Source: Marchantia polymorpha subsp. ruderalis (lineage: Eukaryota; Streptophyta; Marchantiopsida; Marchantiales; Marchantiaceae). Taken from it: a DNA stretch of 64,000 bases. Under the pieces are notes generated by a model. It had not been told where the DNA came from. It searched no databases and saw nothing but the letters and a program-made list of their open reading frames with translations. Shown here one piece after another: positions 1 to 64,000 of this stretch (positions are counted from its first letter, which is position 1; every line of letters begins with the position of its first letter). The stretch lies in the NCBI GenBank assembly GCA_037833965.1, contig AP031354.1:12440001-12504000 (forward strand), read 5' to 3'. The translations under genes and the position numbers were made by a program.

Positions 1-115
1 TGATAAAAACCTAGAGATTATGAATAAAATATTTCTGTTATTGACATAGAAGAACAAGTGTTTTTTCTCTCCGTTGTGATGATTTACATTTTACTTGTGT
101 TGAAACCCTAATACA
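1..115 (+). mobile_element. Tail of a Ty1/copia 3' LTR (fossil)
   Basis: These bases equal 54178-54292, which is the end of the 3' LTR of the copia fossil at 51575-54292. The LTR ends in CA at 115. The rest of the element, if present, lies left of the window. Confidence 0.6.
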
Positions 116-544
116 ATGCTCCAAATCATACAAAAGTATATATTGTTATTAATCATTCAAATAAGATATAATTTTTGTGTGTTTTTTAGCATCTCTAGTA
201 TGCAGCATAAATCCTACATGATCACAATATAGCAGAATTTGCAGTATTTGATAGCAAAAATTGATTTTTGACTTATGCAATATGTATAGTTTTTTCCAAC
301 GAGCTCATTCTATACTCAGTTTTTATAGAAATAACGATCAGTTACATATGTTCATCATGCTACTATTTATATCAAGTACACATCATCTTGAAAATATAAG
401 ATTTAAAATCATGTTTTTCATCTATGTTATCAATAGTAAAAAAAAAAAACATTTCTAAGCTTCGCATGAAGCATGAAAATTATAATAATCATAACAATAT
501 AAATTTTAGATTTCCAAAAAGCATATTTAATTAAATGATAAATA
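116..544. other. AT-rich spacer, no gene seen
   Basis: AT-rich DNA between the copia LTR tail and the LTR element. A 65-codon open frame at 261-458 has low-complexity composition and no family resemblance, so I do not call it a gene. The same spacer recurs at 54293-54721. Confidence 0.6.
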
Positions 545-750
545 TGTAAACCCAATAACATAACAATACATTCAAGCCAAGTCGAGACACAATGTAGCGT
601 GATTCACCCCTCGCTGCACTTTACTTCTAAATCATGTCCAGACGACGATACGGAACGAACCCTAAGGTATTAATCCTCAATCCAGGCGACCGTCCTGGCT
701 ATAAATAGCTAGGCCCCGAAATTATTCCTTAATTGAAGTTAACCTCAACA
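545..750. repeat. LTR, left copy
   Basis: It is about 206 bp and begins tgtaaaccc. It shares long blocks with 4242-4496 (for example cattcaagccaagtc and gtgattcaccc) and holds a TATA-like motif near 700. It ends with aacctcaaca. Confidence 0.6.
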
Positions 751-780
751 ATCTTCGCCTTAACTCTAGTTAAGTAACTA

Positions 781-1075
781 TAAACTCTGAAACACACATC
801 ATTATTCTGTGGTAAGTTCTAGACAAAATCCTAACATAAGAGCCACTCTTTACAAAAGAACTAACGAGAACTAAATCGTAACCATAACATGATAGAATAT
901 GACATTAAGAGTTAACTAACAACGAGCATAGACAATACAAAATTCTTGTAAACTATATAATTACTCTGCAGGAAGTTTTAGAAAGAAACCTAATACAAAG
1001 ACTTCTTTACACAAGAGTTAACTAGAACTAAGACGTAGCCATCACAAGATAGAGTAAATATATAAAGAGATAATT
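781..1075. repeat. Two diverged ~130-150-bp tandem copies
   Basis: The stretch from about 781 to 930 resembles that from 949 to 1075. Shared blocks include taaact, a GGNAGTT motif, a ctctttaca-like block, then aactagaact and atagag in the same order. They sit inside the gene-less LTR element and have no coding potential. Confidence 0.5.
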
Positions 1076-1489
1076 GAAGATACTATGTTAGCAAAATCTA
1101 ACTCTACTCCTCATGTACAACCTACATAACAGAATAGTGTCAATTGAAACTTTCCAAAGAAATAACTTTGATCAACGCATCAGCCAGATTGAATTTATTG
1201 TTAATCTTCACTAGCTCAATCATTTTATCAAACACTATTTTCTGAATATTACATGATATCGTCGTACTATACTCTACTATACATAACCTAAAATCGTGGT
1301 CATCTTGATCATTAATTTCATAATGATCAAATTCTTACACACCCATAGTTGTGAGCGTAGATTTTCACTTGTAGTAAGGAGATCTTTAAAGCATCTCCTC
1401 CTCTTTCAATGAACTAGTCTCATTGAAAGACACATGCGCGATCTGGATTCATTAAAAGTCACACACCTACTGACAAGAACCTTACAATC

Positions 1490-2290
1490 TACTAGCTGTC
1501 ATCCGTGCCAATCTTTCACAGTCACGACTTACTATCACCAGTGACTGTCCCTCACTGTCGCCAGTGACTAACTGCGCCCATAACTAACTGTCACCCATGA
1601 CTGTTTCTCACTGTCGTCCACGACTAAATATCGCTCAAGACTAATCGTTATCGTCGCCCGCGATTGACTGCGCTCACGACTGGCCTCACGCTGCCCGAAA
1701 CTGATAGCACCCGCGACTAGCATATCACTTGTGACTAGACCTCACCGTCGCCCACGACTAACTGTGCCTGCGATGGTCGGCGTCACCCGCAACTAATTGT
1801 GCATGCGACTAATCCTTACCGTCGTCCGCTATTGATTGCGTCCACGACTTACCAAAACCGTCGTCCACGATTTAGTGCACCCGCGACTAACCACTACCGT
1901 CGTCCATGGTTGACTGCGCCCGCAACTAAGTGTCAGACACAACTAACTGCGCCTGCGATCTACCAAAACCATTGTTCACGATTGATTGCGCCCGCGATCT
2001 ATCAAAATTGTCGCTCATCGACTTACTGCGCCCGCGACTAACTATTACCATCGCTTGTGATTGACTACGCTCGCAACTTACCAAAACCGTCGCCCACGAC
2101 TAATCGTTACCCACGATTTACTGCGTTTACGTCTTACTACGTCCGTGACTCATCGTCTTCCGCGACTTACTAAGTCCATGCCTTACTAAGTTCACGCCTT
2201 ACTACGTCCATGCCATAGTGCGTCCATGTCTTACTGCGCTTGCTACTCATCATTGCTCACGACTTAATACGTCCACGCCTTACCGTCTCT
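1490..2290. repeat. Degenerate GC-rich minisatellite, unit about 39 bp
   Basis: A run of variants of gcgcccgcgact followed by acc/aaaaccgtcgcccacgat and then gactgc. Where it happens to be open, the translation (1799-2041) shows a 13-residue period centred on Ala-Pro-Ala, giving a unit near 39 bp. Units are degenerate in sequence and spacing. It lies inside the LTR element and recurs at 55667-56467. Confidence 0.7.
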
Positions 2291-2459
2291 CATAAAAATT
2301 CTAGATACAAAAGTAACTTCCGGGGCAATATTCTACGTTTGGGTCAGCTTTCAACTCTTGAAAATGTTTCATGTGCTTTAGTAGCGTCAAGAGCTATCCA
2401 ACAATACCCAATTTGCCTATATTATGATGAAGATTCTTGAGGATAGAATATTTACAAAC

Positions 2460-3330
2460 AAAATATTTCGTCACCGTTGTCCCCGACCGTCACCATTACA
2501 ATTGCCCGTGACCGCTGATTTGCCGTCAACTGTCACCGTCAGACATCACAGTCACTATCATTATCGATCATCCGTTGAGCGCGGTTGACATGCTGATCAC
2601 AATTTTGCTGCCTACCACGGTTGCCTTGCTTATCACGGTTATCTCACCGACCGCAGTTGGCCCGGCCGATTACGTTCGTCTTGCCTAACGTTATGCATCC
2701 GGTCGACTATGGTTAGCGTCTACTGCAGTTTGCCTGGACCATTGCGGTCGCCCCACCTACCGCGGTGTGCCTAGCCGACTGCGGTCCGTCTTGCCGACCG
2801 TGGTTGACGGGGGAGTTGCCGCCTCGTTGCCACCACTCGGCTCTCGGCTTGTGCTCATCCCTGTCGTTCCGGCGCATAGTCCGTCTGCAGCAAACCGCTC
2901 GAGCCTTCCGCTTGCTGGCCGCCGTTCGGAGAGGGGAGAAGGGAGCCTTGCTGCGCGACGGATGCTCGGCCGCTCACGTTGCCGCTCAAAGGATGATGAT
3001 GCTTGCACCTCACTGACCCTGCCGCGCAAGCGAAGGGCCTTCTACGTGGCGTCACCCTGCTACTCAAAGGGTGGGGTCCATCGCCACTCTATCCTTGCTG
3101 CTCGCTGTTGGCTCGCCCCGCTTCGACTACCCGCCGTCCAACCTGGGAGGAGATGGGGATGGGGGATCCGCCACACTGCCAAATTTTCCTGTTTGGTAAG
3201 ACCTGGTTGCTTTGCCGTTTAGGGGTTCGTCGCTCCAAGAATTCACATCTGCAACTTTTGACATTGTCACGAGGAAATGGAGTTTTGAATTCTTTCTCGT
3301 TTCTCAACCCGGCGCGCTCCTAGACGCTAG
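2460..3330. other. GC-rich block without a convincing gene
   Basis: The GC content is much higher than in the flanks. The first part repeats short motifs such as gcctaccgcggttgcc in degenerate form. Overlapping open frames on both strands reflect base composition; none resembles a known family. It is part of the interior of the LTR element and recurs at 56637-57507. Confidence 0.5.
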
Positions 3331-4241
3331 ATCCAACTGCCGCCGCCGTGTGCAGTTGAAGATCAGCAAAAGGGAAGTCAGTTCTTGATGTCCCCAAAGT
3401 TGAAGAAAGAAGTGCAACCGCTGCTAAAAAATTGGGAGCAGCGGAATGGCCCTATCGGTGGAACGTGTGTTGCTGCAAATTGAACTGTCAAAATGTCAAT
3501 GGGTTTGGGTTTTTGAGACTAGTGAATCATCAACCATGTCAAGGTTGTTCAGAATGTCTTCCGACTGGAGATCAAAAGTCTGCGCAGGGACCAAGGGGTT
3601 GGCTGAGGAGGCCGACTCGAGTGGCTGGGAACAATTAAGCATCTATTGTTCTAACAGGCATTTGATCCGAAGTAACTTTTTGCTGGCAGTCAAAGAAGAG
3701 TGTTGATGTACATGGTCCTGTTTGGCTTGTCAGCTGCGCAGATGGCCAAAGCAGATTATTCTCCCCAAGGTTAGAAGTTTTCCAAGTCGCAGATTGGAAC
3801 TTCCTTTGCTAAGTCCTATTGAATTGAATTGGTAGAAGTTGGCACTTTTTGCTGCAACAGCGGTACTAATAGGACTCTCTTGCTAGCATGCAGATACTGC
3901 ATCACTCCCACTTGAGGTTTTCAGCGACGCCAAGGATGGCTTCACGATGCTACGATCTCTCTGTATACCCTAGCGTACACTTTTGACACTTCTAGAGACA
4001 GCAAACGTGTTCTCACAGTCATGATTGTCTCGGCATTTAAATTGTACATCCTCAGTATTGTTTATGTTGAGGAGGTTAAATATCTTGTGCCAATGGATGT
4101 CGATGATGTCTTTCATAAGGTGCTCAATTCCTTTGAGCTACTAGCTTGAATCTTTTGAATTTAACAAATCTCCTTCATCATAAAATTGTTAAGAAAAAAA
4201 TCAAAGACTCTCTCGTCAAAATCACGTGCACTGAAACCAAT
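3331..4241. other. Interior of LTR element, no gene seen
   Basis: Ordinary-complexity DNA with short open frames up to 86 codons (3446-3706) that I cannot assign. No retroviral protein motif was seen. Confidence 0.5.
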
Positions 4242-4496
4242 TGTAAACCCCATAAACATAACGACACATTCAAGCCAAGTCAAGACACGATGTAATGTGA
4301 TTCACCCTCACGTCCACCGAGAACACGTTGCACTTTACGTCTAGGTCATGTCCAGAAAGACTCTATGTATAGAGCGAACCTCAAGGTATTTATCCCCAGT
4401 CCATGCGATTGATTAACTCCAATTAAGTAGTAACCTCTGACCTAGCTATGAATAGCTAGGTCAAAGGTTACTACTTAATTGGAGTTAATCTCAACA
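4242..4496. repeat. LTR, right copy
   Basis: It is about 255 bp and begins tgtaaacccc. It is longer than its partner mainly because it contains the large fold-back at 4411-4490. Confidence 0.6.
4411..4490. repeat. Large fold-back palindrome in the right LTR
   Basis: Arms 4411-4447 and 4454-4490 are 37 bp with a single mismatch around a 6-bp loop (atgaat). The partner LTR has only the short central palindrome (cctggctataaatagctagg) and lacks the outer left arm. The left arm therefore looks like a later inverted copy of the right arm. It recurs at 58588-58667. Confidence 0.9.
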
Positions 4497-4764
4497 AAAT
4501 AAATTCACATGAACACTTAAGGTGCAGTTTGTTTTCAACAAATCTACTCAAGTATAATTTCATCATGAGTTTTATGTTTCATGACACATTATTAGTCATC
4601 TTAAAAAATGACATTGGAAAATGCTCATGCCACATTTGTCATTAACAATTTTTGATGCCATATATAAGATTAGAAGCTCGAGTCTGCTCTTGTCCATTAT
4701 CAAAAAGTTGTTGTTTTTATTGTTGTTTGCTCTTGTACGTCGATGACAAGTTGTTGTTGATGAA

Positions 4765-5480
4765 ATGTTGTCAAAGAAGCGTGAAAAGTCATTATCTATT
4801 TCTCACAAACTTGAGTATGGGTTAAAGATCTTCACGCAAAAATTATCTTCTAATGTAGTTACATGGGTTTTGTGTGGCTTTTGCCAAGTATGGGGCCGTG
4901 AAAAAAAAGTTGGACAAAAGTGCAAGCCAGTTTGAACCACAAATACTTTAAAGTTCCTCATCGAACAGAGCGGTACTCATAGCATCTTGAAAGCCAACAC
5001 TTGATGAAGTGTAGTGAGTATCATGCTTTGTAGCTAGACTTCAATTAAACTTTCTTTGATACTACTACTTTCTTCTATCTATGCTCATTTTGTTGGCATC
5101 TAGTGATTTGTTGATATCAACGTAAACATCATCGACACAATATTGATTTGAAACTGAAGATATTTTTATTGATTGGGAGAGAGAGAATATGTCCTCATCA
5201 AGGGAAAATAGTGGATCAAATGTTGGAATCCGTCAAAATCCATGAAGCATGCATTACTTTTGAACTTCAATTTCCCAAATTGTGTTTGTTTGCTGGAGGC
5301 TTTCCTGTCTACATCTTATTACTAGGTGTGTGGAGTATGATTTTTCCGTGGTTAGCTGGGAGAAAGATGAATACAGATTGTGCTTAATGGATTTGTCACT
5401 CGAGTACATCGGCATTGTAAGTAACTCAAGTAAATTCCAACAGATTAAAATTATGGTCATATTTGTCATAAATAAAAGCT
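4765..5480 (+). pseudogene. Truncated hAT transposase, ZMYM1-like (TTF-type finger)
   Basis: Frames at 4765-4935 read a zinc-finger start with the pattern V-x-C-x-F-C-x-V-x-GRE (WVLCGFCQVWGRE). From about 4948, in another frame, come KYFKVPHRTERYS and HLESQH, the second half of this finger type. At about 5330-5400 the peptide EYDFSVVSWEKDEYR with LSLEYI matches the conserved block near the C terminus of plant and oomycete ZMYM1-like hAT transposases. Everything between (DDE core, dimerisation part) is missing, and several stops and frame changes are present. A transposase of this kind would act on its own terminal repeats; this copy cannot. The same block occurs in the second hAT at 32.0 kb. 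It recurs at 58942-59657. Confidence 0.6.
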
Positions 5481-6009
5481 GGCTGATGCCATGATAGATT
5501 GATCTATGACTAATTTGACAATTGCCAAATCAGCAGAGTCCTGCACATTGTTCATGAAATATCAAGTATTACTCCGGTTGACCATGTGAAGTAAAATCGA
5601 GGCCTTCTCTAGCAAAAGAATCATAAAACTGACAGAAGTATATCCATTATCTTTTCATGTGTGGTGGTAGCATATAATCTTTTTAGGTTTTTCTTAATTT
5701 TTGACTGAATTTTTGACTTTGCAAGTGGAAAGAGTACCACGAACAAAGCCAAAATTCATAATGTACCACCTCACATGAGTAGATGTTAAAGAGAATAATT
5801 TTTGAAATAAATATTCGATATAATGCTGATTAAATCCAACGAAATTAAACTAACAAAAGTACTGGAGCGTAAAGAACCTGATTTCCTCAAACTTGAGAAA
5901 ACTTATTCACCATCCTAAACCAACTATGGACAAATCTCTAGAATTGTCCATAGTTTTCAATAAAACTTAAACTCAAGGATAAATATAAACATAATATCAC
6001 CCATGGATA
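5481..6009. other. Spacer with a small hairpin
   Basis: No gene seen. A perfect inverted repeat lies at 5922-5955 (12-bp arms aactatggacaa and ttgtccatagtt, 10-bp loop). Confidence 0.5.
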
Positions 6010-6306
6010 CTACTGAAATGACTGAAAAGAGCTCAAGTAGTATCCAGACAGAAACTCTTTGTATGCCACATCGTTCCATGTAGAAAGGTTGACATAGAAG
6101 AGACATCTGTACGATAAAGGAGAGTAAGCCAGCCCGTCCCATATAGCATCTGACCGACGTGAGAAAAGGAATAGACTTTTCTGAACAATCCTCCGCATAC
6201 GAGGACAAGTTCTGTAGGCAAGGCTAAGCATGGAACTACGGTAGTCATCTTCAGCAAGAGTAGATGTAAGCCGCAAAATTACAAGGACGAGCCAGAAATA
6301 CAGCAA
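6010..6306 (-). pseudogene. Class III peroxidase first-exon remnant
   Basis: The minus strand opens with a hydrophobic signal-like start (MLYFWLVLVILRLTSTLAED). It continues with SMLSLAYRTCPRMRRIVQKS, matching the mature N terminus of secreted class III peroxidases: a short segment ending in Tyr, then Cys-Pro, then a Glu/Met-x-x-Ile-Val helix. After that the frame drifts and the distal-haem segment (R-x-x-FHDCFV) is not found, although a PLSYRCLFYVN stretch may be its decayed relic. Functional members are about 320 residues; this is 98. I infer a broken fragment. The alternative is a chance match limited to the TCP region. It recurs at 60187-60483. Confidence 0.42.
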
Positions 6307-8718
6307 AAAGGACGGGAAGACCCCATCATGAATCCCCTATCCGAGCACTTTAATAGGCACAGAAGATATTAGCCTGAAAAGACTGTGAAAGTGAAAGGCT
6401 GTGTAAATAGACATAGATATCCATGTAAACTTTATGTGAACCTTTTGGATGGTCTTTGCAGCATTGGATACAGTACACTGCTATGATCGAGATTCACTGC
6501 AAGGTGGATTGGGTTAGAGCAGAAAAGACAGGCTTTGGTGCGGTGCAGTAACTATTTCGTTTTTCCATCCTAGAGTTGTTTAATAAAAAGAGGTAATTTA
6601 TTAACGCCTAAGAAACCTTACTAAAAGAATGACATAACCCGCACGGGTGTGCTAAGTTCTTGATTCCCGATTCCTTCCTTCCAGACAATCCAGATCTCGT
6701 GGTATAATAGCGTTGCGATGCTCTTTGCACTGCTGCTGCACTTTCGGATAGATCTGCAACTGCAACTACAGTATCTGCAAGCCTCATTTAAGAACCTTCT
6801 ATCCGGAGAGCTTACGAAATATGTCATTTGATTGTCGATCCCACCTCGTGGCCCTTATTCAATCATCATGTAGCCCTTGTTTGGCTGAGTGTAGATCTCG
6901 ACGATTTTCCGACAACGTACACTTGAGCCACGGCGACGAGTTTTGTCATGAGCTTGTCCTGACGTGAGCACTCAGTTCATCAATAAGTCGCATCTTTTCA
7001 CACGAGCGAATCTCCACATGCGACTGGGCTACAGAGCTGTAAATATACATATCCTAGGTGTGAGGACATATTTGGCATGTCCTGAGGTTCCTTTTTCATT
7101 ATATTAATATTTCGGATGTAACTTCCTCACTTGAAGTTTACAGTTACGCGTTACCTATGTGAGTGCATCTGATCTATATATCTCATCGTCCTTTGTACTC
7201 GATGTATTGAAGTTTCAATAAATTGTTTTTTTTTCTTAACTAAGTATCATTATCTTTCTTTCTCAACTTTTCCAGAAAAGTACTGGAAAATTCAAACATC
7301 CCCTCGAAGTGCAGAATCAGATGCTGTAGGGTCGAATTTCCTAGAGGAATGTATTTCTTATTGGACAACTTGTCTGTCTCATTGCAGTTCCACTTCTCTT
7401 TCAACCAGAGATAGTGGGATAATCTACAAGCCCCATGTGGAAGAAACCTTTAAGCAATTGATGTGAGGAAGTAAAATGCATAATAGATTCATTCACATAT
7501 CATCTTCAAAATGAGAAATTTTTTACCGTGATGGATATATATGACAACAGTAATTCCGCCATCATTAGTAGTTCTATCATTTTTTGGGTAATTGCGAGTG
7601 ATTGATGTCACATAAAAAATATGATTTAAATAAAAAATAAACTAGAAATTAATATTATAAAAAAAATCACTTAATCAATTATATATGTACAATTGAAAAT
7701 CAAATAAATAAGGGCTAAAAACTTATTCAATTTAAATTCAATCTAATTTAATTTAAATTGGATTTGATCAACTTATAGTTGAACAAATAGACTACAATCT
7801 CTTTTAAAGATTGAGATTTGTAAAATAAGATGAAGAATGAAATAATTTTGATAAATTTATGTAAATTTCAGATGAACAGTGTTAAAAATATTTATTTGGT
7901 TCCCTGAATTTTCCTTATATTTATTCGTTCTTATTTCTAACAAATTTTTTTATATTTTTTGAAGTTTTTTTTTCAAAAAATTTAGTTTCGGAATAATTTT
8001 TGTAGCCAAATTCTTAAAAAAAATTCAGTGAGAGCATACAAAATTAGATGACATTTAGATTATTTATAATATTAACTGATTATTCAAAGATAGTTTTGAA
8101 CCTTCTGTAAACTACATTGTCATTTTTTGATGCAATTCAAAATTAATTTTATTAACGTATGTATGTGTGAAATTGAATACTTGTAAGGTTAAATTTTTTT
8201 GTCATTCAAATTTTTAAATTATTACACTGTGCAACATGCTTTTACTTTTAAAAAACTCTAAATTATGATTATATTTAATAAATGCTATATGTTTCTGATC
8301 TTTATATAAATCCATATGTGCACAAATACATAGCTTTCTAATATAAACTTTTGACATATCAAATATCCGGAGATGGCTTGCCGACTAGTTCGACTACTGC
8401 ACTAGCAGGAAGTCATGAGGCCTGGTGCTTACAAGATATCGGAGTCAGTAAGTCACATTGAACATGCAGCTCATGAAATTAATGCTGGACAGTACATGAA
8501 GTCACTGTTGCGGGGCACTCTGATACAACACAATTGTACATCTTAATGCTGAGAACGAAATCCAGAACAGTACTTCTCTTACGTGTAGACAAGCGCGAGA
8601 AACTCGAAAAAGTGGATGGGAAGACACCATCAATCACTGCATGGGAAAAACCAACAGGATAGGTAGGATGGGCTAGGGCCCAGTCACATCACAATCAGAA
8701 AGATCTACCTCTGCATTC
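6307..8718. other. Gene-poor spacer, strongly AT-rich from 7500 to 8380
   Basis: I recognise no gene. The 6621-6827 minus-strand ORF (68 codons) is unassigned. A polypyrimidine tract with ttccag at 7268-7275 forms an 8-bp-arm hairpin with 7283-7290. From about 7500 to 8380 the DNA is almost pure A+T with homopolymer runs. Confidence 0.5.
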
Positions 8719-9072
8719 TCAGATATACCTTCTGCCCTCAGGGATGGGAACATCGACGAGTCTGGAGTCAATCATCAAATAATAACGTGCCAGCATATGA
8801 CTAGAGGAAATCGTGTAGCTTTTGTCAGCCGTACCATCATTATTTTTCAAAGGAACTACTTTAATGAGCTCCTTGATGACAATGCCACGAATTGAGTGTG
8901 TCCCTGTCCGATGAACTTGGTAGGCACTTAGGACTGTACAGGTTAATTTCCCTCTACCTATGGCCTCGTACGACGTCTGTAAGTTGGAACGACCATACCT
9001 TATCCTCGATCGTTCCCGTGAGTCCTTGACACCGCATTGTTTGATCGTTTCTTCCTGTGACAAATCATGCAT
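8719..9072 (-). CDS. Unassigned ORF, 117 codons
   Basis: A single open frame begins MHDLSQEETIKQCG and ends PIPEGRRYI. It has a balanced composition, no signal peptide, membrane segment or motif I can name. It is unchanged in the second copy (62896-63249), but identity there is so high that this says nothing about selection. It could be an exon of a decayed gene or a chance frame. It has no neighbours of known function. Confidence 0.2.
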   Translation of the reverse strand: MHDLSQEETIKQCGVKDSRERSRIRYGRSNLQTSYEAIGRGKLTCTVLSAYQVHRTGTHSIRGIVIKELIKVVPLKNNDGTADKSYTISSSHMLARYYLMIDSRLVDVPIPEGRRYI

Positions 9073-9085
9073 GCACGGACCCTCG

Positions 9086-9116
9086 GCTAGCTCGACTGGA
9101 TTCCAGTCGAGCTAGC
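9086..9116. repeat. Perfect 15-bp-arm hairpin
   Basis: The arms gctagctcgactgga and tccagtcgagctagc are separated by one base. It lies just upstream of the minus-strand ORF at 8719-9072. It recurs at 63263-63293. Confidence 0.9.
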
Positions 9117-10376
9117 AGAATGTGAACATTCTGTATAGCCATCTGGTGTATGGTTGACTTGGCAGCCCAGATGTGCTGTTAGCTTGTGAGGTGGCTAGTG
9201 TCCTCGAGGAAATTTTTTCAATTCGACGTCACTCAAGTCCTGGATTATTGATAGAAGTGATACACGTGGACTCTTGCCTTCTCGAACTCCTTTAGAGAAA
9301 ATCCATAGTTCTAGAAGGCATTGTCATCCAATGCATGCACAGGTTTGGAGCACCAACTTGGCCTTGTACTGACTTACATCGGGGTCCGATGGAGGGGGAC
9401 TTGAGCTCGTCTTGACATGTCCATATTATTTGCTGGTTCCGCTCAGTTTGCCTCTCCAGACTTACGCCACCCATGAGTATTGGGATTTTGCCCAAGGATA
9501 TAGTTGGAAAGCAACCGCTCGTGAAATACTGTACTGAGGGGATTGGAGTGCTTGAAAATATAATATATAATAAATAGGTCGAATTTCACTAACAGCTATG
9601 TATGAAGGTTCGTAGAGATCGAAATCATGGAACTAATCACGGTAGAAACTTATTGGCCTCCAATTGAAATAGCATGAAACAGAAGTAATTGAGATCAGAA
9701 AGATACACCATGTTCAGGAATTCAAGACGTTTCATAATTATATCCAATCTGATCAATCTCATTCTGCTGCTGAAATTGGTACTCTCTTTGATATTCAATA
9801 TCCCTTGATCATTGTAATATCCTTCTTATACGCTGTTTGATTTCACAATCCCAGTCCAGGTTGAATACTGTTTCACACATATCTAAATCCAGCGTATTAC
9901 TTTACCCACATACAAATCGACTCTGAAGTCCAAGTTTTCACACCTAGCTGAGTACAGTCCGCTCAGTAATAGCTAGGAAGCACAATTTATCTTACAGCCA
10001 GGAGTAAGAGCTGCATACATATTGGAAATCTTCGAAGAACTGATTTCACATGTTTGAATCAGCGCACTAATCTCAGTGACTTCTGTTCCTGCTCCAACTG
10101 AAGGTGAAATACCACGTATTATTGAACCTAGATCATGTATGGGAAGTCATCTACTGTCAAATTTCTGCTCGTACTATAAGTAATCACTGCTCCACATGCA
10201 AGTTTTTGGTTTAACTTTTTATTTCTCCGGGAGTATGGCACCTTAAAGAAGAACTTCACCTTACAAATACTCTTTGCGATATTAACCTCATCTCCTGTTA
10301 TTTTTATATATCTGAATCCTTCTACTTGTCCAGTGCAGGTCAAAGAGATCTTCCAATGTAGGGTTTTCTCTTATCC
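9117..10376. other. Spacer, no gene recognised
   Basis: The minus-strand open frames at 9292-9495 and 10128-10343 are short and unassigned. The large repeat ends (for this window) at 9823 inside this spacer. Confidence 0.4.
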
Positions 10377-10392
10377 TCAGGTCCTTGAAAGA

Positions 10393-10640
10393 GGTTTCCT
10401 ACACAACGTGGCATAATTAACGAGCTTTGACTTAGAACAATATGGATCGCAACAGAGCTTTCCTACACAACGTGACACTTGACGAGCTTTGACGTTGAAC
10501 AATATGAATCGCAACAGGGGATAGGGCGTGATGCATTGAAGACATCTGCATTTTGGTATTCTTTGCTTCATCGCAACAGGGGATACGGAGTGATGCGTTA
10601 AAGACATCTGCATATCAGTATTCTTTGCTTCATCGTAACC
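10393..10640. repeat. Two adjacent tandem duplications (~63 bp x2, ~62 bp x2)
   Basis: The first pair (about 10393-10455 and 10457-10517) shares tttcctacacaacgtg, cgagctttgac and gcaacag. The second pair (10518-10579 and 10580-10640) shares gggata, gacatctgcat and attctttgcttcatcg. They lie inside a 166-codon minus-strand open frame (10377-10877) that I cannot assign. Part of that frame is repeat-derived. Confidence 0.8.
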
Positions 10641-10879
10641 ACAAACGTCAGTATGGGGATCAAGATATCCTGAAAGTGGAGGATGACGTCTTTCTTCTCT
10701 TTTTATGGAGAATCTGACATGCGTATAATTTCTGTCACATGGTAGAGTCAAGATCTGTTGTAAAAATGGAATGTTGAAATCCGTCGGAGCTGGAAAAGTG
10801 AGTTGCAGATGGACTTGATGATGACCCTGATATTGGGTTTTAAAACCTTGATTGCTTATAAGTGCATTGAACCGCATGC

Positions 10880-11254
10880 ATGAGCCTGCTTGCTTCGTTG
10901 TTCAAACCATTCAGAGTTCAACCAATGCTAGTAGAGTTAGAGCTATCTAAGGATTCATGGACGATGTCAAATGGGCGGCAAAGAGAGAATTCTCTGGCAG
11001 TCACACCGAATTTGTCACAGTCAAAATGGCATAAATCTATATGGCAAAGATGCACCTTCAGCACAAGCGATCAACATATGAGGACATATGACATGTTAGT
11101 GCCAGCAGGTGAGAAAGCCGACCTCAGGATTGTATCAGCACTACGTGAGACGCGCATTTTTCTTAAGATGCAACTGCTGTGGACCAGCTGCAATCTTGTA
11201 ACCACTAGAACCCAAATTGGCTCTGGATCAGACGACTGCAATTCAGAGCTGTAG
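10880..11254 (+). CDS. Unassigned ORF, 124 codons
   Basis: An open frame begins MSLLASLFKPFRVQPMLVEL. No signal, membrane segment or named motif is seen. A gene finder would need splice evidence to support it. It may be a chance frame in a gene-poor stretch. Confidence 0.15.
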   Translation: MSLLASLFKPFRVQPMLVELELSKDSWTMSNGRQRENSLAVTPNLSQSKWHKSIWQRCTFSTSDQHMRTYDMLVPAGEKADLRIVSALRETRIFLKMQLLWTSCNLVTTRTQIGSGSDDCNSEL

Positions 11255-14200
11255 AACAATCGTTTATAATTTTATAATTATTATTTGTTTTCGTTTGTTA
11301 CTTAAATCACAACAGTTGGATCATAACCTTTTCCAAACAGGATATGGACTCCCAATGTGGCTATAATACTTGGGAAGGAGATGAAGGTACTATTGCCCCT
11401 ACAGCATTGTGAGTATATTCCAGGTTGTTTGTAAAAGATGTGAGAAGTGTAGAAAGATGTACATTCACACTGAAAATTTTTGAACGTTGTGAGAAGTTGC
11501 GCACTATTATTCCTATGGGTGGAATCGCTGATGCGAGATTACAGGTACGATCAAGATGTCATCAATGGGGAAGGATGAACGATGATCACCAAGTTCAGTT
11601 TGAATAGGGCCAAGTGGTTTGTAACACGCGAGAGGAAGGTAACAAGCTGTATCAAGATTCATCTGTTCAGAAATGATTTCAGACTATAGATCATGCACAC
11701 ATTGAACTAGTTAATTATTCTGGTAGAGTAACACTCACGCGAGTATGCTCAAGGTTCGCGTGATAGAGTGTTTTGTGACGAGGTTGGTGAAGGTTAATTT
11801 AGTTTATGGTCCCTAGTAATGTGGAGAAAATGGTAGAGAAGCTTCGGAATGAAGACAAGAAACTAGTAAATATTTTTTACTATTGATGTCATATTATTTC
11901 ACCAATGCATTGGTTGATACCATTGGAGAGGAAAAAGTACCAAACCGAAGCGAGGGTGTCAACACGGGAGTCCACTATCAGTTCTAGCCGCAACATATAG
12001 TTCAAAAGTAAAAACCCTGCTGACCCAGAGTGATGATATCTTCAAACGTGGCTCGTGAGTTAATGAGTATAGTTATTTGTGAAGTCCAGGAATCCGTATT
12101 ATCAGATTCGATGTTGGAATAAAACTCCCTGATCCTGAGGATATTCAGAGACCAGTTTCGAAACAGAAGGAGGTCAATAACGTGGTTCATTTACCAAATC
12201 TAGCGTGAAAGACCAAGAATAATGTTATCTTAATTTGGTGTTCATGAACCTCACCAATATTTAAGATAAAGATCTCCAGGAAGATGGATACATGGAGTTA
12301 ATATGCGTAATAGACCGAGAAGAGTAGGAAAATAAAATTGAAACAAATGCACGTGATTCGTTTCATTTGATTTTTCTCTTCAGTTATTTATGTAAGTTGT
12401 AGCAATCATGAACATAAAAAAATCAGTTAACAGAAGTGAAGATTTGCACAAGCTCAAAGGTTCTGAGCTCCAATCTGAGAAAGCGAAGATTCAAAAGTTT
12501 AACCATCGACGTCAAGTAGTCCATGTAGATCAGCGAGGTCAAAGAAGGTAAAAGCTTAAAGTGTGTGCAGTAGGTCCTAGAGCAATGTGACAACGTGGGG
12601 ACAAACTCGTTGAGTTGGCTTTAGGAGGTTAAGAATTTCATCGCTGATACATTGGAGCGACGAAAAGAAATTATAAAGCTGTGGGTCGGGATTGCCAGAA
12701 AGTTTTGCGGATGCATCGGAATGAAAGTTCTTAAAAACTCTGAAAATTGCGTTCACACGGTGTAAAACGCTCCTTGTGAACGATGAATGGCAACGATCTA
12801 TCCAAAGACAGGCAGGCAGTGGTTTTTTTAATTGTTGGGAAATAGTGGCAGTTAGACATTTTACTTGTACATATATGAGAAAGGATTGAGGAGCCAATCT
12901 TTTCTTGTGATTACAAACGTTTATTTCTTGAACCTCGAGTGCAGAATCGGAACTAAAGAAGCTGCTTGAATTTCACATTCTTTGGCCTAGATTATACTGC
13001 CATCTTCACGAAATTATCTGAGTTCTCATGCACAAGCTAGAGTGAATTGTAGGCAGTAACAGAACCTTTCAGTACAACAGCCTAAATCTATTTTGTAATC
13101 TAGATGAGTTGCAAGCACATTAGTAGAATTGACTGTATTTCCTCTCGACATTGTATATTTTGGGTGGTCATTGTCTCAAGTCTATCAAATTTCAACTTGT
13201 GAAGCACTACATTTGTTGTACACTTCGGATTATATCTGTCCAGATTAAAGAAATGGTCATAACTCACATTTTCACCTACGAATCCTGCAACCAACCGTTC
13301 CCGTTTAGCGTCTCAGTAAGAACAGCAGGAGCACACTGGTTTCACTTTCTCATGAATAGTTCCAGGTGAAGGTGGAGTCTATCAGATAAGTAGATGACGT
13401 TTGCAAGCTTGTGGGGCCATATAATTCTAGGTCCGGTCAAGTATATATAGGTTTGCTGTGCTCACACCTTCCAGTTCCATAAGTGACAAAATTTATCGAA
13501 AGGGTATGTAATAGAGCAGATCTACAGCCTGATACTCGAACAGAAAACGAAAGTGGCTTTCTAAACATCAGATTCTGACCACGAAATCATCAATCTCATC
13601 TTGCTTTAGTTTGTGGCCCAGTCTATGCCCGCTGCCTCTGTGGAATCTGCTTCACCCCACCGTCCATACTCACGAAAGCTGCACTATTCCTATTATTGTC
13701 AGAAGGTAGGCATATACATGGACAACTTCAGAATCTGTCATCACCTTACAGGACAGCTCCAAACGCTCCAAACTCAAAGGTGACATACCTTTAATAGATT
13801 GAGATTCCCAGTCACACGTAATCTCATCGTGATGGCAAGAAAGCATCAAAAGTTTTCAACCTCAATGCATCTTCCCGCATAACGTATGAAAGGACTTAAT
13901 CTCTACTTTGGCAAATTCTTTGCAAATAGTATCAAATCCTCATTGTTAACGTCAGTCGGTCATGCTTTCATGCAATCTGATGCACTATCTTTCAACATGT
14001 AGTAGCTTTTTACACTGAGGGAGCATTGAGGACATCTCCTGTCACCTCACTTCCACCTCTCGCCCTTCTAGCCTAGCTTCAGGCTGCACTCTTGCCATCT
14101 GCGCACTTTTATCTCTATTCAGATAATTCTCACTCCAGCGATCCTCACTCTGCCGATGAACCTTATGGCCCTGGGAACAAATAGTCGTGCGTGCAATAAT

Positions 14201-14999
14201 CTCCTGTCTCCGAGTCCTTAAAAATGTATATTCGACGCATGTTCTAGATTCTACTCATTTCACGATCAATGATGTACACTTGACCTGGGACTTCATTTTG
14301 ACCAGAGAATCTAGGCGTGTTCTAAGAGATTCGGAATGATGAGACAGAGATGAAATCTTGAGACCTTATAAAACCCCAGACCACTCACTTGAAGTTCCTC
14401 GCGACAATTTTATGCCCTAGCTAGTACTTGATTACTTTCTCATTGATTAGCTAGTACATAGTCTAGACGTAATGATTTCCAAATTGTAGAGCTTGGTTCA
14501 AAAACTGATGATCAGAAGAGGTAGAAAGTTCGAAAAGAAGTTGAATCCCCTTGTACGATAGACAGAAGTGGAGAGAGAAGAATTTGTTGCCGGCACTCGT
14601 TCATGCTCAAAATTGGGTTCACACCCATCCTTGGAATGCACAACGAGCTTCGAATTCATGATCGGAGAAATCCGGTCACAAGAAAATCTGAACGTTTGGG
14701 ATCCGTTTTCCATGGCTAGTAGACGACATTCAAACAGTCTGATGTGAGATGGAGCTCAGTTCGCCTTGTGGCGTCGATCCTTTTGTTCCTGTCCGTCGAC
14801 CTAATGCACCCTAGAATGGGATCGCATTGTTACGCCCTACAGAGTGTAGTATCCTAGATTTCCTACTCACGTGACACTGATCTTCCTTCAACCATCAAAT
14901 GATAATTCACGCACACTGAGATTCAGCCCAAATGTTGTTTGGTATCATTTTGCAATTGTGCACCTCTGCAAATTTTGGTCCACATGTAGATGCATCAGC
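11255..14999. other. Long stretch with no recognised gene
   Basis: Several short open frames occur (11425-11607 plus; 12577-12897 minus, 106 codons; 14498-14713 minus). None shows a motif I can name. The position just upstream of the receptor-kinase remnants suggests that eroded extracellular-domain exons of that gene could lie here, but I could not identify any. Confidence 0.4.
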
Positions 15000-17900
15000 C
15001 AGAAAAGCACATGCATTGCCAACGACTGGGCTGATCGAATTTGACAAGTGCGTTCTGCTTCATTCATTAAATGCTCTCAATGGGCTGAGAAACACCCTTG
15101 GGCTGCCCAATTGGACAGGTGATCCTTGACTCAGTATAGACTGAATAACTTGTTCCAACTCCTAGGAGTTCAACACACGTCAGGAGTCTGTGCAAGGAAT
15201 TTTTGGAAACGCGTCCGTCAGCTCAAAAGCGTTGAACTCTGAATTTGCAAGGACGCAATCGACATTTCTGTGACAGCGTGATTTCCTGGCATGTGGCAGA
15301 ATTATGACAACTAGGAAATCGAGCACACCTATACCGAGTGCAATTAGGAATCTTCGTGAAATGTAAGATTCTCCACAACCTACGTCGTCCCAACTGCCAA
15401 AGCGAGTTTGTGCAGATTGTATCATTTGACTTTCACATGTTTACCTTGTCAATTGAAGTGCTAACTAGATCCAATATTTCAACTTGCTGGTTGCAATTCG
15501 ATGTAACTGGAATGTATTACATCGACCTTAGTGAAGTTGTTCAAGTAAGTGTTCAAGTTGTTCAATAAGTAAAACCTTTGCGGCAACAATTAAGTTGACA
15601 GGTAAATAAAATAACAGGCAGAATTTCCAATCTGGGAGATTTTTAATAATGTATTTTAGATATCTTCGTTGTATACTTATGAACTTTTCAAAACGATGGC
15701 GAAGATCTTAATTAAGCTCAAACCTCGCATGACGTACATTTTCATCTGCCGTGAAGCTTCTATTACTAGAAAGCTGGATATAGCCTGAAACATTATTTAG
15801 TTTACAGCAAATTCGGCATGATTGAAAGCTTTAAATTTTGTAAGTGTCACCTCAGCTGTGTGATTCATAGTGCAGATCTGAACGTTTACAAGCCCTGTTT
15901 ATAGTTGATAAATTGAATTCGTAAATTTCTACCTAATTAACAAGAAATGTGTTTTCTGAAATTGTATACTGCATGTAACGATGCTCATGTACTTTTCTCT
16001 TCCTTTTCCAGATGCCTAGACCACAATCAGCTATCTGGGATAGTGCCAGATCTCCGCAGAACAAGGAACTTGGAGGTTATCTAGGAATGATCCAGTACGC
16101 CTTTCAAGTTTGAAATGCAGAAGATCATTAGCTAATTGGAAAGTTGTTGCTCTACTCGTATCCTACTTGATAGGAAACCTCGCAATACACAAATCCTGGT
16201 AATCTGTTGCAACGTCATCACCGTCATTTCTCCGATGTTGATTCTTCGTGCAGAGACTTGAGTGACAACAATCTAACCGGACCAGTTCTACACAGGACCC
16301 GCTTTAATACATATGAGTAGTTGGTTATAGGTCACATTTCATTCAAATAATATAATATATACATATATATTATACACACACACACATTTCTCTATTTATC
16401 AATTTATTTCAGTGTTATTCTTATGCACATGCCTAACTTTTGCTCTTGAAAAATCTCATCTTCTGTCGGGATGGTACAAATACTTTCTACTTTCCAAGTC
16501 TTATACTATGATCATCTGAATAATCTACTCTATAGCTTGGCAGAAATCGATCATTTGAAGTTAGCATTGGCAAACTAATTCATTGTACTGATCATCCCTA
16601 CCGTATTTGCTTCTAATCTACACACATTTCTTCAGCAATTTCATTTATCTGTGAAAAGCGGAGGAAGTCAATTGGTATACTACGATAACGAGGTTGTTAA
16701 GAGTTTTATTGTACAGCTGAGTCTTGATCCGTATACTGTAAATTGAAGCAAACGTTATTGTAACAGAAAAGCTGATACGCGTGTCAACTTCGTACAAAAC
16801 AGTCTTCCAAGGAAGTAAAAAAATCATGGGACCTCTTGCAAATCTTAACACTTTGTTCAGCATCGACTACTAGTATATTCTCGTTGACTCTTTACGTCTC
16901 CGCAATGAATTGTCAGAGACTTAGTTCGGGAAACGAGTTTGACATGAGGGTGCAAGGTTGTTGTTTATAAAGCCCTACAAAGTGACCTCCATGGTAAACG
17001 CAGGGATTCAGGTAATACAATCTTGATGGCCCTACTCCGGAATTCAATAACTCCATAGATCTAGTAGTTGTGTAAGTACATTGGCATTACAATCAGAAAG
17101 TACATTCACTGGTTGCGGCCAGCAGATGGTCGGACGTCAATTTTTCTCAGATAGAGCCTGGCGTTGTTAAAGCCTGGTTTCAGGTCAATGTATACAAAGT
17201 AAGTTGAATCATGAGTCTAAGAGTCTCACTTTCGACTTTTTTAACTCCAGGCCACTGTATCGCAACATATTGACTGGATCAATACCTCCAGCGTTGTTCC
17301 GACATGAAAATCTCAAGTTTCTGTAAGTTCCCAAATATCTGATAGGCCACTTGTACTGATTCTTCTGTCGAAGATAGTCCAAGCGTCACTAAATCGAGAT
17401 TAATCTGCAAATTGACTATTTCTTTCCTTTCACCTTATAACCCACAGACTTTTCAAGCATTTTGCAAGTTTTTTGCTACTTGTCGTCTGATGCAGATTGT
17501 TCATGGTTCAGTTCCTACCTTACATGTGGGCTCAGGCAGAAGAGGTAACTTACTATGGAATGACGCAAACAGAATGTTGATTACTTGATCTTCAGCTTTT
17601 GACTCGCATGCATGGCTTTGAATTCTTGAATATTTGATCCCCATCAAAATGTAGCTCACAAATTTCGCGTTGATATCTAACTTTAGCCTACTGGAACTAT
17701 ATACGATCCATCTTTTCAGGTCAATGAAGAGCCCGTAGCAGTTCCAGACTTTGAAAGCAGGACTTGATCACATAAACAATTGAAAGTACTGTAGTCAGAA
17801 TTTCATGCCATAAATATGATCTATCGGCGCACATAAGATAGATCAAATGCGTTCGGGTTATTTTAGTCGTCCCAGTTCTTGAAAACCATAAATGTTGAAG

Positions 17901-18001
17901 GACTGAAATGAGACCTCCAGTTCACTTCAGTTCCTTTACTAATTCCGATTTTGTGTCTAAGAAATACCAGAATGAATGTCTGATATAATAGAGAAGCATG
18001 G

Positions 18002-18063
18002 TATTCTGGTGGTATGACTCTTACGCTCTGTGGTCAGATCGTAAGAGTCATACCACCAGAATA
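18002..18063. repeat. Perfect 24-bp-arm hairpin
   Basis: The arms 18002-18025 and 18040-18063 are exact reverse complements around a 14-base loop. It sits in an intron of the LRR-kinase remnant, between the LRR exons at 17.3 and 18.3 kb. It could fold in RNA, but perfect arms with this loop suggest a recent inverted duplication rather than a conserved microRNA precursor. Confidence 0.9.
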
Positions 18064-19603
18064 TGTTCGCTACGTAGAATATGTTCGCATCATTTCTCCC
18101 CATTTGACAAATTTGTCTTCGTTGGAAGTTTTTAACAGCTCTGATATTCTAGTGCCCAGCTCTCAACGCTTATATCAAATTTCACCTCGAAGACATCGTC
18201 TGTGATTTTACTGAAGAAAACAGTAATTTTGGTTACAAGAAGATTCATGAACTGACATCTGCCTCATTCATAGGAATTTGCTATACAATAGTATCACGGG
18301 ACCAGATCTGCCTCCAAATTATCGTCAAACTCAAACGCAAGAGTCTTATCTGCAATCAGTGTATGTTCTATTACTTAAGCTTCGTACTGTATAGAGTATC
18401 CTTTACTTCTTCAACTTTACCTTTGAACTACTCTCTGATGTATACATTCATCATATGATGCGAACGACTGTAAGGACCTGAGTCCGGATGTATTGAAGAT
18501 GCGAACATGCTATTTTGTTTGGTAATTATAAGCGGAAAGTTAATCATGACAATTATAATGGCGGGATTCCTTAGATTGGAAGTGGAGTAACACTATTGCA
18601 AGAGACTAAGTTCGAATTCCTGACAAGTTTTTCTTTATCGTGTGTCAACAGAGCTTTATCCGTGATCAACTTTCAAGGAGGTTTTTCAAAGTCCTGACTT
18701 GACTTATATTTCACATATAAGTGAAATAAAACTGTCACCGTATTTCGGAGTGCTCAGATAGAATTCTAGATGTAAAACTTTGTTAATCTATCAATCTTAC
18801 TTGAATGTTTGTATATATATCTGCTCAGGAATGATACATTTCCTGGGCAGGATATATTTTCAGAATCTAACGCAATTGTAAGTACAGATGTTACAAACCA
18901 TCTAGATCCAGAAAGCAGAGTTTACATTCTGTTAGTGACATCCTTTTTCCCAAAAACCGAGGATGATTCTTACTTACAGCTACTCCAAAACCTAAAAAAG
19001 CACAATACCTATGTGATGTTTTCTTCTTTCGTTAGACTTTTAACTAATTAACATTTCGTATTAGACTGATTAGAGATTAGTGTCTTCGAAGATTTTCGAA
19101 AATCTGTATCTGCAACAAGATGTGAAAAATCCACGCTTAGAGGAGAAGAACATGTTCGGAACATCCAAAGTACATGTTTTTTCCAACTTCCAACTTGGTA
19201 CTTAAAGGTGGCTGGACAACAACTTCACTGGATTACCAAGATCTATTAGAAAGAAGTTTGGAGCAAATGTCATGTAATTTGGCACATATCAGGTACCGGA
19301 GTCGACAGTTATTTCAAATTCTCCAAATATAGAGAGTTCAGGTGGCTTGCGGAAATACTCTACGTTTCATTTCTTGTAGATTCGCAAACAACACCTTTGT
19401 AAGGATCATAGTCGACGATGGTGCAAGCACAGAATCAGCTAGTCTGCCTATTTGAGGGATTATCGGAACCGCCACTGGTGGACGAGTGTTCTTCCTGGCA
19501 GTCCTGGTTATATTGCTGCTCGTGTATAGAAAAAGGACGATGGAAACAAACCATTTCTCGAAAGGTAGGAAATGGTCAGATCACTTTTCGGTTGTCACGT
19601 CTT

Positions 19604-20446
19604 GTCACGTCAGCATGTGGTCGATAACAAACCCTAGTGTCCTGTACAAATTCAGCTGACACGAATCCCAAACCGAACCGTGCAGTCGCTTATATGTGAA
19701 CAAGATATAGAACTATGCCACTTTGAGTCTGTCAACGATAGTCGCTTTCACTTTATTGCAGTTTATCAGTCTTCTTCTTCATGCGAGTATTATCTGAGCT
19801 TGTATGTTCTGAAGATCAGAATCCGTCAACTCAGATTAACCAGTGCTACATTCATTGAATCAGAGAACAATCCCAGGTCTAGTCACATCAGCATGTGGTC
19901 GATAACAAACCCTAGTGTCCTGTACAAATTCAGCTGACACGAATCCCAAACCGAACCGTGAGTCACTTATAAGTAAACAAGATATAGAGTCATGCCACTT
20001 TGAGACTGTCAATGATAGAAGTCGCTTTCACTTTATCGCAGTTTGTCAGTCTTCTTCTTCTTCATGCAAGTAATATCTGAGCTTGTATGTTCTGAAGACC
20101 CGAATATGTTAACTCAGATAAACCAGTGCTACATTCACTGAATCAGAGGACATGCCGAAGTCTAGTCACGTCAGCGTGTAGTCGATAACATACCCCAGTG
20201 TCCTGTACAAATTTAGCTCACACGACTCCCAAAGCGAACTGAGCAGTCAATTACGTGTAAACAAGATATAGAACCATGCCACTTGGAGTCTCCGTCAATA
20301 ATAGAGGTCACTTTCACTTTATTGCAGTTTGTCAGTCTTCTTCTTCATGCAAGTAATATCTTACCTTGTATGTTCTGAATTCCAGAATTCGTTAACTCGG
20401 ATTTACCAGTGCTACATTCATTGAATCAGAGGATATGCCCAAGTCA
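19604..20446. repeat. Three tandem copies of a ~280-bp unit
   Basis: Units start at 19604, 19882 and 20165 (spacings 278 and 283 bp). Each begins gtcac(g/a)tcagc and runs through gtgtcctgtacaaatt, caagatatagaa/gt and gtcttcttcttcatgc to gaatcagag. They occupy the place where the kinase N-lobe should be, just after the transmembrane exon. I see no protein motif in the unit. Confidence 0.9.
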
Positions 20447-20796
20447 GTGAAGTCTTTTACACGAAAGGATATCAAAAGATTCACATCAAGCCATAAAACC
20501 TTGATTGGATAGGAGGGTATGGAGCAGTCTTGCTAGATCGTGGAACTTAGCTTGATAGTGGAACTTGCTAGATCGTCAAGAGGTGGCTGATTCTAAACAA
20601 GGAGCTTCTGAGTTTCTAAGACGCGACTGGAGATAGCCATAGACGCTACAAGAGGTGATACGTCTAATAATACATTCACTTCGATTATGAAAGGGGACTC
20701 AAGATAATAAAAAGATAAACGTGTATCAATCTTTTTTCTTTTTTTTTCTCTAATTTGATCATCTTTAGCACGACATATGCGTAGGTATTGAGTAGG

Positions 20797-21270
20797 TACT
20801 TGCACAAGGACTGCAACTCGCCCGTAATAAATCGTGATGTGAAATCGTGAAAGCTTCTACTTGGTGACAAACTTCAAGCCAAGATCACGGGTTTGTTGGG
20901 TATTTCAACACAACTAGCTGAGGTAGAATCACAAGATTTGATGTAGTGGAATGTCCACGGCTATAAATGGCACCTTTGGCTATCTGGATCCCGAGTTAGT
21001 TTCCCTCCTATAAGCCTGTTTCTTGAATCATTCGTTGCAACAACGCTCAACTTCTCTGTTCCAGTCATTTTCTGTAGTGCTCTCATCGTGACAGTTGAAA
21101 TTCTTACAGTCAAATACGTCTATGGTCAATACAGGTATAACATCCGACGTAAGTTGACGACGAAAAGCGATGTGTATAGTTTCGGGATTGTGCTTCTGGA
21201 ACTCATTTCTGGCAAGCGGCCTCACAGCCTTGACTTTGCAGACAGTTAAGTAACACTCTTGATAAACTGG
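20797..21270 (+). pseudogene. Kinase-domain remnants of the LRR-RLK pseudogene
   Basis: The first piece reads YLHKDCNSPVINRDVKS, then a stop, then KLLLGDKLQAKITG. This is the catalytic-loop region, with HRD changed to NRD and DFG lost. The second piece (21110-21270) reads LTTKSDVYSFGIVLLELISG followed by KRPHSLDFADS and a stop, then LLINWVR. This is the activation-segment end and subdomain IX, flanked by a cag acceptor and a gtaaga donor. The ATP-binding N-lobe is not seen between the transmembrane exon and 20797. Confidence 0.85.
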
Positions 21271-22919
21271 GTAAGAATCACAAGTAATGGAGATCATCCA
21301 TGCACTCCTGAGAGCAATGAGTAATCTTTGCTTTTTGCTGTTCGGTCATTCGTTCCCACTTGGGATCGACTGTCAAGCCGAAACAGGTTGAGAAGCTGCG
21401 CTGCGTGAATTGCAACAGTGCTTGACAATATACTTTTTCAAATTAAACTACAGCCACCATATACAAGTCCACTCAAAGCCTACTCTTCGGATTTTTGAGC
21501 CTTTTTGTTTCTGCCTGTTGCACGACTCGCCTTTTTCCAGTCCGTATGTGTGATTTGGTTCAGGCTTATTGCCTTTCAGTTCAGATGCTTTTCATTGAGT
21601 TCAAAGTATATACTAGTATACTTAAAGCCTACTTCGTCACACCTAAAAAATTACTTCGATTGAGAAAAGTGTGAGCTACCTCCTCTTAAAGTGTTAGTGA
21701 CTTTTTCTGTTGGTTCTACTTGAAGCCTTTTGCGTTTCTTAATCATGGTACTTTTGGAGATCTATTAGGATTTGTGAGCCAATTTTGTTTCTGCTTGTTG
21801 CACAACTTGCACTTTTCGAGCCTGTTTTTTTCATTTGCGTCAGGCCTTTCGCCTTTCAGTTCAGATACTTTTCATTCAATGAACATCTTTGGATTTAGAC
21901 TGTTGCAGATAGCTTCAGATATTACCAAAAACCTATGACCGTAAGGACCTCAGATATCTAGATTGTACTGAATAATTCACACGAAGAGTTTTTTGGAAGT
22001 TTGCAACCGGATCCTTTATCAGGTAATCAGACCGAAGCCTGAAGCAAGTTCTGAAGAAGTAAAAGGTATAAATACAAAGCTTCATGCCTTAGCTGCATGG
22101 GGCTCTTCGGATGTTGTCATGCCTTGGCTGATTAAGCGAGCATAGCTGATTAGCTATGCTTGCTTTATTGACTGAGAATCGACTGAGAATTGCTGAGAAC
22201 GCGTATACGAATCTCTTAGAGAAATACCGTCAGATCGTACGCGAAGTTTGAGGCAGTGACAGGTACGTGAGAGATGCTTTCAAATTTCCGCGCAGACGCT
22301 CTGCATTTTTAGACTATTCGACTATATGGCCTGGACCAAAAGCTTCGGGTAACCTTCCCAGATTTCAATTGAGAGGAAATATCATCGTGATGAACGGAGC
22401 TCAACGGAGATTGACTTGGTGAATCACGTCGCGTTTACGACTTTCCTGCACTGTGTTAAAACCAGGCTTCGCAACTCCAACCATTTTATTGGTACCTTGA
22501 GAACATGACATCGATTCAGAGTGTAATCAGTTTCATCGTCAATCATCGTGAACCTTGATTTCTAGGGACTATCACAATTACACTCGACATTCCATGACAT
22601 TTTTCGACATAGTTAATGGTTTCATTGTCTCATTTTATGGCCCTGAATCAAACATTTTATAACGAGCATTCGAGGAGGAACATGCAGTCAGATGCTTCAA
22701 GCTGCATTTACAGTTCTAGCTATACGTTTAATCGTACATCACAAGAAATTATTCGTCATCGAATCATCTCACGATCAGATCAGATCAGATCAGTAATTGA
22801 CAAGATCTACCACTTTCGATTGAGATATATCTCCCAAAGTAATTACTTCCAAGCCTAAAAGAGAAGACTGCAGATTACTCGTTACTTTCAGTTTAGAAGA
22901 TCCTCCTTTAGTGAAGAAA
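21271..22919. other. Spacer, no gene recognised
   Basis: It should hold the last kinase exon if the gene were whole, but I could not find it. It contains a short hairpin at 22134-22165 (14-bp arms, one mismatch, loop gatt) and an atcag x4 run near 22775-22795. Confidence 0.4.
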
Positions 22920-23680
22920 ATCTGCGGACATGCATGTTGAGTACTCTTGTCCTGAGTGTCTGCAATGTTTACAGATGTCCATTATTCTGTTCTTATACCA
23001 GTCCATCTCCATTTCTGACATAGGTTGAAACTTATAAAGAATTATCGCTTTTGAGCAGAGGTATGCACATAATACTGTGCATACTCCTGCTCTGTGGGTA
23101 CTGTCCTCAAGCAAAGCCATCATTTGTTCATGGTTCACTAGGTTGATACGAAGCGATCAAATTGCAACTAGAATCTGTTCCACTACGCTTAATCACATTT
23201 CACGCTTAATCTACTTCCTCGGATTTCTCCAATTCTGAGAACCCAAGTTAGAACGAGGGAATGAGTTCTATGACTGGAAAATAAGGCCAGGACGGCGTTG
23301 TCGAAGGTTAATCGAAGCGAAAAGCATGTATGTCTCTTTGTCTATTTCATTTTTGGCAGTCTAGACTCTACAGCAATTTTATAATGCGGTATTTATGTCG
23401 AATCCACCGATATTATGGAAACTCCTCCGGGAAGTTAGTTTCTTCGAAGTTCTACTAGCTTCATCACTCGTGATCAGTTGTTCTGGCTAGACTAGCTTCA
23501 ATTTGATTATATATTGGAAAACTCAGTACATAAACCGAGTTGAATGATTTGAGGGGTGTCAGAATGAACATGAGGGATGTCAATTCAGCTTGATTTTTAC
23601 GTCAAAAATTGAGATAAGTACTTAGTTATTTGGTTCTGGAGTAAACCCTCCATGTCGGTGTTCATGAAGTTGATGACTCC

Positions 23681-24073
23681 TTACCGATGAATGACTGTGT
23701 GCAGGGTTGCAAAGGATCCGTGCTGCTCATTTCAACAGATCCTAAAATTTTAACAGTGAAGTCGGCATTGTTGGACAACAATTCGCTGAGAGGCTTTGAG
23801 CAAATGGATGATATCAATATGGAAATAGAACGTGCATGCCCTGGTGCTGTTTCCTGGCTTTGGTGGCACGCCATGCTACTGTCAAGGTACGACACCGTTC
23901 CTACTCAAAACTCCAAGACGAGTGTGGATGTGGACGTCTTAATAGCACAAAGCTGTGACAGTCACCTTTTCTTTAATGACGTTTTTAGTCTACTGTCCAC
24001 AAGACTTCGGCTAACCTTACATCAAGTCTATGATATCCAGACGAGACCCTTCAGATATGTGATCGTGATTTAG
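23681..24073 (+). pseudogene. Class III peroxidase pseudogene fragment
   Basis: The frame reads MNDCVQGCKGSVLL, then NNSLRGFEQMDDINMEIER and ACPGAVSW. It corresponds to FHDCFVxGCDxSVLL, SLRGFEVIDxIKxxVE and CPGVVSCADILALAARD of secreted class III peroxidases (about 320 residues, haem enzymes of the cell wall using H2O2). The distal His-Phe pair is missing and the Phe after the Cys is lost. After CPGAVS about 10 bases are missing, because LALVARHATV appears in another frame. A weak N-terminal trace (MHVEYSCPECLQ, near 22930) may be its first exon. Later exons with the proximal His were not found. The long open frame after 23905 is out of register with the family. Confidence 0.8.
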
Positions 24074-24535
24074 AGTGGGAAACTCGTTTGATTTTTCTAA
24101 AACGAACTGTTTAGTTGTATTCTGAGAATCTACAGCATTTGTATGAAAACATCCTTACGTTTGCTTAACTCTTGCTTCCTTCGTGGAAAGAGTATGTACC
24201 GGTAAAGCCAAAGAAGCTTGTAGTGCCTGTGTTATATTTCATTATGTAACCGATATTTGCAAACGATATTTTGAACGTAAACAGTTACTGGAAATGAAGA
24301 TAGTTAAATAGAAACAAAGTTATATTTAATGATGCAAAATGTAAATACCACTTTAGATCCTCGAAATTTACTATTGTCACATTAAAGTTTGATATATACA
24401 TGATAACTATCTCGCACTCCTTAACTTTAGCGAATTATAATTGTCAGATAATTCATCTTACATTGCTTTCCCTCTTTAAATTTTCTCTTTTGTTAAGTTT
24501 TCCGAATGTAAAATTGATTGGAAACCAACTCCCCG
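24074..24535. other. AT-rich spacer
   Basis: No gene or named repeat was seen between the peroxidase remnant and the hAT transposon. Confidence 0.5.
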
Positions 24536-24830
24536 CAGCGGTGTGTCTCTACAAGGAACCTGCATCGGGTACCCATATTCGAAACCCGAAGCGTACCCGC
24601 TTGAACCGATGGGTATGGTTTGGGTTTGGTCCAGTCCAAACCGATGGGTACGGTTCGGGTGGAGTTAGGGTTGGACTTTGAATCTGATGGTTTCGGGTTT
24701 ACGATGGATCATTTGGGTTACTCAAAAAGCTGGTCGTGTGAAAGTTCTTGACTTTTGGCTCAATGCACACTATTCATAATGTGAACACTGTGCAGTGTGT
24801 ACGAAACTCTCCCCACTCCTAGCGCACGTC

Positions 24831-27190
24831 ATGGCTAATGAGAAGGCAATTGAGATGATGCTCAAGTATATGTATACCCTGAAGACGAAAATCTTCGCTG
24901 ATCTGCAGAAATAGTGCGTTCTCTATTGTGGAATGAAGAACCTCAAAGTGAGGGCGGGGATTTGGTCATTGTTCTTGTTTGTTGCCTTCAAGGAGACTGG
25001 CAAGCAGCTTCGCTATAACAAGTCTTTTGTCTGTTGCAACAAATGACTCACTGTTTGTCAATACAAACCGGCCAATAGAACCATCATCATGTCAAAACAC
25101 TCTTGTGCTCCTGTAGAGACCAACCAAATGATGACAACAACAATGATGCAAGTACAACTAGAAATAAACTCATCACCGTAGCCTTGGCTGACATGTGTGT
25201 CGTTGACATGAGTCCATTTCATATTGTGAAGGGCAACGGCTTCAGAAACTATACGTAGATCATCTTGAACACCGGCATCAACTTGAAAGTCGGCATGTGT
25301 GTGGACAACTTTCTTCCTCATCACACCACAATCAGTAGAAATGTGCAGATCCAATCTACTTCTGGACGTGAGTCATTGACTGTCGTCTTGGAGGCGCATC
25401 TGGTTGAAGAGATTTTGATTGGCAGCACAACCGATATGTGAACTGATGACATTAATAAGGTATCTTTCCCATCGATCATTGCACACCTCATTGATGACAA
25501 GTTCACTCTGCACCGGTGCACGTTGGCATGTAACCTATTCCCTTGGCCGCAGCATGAGTCCGACGTCTTGGAGAAATACGAAGGCCTTTTACTGAAATTT
25601 GGCATCAATAGTTATGATGCGGTCACGGTTGTCACCGATAGCGCCTTAAATATGCACTCTGCAGATGACATTCCCAGCCTCTATGATTGAATAACGTGTT
25701 GTGATCACATCATTGATACCATCCTTACGTCGTTTTTCGACAAAGGGACTCGTATGCTCAACGTTAAAATATTGTCTCCCTTCTATGAGTAATACGATCT
25801 AGCCCTTGAGAGGTTCGACACGATTGATCACATCAAAGCTTTCAAGGCATATTTCTAAGAAGCAAATCTTCAAAATGAGCTCGCAAAGATCCTCAAGTAG
25901 GAGAATGCGATGTGATGAAATTTTGCCCTTTGTTGTATGATCAGCATCAAAGGAGCACTCTCGGAGTAAAATCGAGATCCTGCGTGCACGAGGCGGCGGA
26001 TTGGTTTCCAAGGCCATCAAGATCAATCACGAGCTTCTCAAGAAGTTCATCGTCTATCTCGTGCACTTTCAAGACGCCTTTCTAGCTCTGAAAGTGTTTG
26101 CGGAGCCTATGCTACATTGTGTTTTCTACTTCAGGAAAAATTTGTTGAAGCATTGGCAAGTCGTCACGACGGATATCTCCATCAAGAAGAAAGATGGCAC
26201 GATAACCACATTGAAGAAGTATCCTCCCGCATTTGTCGTCTTGAAACCAAAATTTGCCAAACTGATCAGGCAAAAGTTTGTTTGACTATCACCACCAAGG
26301 ACAAAGATGGCACGATAACCACATTGAAGAAGTGTCCTCCCGCATTTGTCGTCTTGAACCCAAAATTTGCCAAACTGATCAAGCAAAAGTTTGTTTGACT
26401 ATCACCACCAAGGAGAAAGATGGCATGAAAATCACATTGAAGAAGGACACTCCCGCAGTTGCCGTCTTGACACAAAAATTTGCCAAACTGATCGAGCAAA
26501 AGTTTGTTTGGATATCACCACCAAGGAGAAAGATGACATGATAACCACATTGAAGAAGTACACTCCCGCATTCGTCATCTTGACACCAAAATATTTTGAA
26601 TTGATCGAGCAGAAGTTTGTTTAGAGTGACATCCATGTCATTGACGTCTTACTCAACCCCAAAACCAAAAGTCATCTCGACAAGTTCAGCATTGATTTCA
26701 CTGAAATCCAGCTCGGCAAAAAAAATCTGGAAAACATGACAAAGTATCATATGGTGCGCCACTCCATTGATGACCACGACAAGGTGCGACCCCATAAGAG
26801 TTAAAAGTAGAACAATCGACGCGTCTTCCCACCGAATGCAATTTTGAGAGCGATAGCACCATTGACTATAATACCTTCGCCAACAACATGTTGCGTGATT
26901 TTGTTTTGATGACGGAATTCAACAACTCCGTTTGCCATAAGTGCAGTAACGATGAAAGCACCCACTTATCTAAATACGGAAATTTATTTTGATGAAAGAT
27001 ACATGGGATTGAATACCACATTCTTTCTTGAGTAGCTTGCTCTGTGTTGGTTATTCCAGCGTCAAGCGTGTTTTTGGAGAACAATTTTCCAGAAGCAAGA
27101 AACACCATGAACAAGAAGCGCAACCAGTTGTAATCCTCCAACCTTGACGATCTCATGTTCCTGCATTCAATAATGGTGTCGCCAATGATC
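24831..27190 (+). pseudogene. hAT transposase pseudogene (BED finger, DDE core, dimerisation domain)
   Basis: Pieces in order: MANEKAIEMMLKYMYTLK start; a BED-type finger near 24949-25085 (IWSLFLFVAFKETGKQLRY, FVCC, MSKHSC); a core segment near 25450-25720 (HLIDDKFTLHRCT, INSYDAVTVVTDSALNM, then CCDHIIDTIL, the usual D and C-x-x-H region). Then comes a helical insert (LLKKFIVYLVHFQDAFLALKVF) near 26030, VLLNPKTKSHLDKF near 26650, and the dimerisation block ACSVLVIPASSVFLENNF with NLDDLMFLHS at about 27030-27180. At least eight in-frame stops and a 113-bp tandem expansion break it. When intact, such enzymes cut and paste their own element. Confidence 0.8.
26191..26642 (+). repeat. 113-bp tandem array, four copies
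   Basis: The phrase aagatggcacgataaccac or a close variant starts at 26191, 26304, 26417 and 26530, an exact 113-bp period. Because 113 is not a multiple of three, successive copies are read in successive frames, so overlapping ORFs appear on both strands. The unit encodes, in one frame, TITTLKK then FVVLKPKFAKLI, a transposase segment. The array arose inside the hAT gene after or while it lost function. Confidence 0.93.
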
Positions 27191-27345
27191 CATGTTACGA
27201 CTCCACCCAAAGCTAAAAGAAAAATAGAAAACTTATCGATATTTCCCAATCTCTTCGTATCCAAGTCAAGTATCATCTCAAAGATGACTTGAGTATGGAT
27301 CGGGTATGTTATTTCGTGGATGGAATGGGTATGGGCAGGCATGGT

Positions 27346-29889
27346 TGTATTAGGTGACCATATACGTCGGCACCTAAATGAAATAAACAACTACCATTTT
27401 AGGCGTCTAAATTAAATGAGTGGAAGTTGGCGTCTAAATTAACCAAGAACGCTGTAGCCAATGATAGGATGACGTCTAGTCAGAACTGTAATGGATCTTT
27501 TGCCTCATTCTTGAAGTATATTTATAACAATTCTCTCTTCATTGACTCAACTTTCACAAAATACAGAGCGGTCAAGATGGCGTTTTGAAATCGAGCTGTA
27601 GTCAGTGAGTGATCCCATACTTTTCTATTGCTTTAGAGTTCAGGTGGTCCAGATTCATGTTGAACGCTGTTTTCGAGTTCTCAGCTCCACACAATACTCC
27701 ACTAAAATTGCGTTTTGCTTGGACTCCTTCCGTGTCTGCATGCCAGCATGGAAGTGTGAGATTCACGATGAAACGTTAACACTCACTCAGAAGACCTGGT
27801 TGCAAGTTTCTCAATCAAATGGATCTACGCTGTAAGCTGTAGTGACAAATTGAGTTCTTAATGCACTGGGCCCAACAAATAGCTCCAGCAGGGCTTGCGT
27901 CACCGGGGGCTCATGCAACTTCATGATTGTGGTCTGTTTGAGTATTCTTCAAGAATACACAAACGCTCACCGATTGAAATTTCTCACCAATTGAAGAAAC
28001 CCTGCATTCTTGGTCGAGGGTGAGCGCATCTCCTCGGTATACATTTTGCAAGTAATCAGTAATTGGTTCCTGTTCCGATCTGTTCTCGTGAATGACATTT
28101 CAATTTTGCCCTTCCTCTTTAAGGTTCCGTACTGACGACATGGTGGCTTCAATGGACGATGTGTCTTAAAACAATTTATATTTCTGGAAATTTTTTGCTG
28201 ACTTGTCATACTATGCGATATTTTGTCACTGCAGGTTCTCTAAGAAAGAGCCGTGCTCAAGACATCAAGCCTACACCGCTTTTGAAACCGTCTTTCAACA
28301 CATCCACTACATTGGCTAAGTTGCGGACTTTATCATCTACGACTACAGAAAACAAAAGAGAAGCTAACGCATGGAGCTGCTCGTAGTACTCAGTCCGTAA
28401 AGGACCGTGTTACAAGATAATTTTCAAGATGTGATGCCAAGTTATAGTAAGAATCAAGAATTTTCTTTGTGAGTTACTTGACTCATTACCTGTAATCAAG
28501 AAGGAGCCTCCTGTCATCATTTTAGGATGTTGCCTTGAGTCGTTTCTATGCAATCGGTAGAACAGAAATCTTGGCACGGAATTCCGGAGACGAAAACTCT
28601 TTAAGGTTCTGAAACACACAATCAACGTTTGTATGTCGATTTGCAGAGGCCTTGAAGACATGATAATTCACTAGCAACAGCAACCATCACTCCGCAGTCC
28701 CCACCCGATGCAGTGGCGTTGAGCGTATGCGTTCACGCAGCCTTCAGAGAATTTGTGTGAAATAAGTACGGGTTATAGACCCTTGAGTAAAGTATAGTTC
28801 TCTGCGTGAGTTGAAGGTTTGGTTCTCTACTGGCTCGTAGTACATCTATTCTGTAAAAGCGTTATTGCACGACTTCATTTTGCATGACATAAATCCACCA
28901 ACTGAATCAACATTTTGTAAAAGATTTAGCGCATTGGTTCTCCACGGTTCTAATCCCAGCCTGTACAAAAAGTATTATCGTATAGTAACCAAGCTTCAAC
29001 AGTCGCAATGGTTTCATCACAAGACACTTTTAGTCAGCAACACACATTTGGGATCATCATATCGAATCCAAGCTACATTCTCATGACCTGACCCGTGTGA
29101 ACTAACTCGTCCGGCCTTCTTTCCTTTAAGCGCAGACGATTACGAGATGTAGAGATCATGATCTTGTGTGACACAAGAGCATGCTCTTCTACTCTTGAGA
29201 TGACTTCAGCAAGATGTCTCGTACTCTCTAAAGCTACCACTCAGGTGCTACATTTCAGCTCATAAACTCAAAGATTAATCTCTTGAAGAGATTTGATTTC
29301 CTTGTTTCCCGAGGATCCGGCTTCCGCTCTCACATTCAAAGACAATGAGGCTTTTCATCCTGGGGCTTGTACAATGTGATTAGGTTCAGAGCAGTAAAGC
29401 AACAAAATGATTGATATATAGATTTTTGGAGTGTCCTAAATTTTCAGACCTTACGCGATTCACTGTACTACAAGTACAAGTTCTGGATCTAGAGGTTACT
29501 ATTTTATAGACTTTAAATCCTAGAGACCTAATTATGAGAACATTGCTTCAATCTTTTCAGTCACCTGTAGATGGCCACATTATATTCATCCACATCTTAG
29601 TTTTCTGGCAAATCTCAATAGCATAGTTGTAACTATCATTAATGCAGAGGAGGTTCAAAATCGACCGTTTCACCTATGTCACATTTCTTACAGTCAAGTA
29701 GCTTTTGGTTTGAAATAATAAGTTCATTTTTTTCCTAACTGTCTTATTTTTTTATGTTAATGGTTGGTGTTTTGTCTTTATTGATTTTGAAAATCACATA
29801 TTCTATTTGTTTTGTTTTATGCTGCTAAAATGATGCAGCAAAGAAGGAAAAATTTCAAGTTCACTATGTGCATCAATTTTTTGCCATTT
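27346..29889. other. No recognised gene
   Basis: It starts with cctaaat/gcgtctaaattaa motifs (27372-27450). ORFs at 27605-27835 (76 codons) and 28159-28386 (75 codons) on the plus strand, and 28410-28661 minus, are unassigned. The stretch around 28690-28770 reads PQSPPDAVALSVCVHAAF in one frame; I cannot place it. Confidence 0.4.
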
Positions 29890-32167
29890 TTATAGTGAAA
29901 AAAAACTTTCGTTTGCACACATGAAAGCACATGATGAAAAATTTGGGTTGAAATTTATGGTTTGATATCTAAAATCGTCAAAAGTGATGGGTGTGCAATG
30001 TAAATTTTGCATTACATTTGGTCAAGAGTAAAAGTCAGATTCAAAACAAAAAATGTCATCTTCTGGTCAAGCATAAAATTCATACTTTCATTATGACAAT
30101 ATTGAACATCATCTTTGTAGCAAACACACTAGACTATAATTTGTGTATCAAACCTTAGAAACTTCTTCAGATAGTAATTTATGTTTTGAGTAATGACCAA
30201 TTGCATTTAAAAATTCTCATAAAGTCCATTTCCCATCTTGTTTGAAAGTTGATTGAGATTTTGTACATGAAATTGAATGAGACATAATTGATATCATTAT
30301 CAGAAATTTGATGTTCAACCTTGAAGAACAAGAAGAAAGCAATGTAAAAGATGAAGGAAAAGATGAACATCTGTTCGGTAATATGAGTGAAAATAATACG
30401 CAACTAATCTAACGAAGACAAGCAATCAAGTCCAAAGCACGTGTATTATCATTGTTTTGTCGTGTTGAATCTAAGTATGTTACTATAAAATATTTTTACT
30501 TAGTGACAATTTCCAAGACAAAAACAACATTGTTTTGCCTTGCTATGCGATACATGTCTTGCAGTACATCATTTCTTATAGCGTCCAAACTTGTCAATTG
30601 TACATATGATGTTTTGGGCAATCTTGCTTTACGTGTCTCTTCTCATCACGAAATTAGTAAATTTGTTCGGATAATCTGCGATGCCATTCTGCAAAAGATT
30701 GCGTAACTTCTTAGACGTTTGTGATCATTTTCATTAGCACTCGATTCAACGACACATCAAAGCACTTCATTTCTTGACATAGCTTCCAAATTTTTATTCG
30801 TAACTATCATTTGATTGTTTACTTGCATGGTTGTGCACTTCTGATGTTTGATCGTCACACATGTGAAGTTCTGTTCATAATGATGAGCAAGTTTTTTAGG
30901 GTGCTCTGTCTAGATTGAACAAATTGTCTTCTTGGTTTGACGATTGACGGGTCTCGCAATATGATTGATAGATTATTGGGGTCGTTATTCGTCTTTCCGA
31001 CGTAATGCACAAGAATTGTTCTTTAATTCGAATTTTCTCAGATTGCATCGACTAGATCTTGTTATGGAGGAAATAATGAACAATGTCATCAAAAAATAAT
31101 TTCATTTGTGATAATTGGATTCATTAGCCACCAAACACGGCAGCAGAATTGATCGCGGAAATGCAAACTACATTCCCTCGTGTTGTTAATCATTGGCTTT
31201 TCACAAAAAAGTAATCACTTGTTTCAAAATCCATCGAACTCAATTGATTGTTCAAATCATCTAGAAACAGCCAGTTTCCGCTCTACCTCAAATTTGATGG
31301 ATTGCACTTTTTTCTATAAATCATTTCACCATTCAAGCATCTATCACTTTTTGTATTATTCAAGGTTTAACTTCTCTTGTACTTCGGGAGCAAAATGCAT
31401 TGGATAACCTTGTGGCAACTTTCATTGTCGACGTTGGAGTAATTGGACCGTTCAACGCAAATCAAATTGCAAATATTGATATATCCATTCACGTTATAGC
31501 CGATCATTATGCATTTGGTTTGTCCAATTTTCAAGAATTTTTCATTAGTCTGGGTTCTTGGGTTGAACCTTTAATTAACGAAGCCACTAAAAGCAATCTA
31601 AATGATCTTCAACAAGACATCGCTCTTGTTTGTGTCATTGTCTGCTATCGGATCCTTGAAATTTGTGATTATCGAGATTGAAATAACAATCCAATGATTG
31701 ATTTTGATTCTATTTCTCCAATGTTACCACATGAGTTCATCAAACTATCCGTAACAGATATTATTTGAAAGATTTGACAATATGCTTTTCAATTGAAACA
31801 TTTTTATTTATATGATCAGATTTATATCATAGTTTATGAGCACAAAGCTCTAATCCATGCTTATACATGTGAGCCATTGATTAAGAACGTAGTCGATTGG
31901 CCTTCCAACCGTTCAAGTTTCAAGTATGTCTCATATTCATTTGGTATTCAATTTTTGAATTTGATGCAATATTATGATGTAGTTGCACGGTTTTTTCTTG
32001 GAACTAGTACAATAAAGTTTGATTTTTCAATCTTGTGTTGGGAGAAAGATTTGTTTCGAAAAAACTACCAAACTTTGGATTCAAATGAGTCATGTAGAAA
32101 AAATAATCTTTTGTTCAAGCATGTACAAATGTTTAGTAGAGTTTTTGTATTAAAAACCTTGGATTAG
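29890..32167 (+). pseudogene. hAT transposase pseudogene, ZMYM1-like type
   Basis: Plus-strand pieces follow the family order. First is a finger relic near 29990 (GVQCKFCITFGQE). Near 30520-30720 are AMRYMSCSTSFLIASK and KFVRIICDAILQKI, followed by FSLALDSTTHQSTSFLD, the segment with the first catalytic Asp. LLGLTIDGSRNMIDRLLGSL lies near 30930-31010. Then come DNLVATFIVDVGVIG and LGSWVEPLINEATKSNL near 31400-31600, and finally LKHFYLYDQIY, CEPLIKNVVDWPSNRSSFKY and KFDFSILCWEKDLFRKN to 32167. Many frame changes and stops are present. It is AT-rich and old. Termini are not resolved; a ttgggttcgggta motif at 32485-32500 may belong to a neighbouring hAT end. Confidence 0.7.
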
Positions 32168-32282
32168 AAGTAATCATGGAGTCACAACAATTTTTGTTTT
32201 GACTTTATGTTAAACTTTGTTTTTTTTAAATACTTTGTAGAAAATTTGTATTGAAAATTGTCGAAATAAATTTTTTGAAGAG

Positions 32283-32432
32283 ACTAAACTAATCTAAATT
32301 AAATTTTTAGGAAACTGAATCAATCTAAATTAAAATTTTCAAAAGACTAAATTAGCCTAAATTAACGTTTTTGAGTAGACTAAATTTGTCTAAATTTATG
32401 CTGTAAGAAACTAATATTTAGGTAATTTAGGC
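32283..32432. repeat. Degenerate (gactaaattagtctaaatta) repeats
   Basis: About four copies at roughly 40-45-bp spacing, variants of agactaaattagcctaaattaa. Similar gcgtctaaattaa motifs occur at 27395-27450. Confidence 0.5.
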
Positions 32433-34034
32433 GAGTGAATATTATAACCATGGTATGTATCTCACAAGCACACAATTCGTGGGCATGGCTTGGGTTCGGG
32501 TATAAATGTCAAGTGCAATGCAGGCCTAGCATCTCCACCATCCAATGTTTCATCAACTCAATGTTATATGGTGCTAGTTTGGCTTGGGTCTTGTATAATA
32601 AATATGTGTTTTTATAATTCTTTGATATTGAATATAATAATAATTATTTATAATTTAAGTTTAAAAATATACAAGATGGATCATTATTGGATAAATAAGA
32701 TAATGGATATGTAAGTAAGATTCATGATTATAACAATCAGCAGTTTCACAAATGGGAATTCTGCAATTTTATTCTGGTGTTTCTCAATTGTATGCCGAAC
32801 TGCGCAGCCCTGTATCAGACACCTTATATTCCAACTCACTGAAATACTTCACAAACAGTTTACACAAGTACCACTTACAACCACTTATGAAATAAAATTT
32901 CTCAAACCTAAAAAAATGCACAACGATACCTCTTTGAAAGCATAAATCAAAACACCTCAGTGCATCTATAAGAGTGCAATTTTAAATTGCATGAACTTAG
33001 AAACCGCCCTGGGCGATGTGGATCTAGTCCGCTTTAATAAGCCTTTCTGGAACTAGAGACTTTAGATACATTGGAAAGTCAAGGGAGATGGATAATAAAT
33101 TCCGAAAGAAACATCATTCTCCATCATAACATCATAAATCTTCAGTTTCCAGATGCGACTGTTAAAATTTCGAATCAATCACCTAAAATATAGTCGCAAA
33201 GAATTTTACGGCTCTGTTTGGACGTCGGCATCAGGGAGACGTCCAAGGCGTTGTTTCCATCTAATGAATTTTACGGCGAATTTTACGGCGTTTACGACTG
33301 AATTATCGGCGTTTAACACCAAATAAATCGTTCCTACCCGCGCAGAGTTGCAATTTGTGTAACGTTTAAGGGATTTCAAGCCTACTGCGGACCAGAGGAT
33401 AATAACTGCGCAGACCCCTTCGCACTGCGCACTTACTCGGTCGGGTCTTGTGGCAGGGTGACGAGGAATGACAACTTCAGCCACGTGGCAAGGCTCTTCG
33501 GCCATTCGGCCATGCGACCAAACTGCTCTGTTCCTGCCTTCTTCCGTCTCCAAGCCCCCAACTGTTCTCCAAAGCAACATTGGCCTGCAATCTTTGCTGC
33601 AGAGTCCTCGAATTGGGCCCCCACTCATCGGAGTTTTTTCTTCGCCTGACGAATTTCTGCGTGTTCCGATCGGACAGGCCGAGAATTCTTATCTCCATGC
33701 CTACTGCTGCGGATGTAATGCTTCAGGTTGTACCCATTAATCTGTCGGAGTGTGTTGCAGATCGTGGCGTTCGTTCCTCCATATCACGATCAGGGGAGAG
33801 GTTTGTGATGGCTGCTCTGTCCGTGTTGCATTCTAGGAGCGGGAACTTAAAATCAATGTCTTTTGGCGTCCTCAATGCCAGGGCTTGTGAGGAACTTTCT
33901 TTCTGAGCGAGTGGGTGCTTCTCCGAAACGAATTAACGAGCGATCGGTGGTGACAACCATGATGAATCTGGACGGAGGACGAGAAGAGATTGAAGAACAA
34001 CTGAATCTCAAGATTTTTTACGAGCAAAGATCCA
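32433..34034. other. Spacer leading to the mosaic ORF; GC rises after 33200
   Basis: 32433-33200 is AT-rich with a ttgggttcgggta motif. From about 33200 the base composition becomes richer in GC. The block at 33209-33300 starts ggctctgtttggacg, as some plant MITE ends do, and repeats gaattttacggcg. Open frames on both strands between 33206 and 33906 overlap heavily and show no family. The 5' region of the downstream gene probably lies here, but no clear TATA box was found. Confidence 0.4.
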
Positions 34035-37000
34035 ATGAAGCCCTCAGTGGAAAGTATCGTTGCTCGGAGGCGGAGGCTGTCCAGCGAGTACGATGCCAAG
34101 CACGGAATCGTGAGGAAGGAGGATGTTTTTCGCCCTGCACCGCAAGTCCCTTCATCAGCCATTTCAGATTCGTCTCCCGTCCCCCTCCATGGCCCAGAAT
34201 ATGGAACAGCAGTGGCGGATCCCAGGACGCAAGGAAGTTCAAGTGGATTTGGAGTTGATGCTGCCAGTCCACAACACCTCGGAAACGGGCAGGAGGATAT
34301 TTGCCACACACCCAAATTCGACATGAAGCTTCCATCCTTCGAAGATATCGTCGCCCGAAGGCGAAGGCAGCCGGATTCTTCAGATTCTCAGCCAGGGGAT
34401 ATTGCAGAGAGAGACGCCGAAGAATGGGAAGCTGCCACGCCGGCGCTGATACGAGCACTCGAAGCAGCTGGGTGCTGCGCCACACCTCGAACATCTGGCG
34501 CTCGTAGGCGGAGTCTGGACAGTTTCGCTCCTCCCCTGGAATTCGATATCGACGAATTTGCTTCGGATGACAGCACTGAAGGCAATTATGGGCAGCCTTA
34601 TGCACGAGGTGAAGGAAGGAAGGAAGGGGTGGAACAAACGAACTCATCGTCGCAGCTGGAACGAGAGTCTAGGACCAACCCAACGCAGGCCACTCCAAGT
34701 GCCGAGGCCGAACATGTGCACGAGTACACGAAGAAATCTGAGATTGAAGAGCGAATTGAAGGTTCCGTGTCGCATTTTCTGCCTCCAAGAAATTGTCCCG
34801 TTGTCAGGCAGCAGAAGCAGGAAAGGTGCACGGGTTCTGGGCTGGGGCGCCACATGTATGTGGTACCTCCTCCGAGACGTCGTGTGGAGTTGTCTGAATA
34901 TTTCGTAGGGGAGGTGGTGATTGTCAAACGAGACAGGCACGTCTGGGTGTTCGGCCAGGTGAAGATGCTGGGCTGGACAGGGATCAAGGTGTGGGTTCCA
35001 AGTGTGGCGATTATGGTGAACGTCCCCCTGGAGATTATGTATACTCACTTGAGAAAGCTGGAGGACGAGGAGCTGCAGAAGAAGTCAGAGTTGGCAATTC
35101 CTCGAGGATCGGCAGAGGACGACGAAGACGAGCAAGATCGGATACCACTTCCTGCAACATTTCACCGGAGGAAAGACCTGGTGATCGCATCTCGCAAGCC
35201 CCCTACAAATTCAACACAGGTGCATCTTGTGAGACCAGCACACCTGGCTCACAGAACCCTCTATCAACCTTTCAAATCATCAGTCTCATGCACCATATGC
35301 TTCCAGCTCATGTCACTCATGGATGCCCACAAGCCTTGGGGTTGTGCCCATTCCTGCCACTTGTTCTGCTATGAGCTTTTTGTTCAGAGCACCAGCTCCA
35401 CTACATGCAACACCTGTTCCACCGGTAAAACGTGGGACTGGAAAATAATCTCTTGCAAATGCGGATTCTCAGGATTTGTGCGTAAAAAAGTGGACGATTT
35501 AGATCCGCCTCCAGTGTGTCCATCGTGTCTTAAGCTCACACCTAGACTCATCCCTTACCAAGCTGCTCCCACCAGAGTATCACAACCAGAGTCCAGACCG
35601 AGCACAGGAGCTACCAGCTCCAGCAGCAATCCGGGTGGATTGACGACAACAGCCTCTCAGGCATCTGATTCCAGCTCGGAAACTTGGGCTACAGAAGCGG
35701 TAATCAAGTTACCTAGACACGCAATAAACATAGACGATTCGGAATGGAGGCGAGTGGAATGCGATTGTGGACTGCAGGCGACGCTCAGAGCGGATGCGGA
35801 TCCCAGCAAGCCCCTAATTTGCCCAGCCTGCTCTGTCCAGATAACGAAGTGGATCATACCCAGCAGAGACGATCTCCTCAAATCTCTTTTGGGGTACACC
35901 CCGCTAGACTCACCTACTTCTGGTTCTTCGCCCGCTTACTCTTGTTCATCGCAACCAGTTTCTCCTCTTCCCCTCCCAAAAATCAAAACTCCCGCATCAT
36001 CGGACTTTTCATTGTTTGATGGCTTGAAACGTCAAAGGGAATCTCCATCCAAGTTATTGGCACCGATAAATACTCCTTCGTCCAGGCTGAGTTCTCCTTC
36101 ATGTGTTCTCCTTCATGCATCGGCCTTCATGTGTTGGTTTTGTGGGGCCTCTAGCAGTGAGGACCACTTGATATCTTACTCTAGTCAGAGAGTAGATAGT
36201 CAGTCTTCGGATCCTGAGGTTGAGGATGGTGGTGTGGACCAGCGTGATGTTCACGATGATGCGTTGGTGTTGGAGTTCCTACGGACCAGTATGGTGCCAG
36301 GCACAGTGGGTGCCAAGGAGCGAGATCGTGTTCTCCAGAGGGCGAAGAGATATCGATTGGAGGGAGCACATGTTCTCCGAGTGTGGGAGGACGGTAGGGT
36401 ACGGGTAGTACCGCATCCAACTCAGAGAGCACGCATTGTGAGGCATGCTCATGAGGAGTTGGGACATTTTGGAGTGAAGCGTACGTACAGCTTACTCCTA
36501 GGTCAGTATTGGTGGCGTGGTATGCATACGCAGGTGCAGCAGTTGGTATCACGTTGCATGGTTTGTGATCGAGTGAGGGCATCGTTCAATGCCCCGACAC
36601 CAGAGTTACATCCCTTACCTATCATGGGATTGGGTTACCGTTGGAGTTTGGACTTTGCTGGACCACTACCTTTGACTACACGACATCATCGGTATGTGTT
36701 GGTGATGGTGGAGCATTTCTCCAAGTGGATTGAGTTGGTGGCATTACCTGACAAGGCGAGTGAGGGAGTAGCATATGCTTTCCTTGACAGGGTGCTTAGT
36801 CACTTTGGTGCACCAGCTGAGGTGTTGACCGATCAGGGGACAGAGTTTCAGGGTGAGTTTCAGGTCTTGTGTGACAAGACACTGATTGATCACCGGACTA
36901 CTTCCCGAGATCATCCAGAGGCGGATGGTTTGGCTGAGCGGATGGTACAGACGGTGAAGAGAGCGTTGCGCAAGTATGGCCTACAGAAGGGGCATCTTGG

Positions 37001-37454
37001 GGACTGGGATATTCAGTTACCATGGTTGGCCATGGGATATCGATTCAGTCGTCAAGCATCCTTGGCTTCGTTTTCACCATATTTTCTATTGTACGGCCGA
37101 GATCCAGACTTGCCTGCAGCGATTCGTCGTGAGTCTAGCGAGGTGGTGAACCTTGATGATCCAGATATGTGGGTGAGAGTGTGTTCTCAACGTGCAGTGC
37201 TCTTTCGGAGAGTTATGCCTGCAGCGTTTGAGAACCTTGCGATTGCTCAGCACCGAGATACGTTGCGGTATGCAACTATTCGAGGAGGAGGTTATCGACC
37301 ATCGATTCGTAGGTTCCGCGTGGGAGACTACGTCTATCTACAGCAGACTGCACCGACTACGTTGGATGTGACGGCAGGACGCACTATCCTGCGAGTGCGA
37401 GAGGTGTTACCTTCTGGAGTTCTCATGTTGGAGGGTCGTGACGGTGTCGTTTAG
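34035..37454 (+). CDS. Mosaic ORF: unknown zinc-ribbon protein joined to Ty3/gypsy integrase
   Basis: This is one open frame of 1139 codons. Residues 1-700 are unknown. They begin with KPSVESIVARRRR and, near residue 97, a second copy (LPSFEDIVARRRR). A conserved-looking stretch near 285-345 (YFVGEVVIVKRDRHVWVFGQ) resembles a small beta-barrel module. Cys pairs near 419-502 (CTIC, CNTC, CKCG, CPSC) and 576-601 (CDCG, CPAC) suggest zinc ribbons. From about residue 715 the sequence is Ty3/gypsy: an HHCC zinc finger (about 804-844), then the integrase core with Asp near 873, Asp near 933 and Glu near 968 (35-residue spacing). No reverse transcriptase or protease is present. It may be an element-encoded protein of unusual build, or a host gene fused to an integrase fossil. 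The start ATG is the first in frame and is unproven. Confidence 0.6.
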   Translation: MKPSVESIVARRRRLSSEYDAKHGIVRKEDVFRPAPQVPSSAISDSSPVPLHGPEYGTAVADPRTQGSSSGFGVDAASPQHLGNGQEDICHTPKFDMKLPSFEDIVARRRRQPDSSDSQPGDIAERDAEEWEAATPALIRALEAAGCCATPRTSGARRRSLDSFAPPLEFDIDEFASDDSTEGNYGQPYARGEGRKEGVEQTNSSSQLERESRTNPTQATPSAEAEHVHEYTKKSEIEERIEGSVSHFLPPRNCPVVRQQKQERCTGSGLGRHMYVVPPPRRRVELSEYFVGEVVIVKRDRHVWVFGQVKMLGWTGIKVWVPSVAIMVNVPLEIMYTHLRKLEDEELQKKSELAIPRGSAEDDEDEQDRIPLPATFHRRKDLVIASRKPPTNSTQVHLVRPAHLAHRTLYQPFKSSVSCTICFQLMSLMDAHKPWGCAHSCHLFCYELFVQSTSSTTCNTCSTGKTWDWKIISCKCGFSGFVRKKVDDLDPPPVCPSCLKLTPRLIPYQAAPTRVSQPESRPSTGATSSSSNPGGLTTTASQASDSSSETWATEAVIKLPRHAINIDDSEWRRVECDCGLQATLRADADPSKPLICPACSVQITKWIIPSRDDLLKSLLGYTPLDSPTSGSSPAYSCSSQPVSPLPLPKIKTPASSDFSLFDGLKRQRESPSKLLAPINTPSSRLSSPSCVLLHASAFMCWFCGASSSEDHLISYSSQRVDSQSSDPEVEDGGVDQRDVHDDALVLEFLRTSMVPGTVGAKERDRVLQRAKRYRLEGAHVLRVWEDGRVRVVPHPTQRARIVRHAHEELGHFGVKRTYSLLLGQYWWRGMHTQVQQLVSRCMVCDRVRASFNAPTPELHPLPIMGLGYRWSLDFAGPLPLTTRHHRYVLVMVEHFSKWIELVALPDKASEGVAYAFLDRVLSHFGAPAEVLTDQGTEFQGEFQVLCDKTLIDHRTTSRDHPEADGLAERMVQTVKRALRKYGLQKGHLGDWDIQLPWLAMGYRFSRQASLASFSPYFLLYGRDPDLPAAIRRESSEVVNLDDPDMWVRVCSQRAVLFRRVMPAAFENLAIAQHRDTLRYATIRGGGYRPSIRRFRVGDYVYLQQTAPTTLDVTAGRTILRVREVLPSGVLMLEGRDGVV

Positions 37455-37463
37455 AAGGATCAT

Positions 37464-37700
37464 GTGCGCAACTGTGCGCCATGCCACCTCCCAAACGTGG
37501 ATGGTACTATAGACCCAAGCTTGGCGATTGTACGTGCCGGCTTGAGGTGCATGTTATGTGGGTCAACTGATCAGGCGGCCCATATGTTGGTGTGTGATAG
37601 GTGTTCTAGGGGATGGCACATGTCGTGCTTGACTCCACCTATCGATGTTGTTCCTACTGGACGGTGGGTTTGTCCTCGATGTACTTCAGAGGGTAGATGA
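37464..37700 (+). other. PHD-finger segment of the Ty3/gypsy fossil
   Basis: The peptide contains CMLCGS, LVCDRCSRGWHMSCLTPP and WVCPRC, the Cys4-His-Cys3 order of a PHD finger (C-x2-C, C-x2-C, H-x2-C, C-x2-C). PHD fingers read histone-tail methylation in host proteins, and chromatin-reading modules at the end of gypsy polyproteins are known to guide integration. Part of a related motif, FMCWFCGASSSEDHL, occurs before the integrase at about residue 700 of the upstream frame. Confidence 0.75.
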
Positions 37701-37861
37701 CTTGATCTTCACATGTTATGAATTGCAGATAGGCGACTAACGATGGGGCGACATAGCATCCGGCCTACTGGTTCGCGCACCCACGAAGGTGCATAGCATG
37801 TAGTTGTAGATAGGGCTACCTGGGAGTCAGAGGGACCTGACCGCCAGCTAGGGGGGCGAGT

Positions 37862-38374
37862 TGTGATACCTTTGTGTGTGGACACTCTCGTTCCTTGTGT
37901 ATGTATGTGTGAGTTGTGAGTAGAGCATGTCAGCGATGTATGATGTATGGCGATACTGAGTCGCACGACAGCTGTCATGGCTCGAGATGTTGGGTCGGTT
38001 TGAGTTGAGACACGTTGAGTTTGAGTTGGAGTCGGGGAACGTTGGGAGGCGGCTAACGTTGGGCCGCGGCAGACGGGCGAGGAACGTTGGATGGAGTCGA
38101 CACCTCCCGTGGGTTATATTCGTGGCAAACTCGAAGAACTGTCAGTTCTTCGAGTTGAGCCTTACGCGTCGGGGTTTTTCCCCTTAGCTTCGACTTTTAG
38201 TCTACTTACGAGTAGTGAGTTTGGCTCGACTCTTTGTGTATTCGTGTTTCGACATTACTTTTAGTTGTGATACCTTTGTGTGTGGACACTCTCGTTCCTT
38301 GTGTATGTATGTGTGAGTTGTGAGTAGAGCATGTCAGCGATGTATGATGTATGGCGATACTGAGTCGCACGACA
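37862..38374 (+). repeat. 3' LTR region with identical 111-bp repeats at both ends
   Basis: It begins tgtgatacc right after a polypurine tract and ends gcacgaca. Bases 37860-37970 and 38264-38374 are identical. Between them is a 293-bp segment with a TATA-like gggttatattcg and a 13-bp-arm hairpin (38128-38156). Either the LTR is about 400 bp followed by a partial second LTR, or this is a small element with 111-bp terminal repeats. Confidence 0.65.
38128..38156. repeat. 13-bp-arm hairpin in the LTR
   Basis: The arms aactcgaagaact and agttcttcgagtt surround a 3-base loop. It lies after the TATA-like motif, so it would be in the LTR transcript. Confidence 0.85.
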
Positions 38375-40190
38375 AGATAAATCATAGTTAGTTTGACTAG
38401 TTATCAAAACGTGGCAACATACCATTGGACTCCTAAACATTTTAGATGTTTACTAATCCCTAGATTAAGGTGACGACATGCCATTTGTGCCTTTACAACT
38501 TCTAGAACCTCCACCTACCACTAAGTCAACATTAGACTAAATATAACCAACGAAGTTTCTATTACTTATTCAAACCGATCAAAATTAAACATGAAGTCAA
38601 AATTCTCTTCTCTTGAAATCTAGACTTTTGTATAAGACAAAAAAAAGTGCTCACTCAAATCTTCTAAAAATTCTATAGTTATCCCACCAAATATAGACAT
38701 TATAGCTAAACATAGTTATAATTTGATAAACTTAGTTACAACTAACTAGACTTAGTCACAACTAGCTAGACTTCATTATTATTAGCTAGACTAAACAAAC
38801 CATGATTAACTCCTTGGCTACTTCTAATTCTATTTCACACATACAACATCTGGTCTTACAGACCGCAACGCACCGTGCGCTCACGTACTTGCACGTTGCA
38901 ACCGTCTCGCCGCGCGAACTGATCCGTGTACGCTGCCGTTGCTTGGCCGTCTGCGCTGGAACTCGTCACGCACCTTCTCACTGCCCAGGTCGCCTGCCCG
39001 TTAGCTCGCCTCGTTTCCGCTGCACTCGTCCGACCTGCTTGATCGAGTTGTTTTTTGTCTTCACCTGCACCTCTTGACCTATGGTCTTCTTGTGGTGATT
39101 CTTTTCCTGTCACAAAATTGTTCTTATGGTTCCTCATCTGCATTGTGTGATCTACATGAAGTTATGTTTTCTGTCAAAGATTTTCAGTTTTGTCCCGCTA
39201 GTACTGCCTCCTTTTTACAATGTTAACAATCTCAGGTTGAACGAAATGATAGTCACGCAACACAAACAAGCTCGTCTCCTCTATTCTCTGTTTGTTTTGT
39301 GTACAAGAGTACCACACACTGATATTGATTCATCACTAATTACGCAGCATGAACGAGCTCGTCTCCTTTGTTCTCTTCTCTGTTCGTTTTGTAGACAAGA
39401 GTGCCACACGCTGATATTGATTCATCGATTGACTATTCAATTCTTGCAAATTCGCCTCTCCTTCAAGTTCTCCAGTGCTTTACAACGTTGAATCATTGGA
39501 CTATAACAGCCACTACACTACCAACACGCGAGACAAGCCGCAAAACAAGTTTGATCACGGAATGGGATTGATATTGTCTTGCACGATTGATTTCACGGCA
39601 ATCTTCATCACAAACTGGATGCGTTTGTCACATGACGGCTTTTGTTGCCGACTTTATCGAGATACCTCGATTTATCGCTCTAATATCACATTCTGCAGGC
39701 TAATTAGGAATTGGTGACAATGAAACATAATCAAAAAGCACAAGTACTCACAAGAGTATGTGGTTCATCCTTCTAGGCTACGTCCACGAGCTAAGTAAAA
39801 CAACTCCAATAAAACAAGGAAAGGGTTTACAAACTAGCAACTAGGGGTATTAGTATCCCAATCCCAACCGACTTCAGTAGACAAAAAATAGAAATTTAAT
39901 CCAAAGAAGGAATTAACTGCAACATGCAAGGGTATGAATATATATATATATATAATAATCTTGTGCAACAAATAGTTAATAGTTTAACTCCATTCATATA
40001 CAGAGATAATCAGCTGTCCACAATAATTAAGAAGAAGAATGAAATTACGATTTCAAGTGATTTAACCTATATAGTCAGTATATTTGAATTTAAAGTAGAA
40101 CTATCGAAATTTTTTGCTAAAAGGGTAACATCATGTCCGTTCGGTTTCATCTAAGTACAAGGGCCTGACGAGGTCCTCCCGTCCTTTTCG
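38375..40190. other. Repeat-bearing spacer, no gene recognised
   Basis: Near 38710-38800 is a degenerate ~22-bp tandem motif (cttagttacaactaactaga). 38860-39030 is GC-rich with ORFs on both strands. About 39250-39430 holds two tandem copies of ~88 bp (shared: gctcgtctcctctgttctct-like, acaagagtaccacac, ctgatattgattcatc). A (ta)n run is at 39938-39952. Confidence 0.55.
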
Positions 40191-40796
40191 CTATATTAGT
40201 TGGTCCCTAAAATTCCCTTTGTGACTGACGAAAAGGTATCCTCGAGGGTCTCCTCCGAGTCTACTGGGTTCGTCTGAAAGGTGTGGTACGGATTTGTAGG
40301 CTTTCTTTGTGAGCGGGCATAAGCGCGGAGCCACAAGGTTTACGTGGTTAGCGTTGATCAGACCCTCAGACGTACGATTCATGCAGTCGAGTAAAGACAG
40401 GAGTGGTTGCACATAAGATTATACGGTATCCGTAGACTGCCAGGGTGGAAAATTACCGAATTATTTTGTGGCTCTGCGCTTCTTGCAACCATATGTGCAG
40501 ACGTACTGAGGGGATGAATCATATTTTAAGACGCAGATAAATTAATCCGTAAATACACGTACGATTCTAAGTCCCCCGGGGATGTCATCTTTACCAGCAC
40601 ACCCTAGGTCCAAAAGCCTCGGAAAATCCACCCACTCTCTTTTGTGAGATGATTGAGCGGTGCCCCCAACAACTTTCGGCAAATGATATCCTTCATTGGT
40701 GTGGCAGAACCTAACCCTATCCTTTTGAGGTTCCGTAGTATATCCCCACGATGGAATATACAATCTGCCTCTCATTATTTCTCCACGTTTTATCAC
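40191..40796 (-). other. Two adjacent unassigned minus-strand ORFs
   Basis: 40542-40796 (84 codons, begins MIKRGEIMRGRLYIPSWGYT) is followed on the minus strand by 40191-40412 (73 codons, ends SHKGNFRDQLI). Both have a balanced, protein-like composition with Gly, Pro and charged residues, unlike the chance frames around them. I recognise no family. They might be pieces of one decayed coding sequence or a mobile element. No signal peptide or membrane span is seen. Confidence 0.25.
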
Positions 40797-43148
40797 TTAC
40801 TAAATAAGCATTAACAAGCGCCTGTGTGCACCCGCAAGGTAAAAGGAAGAGTATTGCAACAATTCTAATTGTTTCGGGTATGCATTAACATCACTTAAAC
40901 AGGCTCGGATCATAACGTGATGCAGTTTGTACTTATTCAAAGCAAGAGAGTAAAAAGGATGTGAAGATTCCATCAAGTAGTACAAGATGAAACAACAGGT
41001 AACGTGAGTCTACGATCCCGAAATAGTGAAATGAAAATGCTCATGCCAGAAATACGATAATCTAGTTGATTCATATTTACATTCAAAATTATATTTTTTT
41101 ATCTATTAATTCATTGTTGTTTATGAGACTAACTATCAGTTTAGTATTGCTTCTAGTTCATTTTGTCAGCCGGGGCTGGAATTGCAAAGATGGAAGAAAG
41201 ATAGAGTTGATTTCACTCCGATCAAAACATATAAGAAATTATATGAATTGGGCTATCTTTATTCCAGCAATCCTAGCATTTGCGAGAAATTATGAGGCCT
41301 GGTTAAGATGCATAATCTTAAACTATTGGTAAGGAAGAGCATAATCAAGACCTAGTAGTACAAGTTATGGTTGGTTATACTAAGGAAAAGTGTGAAACCT
41401 TGTAAATTAATCAATTTATTAATATTTTAGTCTATGGATCATAAGTCTAAATTTTGAGCAAAGAAGAAACAGAAAAACATATAATCATGGCATACTTTAT
41501 GTCATTTTTTTGAAAAAATATATTGAAAATTGATACATAAGTACATCAAGTTCTATACAAGTCACTTTTGTGTCTGTCTCTCTCCTTTCGATTCCCTTCT
41601 TTTGGAGCACTTTAATCTCGGTGTGCATCGCCGACTTCTGCCAGTTGATATAATCCTTCACGTTCTCGTACTTTAAACATCGCCTATTCTCAAAAAGTAA
41701 CATTCTATAAGTTATGGTCACCTCTCCATCGTATATGGGATATTTGTCCAACTTCTTCTAACAACTACTAGATCACATAGTTTTCTCGTCATGCGATAAT
41801 AAACTTCCAATTTTTGTTGTATTTTGTCTTCTCATGTTATCTACTTTGGTTTTGGCACTAGCATCTTATTGGCAAACTCCTATTGGTATTTTCTCAGTAT
41901 GGACAATCAAATAACCTCCATAACATTTGTAGCGTGAAGCATTTTATAACACTTAGAATCGATGGGAGACCTTACCGAAACCACCATTGACGAAACAGTT
42001 ACTCTCATCCACCAAGTGACACTTCAGTCTTCCACTCGATTTTGAAACCAGTGTTCCAATGCATTCCCATATCTAGCAGAGTATTTTCTTATAAAGAATA
42101 CGGAGACGGACTAGCGAAAGTGCCATCTTAAAATTAAAAATGGGAATCCCATGGGAATAGTTTCGAGAGATATTCTATATCAGGACAAGTGGGTTGGATA
42201 TCAGTCCCCTCATTTTGTAGTTGGACTATGGTCCAACTAGTTAGGGGCGTAGGATTAAGCATTCTGTTTCTTTCTCCACTTTGACCAAAAAGGTAATCCA
42301 TGTCTTCCAACGCTGATCCTCGTTGACTTTTGTGGTGAGAACATTCGAAAAGCGTTGCTTTCCGCTTCGGTGCTATCCCGTTGAATTATGAGATCTCGAC
42401 GGGGACAATCAAATGTCATATATGGCTCTGTTTATCTCAACTTATAGTCTTCTATGGATGTAATGATAGTAGGGGTGGTTTGTTTACAACAGCACAATGT
42501 TACAACAGACAGACTTCCTGGTATGAAGTACGAACGTCTGCACTAACTGACATTACATTGTATCTAAATTATTCTGTTATTCCTCATCTCGTTCAATCGA
42601 GATGAGGAATAACAGAAGGGAAAAATGGAATTATCTCGGATAAATATCAAGTCATGTCTTGTTACCAAGGTTTTTTAAATATTTCAAATCTACAGTTTTT
42701 CTGTTGATGTTGAGGTAACCTGCAGCAGATGTGAACTTCGTCTCTCAGTGAATGATAATTTATCTCTAAAGCACTCTAATGTCTTCTCTAAGTAGAAAAT
42801 ACAACTAGTTCAGCAATGTGATGGACTGCTAAGACTCCCTTTTTTGTAAGCCGTGACAAGGACATTGCACGTCGAGTATTGATGTAAACTCTTTACTTGG
42901 TATCTGCACAGAACATCGAGGGTTGATACCGTAGGCCTGTTTAGTGAGCTGTCCTGTACAGTGTAGAGTATAGATCGCCATCGACAAAGTAACCCTTTCA
43001 GAAAACGTTATTGCTGTGCGTGGAACTCATTCTCGCCATATCTTTCGATATAAAATCTACATTGTTCATCAGATTACATTAAACTCCCATTTTCACAGAA
43101 TCTGCTTAATATGGACCCTAGATCTGCCCTAGATATGGACCCGCTGGC
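40797..43148. other. Gene-poor spacer
   Basis: No gene recognised. ORFs at 41066-41332 (plus, hydrophobic N terminus) and 41497-41751 (minus, 84 codons, Lys/Glu-rich) are unassigned. A perfect hairpin lies at 42574-42615. Confidence 0.4.
42574..42615. repeat. Perfect 18-bp-arm hairpin
   Basis: The arms ctgttattcctcatctcg and cgagatgaggaataacag are separated by the 6-base loop ttcaat. It lies at the end of an unassigned 74-codon frame and has no T-run after it, so it is not a bacterial-style terminator. Confidence 0.92.
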
Positions 43149-44606
43149 ATGAGTTTGCAAGACATCATCTCCGAGGTTCTCCGAAGCAGTGGTGAGAACA
43201 TTCGTGACAGTCGTCCTCTCCATTCTTCACAGGAGTCATTGGTGGGCGTGATGACGCTTACGTCAGCAGTGTTGACCTAGTATGTCAGCCTGGCGACGAG
43301 GAAGCTCGACGAAGCAAACGGACGGCCTGCACGAGGGGTGAAATGTTCGGGCAGCGTGCAGGAAATGGAGGGCCAGCATGCATCAGACAAGCCAATGTCA
43401 AATTACGCTCTGTCGATTTTGTCTCGGAGTTGCATATACCTGCATGCCTTTGACTACTGTAATCACGTAAACTTGAAACGGAACGCGAGGCCTTCGAGCG
43501 AACAGAACAGAGAGGGAAAAGGAAGACTATGCAGAGGACATGAATCGTCTTCAAGATATCTTTTTGAGAATAACGTGGAATCAGTACATCAAAGTTGTAC
43601 TCACTAAACTGAAGAAGTCTTGAGAGTACCAGTTTGAAGTTGAGCTTCCCCTTGCACGCGGATCGGACAGCAATCCGCTTCAAGGGTTTTTTAACGACAA
43701 TTCTGGACATTGCCTTCAAATTGGTAAGGTATCAAGTAGCTGGAAGTACCTGAGTCGGAATGGTACGCGTTATCGTCTAAGCACAGAATCCCAAATCATG
43801 AAGTTGAATAATCTGATCTACAAGAAACGAAATATACATCATTCGTCACAAGATTTCTCCTCTGTTTCACGTCTATCTCATTCGGCCACCTTCGAGCCCT
43901 GCTTTCGTAACTTACCGCTCGTGATAAAGAGCTTCTACGCATGAAAATCTACATACAGAACCTCACCTTCGTAGATAAGGTGAGCCTGTGTCAGACAGAG
44001 CAAGGTTTTGTGATTTTCCTTTTAACAGATCTGCCATATACTTCTTCTCGAGTACACAAGTGGAGGACGAAATTCAGGAATTGCGCATGCTTTATCTCAC
44101 TGACTTAGACTACCATGAAGATTCAAAATTAATCAGACTAAACATGATCACTTCTTCAATCTCACTGCCATGCTCACACATGAAGAGTGCTTCATGATAA
44201 ATTTGTAACAATTCAATGAAACACAGTCTTAATCTCGTATCCAAAGGGAAAACTTCATAGTCTGCATGACAAATCGAGGAGAAACATGAGATCATCAGTG
44301 ACTTAGAGAATTACTATCAGTCATCGTTTATTGTATGATTCATGGAGGCACAAACATTCTTGAAAGCTTTTATATGAAGACTGCAATCCTCTATGGGCGT
44401 TGAAGTGACCCGATTTGTTGTTCTCGTCAACTGGACTATACAAGAGAAGCAAGTCTCTACATCTAAAACCTTGCAGTGACTAACATCTGCCACATGGACT
44501 ACGAAATCCAATTCTGGGGACAAACCGCTTACAGAACCAAATGTGTGAAATCAAAAACAGTCCTCTGATTGATCCAAAATGCAGTCCTTATCTCGGAATA
44601 TTGCTT
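43149..44606. other. Region downstream of the HsbA-like gene; unassigned ORFs
   Basis: A 43-codon plus frame at 43149-43280 (MSLQDIISEVLRSSGENIRD) and a 144-codon minus frame at 43285-43719 (MKAMSRIVVKKPLKRIAVRS) lie side by side. The second has a Lys/Arg-rich start and a hydrophobic stretch and resembles nothing I know. A small hairpin occurs at 43962-43984. The 3' UTR of the minus-strand HsbA-like gene should fall just left of 44607. Confidence 0.35.
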
Positions 44607-47600
44607 TCAGTACTTGGCAATAATCTTCTGAATCAAATCAACCGACATGTCTGTAACAGTTTTGATACCGTTTCCGATCTTCTCCATGACAGGACTCCCG
44701 GTTTTAGCATCTGAAGCTGATTCCAGGCTGTAGCTGTAAGTCTTCACGGCCTTGTCCAGGGTCACGTCGAGTGTTTGGAACTGAATGGTTGCAGAATTCT
44801 TCTGAGTAGGAATTAGAGCAATCAAGTCGAACGCCAGCCTGTCGATCACGGCCTCTAGACTCACGAGAGCGATCCGAATGGGCTCGAAGAAGGGAACCAT
44901 GGCGATGATGCCGTGCTTTCCGATGACAACATTGAGCAAGGCCTGGTGGACCTTCACGAATGTGGTGAGGGCGTCCACAACGAGCTGCGCATCTGCGTCT
45001 GGAAGCGGACCTGAGGTGACTCTATCCACTCGGACAATCCCTTCCGAGACTTTCTGGATGATCGTCGTGAATCCGGTGGCGATGACCACACCCTGCTGAG
45101 CTGCATTGAAAATGTTGATCTTCTCAGTCGCCACTCGGAGCTTGTCGGACATGTCTGTGACAGTCTTCAGTCCCTCGATGATCTTCGCCGTGGTGGCCGT
45201 GAGAGCGGCATCTGACTCGGCTGATTCCAGGCTGTAGCTGTAGGTCTTCACGGCCTTCTCCAGGGTGACGTCGAGCGTTTGGAACTGAATGGTTGCAGAG
45301 TTCTTCTGAGTAGGAATTAGAGCAATCAAGTCGAAGGCCAACCTGTCAATCACGGCTTCTAGACCCACGAGAGCGATCCTAATGGGCTCGAAGAACGGGA
45401 CCATGGCGACGATGCCGTGCTTTCCGATGACGACATTGAGCAAGGCTTGGTGGACCTTGACGAATGTGGTGAGGGCGTCGACAACGAGCTGCGCATCTGC
45501 GTCTGGAAGCGGACCTGAGGTGACCCTGTCGACTCTGACGATGCCCTCGGACACTTTCTGGATGATCGTGGTGAATCCGGTGGCAATGACCACACCCTGC
45601 TGAGGGGCATTGAAAATGTTGATCTTCTCAGTTGCGACTCGGAGCTTGTCGGACATGTCTGTGACAGTCTTCAGTCCCTCGATGATCTTCGCCGTGGTGG
45701 CGGTGAGAGCGGCATCTGATTCGGCTGATTCCAGGCTGTAGCTGTATGTCTTCACGGCCTTGTCCAGGGTGACGTCGAGCGTTTGGAACTGAATGGTTGC
45801 AGAGTTCTTCTGAGTAGGAATTAGAGCAATCAAGTCGAAGGCCAGCCTGTCGATCACGGCCTCTAGACCCACGAGAGCGATCCTAATGGGCTCGAAGAAG
45901 GGGACCATGGCCACAATGCCGTGCTTTCCTATGACCACGTTGAGTAAGGCTTGATGGACCTTGACGAATGTGGTGAGGGCGTCGACAACGAGCTGCGCAT
46001 CTGCGTCTGGAAGCGGACCTGAGGTGACTCTGTCGACTCTGACGATCCCCTCGGACACTTTCTGGATGATAGTCGTGAATCCGGTGGCGATGACCACACC
46101 CTGTTGGGCTGCGTTGAAAATGTTGATCTTCTCAGTTGCGATTCGGAGCTTGTCGGACATATCTGTGACAGTCGTCAGTCCCTCAATGATCTTCGCTGTG
46201 GTGGCGGTGAGAGCGGCATCTGATTCAGCTGATTCCAGGCTGTAGCTGTAGGTCTTCACGGCCTTGTCCAGAGTGACGTCGAGCGTTTGGAACTGAATGG
46301 TTGCAGAGTTCTTCTGAGTAGGAATTAGAGCAATCAAGTCGAACGCCAGTCTGTCGATCACGGCCTCTAGACTCACGAGAGCGATCCGAATGGGCTCGAA
46401 GAAGGGAACCATGGCGATGATACCGTGCTTTCCGATGACGACATTGAGCAAGGCTTGGTGGACCTTGACGAATGTGGTGAGGGCGTCCACAACGAGTTGC
46501 GCATCTGCGTCTGGAAGCGGACCTGAGGTGACTCTGTCCACTCGGACAATACCTTCCGAGACTTTCTGGATGATCGTCGTGAATCCGGTGGCGATGACCA
46601 CACCCTGTTGAGCTGCGTTGAAAATGTTGATCTTCTCAGTTGCGACTCGGAGCTTGTCGGACATATCTGTGACAGTCTTCAGTCCCTCGATGATCTTCGC
46701 CGTGGTGGCCGTGAGAGCGGCATCTGACTCGGCTGATTCCAGGCTGTAGCTGTAGGTCTTCACGGCCTTGTCCAGGGTGACGTCGAGCGTTTGGAACTGA
46801 ATGGTTGCAGAGTTCTTCTGAGTAGGAATTAGAGCAATCAAGTCGAACGCCAGCCTGTCGATCACGGCCTCTAGACTCACGAGAGCGATCCGAATGGGCT
46901 CGAAGAAGGGGACCATGGCGATGATGCCGTGCTTTCCGATGACAACATTGAGCAAGGCCTGGTGGACCTTGACGAATGTGGTGAGTGCGTCGACAACGAG
47001 CTGCGCATCGGCATCTGGAAGCGGACCTGAGGTGACTCTGTCGACTCTGATGATGCCCTCGGACACTTTCTGGATGATCGTGGTGAATCCGGTGGCGATG
47101 ACCACACCCTGCTGAGCTGCGTTGAATATGTTGATTTTCTCAGTCGCAACTCGGAGCTTGTCGGACATGTCTGTGACAGTCGTCAGCCCCTCGATGATCT
47201 TCGCCGTGGTGGCGGTGAGAGCAGCTTCTGATTCGGCTGATTCCAGGCTGTAGCTGTAGGTCTTCACGGCCTTGTCCAGGGTGACGTCGAGCGTTTGGAA
47301 CTGAATGGTTGCAGAGTTCTTCTGAGTAGGAATTAGAGCAATCAAGTCGAACGCCAGTCTGTCGATCACGGCCTCTAGACTCACGAGAGCGATCCGAATG
47401 GGCTCGAAGAAGGGAACCATGGCGATGATGCCGTGCTTTCCGATGACAACATTGAGCAAGGCCTGGTGCACCTTCACGAATGTGGTGAGGGCGTCGACAA
47501 CGAGCTGCGCATCTGCGTCTGGAAGCGGACCTGAGGTGACTCTGTCCACTCGGACAATCCCTTCCGAGACTTTCTGGATGATCGTTGTGAATCCGGTGGC

Positions 47601-48305
47601 GATGACAACACCCTGCTGAGCTGCGTTGAAAATGTTGATCTTCTCAGTCGCCACTCGGAGCTTGTCGGACATGTCTGTGACAGTCTTCAGTCCCTCGATG
47701 ATCTTCGCCGTGGTGGCCGTGAGAGCACCGTCTGATTCAGTTGTTCCCAAAGACATGCTGTACTTGCGCACGGCGTCTTGAAGGGTGTCATGGAGGTCAG
47801 CAAATTGCTTCTGTGCAGCTGGCCTTTGGGTTGGAATAAGCTGGACAATATCAGAGGCCAAGCTGCAGACAACGTCGTCCATATTCACAAGTGTCATCCT
47901 GATAGGATCGAAGGAGGCAATCATAGCTGGGAGCTCGGTCTTCTCGATGACAAGATGGAGCATTGCCTTGTGAACTTTAACAAATTCCTTGAGAGATTCC
48001 ACAACGAGGTTTGCGTCCGAGTCTGAGAGTGCAGGTAAAGTCTCAGTCTTCATCTTTTCGATGCCATGACCAATCTTGGCATTGATGGCTGCGAGTCCTT
48101 GAGCGATAGAGATGCCCTGCTGGGGGGCGTTGAACATGTCGATGTTCTCTGCTGCAATTCTCAACGTCTCGGCCGTATTTGTGACGTCCTTGAATCCATG
48201 CTGAATTCTCCGAGTGACAGTATCTCCGTTGGAAGAAGCCTGACCATGGTATAGTACCAAGGTAGACAAGAGCAGCAGAAAGACTGCCCTCGTAGACAAC
48301 GCCAT
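44607..48305 (-). CDS. Secreted protein with seven tandem HsbA-like domains
   Basis: 1232 codons, one exon. Residues 1-24 form a signal peptide (MALSTRAVFLLLLSTLVLYH, cleavage near GQA-SS). A diverged first domain (about 35-190) is followed by six 168-residue repeats starting at residues 191, 359, 527, 695, 863 and 1031. A 35-residue tail re-starts the motif. Each domain is all-helical in pattern: FNAAQQG, then LPDADAQLVVDALTTFV, then a segment ending LIALIPTQ and a helix to YSYSL. This matches the fungal hydrophobic-surface-binding protein A family, where the DADxQ motif, the A/IPxx turn and the alternating helices are usual. Fungal members are mostly secreted single-domain proteins; Aspergillus HsbA coats hydrophobic surfaces and recruits a cutinase. 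I infer a secreted surface-binding protein. The coding DNA is visibly GC-richer than its flanks. Transfer from a fungus is likely but unproven. Confidence 0.85.
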   Translation of the reverse strand: MALSTRAVFLLLLSTLVLYHGQASSNGDTVTRRIQHGFKDVTNTAETLRIAAENIDMFNAPQQGISIAQGLAAINAKIGHGIEKMKTETLPALSDSDANLVVESLKEFVKVHKAMLHLVIEKTELPAMIASFDPIRMTLVNMDDVVCSLASDIVQLIPTQRPAAQKQFADLHDTLQDAVRKYSMSLGTTESDGALTATTAKIIEGLKTVTDMSDKLRVATEKINIFNAAQQGVVIATGFTTIIQKVSEGIVRVDRVTSGPLPDADAQLVVDALTTFVKVHQALLNVVIGKHGIIAMVPFFEPIRIALVSLEAVIDRLAFDLIALIPTQKNSATIQFQTLDVTLDKAVKTYSYSLESAESEAALTATTAKIIEGLTTVTDMSDKLRVATEKINIFNAAQQGVVIATGFTTIIQKVSEGIIRVDRVTSGPLPDADAQLVVDALTTFVKVHQALLNVVIGKHGIIAMVPFFEPIRIALVSLEAVIDRLAFDLIALIPTQKNSATIQFQTLDVTLDKAVKTYSYSLESAESDAALTATTAKIIEGLKTVTDMSDKLRVATEKINIFNAAQQGVVIATGFTTIIQKVSEGIVRVDRVTSGPLPDADAQLVVDALTTFVKVHQALLNVVIGKHGIIAMVPFFEPIRIALVSLEAVIDRLAFDLIALIPTQKNSATIQFQTLDVTLDKAVKTYSYSLESAESDAALTATTAKIIEGLTTVTDMSDKLRIATEKINIFNAAQQGVVIATGFTTIIQKVSEGIVRVDRVTSGPLPDADAQLVVDALTTFVKVHQALLNVVIGKHGIVAMVPFFEPIRIALVGLEAVIDRLAFDLIALIPTQKNSATIQFQTLDVTLDKAVKTYSYSLESAESDAALTATTAKIIEGLKTVTDMSDKLRVATEKINIFNAPQQGVVIATGFTTIIQKVSEGIVRVDRVTSGPLPDADAQLVVDALTTFVKVHQALLNVVIGKHGIVAMVPFFEPIRIALVGLEAVIDRLAFDLIALIPTQKNSATIQFQTLDVTLEKAVKTYSYSLESAESDAALTATTAKIIEGLKTVTDMSDKLRVATEKINIFNAAQQGVVIATGFTTIIQKVSEGIVRVDRVTSGPLPDADAQLVVDALTTFVKVHQALLNVVIGKHGIIAMVPFFEPIRIALVSLEAVIDRLAFDLIALIPTQKNSATIQFQTLDVTLDKAVKTYSYSLESASDAKTGSPVMEKIGNGIKTVTDMSVDLIQKIIAKY
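44712..47735 (-). repeat. Six 504-bp coding repeats in the HsbA-like gene
   Basis: Repeat 1 is 47232-47735, 2 is 46728-47231, 3 is 46224-46727, 4 is 45720-46223, 5 is 45216-45719, and 6 is about 44712-45215. The period is exactly 504 bp and identity is high even at silent sites. Protein differences are few: KTVTD or TTVTD, NAAQQG or NAPQQG (repeat 5), HGIIAM or HGIVAM with VSLEA or VGLEA (repeats 4 and 5 share the latter). Shared patches between neighbours suggest recent duplication or conversion. Confidence 0.95.
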
Positions 48306-48345
48306 CTTGAGAGATGAACCTGCAATAGGAAAATAACGAGAAACA
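48306..48345 (-). promoter_or_regulatory. 5' UTR splice acceptor of the HsbA-like gene
   Basis: Read on the minus strand, a pyrimidine-rich run ttttcctattgcag ends 14 bases before the ATG (gttcatctctcaag, then ATGGCG). This is a good 3' splice site, so the 5' UTR probably contains an intron and the ATG is the first in its exon. The donor and promoter were not identified. Confidence 0.55.
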
Positions 48346-48558
48346 ATTTTAGTGTTGAAGCCGAGCCAAAATTAGACATTAGATGAAGCATGAGAAATGA
48401 GATTTTAAATCATAACCATGGCCAGCCACAGATCAAGACCATCCATGATTCCTCGAAACAAATTGTGCAAAAGCAGCTGACTGCTCTGATGTTTGCTATC
48501 ATATGGGATTCAAAGCTCGTGTATGCGTTCAATGTACGAAGTTTAAACGTGAAGCAGA

Positions 48559-48810
48559 ATGGAGAAAGTTGGGGATCCTTTACCAGAAGCTACTGAGCTT
48601 GCCATAGATCCAGGACTGGGAGAGAGAGAATGGGTCTGTCTGAATACAATGCTCTCTTTGAACGGTTCTTATACTTGGGACATTCACGAATCTGAAGGAG
48701 GTGCACGAGGAGTCCGTGGGACACTGCTGGTGCTGGTTATCACTAAATTGCAGTGGTTCAACACAGTACGAATGAATTGCAGTGATTTGGCCCCATGTGA
48801 TTTCCAGTAG
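48559..48810 (+). CDS. Unassigned ORF, 83 codons
   Basis: An open frame begins MEKVGDPLPEATELAIDPGL and ends APCDFQ. Composition looks protein-like and the DNA is less AT-rich than what follows. It ends at a ttccag that would serve as an acceptor. No family is recognised. It is divergently oriented relative to the HsbA-like gene. Confidence 0.2.
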   Translation: MEKVGDPLPEATELAIDPGLGEREWVCLNTMLSLNGSYTWDIHESEGGARGVRGTLLVLVITKLQWFNTVRMNCSDLAPCDFQ

Positions 48811-51574
48811 TTTCCATGTTAGGTTGGACCATAATGCGAACTGTAACCCATTCCTGAAGAACAATGCTTTGTTTTTCCAAGTTACAGAAATGGCTCCATA
48901 TTTGACTTTTAAGTATTTTCGGAAATTCCCTTAACTTTAGTTTAAGAACATTTCCATGAAATGTCAGATGAATTTGGGTGTACCCGAAGGCAGTGCTTAA
49001 ATGACATATACCAGCTGAAGTCTGAACTAAGTCCTGCAGCTTTCTAATCTTCTCCAGACGCCGTACTATCAGATCTAAGCCTTACAAATATTAAGAGTGA
49101 GTAACTTTGAGTAGAATGCCAAGTTCATGCGAACAGTAATGTGTTCTGACGCTGGGTATTACAGGGCTAACCTAAGGGCACTCAATCAGACTGTACTCAA
49201 ACTCTGCTTCATGGCACGATAACGCCATCCAAAATCTTTCGTTTTCAGCCGTATGGTGAAGAATTGAAGTTTCAACAATCCGTGAAAAAGAAAATGATGG
49301 CTCTTCTCCCCAAATCCTCTACTTGATTTGGAGAAAAGGCAAATCTCATCGTACAAAACTTTCATTCGCTCAAGTTGTACTTAAAATGTTGAAATGCATG
49401 AGTGCATATCATGAAAACCTATATTCGATACTACCAAGTTTTTAAGCCAATAAAAACAACTCGGATCCCAAAGTACAATGATGGAGAACATATGTATCGA
49501 ATTTCTTGTCAAACGTTGGTCTTCATGGTGATTTATTATATGTTTTCCTTGCAAAATATATATTCGTACAATCACAAGTGAGTGTAAACCACTTAGATAC
49601 CCAAAGAAAATGAAACAAGGGTTCCTAATATAGCAAAAGGAGTGAAGCCGATCAAAGTCAAAATGATGAAATAAGGTGGGTCCATAGCGTCCATTACATA
49701 GCGGCCATTACAGTGCACCTAGAATTTTTTAGTGATACAATAAAACGGTGAGTTCAGCTGACATGACTTGATCCGTTTGATTACACGTAGGATTATACTC
49801 AAGAGAGCAATAAATACACATTATATAAAAAAGTGATATCCATGGTTAACTTGTATACCCTGAGTCCTTGTAGTCTAGCCTTGGGCATCATGTCATTAAA
49901 ATGACAAAGCACTCTGCATAACTCCATTGTAAGCCTTGGTTAAAAATCACTCCATCATACCCCATGAAGTAAAAGAGATAACCTCAAGTTCAAAATCATG
50001 ATTTATCTAGGAATTATTACCACAACACATCATCAACACAATTAGAAATCTATCAAAATTCAAACCCCTATGTGTGAACTAATTACTGTGAAGTAGGAGG
50101 AATATGCATGCTACCTCTATAAAATTAGTCTATAGACTTGCGACATAGTAAAATTATCTCTGATCCACAATCTATAGTTAAACTCCATGTTTTGGTTCTA
50201 ACAATGATAAGTATGTAATCTAGTTATATACAAAACATTGTATAATTCTTTTTTATGACTCTTAATGTAACCTAGTGACGTTTAAATTTATGAAGCATTT
50301 ACAAGTAAATAATGAAGATGCGTACTGGTGATCAAAATCAAAATAAAATGCTATTGTAGTTTCAATTTGATCGCATCATCAAACAAAAATCTATGATATA
50401 ACATCTTTACACTTAACATCTTCACTATCATTTGGCTTGAGTATAACAAGGAATAAATTAAGACTCTAATTATTCTTCAATGATGCTAGCTGAGATTGTA
50501 AGTTTATCATGATGGACTATGATTTTCTACTGTATAAACTGCACAGAAATTTAAGAAAAAATTGACATTTTTTGTAGACTACGGCAATATCAAGATTGCA
50601 TAATTCTTATGTTGGTGTAATTTGATTTGATTAAAGCTTGAAATTTTTTAATTGTTGGACTTAGAATACACACAAGATCAAACTTGGTAGTAAAATTATG
50701 AGAATTTTAACTGTTATATTAAGATAACGCGTTTCATATATTATGATTCTAAACAAAATTGATTAAATTGTGACTATCAAAACCACAAGATGAAACTTGG
50801 TACTTAAGTAATCAAGTATGAACTTTATTTTATGTATGTTACATTAATATTCTTTTTAATAAAAATAATTTAATACGAGTATATTTTGTTCAAATAAAAT
50901 GAAATACATATTAACTCATTTAAATTTTTTTGACAAGCTCACCATGCACATGTCATTAATTCTAAATTAAAGTATAGCTTGCAATAATCCATTCAAAGAA
51001 CATAAAAATTTATCATAAATCATGAAAAATTAACATTACTTGGTAAAATTATCATTATTATACATCATTATTTATTATCAATTCTGGATTATATAAAAAA
51101 TTTCTTACATTTTTTTGAAGATTCAATCTCATATTTATAAAAAATCAATCAATAAAATGTTGAAATAATTGAGGCTTGTCAAAAGCTGACACCTACATTA
51201 ATATTTTTTTAAGTATAAAACTATATGCAATAATATAAATAAAATTTTTATTGATATATTTATCTTAAAGAAAATTGAATTTTTTTGAAATTATAAAATG
51301 TTAATCAAATGCAAAAATGCTAACTCTCAACTTCATGACTTGATCATTCAAGAAAAATGATCATGTCATCAAGATGATTACAATATTCAAATAATTGTAA
51401 CACTAAAAAGAAGTAATAAAATCTTTTGAAATCCACACTTTCATGCTTATTGTGTGTTTAATTTAAAGAAGATTAAAATCCAATATATGACTGATTTGAT
51501 CAAAAATAAATTTTATAAAAACTCTGACAGGTTCTTTAAAAGAATCAATATATAATAAAATTTAAAAGAAAAAT
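48811..51574. other. AT-rich gene desert
   Basis: No ORF above 65 codons was noted and no motif seen. A+T is very high, with poly-A/T runs and ATAA-type low complexity from about 49800 on. Confidence 0.6.
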
Positions 51575-54292
51575 TGATAGACAAAATTTTAATTCTTTTA
51601 AATGAAAGTCTAAAATCAGATAGTAATATTTGTTGTTGTTGATTGATTGTGATTTTGTTAACTAGGATGAGCATTTCTCTAGTTAGTAAGACTTGGATTA
51701 ATTTGTCACTATTTATGAGGGCTAGGTGTAGCTCCTTGTGACAAAAATATAGTATTTTTTTATTAGATGATTTAGAATATAATGAACGTATCTTTACTGA
51801 TTTGAATTTACGTTTTTTTTCTATTGGTTGTGATTATATTCATTTTTGCTCATGATGAATCACTAACAGTTTGTATTAGAGAGAGCCCAAGCCAAAAAGA
51901 ATAAGTCCATCAAATGGTTTCAGTGGTTTATTTATGCTATATGTAAGATTGATGTTAGATTTTGTATGACATGATTTGTAGGATCAACATTCCTCTAAAA
52001 TCTCTCGCTCTCTAATTTGTTCATTGCTTGCCTGCCAAGGAACAAAAGAAGATCAGAATGCGAATTTTTCCTCTTTAGATCTACTATATTCAAGCAGAAT
52101 AGTATTCACTTTATGAAAAGATCATTTAATAGATTGACTAATCAATCACTTTATGAAAAGATCATTTAATAGATTGACTAATCAATCACTTTATGAATAG
52201 ATCATTTAATAAATTGACTAATCAATCACGTCTGAAGACAAAAAGATATCGTAATCTATCATCATCATACAATACATCATTATTGATGGATAGTTCACAT
52301 TTGAAATTTGAAACTTAGCACTTGAAAATAATATCGGTCTCTTGATGATGTTTTTTTGCATTAGATCTCTTCCCTATTTTTCTTTTTGTTTCTTATTCTT
52401 TTTTTCCTTTCTAACTAATTAGCAGCGATCTATTCTACCAGGACAAGAGACTAATAGAGAAGGAAGTTTCAAAGGTTCTAACGATGGCTATAAGGAGATA
52501 GATTGTTTGCAATATGTAACTCCTAGTTGGGTTTCATAAGATTGTAGGGCTAGCAATTTCCACTCCTACTAAACATACCTTTGCTAATGTTTGTATCGTG
52601 CTGAAATGTCATAATATGACAATGAGGCTTTAGTTAGACAGCCTCAAGACATTCTTTGAGACACATCAGACTTTGACAAGATTTTTTATTACATAATTGA
52701 GAAGTATTTTGACACTCTAGGGAATAAACAAAGCTAAGTATTCTGGCATTTTTATCTTGTGTCTCATTTGCAAGTAGCAAGTATGTGAGTGATTGATTCA
52801 AGTTTTACCTTGTCACCCATTTTTTTTAATCTCGATTCAGGTTTTCATTGAACTTTATTTTATCATGTATTTCATATTTGTGTGAAAAAATCTATTTCTC
52901 TTTGGATAGTTTTACTTTGAGCAATTGGATAGACCTTTTTTAAAAACATTTCTCTAATTTATTTAGATCATATATTGATTCAAAAAAGTCAATGCCATAC
53001 TCTATGTTTACATACTAGTACTTTTTTTATTAGTGATTAAAAATATTTTTTTCTTAATTTTTTCTGACAAATGGAAAAAATCATTGACTTGGTTGAAAGT
53101 TCACATTGCCGTTCATAAATGTTTCTTGAAGTTGAGTCTTGATGCTAATTGTCAGTGATCACATTCTTGTTTTGCAAATACACAACTTTTTGATACTTAT
53201 GATATGAGAGTTTTTTTGAAGCAAGTTGATGAGAATGATAATTAAGTTAATTATTCCAAAAAAATTTAAGCAAATTTTTTAATTCAAATATTTTTCAATT
53301 TATTTTCAGTTTATTTGAAGTCAATAAGCTTCAAGATGAAAAATTCAGATGTGAAAAATCAAGATCACATTGATGTATTTCATGATCTGTGGATGGATTC
53401 AACAACTTAGTTTTAATGAAAAATGATAAATCCTATTTAGTATCATGTTCTTTTTGTTTGAAGGTTAATAACACTATATGAAATCATTATAATACCAGAC
53501 TGATGATGACTATGACAAAGTTCCATAATTGATTTCTTGTTTACACTTGATGTTGTTGGATATCTACTTTGTACAAATGCATAGCTTAGTCAAGTACAAA
53601 AGCCAAATATGTAACGGCAGCAGATATATCAAAAAAATTATTTGATTGAATATCATTATTTGGGATCAAATAAAAATTGTCAATCTTTATTATGATTGTC
53701 AAATTGCATTACATCTGGCAGGAAATCAAATGATGATCAACATAATATACATCTTATATCATTTTTCCACAGAGTTTGTTTTTAATGAGAAGGTTAAGCA
53801 AGTCAAGATTGATAGTAAACTTGATTCATCTGATGCAATGATTAAGATTATTGCTTAAAAATATAATTTAGAAGGTAATATGTTATTTTGCAAGTTTTGC
53901 ATAAGTAGCACATGTAAAGATTTTTTTATCAATATTTTAACTCTTATCTATAATTATTCTCTATCACATTTTGGCTATGGCTTAGTTCTAATTAACTTTG
54001 GATTATAGAGAGACTTATGTTATGTACAATTCAAGGACTTTTCTCCAAAAAATCATAACTTTTATAAAAGTAATAAATACCAAGATATGAATCAAGTGGA
54101 AGATTTTTAGTGTTACTCTAGCTAGTATGCCTAGAATTATTTTATCATTCTATATATAAGCTGCTTGTAGATCTTGATGATAAAAACCTAGAGATTATGA
54201 ATAAAATATTTCTGTTATTGACATAGAAGAACAAGTGTTTTTTCTCTCCGTTGTGATGATTTACATTTTACTTGTGTTGAAACCCTAATACA
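51575..54292 (+). mobile_element. Ty1/copia LTR element, decayed fossil
   Basis: A 5' LTR (about 51575-51868, ends actaaca) is followed by a primer-binding-site relic ttgtattagagagagcc, close to the plant initiator-Met type tggtatcagagc. A 3' LTR (about 54018-54292, ends aataca) resembles it. Near 53600-53860 is the end of the RNase H part: KAKYVTAADISKKLF, then YYDCQIALHLAGNQ and YHF. At 2.7 kb it is well below full copia length. It is badly broken, with many breaks, and the LTRs have diverged strongly, so it is old. Confidence 0.7.
52107..52226. repeat. 40-bp tandem repeat, three copies
   Basis: Copies start at 52107, 52147 and 52187 (cactttatgaaaagatcat, then ttaatagattgactaatcaat). The first two are identical. 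The array lies inside the copia fossil. Confidence 0.92.
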
Positions 54293-54721
54293 ATGCTCCA
54301 AATCATACAAAAGTATATATTGTTATTAATCATTCAAATAAGATATAATTTTTGTGTGTTTTTTAGCATCTCTAGTATGCAGCATAAATCCTACATGATC
54401 ACAATATAGCAGAATTTGCAGTATTTGATAGCAAAAATTGATTTTTGACTTATGCAATATGTATAGTTTTTTCCAACGAGCTCATTCTATACTCAGTTTT
54501 TATAGAAATAACGATCAGTTACATATGTTCATCATGCTACTATTTATATCAAGTACACATCATCTTGAAAATATAAGATTTAAAATCATGTTTTTCATCT
54601 ATGTTATCAATAGTAAAAAAAAAAAACATTTCTAAGCTTCGCATGAAGCATGAAAATTATAATAATCATAACAATATAAATTTTAGATTTCCAAAAAGCA
54701 TATTTAATTAAATGATAAATA
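54293..54721. other. AT-rich spacer, copy B
   Basis: Equivalent of 116-544; no gene seen. Confidence 0.6.
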
Positions 54722-57700
54722 TGTAAACCCAATAACATAACAATACATTCAAGCCAAGTCGAGACACAATGTAGCGTGATTCACCCCTCGCTGCACTTTA
54801 CTTCTAAATCATGTCCAGACGACGATACGGAACGAACCCTAAGGTATTAATCCTCAATCCAGGCGACCGTCCTGGCTATAAATAGCTAGGCCCCGAAATT
54901 ATTCCTTAATTGAAGTTAACCTCAACAATCTTCGCCTTAACTCTAGTTAAGTAACTATAAACTCTGAAACACACATCATTATTCTGTGGTAAGTTCTAGA
55001 CAAAATCCTAACATAAGAGCCACTCTTTACAAAAGAACTAACGAGAACTAAATCGTAACCATAACATGATAGAATATGACATTAAGAGTTAACTAACAAC
55101 GAGCATAGACAATACAAAATTCTTGTAAACTATATAATTACTCTGCAGGATGTTTTAGAAAGAAACCTAATACAAAGACTTCTTTACACAAGAGTTAACT
55201 AGAACTAAGACGTAGCCATCACAAGATAGAGTAAATATATAAAGAGATAATTGAAGATACTATGTTAGCAAAATCTAACTCTACTCCTCATGTACAACCT
55301 ACATAACAGAATAGTGTCAATTGAAACTTTCCAAAGAAATAACTTTGATCAACGCATCAGCCAGATTGAATTTATTGTTAATCTTCACTAGCTCAATCAT
55401 TTTATCAAACACTATTTTCTGAATATTACATGATATCGTCGTACTATACTCTACTATACATAACCTAAAATCGTGGTCATCTTGATCATTAATTTCATAA
55501 TGATCAAATTCTTACACACCCATAGTTGTGAGCGTAGATTTTCACTTGTAGTAAGGAGATCTTTAAAGCATCTCCTCCTCTTTCAATGAACTAGTCTCAT
55601 TGAAAGACACATGCGCGATCTGGATTCATTAAAAGTCACACACCTACTGACAAGAACCTTACAATCTACTAGCTGTCATCCGTGCCAATCTTTCACAGTC
55701 ACGACTTACTATCACCAGTGACTGTCCCTCACTGTCGCCAGTGACTAACTGCGCCCATAACTAACTGTCACCCATGACTGTTTCTCACTGTCGTCCACGA
55801 CTAAATATCGCTCAAGACTAATCGTTATCGTCGCCCGCGATTGACTGCGCTCACGACTGGCCTCACGCTGCCCGAAACTGATAGCACCCGCGACTAGCAT
55901 ATCACTTGTGACTAGACCTCACCGTCGCCCACGACTAACTGTGCCTGCGATGGTCGGCGTCACCCGCAACTAATTGTGCATGCGACTAATCCTTACCGTC
56001 GTCCGCGATTGATTGCGTCCACGACTTACCAAAACCGTCGTCCACGATTTAGTGCACCCGCGACTAACCACTACCGTCGTCCATGGTTGACTGCGCCCGC
56101 AACTAAGTGTCAGACACAACTAACTGCGCCTGCGATCTACCAAAACCATTGTTCACGATTGATTGCGCCCGCGATCTATCAAAATTGTCGCTCATCGACT
56201 TACTGCGCCCGCGACTAACTATTACCATCGCTTGTGATTGACTACGCTCGCAACTTACCAAAACCGTCGCCCACGACTAATCGTTACCCACGATTTACTG
56301 CGTTTACGTCTTACTACGTCCGTGACTCATCGTCTTCCGCGACTTACTAAGTCCATGCCTTACTAAGTTCACGCCTTACTACGTCCATGCCATAGTGCGT
56401 CCATGTCTTACTGCGCTTGCTACTCATCATTGCTCACGACTTAATACGTCCACGCCTTACCGTCTCTCATAAAAATTCTAGATACAAAAGTAACTTCCGG
56501 GGCAATATTCTACGTTTGGGTCAGCTTTCAACTCTTGAAAATGTTTCATGTGCTTTAGTAGCGTCAAGAGCTATCCAACAATACCCAATTTGCCTATATT
56601 ATGATGAAGATTCTTGAGGATAGAATATTTACAAACAAAATATTTCGTCACCGTTGTCCCCGACCGTCACCATTACAATTGCCCGTGACCGCTGATTTGC
56701 CGTCAACTGTCACCGTCAGACATCACAGTCACTATCATTATCGATCATCCGTTGAGCGCGGTTGACATGCTGATCACAATTTTGCTGCCTACCACGGTTG
56801 CCTTGCTTATCACGGTTATCTCACCGACCGCAGTTGGCCCGGCCGATTACGTTCGTCTTGCCTAACGTTATGCATCCGGTCGACTATGGTTAGCGTCTAC
56901 TGCAGTTTGCCTGGACCATTGCGGTCGCCCCACCTACCGCGGTGTGCCTAGCCGACTGCGGTCCGTCTTGCCGACCGTGGTTGACGGGGGAGTTGCCGCC
57001 TCGTTGCCACCACTCGGCTCTCGGCTTGTGCTCATCCCTGTCGTTCCGGCGCATAGTCCGTCTGCAGCAAACCGCTCGAGCCTTCCGCTTGCTGGCCGCC
57101 GTTCGGAGAGGGGAGAAGGGAGCCTTGCTGCGCGACGGATGCTCGGCCGCTCACGTTGCCGCTCAAAGGATGATGATGCTTGCACCTCACTGACCCTGCC
57201 GCGCAAGCGAAGGGCCTTCTACGTGGCGTCACCCTGCTACTCAAAGGGTGGGGTCCATCGCCACTCTATCCTTGCTGCTCGCTGTTGGCTCGCCCCGCTT
57301 CGACTACCCGCCGTCCAACCTGGGAGGAGATGGGGATGGGGGATCCGCCACACTGCCAAATTTTCCTGTTTGGTAAGACCTGGTTGCTTTGCCGTTTAGG
57401 GGTTCGTCGCTCCAAGAATTCACATCTGCAACTTTTGACATTGTCACGAGGAAATGGAGTTTTGAATTCTTTCTCGTTTCTCAACCCGGCGCGCTCCTAG
57501 ACGCTAGATCCAACTGCCGCCGCCGTGTGCAGTTGAAGATCAGCAAAAGGGAAGTCAGTTCTTGATGTCCCCAAAGTTGAAGAAAGAAGTGCAACCGCTG
57601 CTAAAAAATTGGGAGCAGCGGAATGGCCCTATCGGTGGAACGTGTGTTGCTGCAAATTGAACTGTCAAAATGTCAATGGGTTTGGGTTTTTGAGACTAGT

Positions 57701-58673
57701 GAATCATCAACCATGTCAAGGTTGTTCAGAATGTCTTCCGACTGGAGATCAAAAGTCTGCGCAGGGACCAAGGGGTTGGCTGAGGAGGCCGACTCGAGTG
57801 GCTGGGAACAATTAAGCATCTATTGTTCTAACAGGCATTTGATCCGAAGTAACTTTTTGCTGGCAGTCAAAGAAGAGTGTTGATGTACATGGTCCTGTTT
57901 GGCTTGTCAGCTGCGCAGATGGCCAAAGCAGATTATTCTCCCCAAGGTTAGAAGTTTTCCAAGTCGCAGATTGGAACTTCCTTTGCTAAGTCCTATTGAA
58001 TTGAATTGGTAGAAGTTGGCACTTTTTGCTGCAACAGCGGTACTAATAGGACTCTCTTGCTAGCATGCAGATACTGCATCACTCCCACTTGAGGTTTTCA
58101 GCGACGCCAAGGATGGCTTCACGATGCTACGATCTCTCTGTATACCCTAGCGTACACTTTTGACACTTCTAGAGACAGCAAACGTGTTCTCACAGTCATG
58201 ATTGTCTCGGCATTTAAATTGTACATCCTCAGTATTGTTTATGTTGAGGAGGTTAAATATCTTGTGCCAATGGATGTCGATGATGTCTTTCATAAGGTGC
58301 TCAATTCCTTTGAGCTACTAGCTTGAATCTTTTGAATTTAACAAATCTCCTTCATCATAAAATTGTTAAGAAAAAAATTAAAGACTCTCTCGTCAAAATC
58401 ACGTGCACTGAAACCAATTGTAAACCCCATAAACATAACGACACATTCAAGCCAAGTCAAGACACGATGTAATGTGATTCACCCTCACGTCCACCGAGAA
58501 CACGTTGCACTTTACGTCTAGGTCATGTCCAGAAAGACTCTATGTATAGAGCGAACCTCAAGGTATTTATCCCCAGTCCATGCGATTGATTAACTCCAAT
58601 TAAGTAGTAACCTCTGACCTAGCTATGAATAGCTAGGTCAAAGGTTACTACTTAATTGGAGTTAATCTCAACA
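54722..58673. mobile_element. Old LTR retroelement, copy B (fossil)
   Basis: Equivalent of 545-4496: LTRs at 54722-54927 and 58419-58673, TSD aaata on both sides, the minisatellite at 55667-56467 and the fold-back at 58588-58667. Confidence 0.6.
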
Positions 58674-58941
58674 AAATAAATTCACATGAACACTTAAGGT
58701 GCAGTTTGTTTTCAACAAATCTACTCAAGTATAATTTCATCATGAGTTTTATGTTTCATGACACATTATTAGTCATCTTAAAAAATGACATTGGAAAATG
58801 CTCATGCCACATTTGTCATTAACAATTTTTGATGCCATATATAAGATTAGAAGCTCGAGTCTGCTCTTGTCCATTATCAAAAAGTTGTTGTTTTTATTGT
58901 TGTTTGCTCTTGTACGTCGATGACAAGTTGTTGTTGATGAA

Positions 58942-59657
58942 ATGTTGTCAAAGAAGCGTGAAAAGTCATTATCTATTTCTCACAAACTTGAGTATGGGTT
59001 AAAGATCTTCACGCAAAAATTATCTTCTAATGTAGTTACATGGGTTTTGTGTGGCTTTTGCCAAGTATGGGGCCGTGAAAAAAAAGTTGGACAAAAGTGC
59101 AAGCCAGTTTGAACCACAAATACTTTAAAGTTCCTCATCGAACAGAGCGGTACTCATAGCATCTTGAAAGCCAACACTTGATGAAGTGTAGTGAGTATCA
59201 TGCTTTGTAGCTAGACTTCAATTAAACTTTCTTTGATACTACTACTTTCTTCTATCTATGCTCATTTTGTTGGCATCTAGTGATTTGTTGATATCAACGT
59301 AAACATCATCGACACAATATTGATTTGAAACTGAAGATATTTTTATTGATTGGGAGAGAGAGAATATGTCCTCATCAAGGGAAAATAGTGGATCAAATGT
59401 TGGAATCCGTCAAAATCCATGAAGCATGCATTACTTTTGAACTTCAATTTCCCAAATTGTGTTTGTTTGCTGGAGGCTTTCCTGTCTACATCTTATTACT
59501 AGGTGTGTGGAGTATGATTTTTCCGTGGTTAGCTGGGAGAAAGATGAATACAGATTGTGCTTAATGGATTTGTCACTCGAGTACATCGGCATTGTAAGTA
59601 ACTCAAGTAAATTCCAACAGATTAAAATTATGGTCATATTTGTCATAAATAAAAGCT
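58942..59657 (+). pseudogene. Truncated ZMYM1-like hAT transposase, copy B
   Basis: Equivalent of 4765-5480, with the same WVLCGFC finger start and the same EYDFSVVSWEKDEYR block. Confidence 0.6.
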
Positions 59658-60186
59658 GGCTGATGCCATGATAGATTGATCTATGACTAATTTGACAATT
59701 GCCAAATCAGCAGAGTCCTGCACATTGTTCATGAAATATCAAGTATTACTCCGGTTGACCATGTGAAGTAAAATCGAGGCCTTCTCTAGCAAAAGAATCA
59801 TAAAACTGACAGAAGTATATCCATTATCTTTTCATGTGTGGTGGTAGCATATAATCTTTTTAGGTTTTTCTTAATTTTTGACTGAATTTTTGACTTTGCA
59901 AGTGGAAAGAGTACCACGAACAAAGCCAAAATTCATAATGTACCACCTCACATGAGTAGATGTTAAAGAGAATAATTTTTGAAATAAATATTCGATATAA
60001 TGCTGATTAAATCCAACGAAATTAAACTAACAAAAGTACTGGAGCGTAAAGAACCTGATTTCCTCAAACTTGAGAAAACTTATTCACCATCCTAAACCAA
60101 CTATGGACAAATCTCTAGAATTGTCCATAGTTTTCAATAAAACTTAAACTCAAGGATAAATATAAACATAATATCACCCATGGATA
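59658..60186. other. Spacer, copy B
   Basis: Equivalent of 5481-6009, with the 12-bp-arm hairpin at 60099-60132. Confidence 0.5.
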
Positions 60187-60483
60187 CTACTGAAATGACT
60201 GAAAAGAGCTCAAGTAGTATCCAGACAGAAACTCTTTGTATGCCACATCGTTCCATGTAGAAAGGTTGACATAGAAGAGACATCTGTACGATAAAGGAGA
60301 GTAAGCCAGCCCGTCCCATATAGCATCTGACCGACGTGAGAAAAGGAATAGACTTTTCTGAACAATCCTCCGCATACGAGGACAAGTTCTGTAGGCAAGG
60401 CTAAGCATGGAACTACGGTAGTCATCTTCAGCAAGAGTAGATGTAAGCCGCAAAATTACAAGGACGAGCCAGAAATACAGCAA
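60187..60483 (-). pseudogene. Class III peroxidase first-exon remnant, copy B
   Basis: Equivalent of 6010-6306, with identical translation, including the signal-like start and TCPRMRRIV. Confidence 0.42.
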
Positions 60484-62895
60484 AAAGGACGGGAAGACCC
60501 CATCATGAATCCCCTATCCGAGCACTTTAATAGGCACAGAAGATATTAGCCTGAAAAGACTGTGAAAGTGAAAGGCTGTGTAAATAGACATAGATATCCA
60601 TGTAAACTTTATGTGAACCTTTTGGATGGTCTTTGCAGCATTGGATACAGTACACTGCTATGATCGAGATTCACTGCAAGGTGGATTGGGTTAGAGCAGA
60701 AAAGACAGGCTTTGGTGCGGTGCAGTAACTATTTCGTTTTTCCATCCTAGAGTTGTTTAATAAAAAGAGGTAATTTATTAACGCCTAAGAAACCTTACTA
60801 AAAGAATGACATAACCCGCACGGGTGTGCTAAGTTCTTGATTCCCGATTCCTTCCTTCCAGACAATCCAGATCTCGTGGTATAATAGCGTTGCGATGCTC
60901 TTTGCACTGCTGCTGCACTTTCGGATAGATCTGCAACTGCAACTACAGTATCTGCAAGCCTCATTTAAGAACCTTCTATCCGGAGAGCTTACGAAATATG
61001 TCATTTGATTGTCGATCCCACCTCGTGGCCCTTATTCAATCATCATGTAGCCCTTGTTTGGCTGAGTGTAGATCTCGACGATTTTCCGACAACGTACACT
61101 TGAGCCACGGCGACGAGTTTTGTCATGAGCTTGTCCTGACGTGAGCACTCAGTTCATCAATAAGTCGCATCTTTTCACACGAGCGAATCTCCACATGCGA
61201 CTGGGCTACAGAGCTGTAAATATACATATCCTAGGTGTGAGGACATATTTGGCATGTCCTGAGGTTCCTTTTTCATTATATTAATATTTCGGATGTAACT
61301 TCCTCACTTGAAGTTTACAGTTACGCGTTACCTATGTGAGTGCATCTGATCTATATATCTCATCGTCCTTTGTACTCGATGTATTGAAGTTTCAATAAAT
61401 TGTTTTTTTTTCTTAACTAAGTATCATTATCTTTCTTTCTCAACTTTTCCAGAAAAGTACTGGAAAATTCAAACATCCCCTCGAAGTGCAGAATCAGATG
61501 CTGTAGGGTCGAATTTCCTAGAGGAATGTATTTCTTATTGGACAACTTGTCTGTCTCATTGCAGTTCCACTTCTCTTTCAACCAGAGATAGTGGGATAAT
61601 CTACAAGCCCCATGTGGAAGAAACCTTTAAGCAATTGATGTGAGGAAGTAAAATGCATAATAGATTCATTCACATATCATCTTCAAAATGAGAAATTTTT
61701 TACCGTGATGGATATATATGACAACAGTAATTCCGCCATCATTAGTAGTTCTATCATTTTTTGGGTAATTGCGAGTGATTGATGTCACATAAAAAATATG
61801 ATTTAAATAAAAAATAAACTAGAAATTAATATTATAAAAAAAATCACTTAATCAATTATATATGTACAATTGAAAATCAAATAAATAAGGGCTAAAAACT
61901 TATTCAATTTAAATTCAATCTAATTTAATTTAAATTGGATTTGATCAACTTATAGTTGAACAAATAGACTACAATCTCTTTTAAAGATTGAGATTTGTAA
62001 AATAAGATGAAGAATGAAATAATTTTGATAAATTTATGTAAATTTCAGATGAACAGTGTTAAAAATATTTATTTGGTTCCCTGAATTTTCCTTATATTTA
62101 TTCGTTCTTATTTCTAACAAATTTTTTTATATTTTTTGAAGTTTTTTTTTCAAAAAATTTAGTTTCGGAATAATTTTTGTAGCCAAATTCTTAAAAAAAA
62201 TTCAGTGAGAGCATACAAAATTAGATGACATTTAGATTATTTATAATATTAACTGATTATTCAAAGATAGTTTTGAACCTTCTGTAAACTACATTGTCAT
62301 TTTTTGATGCAATTCAAAATTAATTTTATTAACGTATGTATGTGTGAAATTGAATACTTGTAAGGTTAAATTTTTTTGTCATTCAAATTTTTAAATTATT
62401 ACACTGTGCAACATGCTTTTACTTTTAAAAAACTCTAAATTATGATTATATTTAATAAATGCTATATGTTTCTGATCTTTATATAAATCCATATGTGCAC
62501 AAATACATAGCTTTCTAATATAAACTTTTGACATATCAAATATCCGGAGATGGCTTGCCGACTAGTTCGACTACTGCACTAGCAGGAAGTCATGAGGCCT
62601 GGTGCTTACAAGATATCGGAGTCAGTAAGTCACATTGAACATGCAGCTCATGAAATTAATGCTGGACAGTACATGAAGTCACTGTTGCGGGGCACTCTGA
62701 TACAACACAATTGTACATCTTAATGCTGAGAACGAAATCCAGAACAGTACTTCTCTTACGTGTAGACAAGCGCGAGAAACTCGAAAAAGTGGATGGGAAG
62801 ACCCCATCAATCACTGCATGGGAAAAACCAACAGGATAGGTAGGATGGGCTAGGGCCCAGTCACATCACAATCAGAAAGATCTACCTCTGCATTC
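60484..62895. other. Gene-poor, AT-rich spacer, copy B
   Basis: Equivalent of 6307-8718; no gene recognised. Confidence 0.5.
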
Positions 62896-63249
62896 TCAGA
62901 TATACCTTCTGCCCTCAGGGATGGGAACATCGACGAGTCTGGAGTCAATCATCAAATAATAACGTGCCAGCATATGACTAGAGGAAATCGTGTAGCTTTT
63001 GTCAGCCGTACCATCATTATTTTTCAAAGGAACTACTTTAATGAGCTCCTTGATGACAATGCCACGAATTGAGTGTGTCCCTGTCCGATGAACTTGGTAG
63101 GCACTTAGGACTGTACAGGTTAATTTCCCTCTACCTATGGCCTCGTACGACGTCTGTAAGTTGGAACGACCATACCTTATCCTCGATCGTTCCCGTGAGT
63201 CCTTGACACCGCATTGTTTGATCGTTTCTTCCTGTGACAAATCATGCAT
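62896..63249 (-). CDS. Unassigned ORF, 117 codons, copy B
   Basis: Equivalent of 8719-9072, with identical translation. No family recognised. Confidence 0.2.
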   Translation of the reverse strand: MHDLSQEETIKQCGVKDSRERSRIRYGRSNLQTSYEAIGRGKLTCTVLSAYQVHRTGTHSIRGIVIKELIKVVPLKNNDGTADKSYTISSSHMLARYYLMIDSRLVDVPIPEGRRYI

Positions 63250-64000
63250 GCACGGACCCTCGGCTAGCTCGACTGGATTCCAGTCGAGCTAGCAGAATGT
63301 GAACATTCTGTATAGCCATCTGGTGTATGGTTGACTTGGCAGCCCAGATGTGCTGTTAGCTTGTGAGGTGGCTAGTGTCCTCGAGGAAATTTTTTCAATT
63401 CGACGTCACTCAAGTCCTGGATTATTGATAGAAGTGATACACGTGGACTCTTGCCTTCTCGAACTCCTTTAGAGAAAATCCATAGTTCTAGAAGGCATTG
63501 TCATCCAATGCATGCACAGGTTTGGAGCACCAACTTGGCCTTGTACTGACTTACATCGGGGTCCGATGGAGGGGGACTTGAGCTCGTCTTGACATGTCCA
63601 TATTATTTGCTGGTTCCGCTCAGTTTGCCTCTCCAGACTTACGCCACCCATGAGTATTGGGATTTTGCCCAAGGATATAGTTGGAAAGCAACCGCTCGTG
63701 AAATACTGTACTGAGGGGATTGGAGTGCTTGAAAATATAATATATAATAAATAGGTCGAATTTCACTAACAGCTATGTATGAAGGTTCGTAGAGATCGAA
63801 ATCATGGAACTAATCACGGTAGAAACTTATTGGCCTCCAATTGAAATAGCATGAAACAGAAGTAATTGAGATCAGAAAGATACACCATGTTCAGGAATTC
63901 AAGACGTTTCATAATTATATCCAATCTGATCAATCTCATTCTGCTGCTGAAATTGGTACTCTCTTTGATATTCAATATCCCTTGATCATTGTAATATCCT
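63250..64000. other. Spacer to window end, copy B
   Basis: Equivalent of 9073-9823. It holds the perfect hairpin at 63263-63293 and no recognised gene. Confidence 0.5.

Follow-up and report, generated by a model that had tools for sequence, protein, structure and literature searches.

How a fungal-type domain came to be repeated seven times in one protein of a liverwort, and what it does there, is the question raised by a locus of Marchantia polymorpha subsp. ruderalis. The locus lies in a stretch of 64,000 nucleotides of contig AP031354.1 (positions 12,440,001 to 12,504,000), referred to here as the window. A preliminary description had read positions 44607-48305 of the window as a gene with no intron in its 3.7 kb of coding sequence, for a secreted protein of seven fungal-type HsbA domains.

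The array gene and its paralogues

The frame at 44607-48305 on the minus strand is free of stops and encodes 1232 aa in the ORF reading of the window, which is exactly 25 aa + 7 x 168 aa + 31 aa. Identity averages 97% among units 2-7, and between units 1 and 2 it is 44%. The seven-domain tandem protein described before is thus borne out. The array part of 3.7 kb has no intron, as had been claimed, but the gene does have one, together with a short coding exon upstream. The spliced product is 1244 aa long and contains seven units. The features are as follows.

48584..48605, minus strand: coding exon 1, 22 nt, MASSVAS plus 1 nt, carrying the annotated start codon
48320..48583, minus strand: predicted intron, 264 nt, GT..AG (GTAAAG...TTGCAG)
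44607..48319, minus strand: exon 2, with the remaining signal-like leader, seven units, tail and stop
48231..48305, minus strand: signal-like leader MALSTRAVFLLLLSTLVLYHGQASS, counted from the second in-frame Met, read from sequence
47727..48230, minus strand: unit 1, distinct class by its identity to unit 2 and by tree placement
47223..47726, minus strand: unit 2, repeat class, matching Pfam C166
46719..47222, minus strand: unit 3, repeat class, by unit division of the frame
46215..46718, minus strand: unit 4, repeat class, by unit division of the frame
45711..46214, minus strand: unit 5, repeat class, by unit division of the frame
45207..45710, minus strand: unit 6, repeat class, by unit division of the frame
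44703..45206, minus strand: unit 7, repeat class, by unit division of the frame
44607..44702, minus strand: tail, 31 aa plus stop, similar to helix one of an additional, truncated unit (EKIGNGIKTVTDMS against AKIIEGLKTVTDMS)

After splicing, the N-terminus is the same as that of the annotated MARPO_0112s0050 protein (P0002) across the 60 residues compared. The upstream exon-1 pattern, ATGGCAAGCTCA..CTG|GTRAAG, is alike at 9 of 13 array loci in the genome, including the window gene and its identical duplicate. It was not found by this pattern upstream of L031, L040 and L041, and the start of L042 differs from the other loci. TTGCAG precedes the ..LKM/LRM/LKR codons at 12 of the 13 loci, and L042 has CTGGCAG there. 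The second in-frame Met of the leader is Arg in paralogues L032 and L035, with another Met four codons on. The leader reads as hydrophobic, and the window protein is probably secreted. At the other end, the unit profile partially matches residues 1206-1229 of the window protein (P0001), with a score of only about 0 bits.

The DADAQ, IPTQ and late Tyr pattern noted earlier is present in the repeat-class units. The repeat unit has a GRAVY of +0.42 and lacks Cys and Trp; the only Cys of the protein sits in unit 1. No N-glycosylation sequon occurs in the whole window protein. Helical amphipathic periodicity at 100 degrees was significant (p<0.05) in 4 of 17 overlapping stretches and not significant in the other 13. 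The frame has a GC content of 0.536, compared to 0.403 for the whole window. The three kb fully within the frame range from 0.535 to 0.551, the mixed edge kb are at 0.432 and 0.441, and the nearest kb fully outside are at 0.457 and 0.375, which agrees with the earlier statement that the gene is GC-richer than its flanks. The window holds 8 open frames of at least 170 aa, in a list where normal intron-bearing genes would be invisible. The sole other very long one, at 34005-37454, encodes retroelement-type integrase domains.

The window gene is not a single gene. It is one of the 13 array loci of the M. polymorpha genome, which together contain 83 full units, with 4 to 10 domain copies per array protein. 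Fungal contamination of the contig is ruled out because the 13 loci sit on two large contigs (31 and 33 Mb), the gene has a 5' intron, and the same protein is present in Marchantia database records. The earlier claim of a fungal-type, probably secreted domain, multiplied to seven units in tandem on a plant chromosome, holds.

Family of the repeated domain

The assignment to HsbA did not survive profile searches. Unit 2 scored 57.8 bits against Pfam C166 (PF17615), above the curated cut-off of 36.7. Unit 1 scored 17.8 bits, below that cut-off, and is joined to the family via the repeats and relatives, by tree and sequence comparison. Against HsbA (PF12296), units 1 and 2 taken singly scored 21.6 and 25.4 bits, both under the cut-off of 33.5, and the whole protein reached 95.4 bits, passing only as the sum of seven units. 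By curated cut-offs, the window units are C166-type and not HsbA. When the genome was searched with C166, 73 of 73 repeat-class matches exceeded the cut-off; the HsbA search of the same genome matched none of 76 candidates, while its control matched 1 of 14. An HsbA search alone would therefore have missed the family. We have hardly any doubt that the locus is a multi-unit array gene of C166-type domains.

Twenty-one further Pfam families matched the whole protein, among which Sina_TRAF, DUF6389, PSCyt2 and DUF5837 exceeded their cut-offs. None recurred in the single-unit scan, and they were taken as weak matches summed over the repeats. The one NCBIfam match scored 12.9 bits against a cut-off of 700. 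A profile-profile comparison of 9 Marchantia units with 24 fungal relatives gave a probability of 99.8 and an E value of 3e-30 over 151 columns. Names carried by the relatives include UVI-1, hydrophobic surface binding and galactomannoprotein.

Among the nearest known systems are the small, secreted UVI-1-like proteins of fungi, such as Morchella importuna LAJ45_08439, which belong to C166 and consist of a leader and one unit of about 160 residues. The Marchantia repeat unit is 55% identical to the Morchella protein. The window gene differs from these in its seven units, two unit classes, intron and plant host. At least three full units were found only in 8 M. polymorpha proteins of the 144 compared, in a search whose length window (0.55-1.75 x query) might have missed long arrays in fungi. 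HsbA of Aspergillus oryzae, from a similar family, is a protein of 14.4 kDa according to the available text of PMC9394342, and the 1232-aa window protein is not small and single-domain in this way.

Relatives and origin of the domain

The protein search found the domain in Sphagnum, Physcomitrium, Ceratodon, M. paleacea and Dikarya fungi. It is thus not peculiar to one plant, since mosses and a second Marchantia species share it. Moss proteins carry one or two units. The two-unit proteins of Sphagnum compactum (P0069) and Physcomitrium (A0A7I4AQQ5, P0068) resemble the window gene in having a leader followed by tandem units of the same family. They differ in that they have two units only, alike within each protein (93% and 92%, respectively); because of this likeness, the moss doublings may be separate events.

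We computed two trees and ran five AU tests. For the first tree, 45 of 59 proteins were combined with 16 Marchantia units; the 14 proteins omitted were Marchantia duplicates or were short or broken. The second used 54 of 136 proteins, after removal of stretches covering no more than about 100 profile positions, and 7 Marchantia units drawn from 4 of the 13 loci. In this second tree, a split with support of 99/92 separates 15 named bryophyte and 28 metagenome rows, plus Morchella and Sphaerosporella, from 22 rows of other fungi and 2 of metagenomes. Metagenome rows on the main fungal side were P0060, P0063 and P0065 in the first tree and P0041 and P0042 in the second; the last two swapped sides between the trees.

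Marchantia unit 1 groups with unit 1 of P0076 and P0077 (100/96), metagenome proteins whose probable Sphagnum source is judged from likeness. These units have residues in common, for example TVTxR..HG and, in most, EKMN. The first domain of P0076 is 44-48% identical to M. polymorpha unit 1, 48% to M. polymorpha unit 2 and 55-57% to Sphagnum units; only unit 1 of M. paleacea (56%) fits it better than unit 2 does. Placing Marchantia units 1 and 2 in a single clade was not rejected by AU testing (p 0.14), and the same holds for one Sphagnum-like clade (p 0.16), so an early split into two classes rests on the bootstrap values and the shared residues.

We think it likely that the domain reached bryophytes by horizontal transfer from fungi, and such a transfer followed by array growth in Marchantia fits the data best. 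A fungal domain would have entered bryophytes, most likely ahead of the divergence of mosses from liverworts, and a protein of two units, belonging to two classes, would have existed next. Marchantia would then have amplified the second class only, to 3-10 repeats. The competing view that the domain is widespread and vertically inherited in land plants is right in that mosses and liverworts both have it, but the matches listed (120 of 139, from a word-limited search) name many Dikarya and not one vascular plant, hornwort or alga. The same pattern counts against other departures from a single fungus-to-plant transfer, which we regard as unlikely: an ancient eukaryotic domain that most plants have lost, passage of a plant gene to Pezizomycetes, or more than one exchange. 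Prokaryote genomes, scanned with one pattern, likewise gave no relatives in 50 pattern matches. What speaks for such scenarios is that Ceratodon is nearer to Morchella (75% identity) than to Physcomitrium (57%), and that Morchella and Sphaerosporella are interspersed with bryophyte and metagenome rows. The AU tests leave the order undecided between placements, rejecting neither one bryophyte clade (p 0.47, or p 0.065 including plant-like metagenome rows) nor a single clade of all named fungi (p 0.48). Burnt ground is a habitat that morels and Sphaerosporella have in common with Ceratodon and Marchantia. Growing there would bring exchange partners together, and there may have been repeated exchange with Pezizales.

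Transfer from fungi has been reported for other Marchantia genes, namely microbial-type terpene synthases, which also show local amplification like the arrays, and fungal fruit-body lectins (PMC12890914, available part). Unlike the window protein, these are enzymes and lectins. If our reading is correct, the arrays would extend the set of fungal genes that have shaped bryophytes by a class of non-enzymes. The word "hydrophobic" is absent from the main text of PMC12890914. The papers searched did not mention any of six Marchantia gene ids, and none joined HsbA and Marchantia, named PF17615 or dealt with UVI-1; PF12296 was named in none of the matches listed. Searches for hydrophobic surface binding protein with moss, or with horizontal gene transfer in plants, gave no listed entry on these genes, which supplementary transfer lists may contain.

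Constraint on the repeats and proposed function

Within each gene, repeats differ far more at silent sites than in protein, with mean dN of 0.0009-0.020, mean dS of 0.05-0.32 and dN/dS of 0.018-0.096 at all 13 loci. Selection holds the repeats, since the proteins are near-identical despite silent-site divergence. Unit 1, compared between five genes, has a dN/dS of 0.32-0.64 and is a distinct class that changes faster than the repeats. In the window gene, protein identity among repeats is 95-100% and dS is 0.10-0.34, and these silent differences exclude a recent tandem expansion. Some repeat pairs are identical in DNA at L031, L035, L040 and L041, which makes the growth of these four arrays partly younger.

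It could be argued that the array is non-functional, was spread by unequal exchange and is kept uniform through gene conversion alone. A segmental duplication of 30 kb bears an identical copy of the window gene, the gene has 7 units compared to 6 in its annotated counterpart, and the array of the L039 paralogue is interrupted by a stop. This explanation is nevertheless highly improbable, because conversion would wipe out the silent differences too, and these reach 0.34 in a gene whose repeats are near-identical in protein. Patchy gene conversion could be partly behind the combination of silent divergence and protein identity.

For the window gene as a whole, on balance we lean toward a transferred and amplified C166-type array whose units act outside the cell, by binding acyl chains or hydrophobic surfaces. 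Such binding by the units is, taken by itself, a plausible reading to about the same degree. Each unit would be a small, putatively amphipathic helical bundle holding a long acyl chain or other hydrophobic surface, the near-identical repeats would confer avidity or capacity, and unit 1, which changes faster, may act as an end adaptor. Two residues, H87 and K97 in the numbering of unit 2, are nearly invariant and might hold a carboxylate. If this is true, a plant extracellular protein arose from a fungal domain that binds surfaces or lipids, grew into long arrays and is kept by strong selection. Since Marchantia is a tractable model plant, the function is directly testable by gene removal.

A possible shared mode of binding is offered by the Mp1 ligand-binding domains of Talaromyces marneffei, which bind arachidonic or palmitic acid, with the fatty acid within a helical bundle (PMC9526294, available text). 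Among solved structures, a search by sequence gave no useful match, the weak ones being unrelated chains such as designed coiled coils and spike fragments, and no solved chain of a Mp1-type fatty-acid-binding domain was matched. The tie to these lipid binders therefore rests on family names and the literature. Relatives P0110 and P0116 bear the name cell wall galactomannoprotein, a group to which Mp1 presumably belongs. In addition, arachidonic and eicosapentaenoic acids are present in Marchantia and missing from most angiosperm tissues (PMC13364333, available part). It is a speculative and rather doubtful extension that bryophytes adopted a fungal lipid-binding domain suited to these acids of their own, and that the extracellular arrays of Marchantia store, shuttle or sense them.

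Another possible explanation is a surface coat or adhesive, in which the arrays would line the thallus surface, rhizoid, gemma or mucilage interface through attachment to cuticle or wax and would not carry single lipids. HsbA attaches to a polymer, a hydrophobic one, and recruits cutinase (PMC9394342, in the part available), and the window protein is multivalent with hydrophobic repeats. Against this, C166 outscores HsbA on the unit, and with a single Cys in the protein no disulphide-linked coat is expected. We consider a coat a minority possibility.

Less probable still is a role in defence, with the plant turning a fungal surface protein on fungi, either through competition at the cuticle with the HsbA-like proteins of fungi, or by binding microbial lipids. 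Other transferred fungal-type genes of Marchantia have been proposed to act in defence (PMC12890914, available part), and in Venturia most HsbA genes peak early in infection alongside cutinase genes (PMC9632046, available part). The repeats are strongly constrained and not diversifying, as opposed to what this role would suggest, while unit 1 evolves faster than they do, as an interaction surface might. If the favoured reading of an amplified, binding array is true, the gene would be a case of one array unit evolving freely beside almost invariant neighbours.

Structure and family of the array gene

The array gene of the window lies on the minus strand, where the frame at 44607-48305 encodes 1232 residues and is open throughout, with no stop. 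In the protein, a hydrophobic leader precedes seven units, each exactly 168 residues long, and a 31-residue tail. Units 2-7, the repeat class, share a mean identity of 97% (minimum 95%); unit 1, a distinct N-terminal class, is 44% identical to unit 2. GRAVY is +0.42 for the repeat unit, which is hydrophobic, and -0.11 for unit 1, which is not. The protein has a single Cys and lacks both Trp and N-glycosylation sequons. By eye, the tail is similar to the opening helix of one more unit, at about 0 bits with the unit profile.

The units were called HsbA domains (Pfam PF12296) in the preliminary description. This call was one step off, since the repeat unit passed the cut-off of C166 (Pfam PF17615; 57.8 bits, cut-off 36.7) but missed that of HsbA (25.4 bits, cut-off 33.5). 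By sequence, the repeat unit is a member of C166, a family described by Pfam as of unknown function. Unit 1 scored below both cut-offs (C166, 17.8 bits; HsbA, 21.6 bits). When eight of 59 relatives (plant-like, fungal, and metagenomic) were scanned, all eight passed the C166 cut-off and none passed that of HsbA. Precomputed protein-database labels, which use another Pfam version, place HsbA and not C166 on many relatives, so the border between the two families depends on the release. In a profile-profile comparison, the Marchantia units matched 24 fungal proteins over 151 columns (probability 99.8). Sequence searches against solved structures gave no useful chain match.

The database protein P0002 (MARPO_0112s0050, Marchantia polymorpha) is 100% identical to the window protein by best local alignment, and its N-terminus adds MASSVASGSSLK ahead of the first Met of the window frame. 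The window sequence contains a matching exon:

48584-48605, minus strand: exon 1, matching the start of P0002

An intron of 264 nt (GT..AG) directly follows this exon, and the predicted spliced product has 1244 residues, the first 60 being the same as in P0002. The array itself thus has no intron, but the gene does, upstream of the array. Exon 1 and a donor of like kind were present at nine of the 13 array loci in the genome, with the window gene and its duplicate counted. The same pattern search of the 13 loci did not find them at L031, L040, and L041, and the start of L042 is a different one. All loci except L042, where the sequence is CTGGCAG, have the acceptor TTGCAG (12 of 13). In the paralogues L032 and L035, the second Met is replaced by Arg, and the next Met comes four codons later. 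P0002 has six full units compared to seven in the window, and its third unit is one residue off window unit 3 and one residue off window unit 4. Unequal exchange may account for the difference, as may collapse in a draft assembly.

Array loci and selection on the repeats

The genome (241 Mb, 9 contigs), named as M. polymorpha by the protein matches, was searched with the C166 profile. This identified 73 repeat-class units at 13 loci, each unit scoring above the cut-off; 11 of the loci are on contig C5 (8.47-12.49 Mb) and two are on C6. When unit 1 served as the query, 10 full copies and one partial were added, giving 83 full units, or 4 to 10 per locus. L032 and L035 do not have unit 1, and L040 has only a remnant of it; with unit 1 gone or nearly so, these three loci still keep 5-10 repeats in open frame. 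The array frame of L039 holds seven full units, followed by an early stop inside a partial unit. The window repeats are 84-86% identical to the main-group repeats and 77% to those of L042.

Rates of dN and dS were calculated by the Nei-Gojobori method over the first 162 codons. Repeat pairs within a gene had a mean dN of 0.0009-0.020 and a mean dS of 0.05-0.32, with dN/dS of 0.018-0.096 at all 13 loci, the identical duplicate counted. For the window repeats, dN/dS was 0.037 and dS reached 0.34. Had the repeats been kept alike only by recent copying or conversion, silent differences would be gone as well; these substitution patterns therefore indicate selection on the repeat protein itself. Comparison of window unit 2 with one repeat from each of seven other genes gave a dN/dS of 0.09-0.14, and unit 1 across five genes gave 0.32-0.64. 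This partition of selection between the repeats and unit 1 is new relative to the preliminary description.

Relatives, origin, and possible function

A first search among long proteins gave seven matches, all from M. polymorpha, a profile search with the units gave 59, and a broader profile search gave 139. Among the 120 listed of these 139, ten are named as bryophytes: Physcomitrium patens, Sphagnum compactum, Ceratodon purpureus (3), Marchantia paleacea, and M. polymorpha (4). The remaining organism names among the 120 we take to be Ascomycota and Basidiomycota, and many of the 120 are metagenome or read-archive proteins. Vascular plants, hornworts, and algae are absent from the names among the 120 listed of 139 matches. 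Since these searches require shared 5-residue words and restrict length, absence from them is weak evidence. Sphagnum and Physcomitrium have two units per protein, Ceratodon has one, and the M. paleacea record has one and a piece. At least three full units were found in eight of 144 proteins, all from M. polymorpha and including the window protein; P0017 has three stretches, two of them pieces.

A tree of 69 units separated 15 named bryophyte and 28 metagenome rows, along with Morchella and Sphaerosporella, from 22 other fungal and two metagenome rows (99/92). Unit 1 of both Marchantia species clusters with the first unit of the metagenome proteins P0076 and P0077 (100/96), and TVTxR..HG and, in most of them, EKMN are among the residues that these units have in common. 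Identity between the second unit of P0076 and the S. compactum units is 86-90%. P0077 continues through a stretch upstream whose end, AGTSLDM, is similar to AGTYLKM and AGSSLKM in Marchantia. A two-class, two-unit gene therefore probably predates the moss-liverwort split. However, the first unit of P0076 shares 44-48% of residues with M. polymorpha unit 1 and 48% with M. polymorpha unit 2, which runs counter to an early two-class gene; it is 56% identical to M. paleacea unit 1.

Also counter to an early two-class gene, AU tests did not reject a single Marchantia clade (p 0.14) or a single Sphagnum-like clade (p 0.16). They likewise did not reject one bryophyte clade (p 0.47; 0.065 with plant-like metagenome rows) or one fungal clade (p 0.48). 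Transfer from a fungus to a bryophyte is the preferred direction because the family is present in many Dikarya but known from a narrow range of plants. Ceratodon P0082 is 75% identical to Morchella P0028, and Ceratodon is 57% identical to Physcomitrium. More than one exchange is thus possible, perhaps with a later one between moss and morel lineages.

Fungal genes in Marchantia are already a familiar theme (PMC12890914). A literature search limited to the articles themselves found no paper on the C166/HsbA family in plants. By this search, the new element is that bryophytes harbor a fungal family, which in Marchantia forms long arrays of two unit classes.

HsbA has been reported to attach to polymer and recruit a cutinase (PMC9394342), and in Venturia, HsbA and cutinase genes are reported to be expressed together early in infection (PMC9632046). 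Yarrowia secreted proteins are described as taking part in binding extracellular fatty acids, and their predicted helical models as similar to Mp1 domains that carry arachidonic or palmitic acid (PMC9526294). Arachidonic and eicosapentaenoic acid are reported in Marchantia and as missing from most angiosperm tissues (PMC13364333). Based on this literature, we lean slightly towards an array protein that would bind acyl chains or hydrophobic surfaces multivalently outside the cell. Helical periodicity was significant in four of 17 overlapping stretches, which would fit amphipathic helices and is no proof of a fold.

Duplicated segment and neighboring elements

A segment of approximately 30.2 kb is present in two copies, at C5:12425760-12455995 and again 54.18 kb on, each partly inside the window:

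1 to ~15995: first copy of the duplicated segment
~39938 to beyond 64000: second copy of the duplicated segment

The copies differ at seven of ~30,240 places (3/13,343 and 4/16,898 in two blocks). The 9 kb around the window gene is the same in both (0/9001 differences), and the gene thus has an identical second copy beyond the window. Three further features were located in the window:

34005-37454, plus strand: retroelement-type ORF, 1149 aa, encoding integrase zinc-binding and core domains
19599-20445: tandem array, 283-base unit, three copies
26174-26622: tandem array, 113-base unit, four copies
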